A program made the translations under genes and the position numbers. From Elusimicrobiota bacterium (GTDB lineage Bacteria; CG03; SLGR01; PWQF01), in assembly GCA_003557485.1 (NCBI GenBank), contig PWOI01000050.1:1-14237 (forward strand): a stretch of DNA of 14,237 bases, read 5' to 3'. This document shows positions 1 to 14,237 of this stretch, piece after piece. Every line of letters starts with the position of its first letter. Position 1 is the stretch's first letter. A model generated the notes under the pieces. That model saw only the letters and a list, made by a program, of their open reading frames with translations, had not been told where the DNA came from and did no database searches.

Positions 1-782
1 ACGACCATATAGGTGGCTCCGAAAAGAGTATCGGGCCTGGTTGTAAACACGTCTATGCAGCGGCTGCTTCCTTCTATCTTAAACTTAATCAAAGCGCCGG
101 AACTCTGTCCGATCCAGTTTTTCTGCTGAGTTTTTACTGCTTCCGGCCATCCGTCAAGACGACTGAGGTCATCAAGAAGATGCTGGGCATAAGAGGTTAT
201 TTTAAAATACCACTGTTCTCTTATTTTAAGTTCTGCCTCAGAAGAACATCTCCAGCATTTACCTCCCTCAACCTGCTCATTGGCAAGCGTAGTCCTGCAG
301 CCCGGACAGTAGTTTATTGCCGCTTTTTTTCTGTATGCCAGTCCATTTTCAAAAAACTTGAGAAATATCCACTGGTTCCAGCGGTAATATTCGCTTGCAG
401 AAGTATTTATCATTCTGTTCCAGTCGTAGCTCAATCCGAGTCTTTTCTGCTGCGCCTTCATCTCATCAATACAGCGCCGCGTCCAGGAAGAAGGATCGCT
501 TTTTCCCTCTATAGCAGCATTTTCCGCCGGCAGGCCCATAGCATCGTACCCCATAGGATAAAGAACCTTTTTGCCGCACCGGCGCATGAATCTTGCCAGC
601 GTATCCCCTATAACATAGTTCCGCACATGACCCATATGAAGCCGGCCGGAAGGATAAGGAAACATTTCAAGAAGGTAGTACTTGTCGTTTTCTTTGACCT
701 GGTTTGAAACTTCAAAGGTTTTTTCGTCCTGCCACTTTTCCTGCCATTTAATCTCTATTTTATCTGCCTGATATTTTTTCAT
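1..782 (-). CDS. leuS: Leucyl-tRNA synthetase, N-terminal part (cut by window edge)
   Basis: Class I aminoacyl-tRNA synthetase that charges tRNA-Leu in the cytoplasm. Only the first 260 codons are in the window; the frame runs open through position 1. The start is ATG at 780-782 (MKKYQADKIEIKWQ...). The class I signature HMGH lies at residues 49-52, preceded by MFPYPSGR. A Zn-type Cys pair CPGC (159-162) and CWRC (176-179) follows, then NWIG (222-225) and the threonine-rich TTRPDTLFG start of the CP1 editing domain (about 247-255). Alignment from memory to E. coli LeuRS is continuous with no gaps of note. KMSKS and the anticodon-binding domain would lie outside the window. The start lies inside the 3' end of the tlyA-like gene (23 nt overlap) with only a weak upstream GGGA, so translation probably depends on coupling. 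Confidence 0.97.
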   Translation of the reverse strand, partial: MKKYQADKIEIKWQEKWQDEKTFEVSNQVKENDKYYLLEMFPYPSGRLHMGHVRNYVIGDTLARFMRRCGKKVLYPMGYDAMGLPAENAAIEGKSDPSSWTRRCIDEMKAQQKRLGLSYDWNRMINTSASEYYRWNQWIFLKFFENGLAYRKKAAINYCPGCRTTLANEQVEGGKCWRCSSEAELKIREQWYFKITSYAQHLLDDLSRLDGWPEAVKTQQKNWIGQSSGALIKFKIEGSSRCIDVFTTRPDTLFGATYMV

Positions 783-1338
783 AATAAATAAAATATTCCC
801 TGTTTCCTTTCTTGCCTTCAAGAGCGCTAGGATAAGTTCCTACGCAGCTCCATCTTTCGTCCTTTACCTGCTCTTTTATTTCTTCTATAACTCTTTCGTG
901 AATCTCCGTATCTTTTATAACTCCTCCTCCTCTGGAAGTTTCGTCGTATGTGGCTTCGAATTGAGGTTTTACAAGAGCAACCACCTCTGATAGGGCAATA
1001 TTAAAAACAACCGGCAAAATTTTTTTCAGCGATATAAAAGAGACGTCTACTGTAGCTGCGTCCGGTACAGGATCAAAATCACTTTCTTTCATATCCCTAA
1101 GGTTACGCCCTTCCATCACCTGTACGTTTTCCATTCTTCTGAGACGCCAGTCCAGGAGTCCTTTTCCTACATCTACCGCATACACCTTTTTTGCTCCTGC
1201 CAGAAGTAATACCTGTGTAAATCCGCCATGGGAGGAACCGCCATCCAGAAACACCTTGCCTTCCGGATTAAACCCTGATATTTTTATAAAGTTATGAAGT
1301 TTAAGGGCCCCCCTGGAAGCATAAGAGGATCTTTTCAT
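760..1338 (-). CDS. tlyA: TlyA/FtsJ-type rRNA 2'-O-methyltransferase lacking the S4 domain
   Basis: Predicted SAM-dependent ribose 2'-O-methyltransferase; TlyA enzymes modify 16S and/or 23S rRNA. At 192 aa it is clearly shorter than usual TlyA (about 240-270 aa). It begins at the join where the S4 domain normally ends (YASRGALKL). The Rossmann SAM motif is LDGGSSHGGFTQ (31-42), where the family usually has LDVGASTGGFTD. Other family blocks are VDVGKGLLDW (55-64), DVSFISLKKILP (98-109), KPQFEA (124-129) and GNREYFIYY (178-186). The K-D-K-E catalytic tetrad maps to K13, D98, K124 and E181, all present. The ATG overlaps the dxs stop as ATGA, with GGGGGAG just upstream, so the short form looks genuine rather than a mis-called start. 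The function is inferred; without S4 the rRNA target could differ. Confidence 0.88.
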   Translation of the reverse strand: MKRSSYASRGALKLHNFIKISGFNPEGKVFLDGGSSHGGFTQVLLLAGAKKVYAVDVGKGLLDWRLRRMENVQVMEGRNLRDMKESDFDPVPDAATVDVSFISLKKILPVVFNIALSEVVALVKPQFEATYDETSRGGGVIKDTEIHERVIEEIKEQVKDERWSCVGTYPSALEGKKGNREYFIYYEKISGR

Positions 1339-3179
1339 TTCTCCCCCGCAAAGGCGAGAGATTTCTTATATATTCCTTCTGCGTCCAGTGAATATTTCTT
1401 TCTTAATTTATCCGGCGGGCCGTATGTAACAAACTCATCCTTAAGGGCTATGCTGCGCAGTTTAACCCCGTCAGGCATTATATTCCTTACCCTGGATCCG
1501 ACACCACCTTCAATGGTATTTTCTTCAACAATAATTATTTTCCCAGTCTTTAGGGCGCTTTCAATAAGCAGTCCGCTGTCAAGGGGTTTAGCAAACCTCA
1601 GGTTTATAACTTCAGCTTTTATTCCTTTTTCTTTAAGTTTTTCGGCAGCCCCTATGCAGCCCGTCACTGTACTTCCTATGGCGGCCAGGGTTAAATCTTT
1701 CCCCTTTTTAAGAATAATGCCTTTGCCTTTTTCAATAGGAAAATCGTTATTTTCCGGGCATTCATGAGCCTGCCCCCTGGGATACCGCACCGCAACCGGA
1801 CCGCCCCAGCCCGGAGCAGCCTTAATCATCTCTTCAAGCTCTTTTGAGCAACATGGCGCGCATACAGTCATATCCGGAACCGAACACAGGTATGAAAGAT
1901 CAAACATTCCGTGGTGTGTAGGTCCGTCTTCTCCTACAAGCCCGGCGCGGTCAACTGCAAATATCACACCAAGGCCCTGCAGGGCAACATCATGAATTAT
2001 CTGGTCATATGCTCTCTGTAGAAATGTTGAATATATCGCGCATACGGGACTGAGACCCTCTGCAGCAAGGGCAGCGGCAAATGTAACCGCGTGCTGTTCG
2101 GCTATTCCCACATCAAAATACCTGTGCGGAAATTTTTCGGCAAACATGTCCAGTCCCGTGCCGCTTTTCATAGCGGCTGTTATGGCCACTATTTTTTCAT
2201 CCCTTTCAGCCAAATCAACTATAGCCTTTCCAAATACGTCCTGGTAGCTGGGCTTTTTTGAGGAACTGACCGGCATACCGTTATCAATATCAAATTCACT
2301 TGTACCATGGAATTTTTCGGGATTTTCCTCGGCGGGAGCATAGCCTTTTCCCTTCCGGGTTATAACGTGCAGAATACGCGGGCCGTCCATGGAAGAGACC
2401 CTGTCAATATTCTCTACCAGAGTTTTAAGATCATGTCCGTCAACAGGGCCAAAATAATTAAACCCCATTTCTTCAAAAAGCATCCCGGGCGTCAGCATTG
2501 CCTTGCTCCGGTGAAGAAACCTCGAAAGTTCAGAACCTATTTTCGGGGTTTTTCGTAGTATATTCTCAATTTTTTCTTCAACCTTGTGAACGGGCTCCGA
2601 AGTCATTATGCGCGTAAGGTATTCACCTAAAGCCCCTACTTTTTTTGATATGAACATCTCATTGTCATTAAGTACCACAAAGAGATCTTTTTTCAGGTGT
2701 CCGGCATTGTTTAGGGCCTCAAAAGCCATTCCCCCGGTCATGGAGCCGTCTCCTATAACGGCAACTACGCGGCGGTCCTCATTTTTCAGGTCCCTGGCAC
2801 AGGCGAAACCGAGAGCTGCCGATATTGAAGTTGAAGAGTGGCCCGTCCCGAAACAGTCATAAAGGCTTTCTTTTCTGGAAGGAAAACCGCATACCCCCCC
2901 ATTACATCTCAATCTTTCAAAATCTTTTCTTCTTCCCGTCAAGAGTTTGTGTGCATAACACTGATGCCCTACATCCCAGACTATTTTATCATCCGGAGTG
3001 TTGAGTACGTAGTGGAGAGCTATAGTAAGTTCCACAACTCCAAGGCTGGGAGCAAGATGCCCTCCCGTAGAAGATACTACTCTTATAATCTCATCTCTTA
3101 ACTCACCGGCAAGAGCAGTCAGCTCTGCCTGGTCAAGCCGCTTTAAATCTTTGGGACTGTTTATTTTTTCCAGTATCAT
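1335..3179 (-). CDS. dxs: 1-deoxy-D-xylulose-5-phosphate synthase
   Basis: Thiamine-diphosphate enzyme that condenses pyruvate with glyceraldehyde 3-phosphate to DXP, the entry step of the MEP isoprenoid pathway. At 614 aa it is full family length. Visible blocks: catalytic-region His in GGHLAPSLG (H41), VGHQ (70-73), GTGHSSTS (111-118), the ThDP/Mg motif GDGSMTGG (143-150) with LNDNEMFIS (170-178), GPVDGHD (244-250), TRKGKGYAPAE (274-284), the catalytic Glu in GIAEQHA (E361) and DRAGLVGEDGPTHHG (410-424). The C-terminal transketolase domain ends in the usual LDAEGI block. The start ATG overlaps the stop of the polyprenyl synthase as ATGA. Together these two genes supply precursors and elongate them to farnesyl- or geranylgeranyl-length diphosphates. 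Confidence 0.98.
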   Translation of the reverse strand: MILEKINSPKDLKRLDQAELTALAGELRDEIIRVVSSTGGHLAPSLGVVELTIALHYVLNTPDDKIVWDVGHQCYAHKLLTGRRKDFERLRCNGGVCGFPSRKESLYDCFGTGHSSTSISAALGFACARDLKNEDRRVVAVIGDGSMTGGMAFEALNNAGHLKKDLFVVLNDNEMFISKKVGALGEYLTRIMTSEPVHKVEEKIENILRKTPKIGSELSRFLHRSKAMLTPGMLFEEMGFNYFGPVDGHDLKTLVENIDRVSSMDGPRILHVITRKGKGYAPAEENPEKFHGTSEFDIDNGMPVSSSKKPSYQDVFGKAIVDLAERDEKIVAITAAMKSGTGLDMFAEKFPHRYFDVGIAEQHAVTFAAALAAEGLSPVCAIYSTFLQRAYDQIIHDVALQGLGVIFAVDRAGLVGEDGPTHHGMFDLSYLCSVPDMTVCAPCCSKELEEMIKAAPGWGGPVAVRYPRGQAHECPENNDFPIEKGKGIILKKGKDLTLAAIGSTVTGCIGAAEKLKEKGIKAEVINLRFAKPLDSGLLIESALKTGKIIIVEENTIEGGVGSRVRNIMPDGVKLRSIALKDEFVTYGPPDKLRKKYSLDAEGIYKKSLAFAGEK

Positions 3180-3970
3180 TTTTCTCTTTCTACTATAAAA
3201 TCCGCCAGTTCAATAAGGTTTCGGTTTTTCCTGAAATCCTTAATTGTTTCCTTGGCAACTGCTATGAATCCAAGGGCCTCTTCAAGTGCTTTATTAGCAG
3301 CCGGAGCTTCATCATCCATTATGTCATCTCTCAGCTGAAATGCCTTTCCAATATTTATACCATAGCAGGAAAGTTTGTCAACGCCTTCGTCATCCAACCC
3401 TCCCGCAACAGCCCCCATTGCTGCCGAAGCCCTGAAAAGCCTGGCAGTTTTAAGCTCGTTTATATAATCAAAATCCGAAGACCCGCGGTCCGATGCTATA
3501 TCCAGGGCCTGTCCCCCTACCATACCCCTGGCTCCGGCATTATCGGAAAGGATTTCCGCCATACGGCTGTTGCCGGATTCTGCCAGAAGAAAAAAAGCCT
3601 CCGTAAGAAGGGCGTCTCCAGCAAGAACAGCTTCGGCCTCGGAAAATTGCTTATGAACCGAAGGCCTGCCCCTTCTCATGTCGTCATCATCCATGGAGGG
3701 CAAATCATCGTGTATAAGCGAATATGTGTGAATAAATTCAACAGCAGCCATTGCTCGGGAAAGAAGAAGTGGATCGGGACTGCCGAGTTCGGCAGCCCAC
3801 TTTACAAGAACGGGCCGCACTCTTTTGCCTCCGCTGAAAAGAGCATATTCCATTGTTTTTAAAAGACTTTCAGGAACTCCGGCGCCAATAAACGACAGGT
3901 TTTCCTTTAATGTATTCTCTGTAAATTCCTTTTCGCTTCTGTAAAGCTTTTTAAAACTACTACTCTTCAC
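3176..3970 (-). CDS. ispA: Short-chain polyprenyl diphosphate synthase (IspA-like), with post-SARM deletion
   Basis: Trans-isoprenyl diphosphate synthase (farnesyl or geranylgeranyl diphosphate synthase). I chose GTG at 3970 (264 aa). It has AGAGG nine bases upstream and overlaps the xseB stop by 11 nt; ATG at 3997 has GAGG directly abutting it, and the longest frame begins with a poor TTG at 4009. Seen from the GTG start: GGKRVRP (47-53), first Asp-rich motif DDLPSMD (88-94) followed by RRGRP, GQALD (153-157), KT (174-175), second Asp-rich motif DDIMD (215-219). Odd: after DDIMD the protein goes straight to a helix and ends ELADFIVEREK. About 30 residues that normally follow, containing the GKxxGxD...KxTYPxLLG block, are missing. 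Both metal-binding motifs are intact, so an active enzyme is plausible, but chain length and activity are uncertain. It overlaps dxs as ATGA. Confidence 0.9.
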   Translation of the reverse strand: MKSSSFKKLYRSEKEFTENTLKENLSFIGAGVPESLLKTMEYALFSGGKRVRPVLVKWAAELGSPDPLLLSRAMAAVEFIHTYSLIHDDLPSMDDDDMRRGRPSVHKQFSEAEAVLAGDALLTEAFFLLAESGNSRMAEILSDNAGARGMVGGQALDIASDRGSSDFDYINELKTARLFRASAAMGAVAGGLDDEGVDKLSCYGINIGKAFQLRDDIMDDEAPAANKALEEALGFIAVAKETIKDFRKNRNLIELADFIVEREK

Positions 3971-4193
3971 TATCAAAATCCTCTTCAATGTAATCATCCT
4001 CTTTTTCAATAAGTATTTTTATCCGGTTTTTTGCGTCGGAAAGTTTTTCGGAAAGAAAGTTTTTAAGCTTCATTCCTTTTTCAAAAAGCTTTATCGATTC
4101 ATCCAGCGCCATATCCCCACTCGAAAGTTTCTCAACTATATTTTCAAGCTCTTCGAGAGCTTCTTCAAATGTTTTTTCCTTTTTCTTATTCAC
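3960..4193 (-). CDS. xseB: Exodeoxyribonuclease VII small subunit
   Basis: Small helical subunit that coats the long coiled-coil of XseA in exonuclease VII, which degrades single-stranded DNA from both ends. It has 77 aa, usual for the family. The signature region FEEALEELENIVEKLSSGDMALDESIKLFEKG is recognisable at residues 9-40 (leading residues FEEALEEL, GDMALDES and LFEKG). The C-terminus is an acidic tail. It starts with GTG at 4191-4193, four bases after the xseA stop, with AGGAG ten bases upstream inside the xseA 3' end. This is the expected xseA-xseB pairing, with the prenyl synthase following, as in many Gram-negative genomes. Confidence 0.95.
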   Translation of the reverse strand: MNKKKEKTFEEALEELENIVEKLSSGDMALDESIKLFEKGMKLKNFLSEKLSDAKNRIKILIEKEDDYIEEDFDSEE

Positions 4194-4197
4194 TTTT

Positions 4198-5409
4198 TTA
4201 TTTCTCCTTTTCTGTTGCCGTTATTTCGCTTATTACAACTCCGGAGGCCAGAACCGTTTCCATCCTCTGCCCCCTGCGGGCGGAAGAAGAAGATTTAACC
4301 GGTTTTTTCTCAGGCAGAATATAAGTTATACTGTAACCTCTTTCAAGTGTCTTCCTAGGAGAAAGAGACTTGAAAGTTCCGGCAAGCGTATTCAGCCTAT
4401 GGGTTCTTATTTCCATTCCATGTTTAAGGACGGTGGTAAGCTTTTCCTCCAGGTAATCCGCCTGCTGAATCCTCTCCTCTATAATTTTGAAAGGCCTTGT
4501 AAGAACTGCTGAATCAAATGCGTTTCTGCAGGATGAAGAAACAAGTTTTATTTTTCCACGAACAGAATCTACCATGGAACGCTCAAGACGGGATACGCGC
4601 CTCAGAAGGTCTTCCTTATTTTTAACAACCAGTTCCGCAGCTGCCGAAGGGGTAGGAGCCCTCATATCAGAGGTAAAATCACATATGGTAAAATCAATCT
4701 CGTGGCCGACTGCGGATATAACCGGTATCTTTGAATTAAATACTGCCCGCGCAACTGACTCCTCGTTGAAGGGCCAGAGGTCCTCGATGCTTCCCCCTCC
4801 CCGCCCTACTATCATTGCATCCATTTCCGGATACCTGCTGTTAAGGACTTCAATCCCGCGTGTAATATCTCCGGCTGCAAGGCTGCCCTGTACGCGGGAA
4901 GGATATATTATCAGATCAACATTTGAAAACCGGCGCTTTATTACATTGAGAATATCCCTTACTGCCGCTCCGGTAGGAGATGTGACAATTCCTATAAGCC
5001 GGGGCACAGCCGGGATCTTTTTCTTATGCTTTTCATCAAAAAGCCCTTCTTTAAAAAGTTTTTCTTTTAACTTGCGGAACTTTTCCTCAAGCTCACCGGT
5101 CCCTTTCTCCTTCATTTCCTCAACTACAAGCTGATACCTGCCCTGGGGAGCAAAGAGGCTCAGTCTTCCTTTTACAAGAACCTCCACTCCCTGGCCGGGG
5201 CTGAAGTCCAGTTTAATGTTCTCCCTTCTGAACATAACCGAATCAACAGCACAGGAGCTATCCTTAAGTGTAAAATACATATGACCGGAGGAATGAAGAG
5301 TAAACCTGGATATTTCGCCCTGAACCCACAAAGACGGGAATTTCTCTTCAAGAATATTTTTGGCGCTGTTATTGAGTTCCGTTACCGTGTATATTTTTTT
5401 TGTAGGCAT
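4198..5409 (-). CDS. xseA: Exodeoxyribonuclease VII large subunit
   Basis: Catalytic large subunit of exonuclease VII. I use ATG at 5409 (403 aa, MPTKKIYTVTELN) because family members begin with an IYTVxELN-like stretch. The 32 extra codons of the longer open frame are unlike the family and are folD coding sequence read in another frame. An N-terminal OB fold (about 25-100: WVQGEIS, GHMYFTLKD, VLVKGRLS, GRYQL) is followed by the nuclease core: IGIVTSPTGAAVRDI (139-153), GRGGGSIEDLWPFN (202-215), GHEIDFTICDF (235-245) and APTPSAAAEL (251-260). A long helical region leads to the C-terminal RGYSI motif. The start overlaps the folD 3' end by 41 nt. Length is at the lower end of the family's usual range. 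Confidence 0.96.
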   Translation of the reverse strand: MPTKKIYTVTELNNSAKNILEEKFPSLWVQGEISRFTLHSSGHMYFTLKDSSCAVDSVMFRRENIKLDFSPGQGVEVLVKGRLSLFAPQGRYQLVVEEMKEKGTGELEEKFRKLKEKLFKEGLFDEKHKKKIPAVPRLIGIVTSPTGAAVRDILNVIKRRFSNVDLIIYPSRVQGSLAAGDITRGIEVLNSRYPEMDAMIVGRGGGSIEDLWPFNEESVARAVFNSKIPVISAVGHEIDFTICDFTSDMRAPTPSAAAELVVKNKEDLLRRVSRLERSMVDSVRGKIKLVSSSCRNAFDSAVLTRPFKIIEERIQQADYLEEKLTTVLKHGMEIRTHRLNTLAGTFKSLSPRKTLERGYSITYILPEKKPVKSSSSARRGQRMETVLASGVVISEITATEKEK

Positions 5410-6232
5410 TAAAAGTATTTTCCAGTATGCATGCCATGGTAAGAGCTCCGACACCGCCCCTGACAGGAGATACCGATGCTTTTCTAATAATCCTTTCAAA
5501 ATCAACGTCTCCTACCATTTCACCTTCAACCTCATTTGTTCCCACATCAATAACGCAGGCTCCCTTTTTAACGTGATTTTCTGATATAAGTTTTGGTTTA
5601 CCGGCAGAAACAACCAGTATCTCCGCCTCCGAGGTAAACTCCTCAAGCGGGGCTGTTTTTGAATGACATACCGACACAGCGGCATTTTCCCTGACAAGCA
5701 TAATTGCCGCGGGCAGGCCGACTGCAGTTGAACGCCCTACAACCACTGTTCTTTTCCCGCTTACTTCAATGCCGTTTAATTTTATTATTTTAAGCACAGC
5801 CCTTGCCGTCGCGGGAAAAATGCCCTTCTGTCCCGAAATCAGTTTCCCGAGGTTTACAGGATGCTGCCCGTCAATATCTTTTAGCGGGTTTATTGCGTTT
5901 ATTATTTTCTCCTTATTTAAAGGAGGAGGAAGCGGAAGCTGAATAAGTATTCCATCTACAGTTTCATCGCGGTTCAAATTTTCAATCTTTTCCAGGACTT
6001 TGTATTCATCTGGACTTTTCATATGGTTTAAAACAGCTTCAATACCTTCCTTTGCGCCCGCCTTCTTTATAAGCGAAGCGTAATAAAGGCTTGCTGGATC
6101 GCTGCCGGCGATTATAACTTCAAGTTTAGGGGGACGCCCTGCCGCGCCGGCCATACCGCCAATACGGTTCCTTATTTCCTCTCTTATTTTCAGAGCATGG
6201 TCTTTCCCTTCTATAATTTTATACACTTTCAT
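5369..6232 (-). CDS. folD: Bifunctional methylenetetrahydrofolate dehydrogenase/cyclohydrolase
   Basis: Interconverts 5,10-methylene-, 5,10-methenyl- and 10-formyl-tetrahydrofolate using NADP. At 287 aa it is full length. Seen: SDPASLYYASLIKK (44-57, with Tyr and the catalytic Lys K56/57), DGILIQLPLP (93-102, Q98), KDIDGQHP (118-125, D121), the Rossmann motif VVVGRSTAVGLP (163-174) and IDVGTN (228-233). Two normally rigid motifs differ: DGFHP is DGQHP here, and the TPVPGGVGPMT type motif is SPVRGGVGALT (255-265). Core catalytic positions remain. ATGA overlap with ymdB upstream; its 3' end overlaps xseA. The same operon carries the folate cyclo-ligase, so C1-folate steps are grouped. Confidence 0.96.
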   Translation of the reverse strand: MKVYKIIEGKDHALKIREEIRNRIGGMAGAAGRPPKLEVIIAGSDPASLYYASLIKKAGAKEGIEAVLNHMKSPDEYKVLEKIENLNRDETVDGILIQLPLPPPLNKEKIINAINPLKDIDGQHPVNLGKLISGQKGIFPATARAVLKIIKLNGIEVSGKRTVVVGRSTAVGLPAAIMLVRENAAVSVCHSKTAPLEEFTSEAEILVVSAGKPKLISENHVKKGACVIDVGTNEVEGEMVGDVDFERIIRKASVSPVRGGVGALTMACILENTFNAYKKNIHGNGTQ

Positions 6233-7011
6233 TCTCCCTTCAGATTTATTCTGACAGGTTCTATGCTGACGGCCCGGCCCGTGTCGTTGTCTGCATTTAT
6301 AATTACGCCTTCCAGCATCTCATTTCCTCCGGCAACTTTAAACCTGAAAGGCATGCCCGTAATAAATTTTTTAATAATCTCTTCTTTCTCAACGCCTATT
6401 ATGCCGTCCGGTGATCCGGTCATCCCTGCATCGCTTATGAAAGCCGTACCCCCTTCAAGTATTCGGGCATCCGAAGTCTGAACATGTGTATGGGTTCCTA
6501 TAACTGCGCTTACCCGGCCGTCCAGATACCTTGCCAGCGCCAGTTTTTCAGATGTAGCCTCGGCATGAATATCAACTATAATCACAGGAGTATGCCTGAC
6601 AGCCTTTTCTACGGCAATGTCAGCTGCCCTGAAAGGGCAATCCGAAGGCTCCATAAAAACCCTGCCCTGCAAATTCACAACAGCGATTTTCAGTGACTTC
6701 TTATCAAATATGCCCCATCCACGCCCGGGTGCTTCCGGAGGATAATTTGCCGGCCTAAGCAATTCAGGAAGAGAAACAGCCTCAAGAATCTCCGTTCTTT
6801 TCCATATGTGATTTCCCGAAGTGACAACATCTACTCCGCATGCCTTAATTTCTTCCATAGTAGCGGGAGTAAGGCCAAGCCCGCCGGCGGCGTTCTCTCC
6901 GTTTGCTATCACAAAATCGATCTGTTCTTCCTGAATCAGCCCCGGCAGGATCCGCGCAAGCGCCTGTCTGCCCGGTTTACCCACAATATCAGCTATAAAA
7001 AGTATTTTCAT
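6229..7011 (-). CDS. ymdB: YmdB-family metallophosphoesterase (TIGR00282 type)
   Basis: Calcineurin-like phosphodiesterase. The B. subtilis homologue YmdB hydrolyses cyclic nucleotides, affects development and biofilm choice, and is encoded next to rny. It has 260 aa, the family norm. Metal ligands are visible: D8 in FIADIVGKPGR, E39/N40 in ANGENAAGG, N67/H68 in SGNHIW, H149 in VDIHAEATSEK, and H174/H176 in IGTHTHVQTSD. The ISDAGMTGSPDGIIG block (192-206) is also typical. It begins with an ATGA overlap on the rny stop and ends with an ATGA overlap with folD, so it is coupled on both sides. The in vivo substrate in this organism is not shown by the sequence. Confidence 0.95.
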   Translation of the reverse strand: MKILFIADIVGKPGRQALARILPGLIQEEQIDFVIANGENAAGGLGLTPATMEEIKACGVDVVTSGNHIWKRTEILEAVSLPELLRPANYPPEAPGRGWGIFDKKSLKIAVVNLQGRVFMEPSDCPFRAADIAVEKAVRHTPVIIVDIHAEATSEKLALARYLDGRVSAVIGTHTHVQTSDARILEGGTAFISDAGMTGSPDGIIGVEKEEIIKKFITGMPFRFKVAGGNEMLEGVIINADNDTGRAVSIEPVRINLKGE

Positions 7012-8561
7012 TTTGCCACTTCCGTCATTCTGCTGCTTCTTATAACAGTTACCTTAACCTCCCCGGGATAATCTATATTCTCTTCTATTTTTCTTGCACA
7101 TTCCTTTGCAAGAGCGGCAGCTTTAAGGTCATCAACCTTATCCGGCTGAACTATTATCCTTATTTCCCTTCCCGCTGAGAGACAGTACGCCTCCTTTACC
7201 CCTTCAAAAGAAGCAGCTATTTCCTCAATTGAGCTCATCCGTTTTATATAATTGGTTATCTGCTGCCTTCTTGCCCCGGGACGGGAAGCTGATATACTGT
7301 CAGCGGCCTGAATCAGGACGGCCTCCGGAGTTTCCGGTTCCACGTCTCCGTGATGGCTCATTATGGCATTCTGAAGCCTTGCGCTTTCACCGTATTTTTT
7401 AGCAAGAGCCGCACCTATCTCAACGTGTGTGCCTTCCATCTCCCTGTCAACTGCCTTTCCAAGATCATGAAGAAGTCCGGCGCGGCGGGAAAATTCTGCA
7501 TCAAGTCCAAGTTCTTCTGCCATAACACCGGCGAATTTTGCCACCTCAACAGAATGGTGAAGGACATTCTGACCGTAGGACGTGCGGTACCGCATTTTAC
7601 CGAGTAGTTTAATCTCGTCATCACGCAGCCCTATTACCCCTGCTTCGGCAGCTGCATCCTCTCCTTCCTGAACGACAACATCTTCTACTTCTTTCCTTAT
7701 CTTCTCAACAATTTCCTCTATTCTGGACGGCTGTATTCTTCCGTCTTTAATCAGCTCATCCAGTGCGCGCCTTGCTATTTCCCGCCTTTCACCGTCAAAA
7801 GAAGAAAGTGACACAACCCCGGGAGTATCATCTATTATGATGTTAACTCCGGTTGCAGATTCCAATGCCCGGATGTTTCTTCCTTCTCTTCCTATTATTC
7901 TTCCTTTCATATCGTCGTCGGGAAGAGAAACATTGGTTACCGTAAGCTCTTCCGTTACTTCTGCGGCGTTGCCCTGTATGGCTCTGGCTATTACTTCTAT
8001 AGACTCTCTTTTTGCATCTTTTTTTGCACTTTCAACTATTGAATTATATAGCCGGTGGGCTTCGTCTTTTGCTTCTTCTTCAATTTGTTTCATCAGGCGT
8101 TCCCTTGCCTGCTTTGGAGACATCCTGGATATTTTTTCAAGGGTATCCTGTTCCCGGGACTGCATTTCCTTTAATGTTTTTTCCTTTTCACTGAAGGCAG
8201 CCTTGATTTGCTCTATTTCCCTGTCTTTTGCTTCTATTTCCTGCTGGCGTTTCTGAATTATATCCGCCTTTTTATCCAGGTCCTTTGAGCGCACCTCAAT
8301 CGATTTTCTCTCTTCTTCCAGTTTCTGTAAGTCCTGCTTTAATGATCCCTTAACTTCTTTTTCAGTTTCAGCCTTGATATCTCTGGCCTCAGCTTCTTTC
8401 TTCTCTAATTTTACCTGTGCTTCAGCCTTAACTGCTTCAAGCTGCCTGGTTACTTTTTCAAGTTCTTCCTGCCTCCCGGTGTTTTTTCCCTTGCGGGAAG
8501 TAAGAAGCAGAACAACAACCGCACCCGCGGCGGCGCCTATTACAGTATATAGTAAATTCAT
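7008..8561 (-). CDS. rny: Ribonuclease Y
   Basis: Membrane-anchored endoribonuclease that initiates mRNA decay. At 517 aa it matches the family. Domains in order: one N-terminal membrane segment (about 4-20, LYTVIGAAAGAVVVLLL), a long charged coiled coil (about 30-200), a KH RNA-binding domain with GRIIGREGRNIR (220-231), and an HD hydrolase domain with HHSVEVAKF (335-343), GLLHDLGKAVD (362-372; H365/D366) and the later Asp in IQAADSISASRPGARR (417-432). It starts 16 nt after the cyclo-ligase stop with a strong AAAGGAG. The pairing with ymdB is the conserved Rny/YmdB arrangement. No anomalies seen. Confidence 0.98.
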   Translation of the reverse strand: MNLLYTVIGAAAGAVVVLLLTSRKGKNTGRQEELEKVTRQLEAVKAEAQVKLEKKEAEARDIKAETEKEVKGSLKQDLQKLEEERKSIEVRSKDLDKKADIIQKRQQEIEAKDREIEQIKAAFSEKEKTLKEMQSREQDTLEKISRMSPKQARERLMKQIEEEAKDEAHRLYNSIVESAKKDAKRESIEVIARAIQGNAAEVTEELTVTNVSLPDDDMKGRIIGREGRNIRALESATGVNIIIDDTPGVVSLSSFDGERREIARRALDELIKDGRIQPSRIEEIVEKIRKEVEDVVVQEGEDAAAEAGVIGLRDDEIKLLGKMRYRTSYGQNVLHHSVEVAKFAGVMAEELGLDAEFSRRAGLLHDLGKAVDREMEGTHVEIGAALAKKYGESARLQNAIMSHHGDVEPETPEAVLIQAADSISASRPGARRQQITNYIKRMSSIEEIAASFEGVKEAYCLSAGREIRIIVQPDKVDDLKAAALAKECARKIEENIDYPGEVKVTVIRSSRMTEVAK

Positions 8562-8570
8562 GTTTATTTT

Positions 8571-8577
8571 CTCCTTT
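8571..8577 (-). promoter_or_regulatory. Strong Shine-Dalgarno for rny
   Basis: AAAGGAG lies nine bases before the rny ATG in one of the few real gaps of this region. Most other genes here rely on stop/start overlap, so rny probably receives independent ribosome loading and higher expression. Inference from the motif only. Confidence 0.7.
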
Positions 8578-9114
8578 CTATCTTTCCGTTACAACTTTTT
8601 TAACCTTAATATCATGCCGTTCACACGGAAGGTTATTTTCAATCCCGAAAGAGTAACAAAGCCCTATCGTATCTGTTTCTTCCGTAAGCTTAGCAAGAAA
8701 CCTGTCATAATAGCCGCCGCCGCGGCCCAGCCGGGCGCCCGAAGAAGTAAAACATACCCCCGGAACTACAATAACATCCAGATCTTCGGGATTTACAGTT
8801 TCTGTCCGGAGGGGCTGCGGTATTTCATACAACCCGGTTTCAAGTTCGGATATATTATTCAGGCGGTACGGAATTATTTTCCCGTCTTCTATCCGGGGAG
8901 CATAAACTATTTTCCCTGCCTCTATAAGTTTTTCAATGAGTTCCCGCGTGTCGGGTTCCCCTTGCACCGATACATACACCATCTCTTTTTCCGCTTTTTT
9001 CACAGCCGGAAGTTTCATCAGCCTGTTCAGTATTTTTATGTCCGCTTTTCTTTTTTCAGCTTTGTCAAAACCACGGCGAAGGCATATGTGTTTTTCTCTA
9101 AGTCCCTGTTTCAT
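8578..9114 (-). CDS. 5-formyltetrahydrofolate cyclo-ligase
   Basis: ATP-dependent enzyme converting 5-formyl-THF to 5,10-methenyl-THF (MTHFS; called ygfA/fau in E. coli). It has 178 aa, usual length. N-terminal basic helix with KQGLREKH; YVSVQGEPDTREL (47-59); VIVVPGVCF (114-122); the nucleotide-binding signature GARLGRGGGYYDRFL (126-140); and the C-terminal LPCERHDIKVKKVVTE (162-177), which matches the family's LPxExHD...VVTE. In many proteobacteria this gene directly follows zapA and 6S RNA; here rarA is inserted between them. ATGA overlap with rarA; its product feeds the same folate pool as FolD downstream. Confidence 0.95.
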   Translation of the reverse strand: MKQGLREKHICLRRGFDKAEKRKADIKILNRLMKLPAVKKAEKEMVYVSVQGEPDTRELIEKLIEAGKIVYAPRIEDGKIIPYRLNNISELETGLYEIPQPLRTETVNPEDLDVIVVPGVCFTSSGARLGRGGGYYDRFLAKLTEETDTIGLCYSFGIENNLPCERHDIKVKKVVTER

Positions 9115-10397
9115 TTTTCGGAATTTTCCTTTATAAACTTCATATACCTGCGTATATATTTTTCATGCCCCCTGTTTGATGGGGAGTAAAAATTTTTATC
9201 TTCGCTCATATATTTCTGGCGCACGTGACCGTACCTGAAGTCATGCGGATAAAGATACCTGTCAGCTCCCCTTTTTGTAAGGTGGCCGGGGACGGAAAAA
9301 CTTCCGCCTTTTTCTATATCTTTACTGGCCCTGTTTAAAGCCATATAGGAAGCATTGCTTTTAGGTGCAGTTGCTATATATACGGCCGCCTGCGCAAGTA
9401 TTATTCCGGCTTCGGGAAAACCTACTTTTTCAACACTGTCAAGAGCGGCGGAGGCAATAAGAAGCGCCTGGGGGTCAGCATTTCCCACATCTTCAGAAGC
9501 GCAGATAGCTATTCTGCGTGCGATAAACCTTTCATCTTCGCCGGAAGAGATCATTTTTGCAAGATAATATACGGCTGCATCCGGATCCGACCCTCTCATA
9601 CTTTTTATGAAAGCGGATATAGTATCATAATGCTGATCGCCGGTGCGGTCATATATTAATTTTTTATCAGAAGAAAGCAGTTCTACAGTTTTGCAGTCTA
9701 TCGTTCCTGACGGGTTGGAAGCGGACGCTGTTTCAAGAATATTAAGAGCATAACGGGCATCACCTGCAGATTTACGGGCTATCAGTTCAGCGGCCTGTTT
9801 TTCCAGGCAGCTGCTTTTCCGTCCCAGTCCTCTTTCTTTGTCCTTAACGGCATATTCGAGTATCTTGACTATATCTTTCCTATCTAAAGGCTTGAACTCA
9901 AATACAGAGGCCCTGGAAAGGAGTGGCCCCACAATAAAGTAATAGGGGTTTTCTGTGGTTATGCCGGCAAGGCTAATGTTTCCTTCTTCTACATCCGGAA
10001 GAAGAGCTTCCTGCTGAACACGTGAGAACCTGTGAAACTCGTCAACAATAAGCAGAGTTTTTGTTCCGTTTGAATTCATGCGGTTCTGTCCCTTGAGAAC
10101 GGCCTGTCTCAATTCTCTTACTCCGGAGCTTACAGCGTTTAATTTTTCAACTTCCGCATTTATTACGGAAGCAATAATTGAAGCCAGTGCTGTTTTTCCG
10201 CATCCTGGCGGGCCGTGAAATATAACAGAAAAAACCTTACCGGCCTCGATCATTGTTCTGAGCTGGCTTCCTGAAGAAAGAATATGCCCCTGGCCTGCAA
10301 ACTCATCAAGGGAGCGGGGACGCATACGCCAGGCCAGCGGTCTTTCTTTAAAAAACCTGGCTCTCATATATGCGTTTTTTTCAAATAAATCTTTCAT
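9111..10397 (-). CDS. rarA: Replication-associated recombination protein A (RarA/MgsA AAA+ ATPase)
   Basis: Clamp-loader-related AAA+ ATPase acting at stalled replication forks. At 428 aa it is normal length. It starts MKDLF, then PLAWRMRPRSLDEFAGQGHIL (20-40), the family N-terminus. Walker A is GPPGCGKTA (62-70) and Walker B LLIVDEFHRFS (115-125). The sensor region ITTENPYYFIVGPLLSR (146-162) follows. The C-terminal tetramerisation part has MRGSDPDAAVYYLAKM, ARRIAICASEDVGNADP and APKSNASYMAL. The usual DEIHRF is DEFHRF here. The ATG lies five bases after the U-tract of the 6S RNA, with no clear Shine-Dalgarno apart from the G-run belonging to the 6S closing stem, so its expression must be tied to 6S transcription or readthrough. 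Confidence 0.96.
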   Translation of the reverse strand: MKDLFEKNAYMRARFFKERPLAWRMRPRSLDEFAGQGHILSSGSQLRTMIEAGKVFSVIFHGPPGCGKTALASIIASVINAEVEKLNAVSSGVRELRQAVLKGQNRMNSNGTKTLLIVDEFHRFSRVQQEALLPDVEEGNISLAGITTENPYYFIVGPLLSRASVFEFKPLDRKDIVKILEYAVKDKERGLGRKSSCLEKQAAELIARKSAGDARYALNILETASASNPSGTIDCKTVELLSSDKKLIYDRTGDQHYDTISAFIKSMRGSDPDAAVYYLAKMISSGEDERFIARRIAICASEDVGNADPQALLIASAALDSVEKVGFPEAGIILAQAAVYIATAPKSNASYMALNRASKDIEKGGSFSVPGHLTKRGADRYLYPHDFRYGHVRQKYMSEDKNFYSPSNRGHEKYIRRYMKFIKENSEK

Positions 10398-10402
10398 AAT
10401 AT

Positions 10403-10420
10403 AAAAAACCCCCGCAATGC
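10403..10420 (-). terminator. Rho-independent-like 3' end of 6S RNA
   Basis: The 3' arm of the closing stem (GCATTGCGGGGG) runs straight into TTTTTT at 10403-10408. The GC-rich long-range stem followed by a U-tract could terminate transcription or define the processed 3' end. It lies only five bases before the rarA ATG, so any termination here would reduce rarA. Confidence 0.55.
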
Positions 10421-10558
10421 CGTAAATTTGCCAAAATTGAGCTTCATTTTAAATAGTGGTTGTCCTGCCCCGTCGGCCAAGGCCAATCGGGGACGCGGAT
10501 TCCCATTTAATTTAGTGTAGGCTCAATTTGACCGCTCTACACGAACACCGCAGGGGTT
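10405..10558 (-). ncRNA. ssrS: 6S RNA
   Basis: Small RNA that mimics an open promoter and sequesters housekeeping RNA polymerase. It fills the only sizeable intergenic gap, directly after zapA, the classical ssrS position. The minus strand begins with CCCCTGCGGTGTTCG, a familiar 6S 5' signature. The closing stem pairs 10546-10556 (CCCCTGCGGTG) with 10410-10420 (GCATTGCGGGG), eleven pairs including wobbles. A second stem pairs CAAATTGAGC (10521-10530) with GCTCAATTTTGG (10431-10442). The terminal hairpin lies at 10468-10492: CCCCG, then TTGGC with loop CTTG and GCCGA, then CGGGG, with one bulged A. An A/T-rich central bubble separates them. TGAGCC in the 5' strand matches TGAGCC just before the E. 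coli pRNA start region. Ends are estimated within a few bases; about 154 nt is somewhat short for the family (about 180). Confidence 0.9.
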
Positions 10559-10561
10559 AAT

Positions 10562-10849
10562 CTAAATTACTTCTTCTATTAAGTTGTTAAGGTGCTTTAT
10601 ATCTTCTTCAAGGGCATGGCTGCTCCCTGATTTGGTTTCCTGTAATTGAAGATATCTGTCTATTATTCTAAGCGCTGCCAGCATCATAAGCTTGTAGCTG
10701 TCAACCGTTCCGGTCTGATCTTCAACACTTTTTATTTCATCATTCAGAATATGACCAAGATTTTTCATATAAAGCGGGGACCACTTATCGTCTACAATCG
10801 TATACATCCTACCCGCCACCTCAATCTGTGCTGATTCTCTTTCCGGCAT
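10562..10849 (-). CDS. zapA: Cell division protein ZapA
   Basis: Z-ring-associated protein that cross-links FtsZ filaments. It has 95 aa, as expected. The N-terminal small alpha/beta domain contains IEVAGRMYTI (9-18), and the C-terminal half is helical and coiled-coil forming (about 50-95), with the typical YKLMMLAALRIIDRYLQL stretch (52-69). It lies 17 nt after the coiled-coil gene, with GAGGA upstream, and immediately before 6S RNA. That context strengthens the call, which would be moderate from sequence alone. Confidence 0.9.
   Translation of the reverse strand: MPERESAQIEVAGRMYTIVDDKWSPLYMKNLGHILNDEIKSVEDQTGTVDSYKLMMLAALRIIDRYLQLQETKSGSSHALEEDIKHLNNLIEEVI
10564..10590 (-). promoter_or_regulatory. 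Candidate promoter for 6S RNA inside the zapA 3' end
   Basis: Minus-strand TTAACA (10585-10590; close to TTGACA) is separated by 15 bases from TAATTT (10564-10569), which would place a start near 10557-10558, just where the 6S 5' signature begins. The -10 match is weak and the spacer short, so this is a suggestion. The alternative is processing from the pheST-zapA transcript. Confidence 0.3.
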
Positions 10850-10866
10850 AATTTATTTAAATTTCC

Positions 10867-11112
10867 TCATTTTACTTCTTCAAGCTTTTTTATAACACCA
10901 TTGATTTTTTCTGCTATTTTCTGCCTTTCGTTTAACAACTTTCTGTTTTTCTGTGCGATGCCCGGTACTTCACCGGCCTGATTTTCAAAATAGTCTAAAT
11001 TCTTTTTAAGACGTTCATTCTCTTCTTTATATTTTTCGCTTTCTTCATTCAGTTCCGAAAACTTTTTAACAAGCTCTTCTACTTTTAATTTTAGATCGTT
11101 AAAACCCCTCAT
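10867..11112 (-). CDS. Short coiled-coil protein, ZapB-like
   Basis: An 81-aa, almost wholly helical, highly charged protein (LKLKVEELVKKFSELNEESEKYKEENERL from residue 7, hydrophobics in heptad spacing). There is one helix-breaking GEVPGI near residue 48, then a second helix. No signal peptide and no cysteines. Length, composition and the position just upstream of zapA fit the small ZapB/TIGR02449-type division proteins that bind ZapA, but coiled coils resemble one another, so the assignment rests mainly on context. The start overlaps the pheT stop as TGATG, with only a weak GAGAGA upstream. Confidence 0.75.
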   Translation of the reverse strand: MRGFNDLKLKVEELVKKFSELNEESEKYKEENERLKKNLDYFENQAGEVPGIAQKNRKLLNERQKIAEKINGVIKKLEEVK

Positions 11113-13124
11113 CAGTTCTCTCTGAGCCTTACCGACAGGCCGTCTCTTAAGTTTTTTATTATCCGGTCCATTTTATCGTCTACCTGAGCTGATTTCAGTG
11201 TTCCGTCTGGAGAGTTGAATTCAAGCCTGTAAGCCATGCTTTTTGAGCCTTCCTTAATACCTTTTCCCGTATAAACATCAAAAAGATATATGTTCCTCAG
11301 CATATCCTCCCCTCCTGCAAAAATGTTATCATAAATCTCAGAGTGTGTCAACTTAGCGTCAGCAACAATACTGATATCCCTGTACACGGACGGAAATTCG
11401 CTCCAGGGCCGGAATTTTACATCTTTTATCAAATTTCCGTCAAACACTTCAGGGTTTAAATACGAACCGGTAAATCTCTCTTCTTTTATGCCAAGTATTT
11501 CAAGTATCTCTTTTTTTACAACACCGAAAAAGCCGGCTTCTTTCCCTTTAATAATCAATGCCGCGCTTCTTTCTTTTTCAAACCAGACAGAATCTATCCC
11601 GTAGGTCAAAGAATACTCCTGCTTCATTTCTTCAAGAACTCCGATAGCAGCTGCCTTAACATCAAAAAAATCACTGTTTTTTTCAACAAGCGCAAGTCTT
11701 TCCTCTTCAACAGCCCCTTTTATCCCTTTTCGGAAAACACTTCCTCTCTCGTAAAGTTTCACCCGGTCATTGCTTCTGTTTATATTATAAAGGGAAGCTT
11801 TTAACAGGCCCGAAAGAAGGTCCGGCCTCAGTATGTCAAAATTTTCCGTTATGGGGTTTTCCACCTCAACAGGCTTAAAACCATTTCCGGAATATATTTT
11901 TTCCATAATGCTGCCATCGCAGAGGGTAGGAGTACTAATCTGAAAGAAACCCGCTCCCCTGAGAAACTCTTCAGCCCTTTCAAATATATCCTCAGGCAGA
12001 ATCAGGTCCGTTTCGGCTGACACATTCGGCATAGTTTCCGGTATTCTGTCGTACCCATAGCACCTCGCAATCTCTTCTATAAGATCTATTTCCCGGCTTA
12101 CATCGCTGCGGAAAGAAGGAGGAACCACCTGAAGGCGCGGACTCTTTCCGTTTACAGTAAAATCCAGTTCCCTGAGATATTTTTTAATCTCTTTTTCAGG
12201 GATTTCGCAGCCCAAAACGCTTTTTACTTTATCAATATCAAGTTCTATAGAGTAAAGTTCAGAAGAGTTACCGGAATATTCTAACTCGGACGCTGATATA
12301 TCACCGCTGCAGATTTCAGCCATCAGGCCTGCAGCCCTAAGTAAAGACTTCCTGACCCCGCCGGGATCCACCCCTCTGGAAAAACGGTATGAACTCTCTG
12401 TAATGATACCGTGAAGGGACTCGGAACAGGAAACGGAAGACGGAAGAAAAAAGGCAGCTTCCAACAGTACGGTATCCGTAGATGATGAGACTGCTGTAGA
12501 CTCACCTCCCATAACACCGGCAAGAGCAATCGGGCCGCTGCCGTCCGCGATGACAATTTCATCTCCCTGAAGCTGCCTGTCAATTCCGTCCAGAGTAAAT
12601 ATATTCTCTCCTTTTTTCGCCTCCCTTACGGTTATCTCGGAACCGGTTATTTTCGCGGCGTCAAAAGCGTGGAGAGGTTGTCCGGTTTCCATAAGAACAT
12701 AGTTTGTTATATCAACTATGCTGTTCTGGGGACGCACCCCGCAGTCTATTAGCCGTTCTTTAAGCCATTTCGGCGATTGTGCTGCTTTGAGGGCAGTTAC
12801 AAACTTAAGATAATAGAGAGGACATTTTTCGGGACATCTGTTTTTTATTGAAAAATCCGGGGTTCTTTCTCCTGATTCGCTCGCCCCGGAACCGACATCA
12901 TATTTAAGTTTTCTCCCTAAAGCGACGGCAACTTCCCGCGCTACGCCAATAATACTGGCGCAGTCTCCCCGGTTGGGTGTAAGCTCTATCTCTATGATCT
13001 TTCCTGTAAGGCCATCCGTTACTTCCTCAACTTCAAGACCTCGTAGAGTCAGAATCTCCGCAAGTTCTTCAGCCGAAGGAAGGCCGTCCACATATTCTTT
13101 GAGCCACAGCAGGGGAACTTTCAT
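11112..13124 (-). CDS. pheT: Phenylalanyl-tRNA synthetase beta subunit lacking the B2 (EMAP-like) domain
   Basis: Beta chain of the alpha2-beta2 PheRS, carrying editing and tRNA-recognition domains. At 670 aa it is well below the usual bacterial 780-800. Seen: B1 start VPLLWLKEYVDGLPSAEELAEIL (3-25) and GLEVEEV (29-35). Then, within about eight residues, it passes to IEIELTPNRGDC (44-55), which normally follows a roughly 110-residue tRNA-binding insertion. The rest is in order: PQNSIVDITNYVLMETGQPLHAFD (132-155), ALAGVMGG (200-207), RFSRGVDP (247-254), LIEEIARCYGYDRIP (348-362), ILRPDLLSGLL (431-441) and the C-terminal FDX-ACB anticodon domain (about 570-670, FRPWSEFPSVYRDISIV). A stretch before DFFDVKA (about 485) also looks shortened. 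No frame break seen. TGATG junctions on both sides couple it to pheS and the coiled-coil gene. Confidence 0.97.
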   Translation of the reverse strand: MKVPLLWLKEYVDGLPSAEELAEILTLRGLEVEEVTDGLTGKIIEIELTPNRGDCASIIGVAREVAVALGRKLKYDVGSGASESGERTPDFSIKNRCPEKCPLYYLKFVTALKAAQSPKWLKERLIDCGVRPQNSIVDITNYVLMETGQPLHAFDAAKITGSEITVREAKKGENIFTLDGIDRQLQGDEIVIADGSGPIALAGVMGGESTAVSSSTDTVLLEAAFFLPSSVSCSESLHGIITESSYRFSRGVDPGGVRKSLLRAAGLMAEICSGDISASELEYSGNSSELYSIELDIDKVKSVLGCEIPEKEIKKYLRELDFTVNGKSPRLQVVPPSFRSDVSREIDLIEEIARCYGYDRIPETMPNVSAETDLILPEDIFERAEEFLRGAGFFQISTPTLCDGSIMEKIYSGNGFKPVEVENPITENFDILRPDLLSGLLKASLYNINRSNDRVKLYERGSVFRKGIKGAVEEERLALVEKNSDFFDVKAAAIGVLEEMKQEYSLTYGIDSVWFEKERSAALIIKGKEAGFFGVVKKEILEILGIKEERFTGSYLNPEVFDGNLIKDVKFRPWSEFPSVYRDISIVADAKLTHSEIYDNIFAGGEDMLRNIYLFDVYTGKGIKEGSKSMAYRLEFNSPDGTLKSAQVDDKMDRIIKNLRDGLSVRLREN

Positions 13125-14143
13125 CAGAACTGTTTTAAAAACCTCAAATCATTCTGTATAAAAAGCCTTAAATCATGTATATCATATTTAAGCATAGCTA
13201 TCCTCTCTATTCCCATCCCGAACGCAAACCCCTGCCATTTATCGCTATCAACTCCGCAGTGGCTGAACACCTCAGGATCTACCATTCCCGCCCCCAGTAT
13301 TTCAAGCCAGCCTTTATATGAGCAGGACGGGCAGCCTTTTCCCTTGCATATTCCACAACTGATATCCATTTCTGCAGAGGGTTCGGTAAAAGGAAAAAAT
13401 GAAGGCCTGAATCTTGTTTTAACTTTGCTTCCAAACATTCTCTTTGCAAAAAGATGAAGAACCCCTTTAAGATCGGCAAAAGTCACATTACAGTCTACCA
13501 TTAAACCTTCTACCTGGTGAAAGACCGGAAGATGTGAAGCATCAACAGTATCCCTTCTGTAACAGCGGCCGGGAGCAATAAATTTATAAGGAGGTTTCTT
13601 TTTCTCCATAACCCTTACCTGAACCGGGGAGGTATGCGTCCGGAGAAGCGTGTTTTTATATCCCTTCACATAAAAAGTGTCGTGCATAGCCCGGGCCGGA
13701 TGGTTCTCCGGGATATTCAGTGCCGTAAAATTATAATACTCGGTTTCTACGTCAGGGCCGTAGGCAACCCCAAAGCCCATCGATCTAAAAATATTCTCCA
13801 CTTCGTTCAAGACTTTTCTAACAGGATGTATTTTTCCCCGTTCAATAAGAGGCGGAGGAAGTGTAGGGTCAAATATATCTTCTTTTTTACAAGAACTGAC
13901 GAATTCGGATTTCCTTTTTTCCATAAGATCTGTAAGCTTCTTTTTAATACGGTTAAGCTCACGGCCGCGGGCCGGCCTTTCCTTTTCGGGCGATTTTCCC
14001 ATCTGTGAAAAAAGGTCTTTAAGAAGCCCCTGCCTTCCAATATACTTTACCCGTATATTTTCAAGCTCATCTGCAGATGAGCATTTGTTAATATCAGATA
14101 CGGCCTGTTTTTCGGCGGCAGTGTATTCCTTGAAATCAGTCAT
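13124..14143 (-). CDS. pheS: Phenylalanyl-tRNA synthetase alpha subunit
   Basis: Catalytic alpha chain of PheRS (class II synthetase), charging tRNA-Phe. It has 339 aa, full length. An N-terminal helical arm (1-85) is followed by HPVRKVLNEVENIFRSMGF (106-124), the motif 2 region FHQVEGLMVD (208-217), RPSFFPFTEPSAEMD (246-260), a four-cysteine segment CGICKGKGCPSCSYKGW (263-279), LGAGMVDPEVF (283-293) and motif 3 GFAFGMGIERIAMLKY (305-320). The start overlaps the TPR gene's stop as ATGA. Nothing abnormal is seen in this subunit, in contrast to the trimmed beta subunit encoded next. Confidence 0.98.
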   Translation of the reverse strand: MTDFKEYTAAEKQAVSDINKCSSADELENIRVKYIGRQGLLKDLFSQMGKSPEKERPARGRELNRIKKKLTDLMEKRKSEFVSSCKKEDIFDPTLPPPLIERGKIHPVRKVLNEVENIFRSMGFGVAYGPDVETEYYNFTALNIPENHPARAMHDTFYVKGYKNTLLRTHTSPVQVRVMEKKKPPYKFIAPGRCYRRDTVDASHLPVFHQVEGLMVDCNVTFADLKGVLHLFAKRMFGSKVKTRFRPSFFPFTEPSAEMDISCGICKGKGCPSCSYKGWLEILGAGMVDPEVFSHCGVDSDKWQGFAFGMGIERIAMLKYDIHDLRLFIQNDLRFLKQF

Positions 14144-14237
14144 CTTTCCAGAAGTTTTTCCAAATGGCTCCGGGCAAGCTCGTGTTCGGGGTCAAGAAAA
14201 AGAACTTTCTGGTAGGTCTCCTTTGCCAGGTCGTAAT
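14140..14237 (-). CDS. C-terminal end of a TPR-repeat protein (cut by window edge)
   Basis: Only the last 31 complete codons are present. They read as one TPR-like unit plus a capping helix: YDLAKETYQKVLFLDPEHEL, then ARSHLEKLLER and TGA. The pattern A-x3-Y-x3-L-x-L-D-P is the classic tetratricopeptide signature, so a protein-interaction repeat protein is likely, but the rest of the gene and its role are unseen. The stop overlaps the pheS ATG, so it may be the upstream member of the same transcript. Confidence 0.7.
   Translation of the reverse strand, partial: YDLAKETYQKVLFLDPEHELARSHLEKLLER

Follow-up and report, generated by a model that had tools for sequence, protein, structure and literature searches.

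A divergent 6S RNA gene between zapA and rarA in a poorly studied bacterial phylum

Does the non-coding gap between zapA and rarA in this genome hold an RNA gene and, if so, of which family? The gap measures 164 nt (10398-10561 of the window, i.e. of the whole 14,237-nt stretch of DNA analysed), running from the zapA stop codon (10564-10562) to the rarA start (10397). Coding content was ruled out, with no ORF of at least 80 aa inside. A preliminary description of this DNA had assigned the gap to 6S RNA, the familiar small RNA that holds RNA polymerase in check, on the minus strand.

Identity and neighbourhood of the gap RNA

The whole window was scanned with cmscan against all 4227 Rfam families. 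This resulted in a single match, to RF00013 (6S/SsrS) on the minus strand at 10559-10405, which covered the full length of the model (all 187 positions) and scored 50.0 bits, above the gathering score of 46.4 (E = 1.2e-7), bearing out both the name and the strand given earlier (Table 1). Competing matches in the region at E <= 10 amounted to one chance match of 11.8 bits, and one 6S copy was found in the 2.07-Mb assembly. The RNA had also been called short (about 154 nt) and divergent, in agreement with a match that spans 155 nt and exceeds the gathering score by only 3.6 bits. As E. coli ssrS reaches 139.8 bits under the same model, the window RNA is a distant yet valid member of RF00013. An RNA on the plus strand was rejected (54.7 versus 182.3 bits for the minus strand, with Rfam matching the minus strand alone); the plus strand scores as well because the long stems resemble each other on both strands.

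Minus-strand gene order in the window is pheS-pheT-zapB-zapA-(gap)-rarA-fthC-rny onwards, with pheS and pheT named from their translated sequence. The location of ssrS downstream of zapA, given in the preliminary description as common, is documented for beta- and gamma-proteobacteria, where the gene is placed after zapB-zapA and often ahead of FAU1 (PMC7641849), and is seen in E. coli K-12, where ssrS follows zapA and fau comes next after ssrS.

Within the phylum, RF00013 matches at E <= 0.001 were obtained for 9 of 16 genomes. The window and four relatives exceeded the gathering score, and the four genomes below it had E values of at most 1.3e-6. All nine share the order zapB-zapA-6S-rarA, the ORFs of the relatives being named by similarity to the window genes. 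Identity as 6S RNA is supported by sequence and structure homology, covariation, conserved location and the presence in the genome of an RpoD-like primary sigma factor (581 aa; 342 bits, a little under the TIGR02393 cut-off of 354). We consider it nearly certain that the gap holds a 6S RNA gene, co-directional with zapA and rarA, whose product would bind the polymerase holoenzyme and be released by pRNA synthesis. Weighing against this are the narrow margin over the gathering score, the four genomes below it, the short length, the weak support for helix P2 and the negative scan for a sigma-70-type promoter upstream (see below). Divergence aside, the RNA is ordinary for this known family.

Table 1. 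Coordinates of the RNA, its structural parts, neighbouring genes and the f6 candidates (window positions unless a locus is given).
Feature	Position	Strand	Evidence or remark
6S RNA (ssrS) gene, ~155 nt	10405-10559	-	RF00013, 50.0 bits, model 1-187; covariation in nine relatives
Closing stem (P1), 5' strand	10541-10558	-	Partner 10423-10407; 96.7% of cells paired, 4 double-change pairs
Closing stem (P1), 3' strand	10407-10423	-	As for P1 5' strand
P2 5' strand, downstream helix beside bubble	10521-10529	-	Partner 10442-10434; part of presumed pRNA template
P2 3' strand	10434-10442	-	Pairs with 10521-10529
Presumed pRNA template	10517-10530	-	Predicted pRNA 5'-GUAGGCUCAAUUUG; putative start from RF00013 alignment of both RNAs
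Central bubble, 5' side	10505-10520	-	Consensus unpaired; conserved CUACAC at its start
Central bubble, 3' side	10443-10457	-	Consensus unpaired; poor conservation
Apical stem with terminal hairpin (10492-10468)	10458-10504	-	Helices 3-5; 93-100% of cells paired, 6 double-change pairs
U-tract after closing stem, possible terminator	10403-10408	-	Sequence
zapA, upstream neighbour of 6S	10562-10849	-	Pfam PF05164 (ZapA), 48.2 bits
zapB-like coiled-coil gene	10867-11112	-	Pfam PF06005, 29.5 bits, slightly below 31.5 cut-off
rarA (mgsA), downstream neighbour	9111-10397	-	Pfam PF12002 (MgsA_C), 188 bits; start 7 nt past RNA model end
5-formyltetrahydrofolate cyclo-ligase (fthC/fau/ygfA)	8578-9114	-	Pfam PF01812, 151.8 bits
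f6 6S-like RNAs, zapA-rarA gap	L104:1832-1993, L103:1420-1258 (-), L102:1833-1995, L101:1917-2078, L097:1822-1983, L091:582-737		R1 match

Fold, covariation and the predicted product RNA

The predicted fold of the RNA has an energy of -65.1 kcal/mol (z = -5.35; 0/200 shuffles equally stable), and none of the other 155-nt stretches sampled on both window strands (n = 910) was as stable. A rod of closing stem, central bubble and apical stem was recovered in the MFE, in the consensus fold and in the full model alignment. The elements listed in the preliminary description are all present, namely CCCCTGCGGTGTTCG on the minus strand, two stems (one of them the closing stem), a hairpin of 25 nt at 10492-10468 and the U-tract at 10408-10403, though two of them needed correction. 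The closing stem is real but longer than the 11 bp stated, as the MFE has 14 contiguous pairs (G-U included) and more beyond, and the hairpin, described as terminal, forms the apex of the rod and is no 3' terminator. A search of the 6S strand for a consensus terminator found none.

The nine sequences were aligned with MAFFT alone, and covariation was assessed for a 41-pair structure that left 92.3% of cells paired. Double changes occurred in 11 of the 41 pairs, compared with 3.1 +/- 1.3 in shuffles (0/500 reached the observed value), although related sequences can surpass shuffles to some degree. The covariation score was 0.202, against 0.115 +/- 0.013 in shuffles and at most 0.068 with partners slid, a control tilted in favour of the structure, whose pairs had been taken from the alignment consensus together with the window RNA. 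Of these measures, the two based on double changes carry more weight. Both checks proposed earlier for the gap, covariance-model matches in the window and related genomes and covariation of the stems, thus came out positive, and the compensatory changes span five families. Conservation is strongest in the closing stem, the P2 5' strand and the start of the bubble. P2 is the weakest helix (in the MAFFT alignment, 77.8% of its cells pair), partly because two sequences are misaligned.

Known 6S RNAs imitate an open promoter and serve as template for a pRNA, whose synthesis sets off their release (PMC8876501). In the RF00013 alignment, U44 of E. coli, the start of its pRNA, aligns with C43 of the window RNA (window 10517), and the predicted window pRNA is GUAGGCUCAAUUUG, compared with AUCGGCUCAGGGGA in E. 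coli. Alignment of the bubble to E. coli 6S yields GUAGGCUCAA for the pRNA, where E. coli has AUCGGCUCAG, and GG occupies positions 4/5. A GG at 4/5 or 5/6 is reported to be a general pRNA feature, conserved beyond lactic acid bacteria (PMC8414754). Both RNAs carry a GAGCC block at the bubble, and the resulting GGCUCA in the predicted pRNA is common to E. coli and most close relatives. The presumed start at C differs from the U of E. coli and is shared with B. subtilis 6S-1 (C40; PMC8876501). The predicted pRNA is GUAGGCUCA in all eight genomes of the same order, window included, and GUUGGCUC in an f5 genome (G001) and several Omnitrophota. When the pRNA-binding stretch was blocked during folding to look for a release hairpin, the nine relatives shared no common helix; the same blocked fold of E. 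coli gave a 3'-bubble hairpin that matches the published one.

From membership of the 6S family we infer expression, polymerase binding, product RNA synthesis and release. The rod with its open central bubble would imitate an open promoter, bind RNA polymerase holoenzyme bearing the primary sigma factor and restrain it as growth slows. Once nucleotides return, the polymerase would copy a short product RNA, predicted to begin 5'-GUAGGCUCAA..., off the 5' side of the bubble, and this product would open the downstream helix so that the enzyme is released. The start site and the release are, for the window RNA, predictions.

The junction with rarA and rival explanations

The RNA is tightly packed between its neighbours: the window model starts 2 nt past the zapA stop codon, and 7 nt separate its end from the rarA start. 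Other relatives are comparably tight on the zapA side and several also on the rarA side. No sigma-70-type promoter was found by consensus scan just upstream of the RNA on the minus strand, so the 6S RNA is probably either processed out of a zapA transcript or made from a promoter inside zapA that the scan did not recognise. Translation of rarA may depend on 3'-end processing of 6S. The interval 10405-10397 is too short to accommodate a rarA leader or ribosome-binding site of its own apart from the 6S closing stem.

The same packing invites the explanation that the RNA is only a structured leader or attenuator acting in cis on rarA, its long stem and U-tract governing read-through or access to the start codon. 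In its favour, the RNA of several relatives ends 4-10 nt ahead of the rarA start, the U-tract comes after the closing stem, and a separate rarA leader would not fit. Yet the homology to 6S is full-length and includes a pRNA-template-like block common to E. coli, whose RNA of the same type precedes fau, not rarA, and about 55 nt separate 6S from rarA in two relatives (G010 and G011). A purely cis role is thus very unlikely, and a cis role would in any case be compatible with 6S function.

An RNA resembling Ms1 of Actinobacteria, which would bind core RNA polymerase and not the sigma-70 holoenzyme, can be proposed on the grounds that Ms1 is structurally related to 6S (PMC9130861) and that the binding partner of the window RNA is deduced from its family. 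Against this, the match is to RF00013, with the one chance hit as the other Rfam match in the region at E <= 10, and the bubble has the pRNA-template-like block. No Ms1-type family was among these matches, from a library that may hold no Ms1-type model. We regard this possibility as extremely improbable. The low Rfam score and short length could also be those of a decayed, non-functional 6S relic, a reading that is barely conceivable given compensatory changes over five families and strong conservation of the closing stem, P2 5' strand and bubble start.

Distribution within the phylum and gene order beyond it

The phylum genomes that lacked an Rfam match (7/16) all belong to family f6. In six of these seven the zapA-rarA gap was located, at 180-365 nt, and an Rfam scan of the six gaps at E <= 10 gave nothing 6S-like. 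With the phylum model R1 and filters off, the best match at each of the six f6 loci falls in the zapA-rarA gap (38.6, 37.2, 30.5, 27.7, 18.4 and 16.8 bits; E from 7e-8 to 0.01). These six RNAs covary when taken alone (double changes in 11 of 45 pairs; 2/500 shuffles reach the observed value), and model R2, built from them, recovers the f5 6S (G001) at 46.5 bits and, with weak scores in the correct place, most others. It is quite probable that the six are diverged 6S RNAs. Loss of 6S in f6, suggested by its absence from other searches, was rejected on the unfiltered R1 search of the gaps, and the apparent absence in part of the phylum most likely reflects limited model sensitivity. The seventh f6 genome (G007) had no 6S, zapA or rarA match; because the two flanking genes are also missing, an assembly gap is likelier than loss. 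Using the phylum model and gene order, the count of phylum genomes with 6S rises from 9/16 to 15/16. The window RNA adds a supported 6S RNA to a poorly studied phylum with few genomes.

The f6 bubble reads GGGCUCUAAGAAG in place of GAGCCUACAC, so the f6 pRNA template would differ. A broader proposal, that the packing of 6S between zapA and rarA in the phylum, with almost no spare bases, lets its 3'-end formation or processing also set rarA expression, and that the f6 6S does the same job with a rewritten bubble and pRNA template, is unlikely in our estimation.

The window RNA resembles E. coli 6S in its rod, its position after zapA and the nearby fthC/fau, and differs in its length (155 versus 183 nt), shorter apical arm, lower score (50 versus 139.8 bits) and the presence of rarA between the RNA and fthC. 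With B. subtilis 6S-1 and the 6S of lactic acid bacteria it shares rarA as a neighbour (PMC8414754), a parallel that the preliminary description does not mention. There, rarA precedes 6S in lactic acid bacteria and is oppositely directed in B. subtilis (PMC8414754), whereas in the window it is downstream in the same direction and zapB-zapA lie upstream of 6S. The window unites both known sets of 6S neighbours, zapA/fau (Proteobacteria) and rarA (Firmicutes). No mention of the combined order was found in the open papers covered. Since neighbours known separately from the two groups are joined here, the order zapB-zapA-6S-rarA-fthC suggests an old arrangement.

Furthermore, R1 places 6S upstream of rarA in many named Omnitrophota, one Nitrospirae and two Elusimicrobia loci, and Rfam confirmed 14 of 20 submitted loci. 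Scores for the Omnitrophota and Elusimicrobia RNAs, which are diverged in sequence from the window RNA, were 31-67 bits under R1 (L010, L024, L078, L026, L032). As in the window, fthC and rny lie further downstream in several of these loci; unlike the window, most Omnitrophota have pheT before 6S and no zapA match. Both Elusimicrobia loci have a ZapA-sized ORF before 6S, with a zapB-like match in one, these ORFs being judged by size or similarity. A 6S-rarA-fthC-rny block with pheT or zapB/zapA-sized genes upstream was observed at window 7008-13124 and in L078, L029, L026 and L032. Lastly, R1 gave 6S-like matches below the Rfam gathering score at L010:2779-2955 (Omnitrophota) and at L026:2444-2616 and L032:585-760 (Endomicrobium and another member of the Elusimicrobia).
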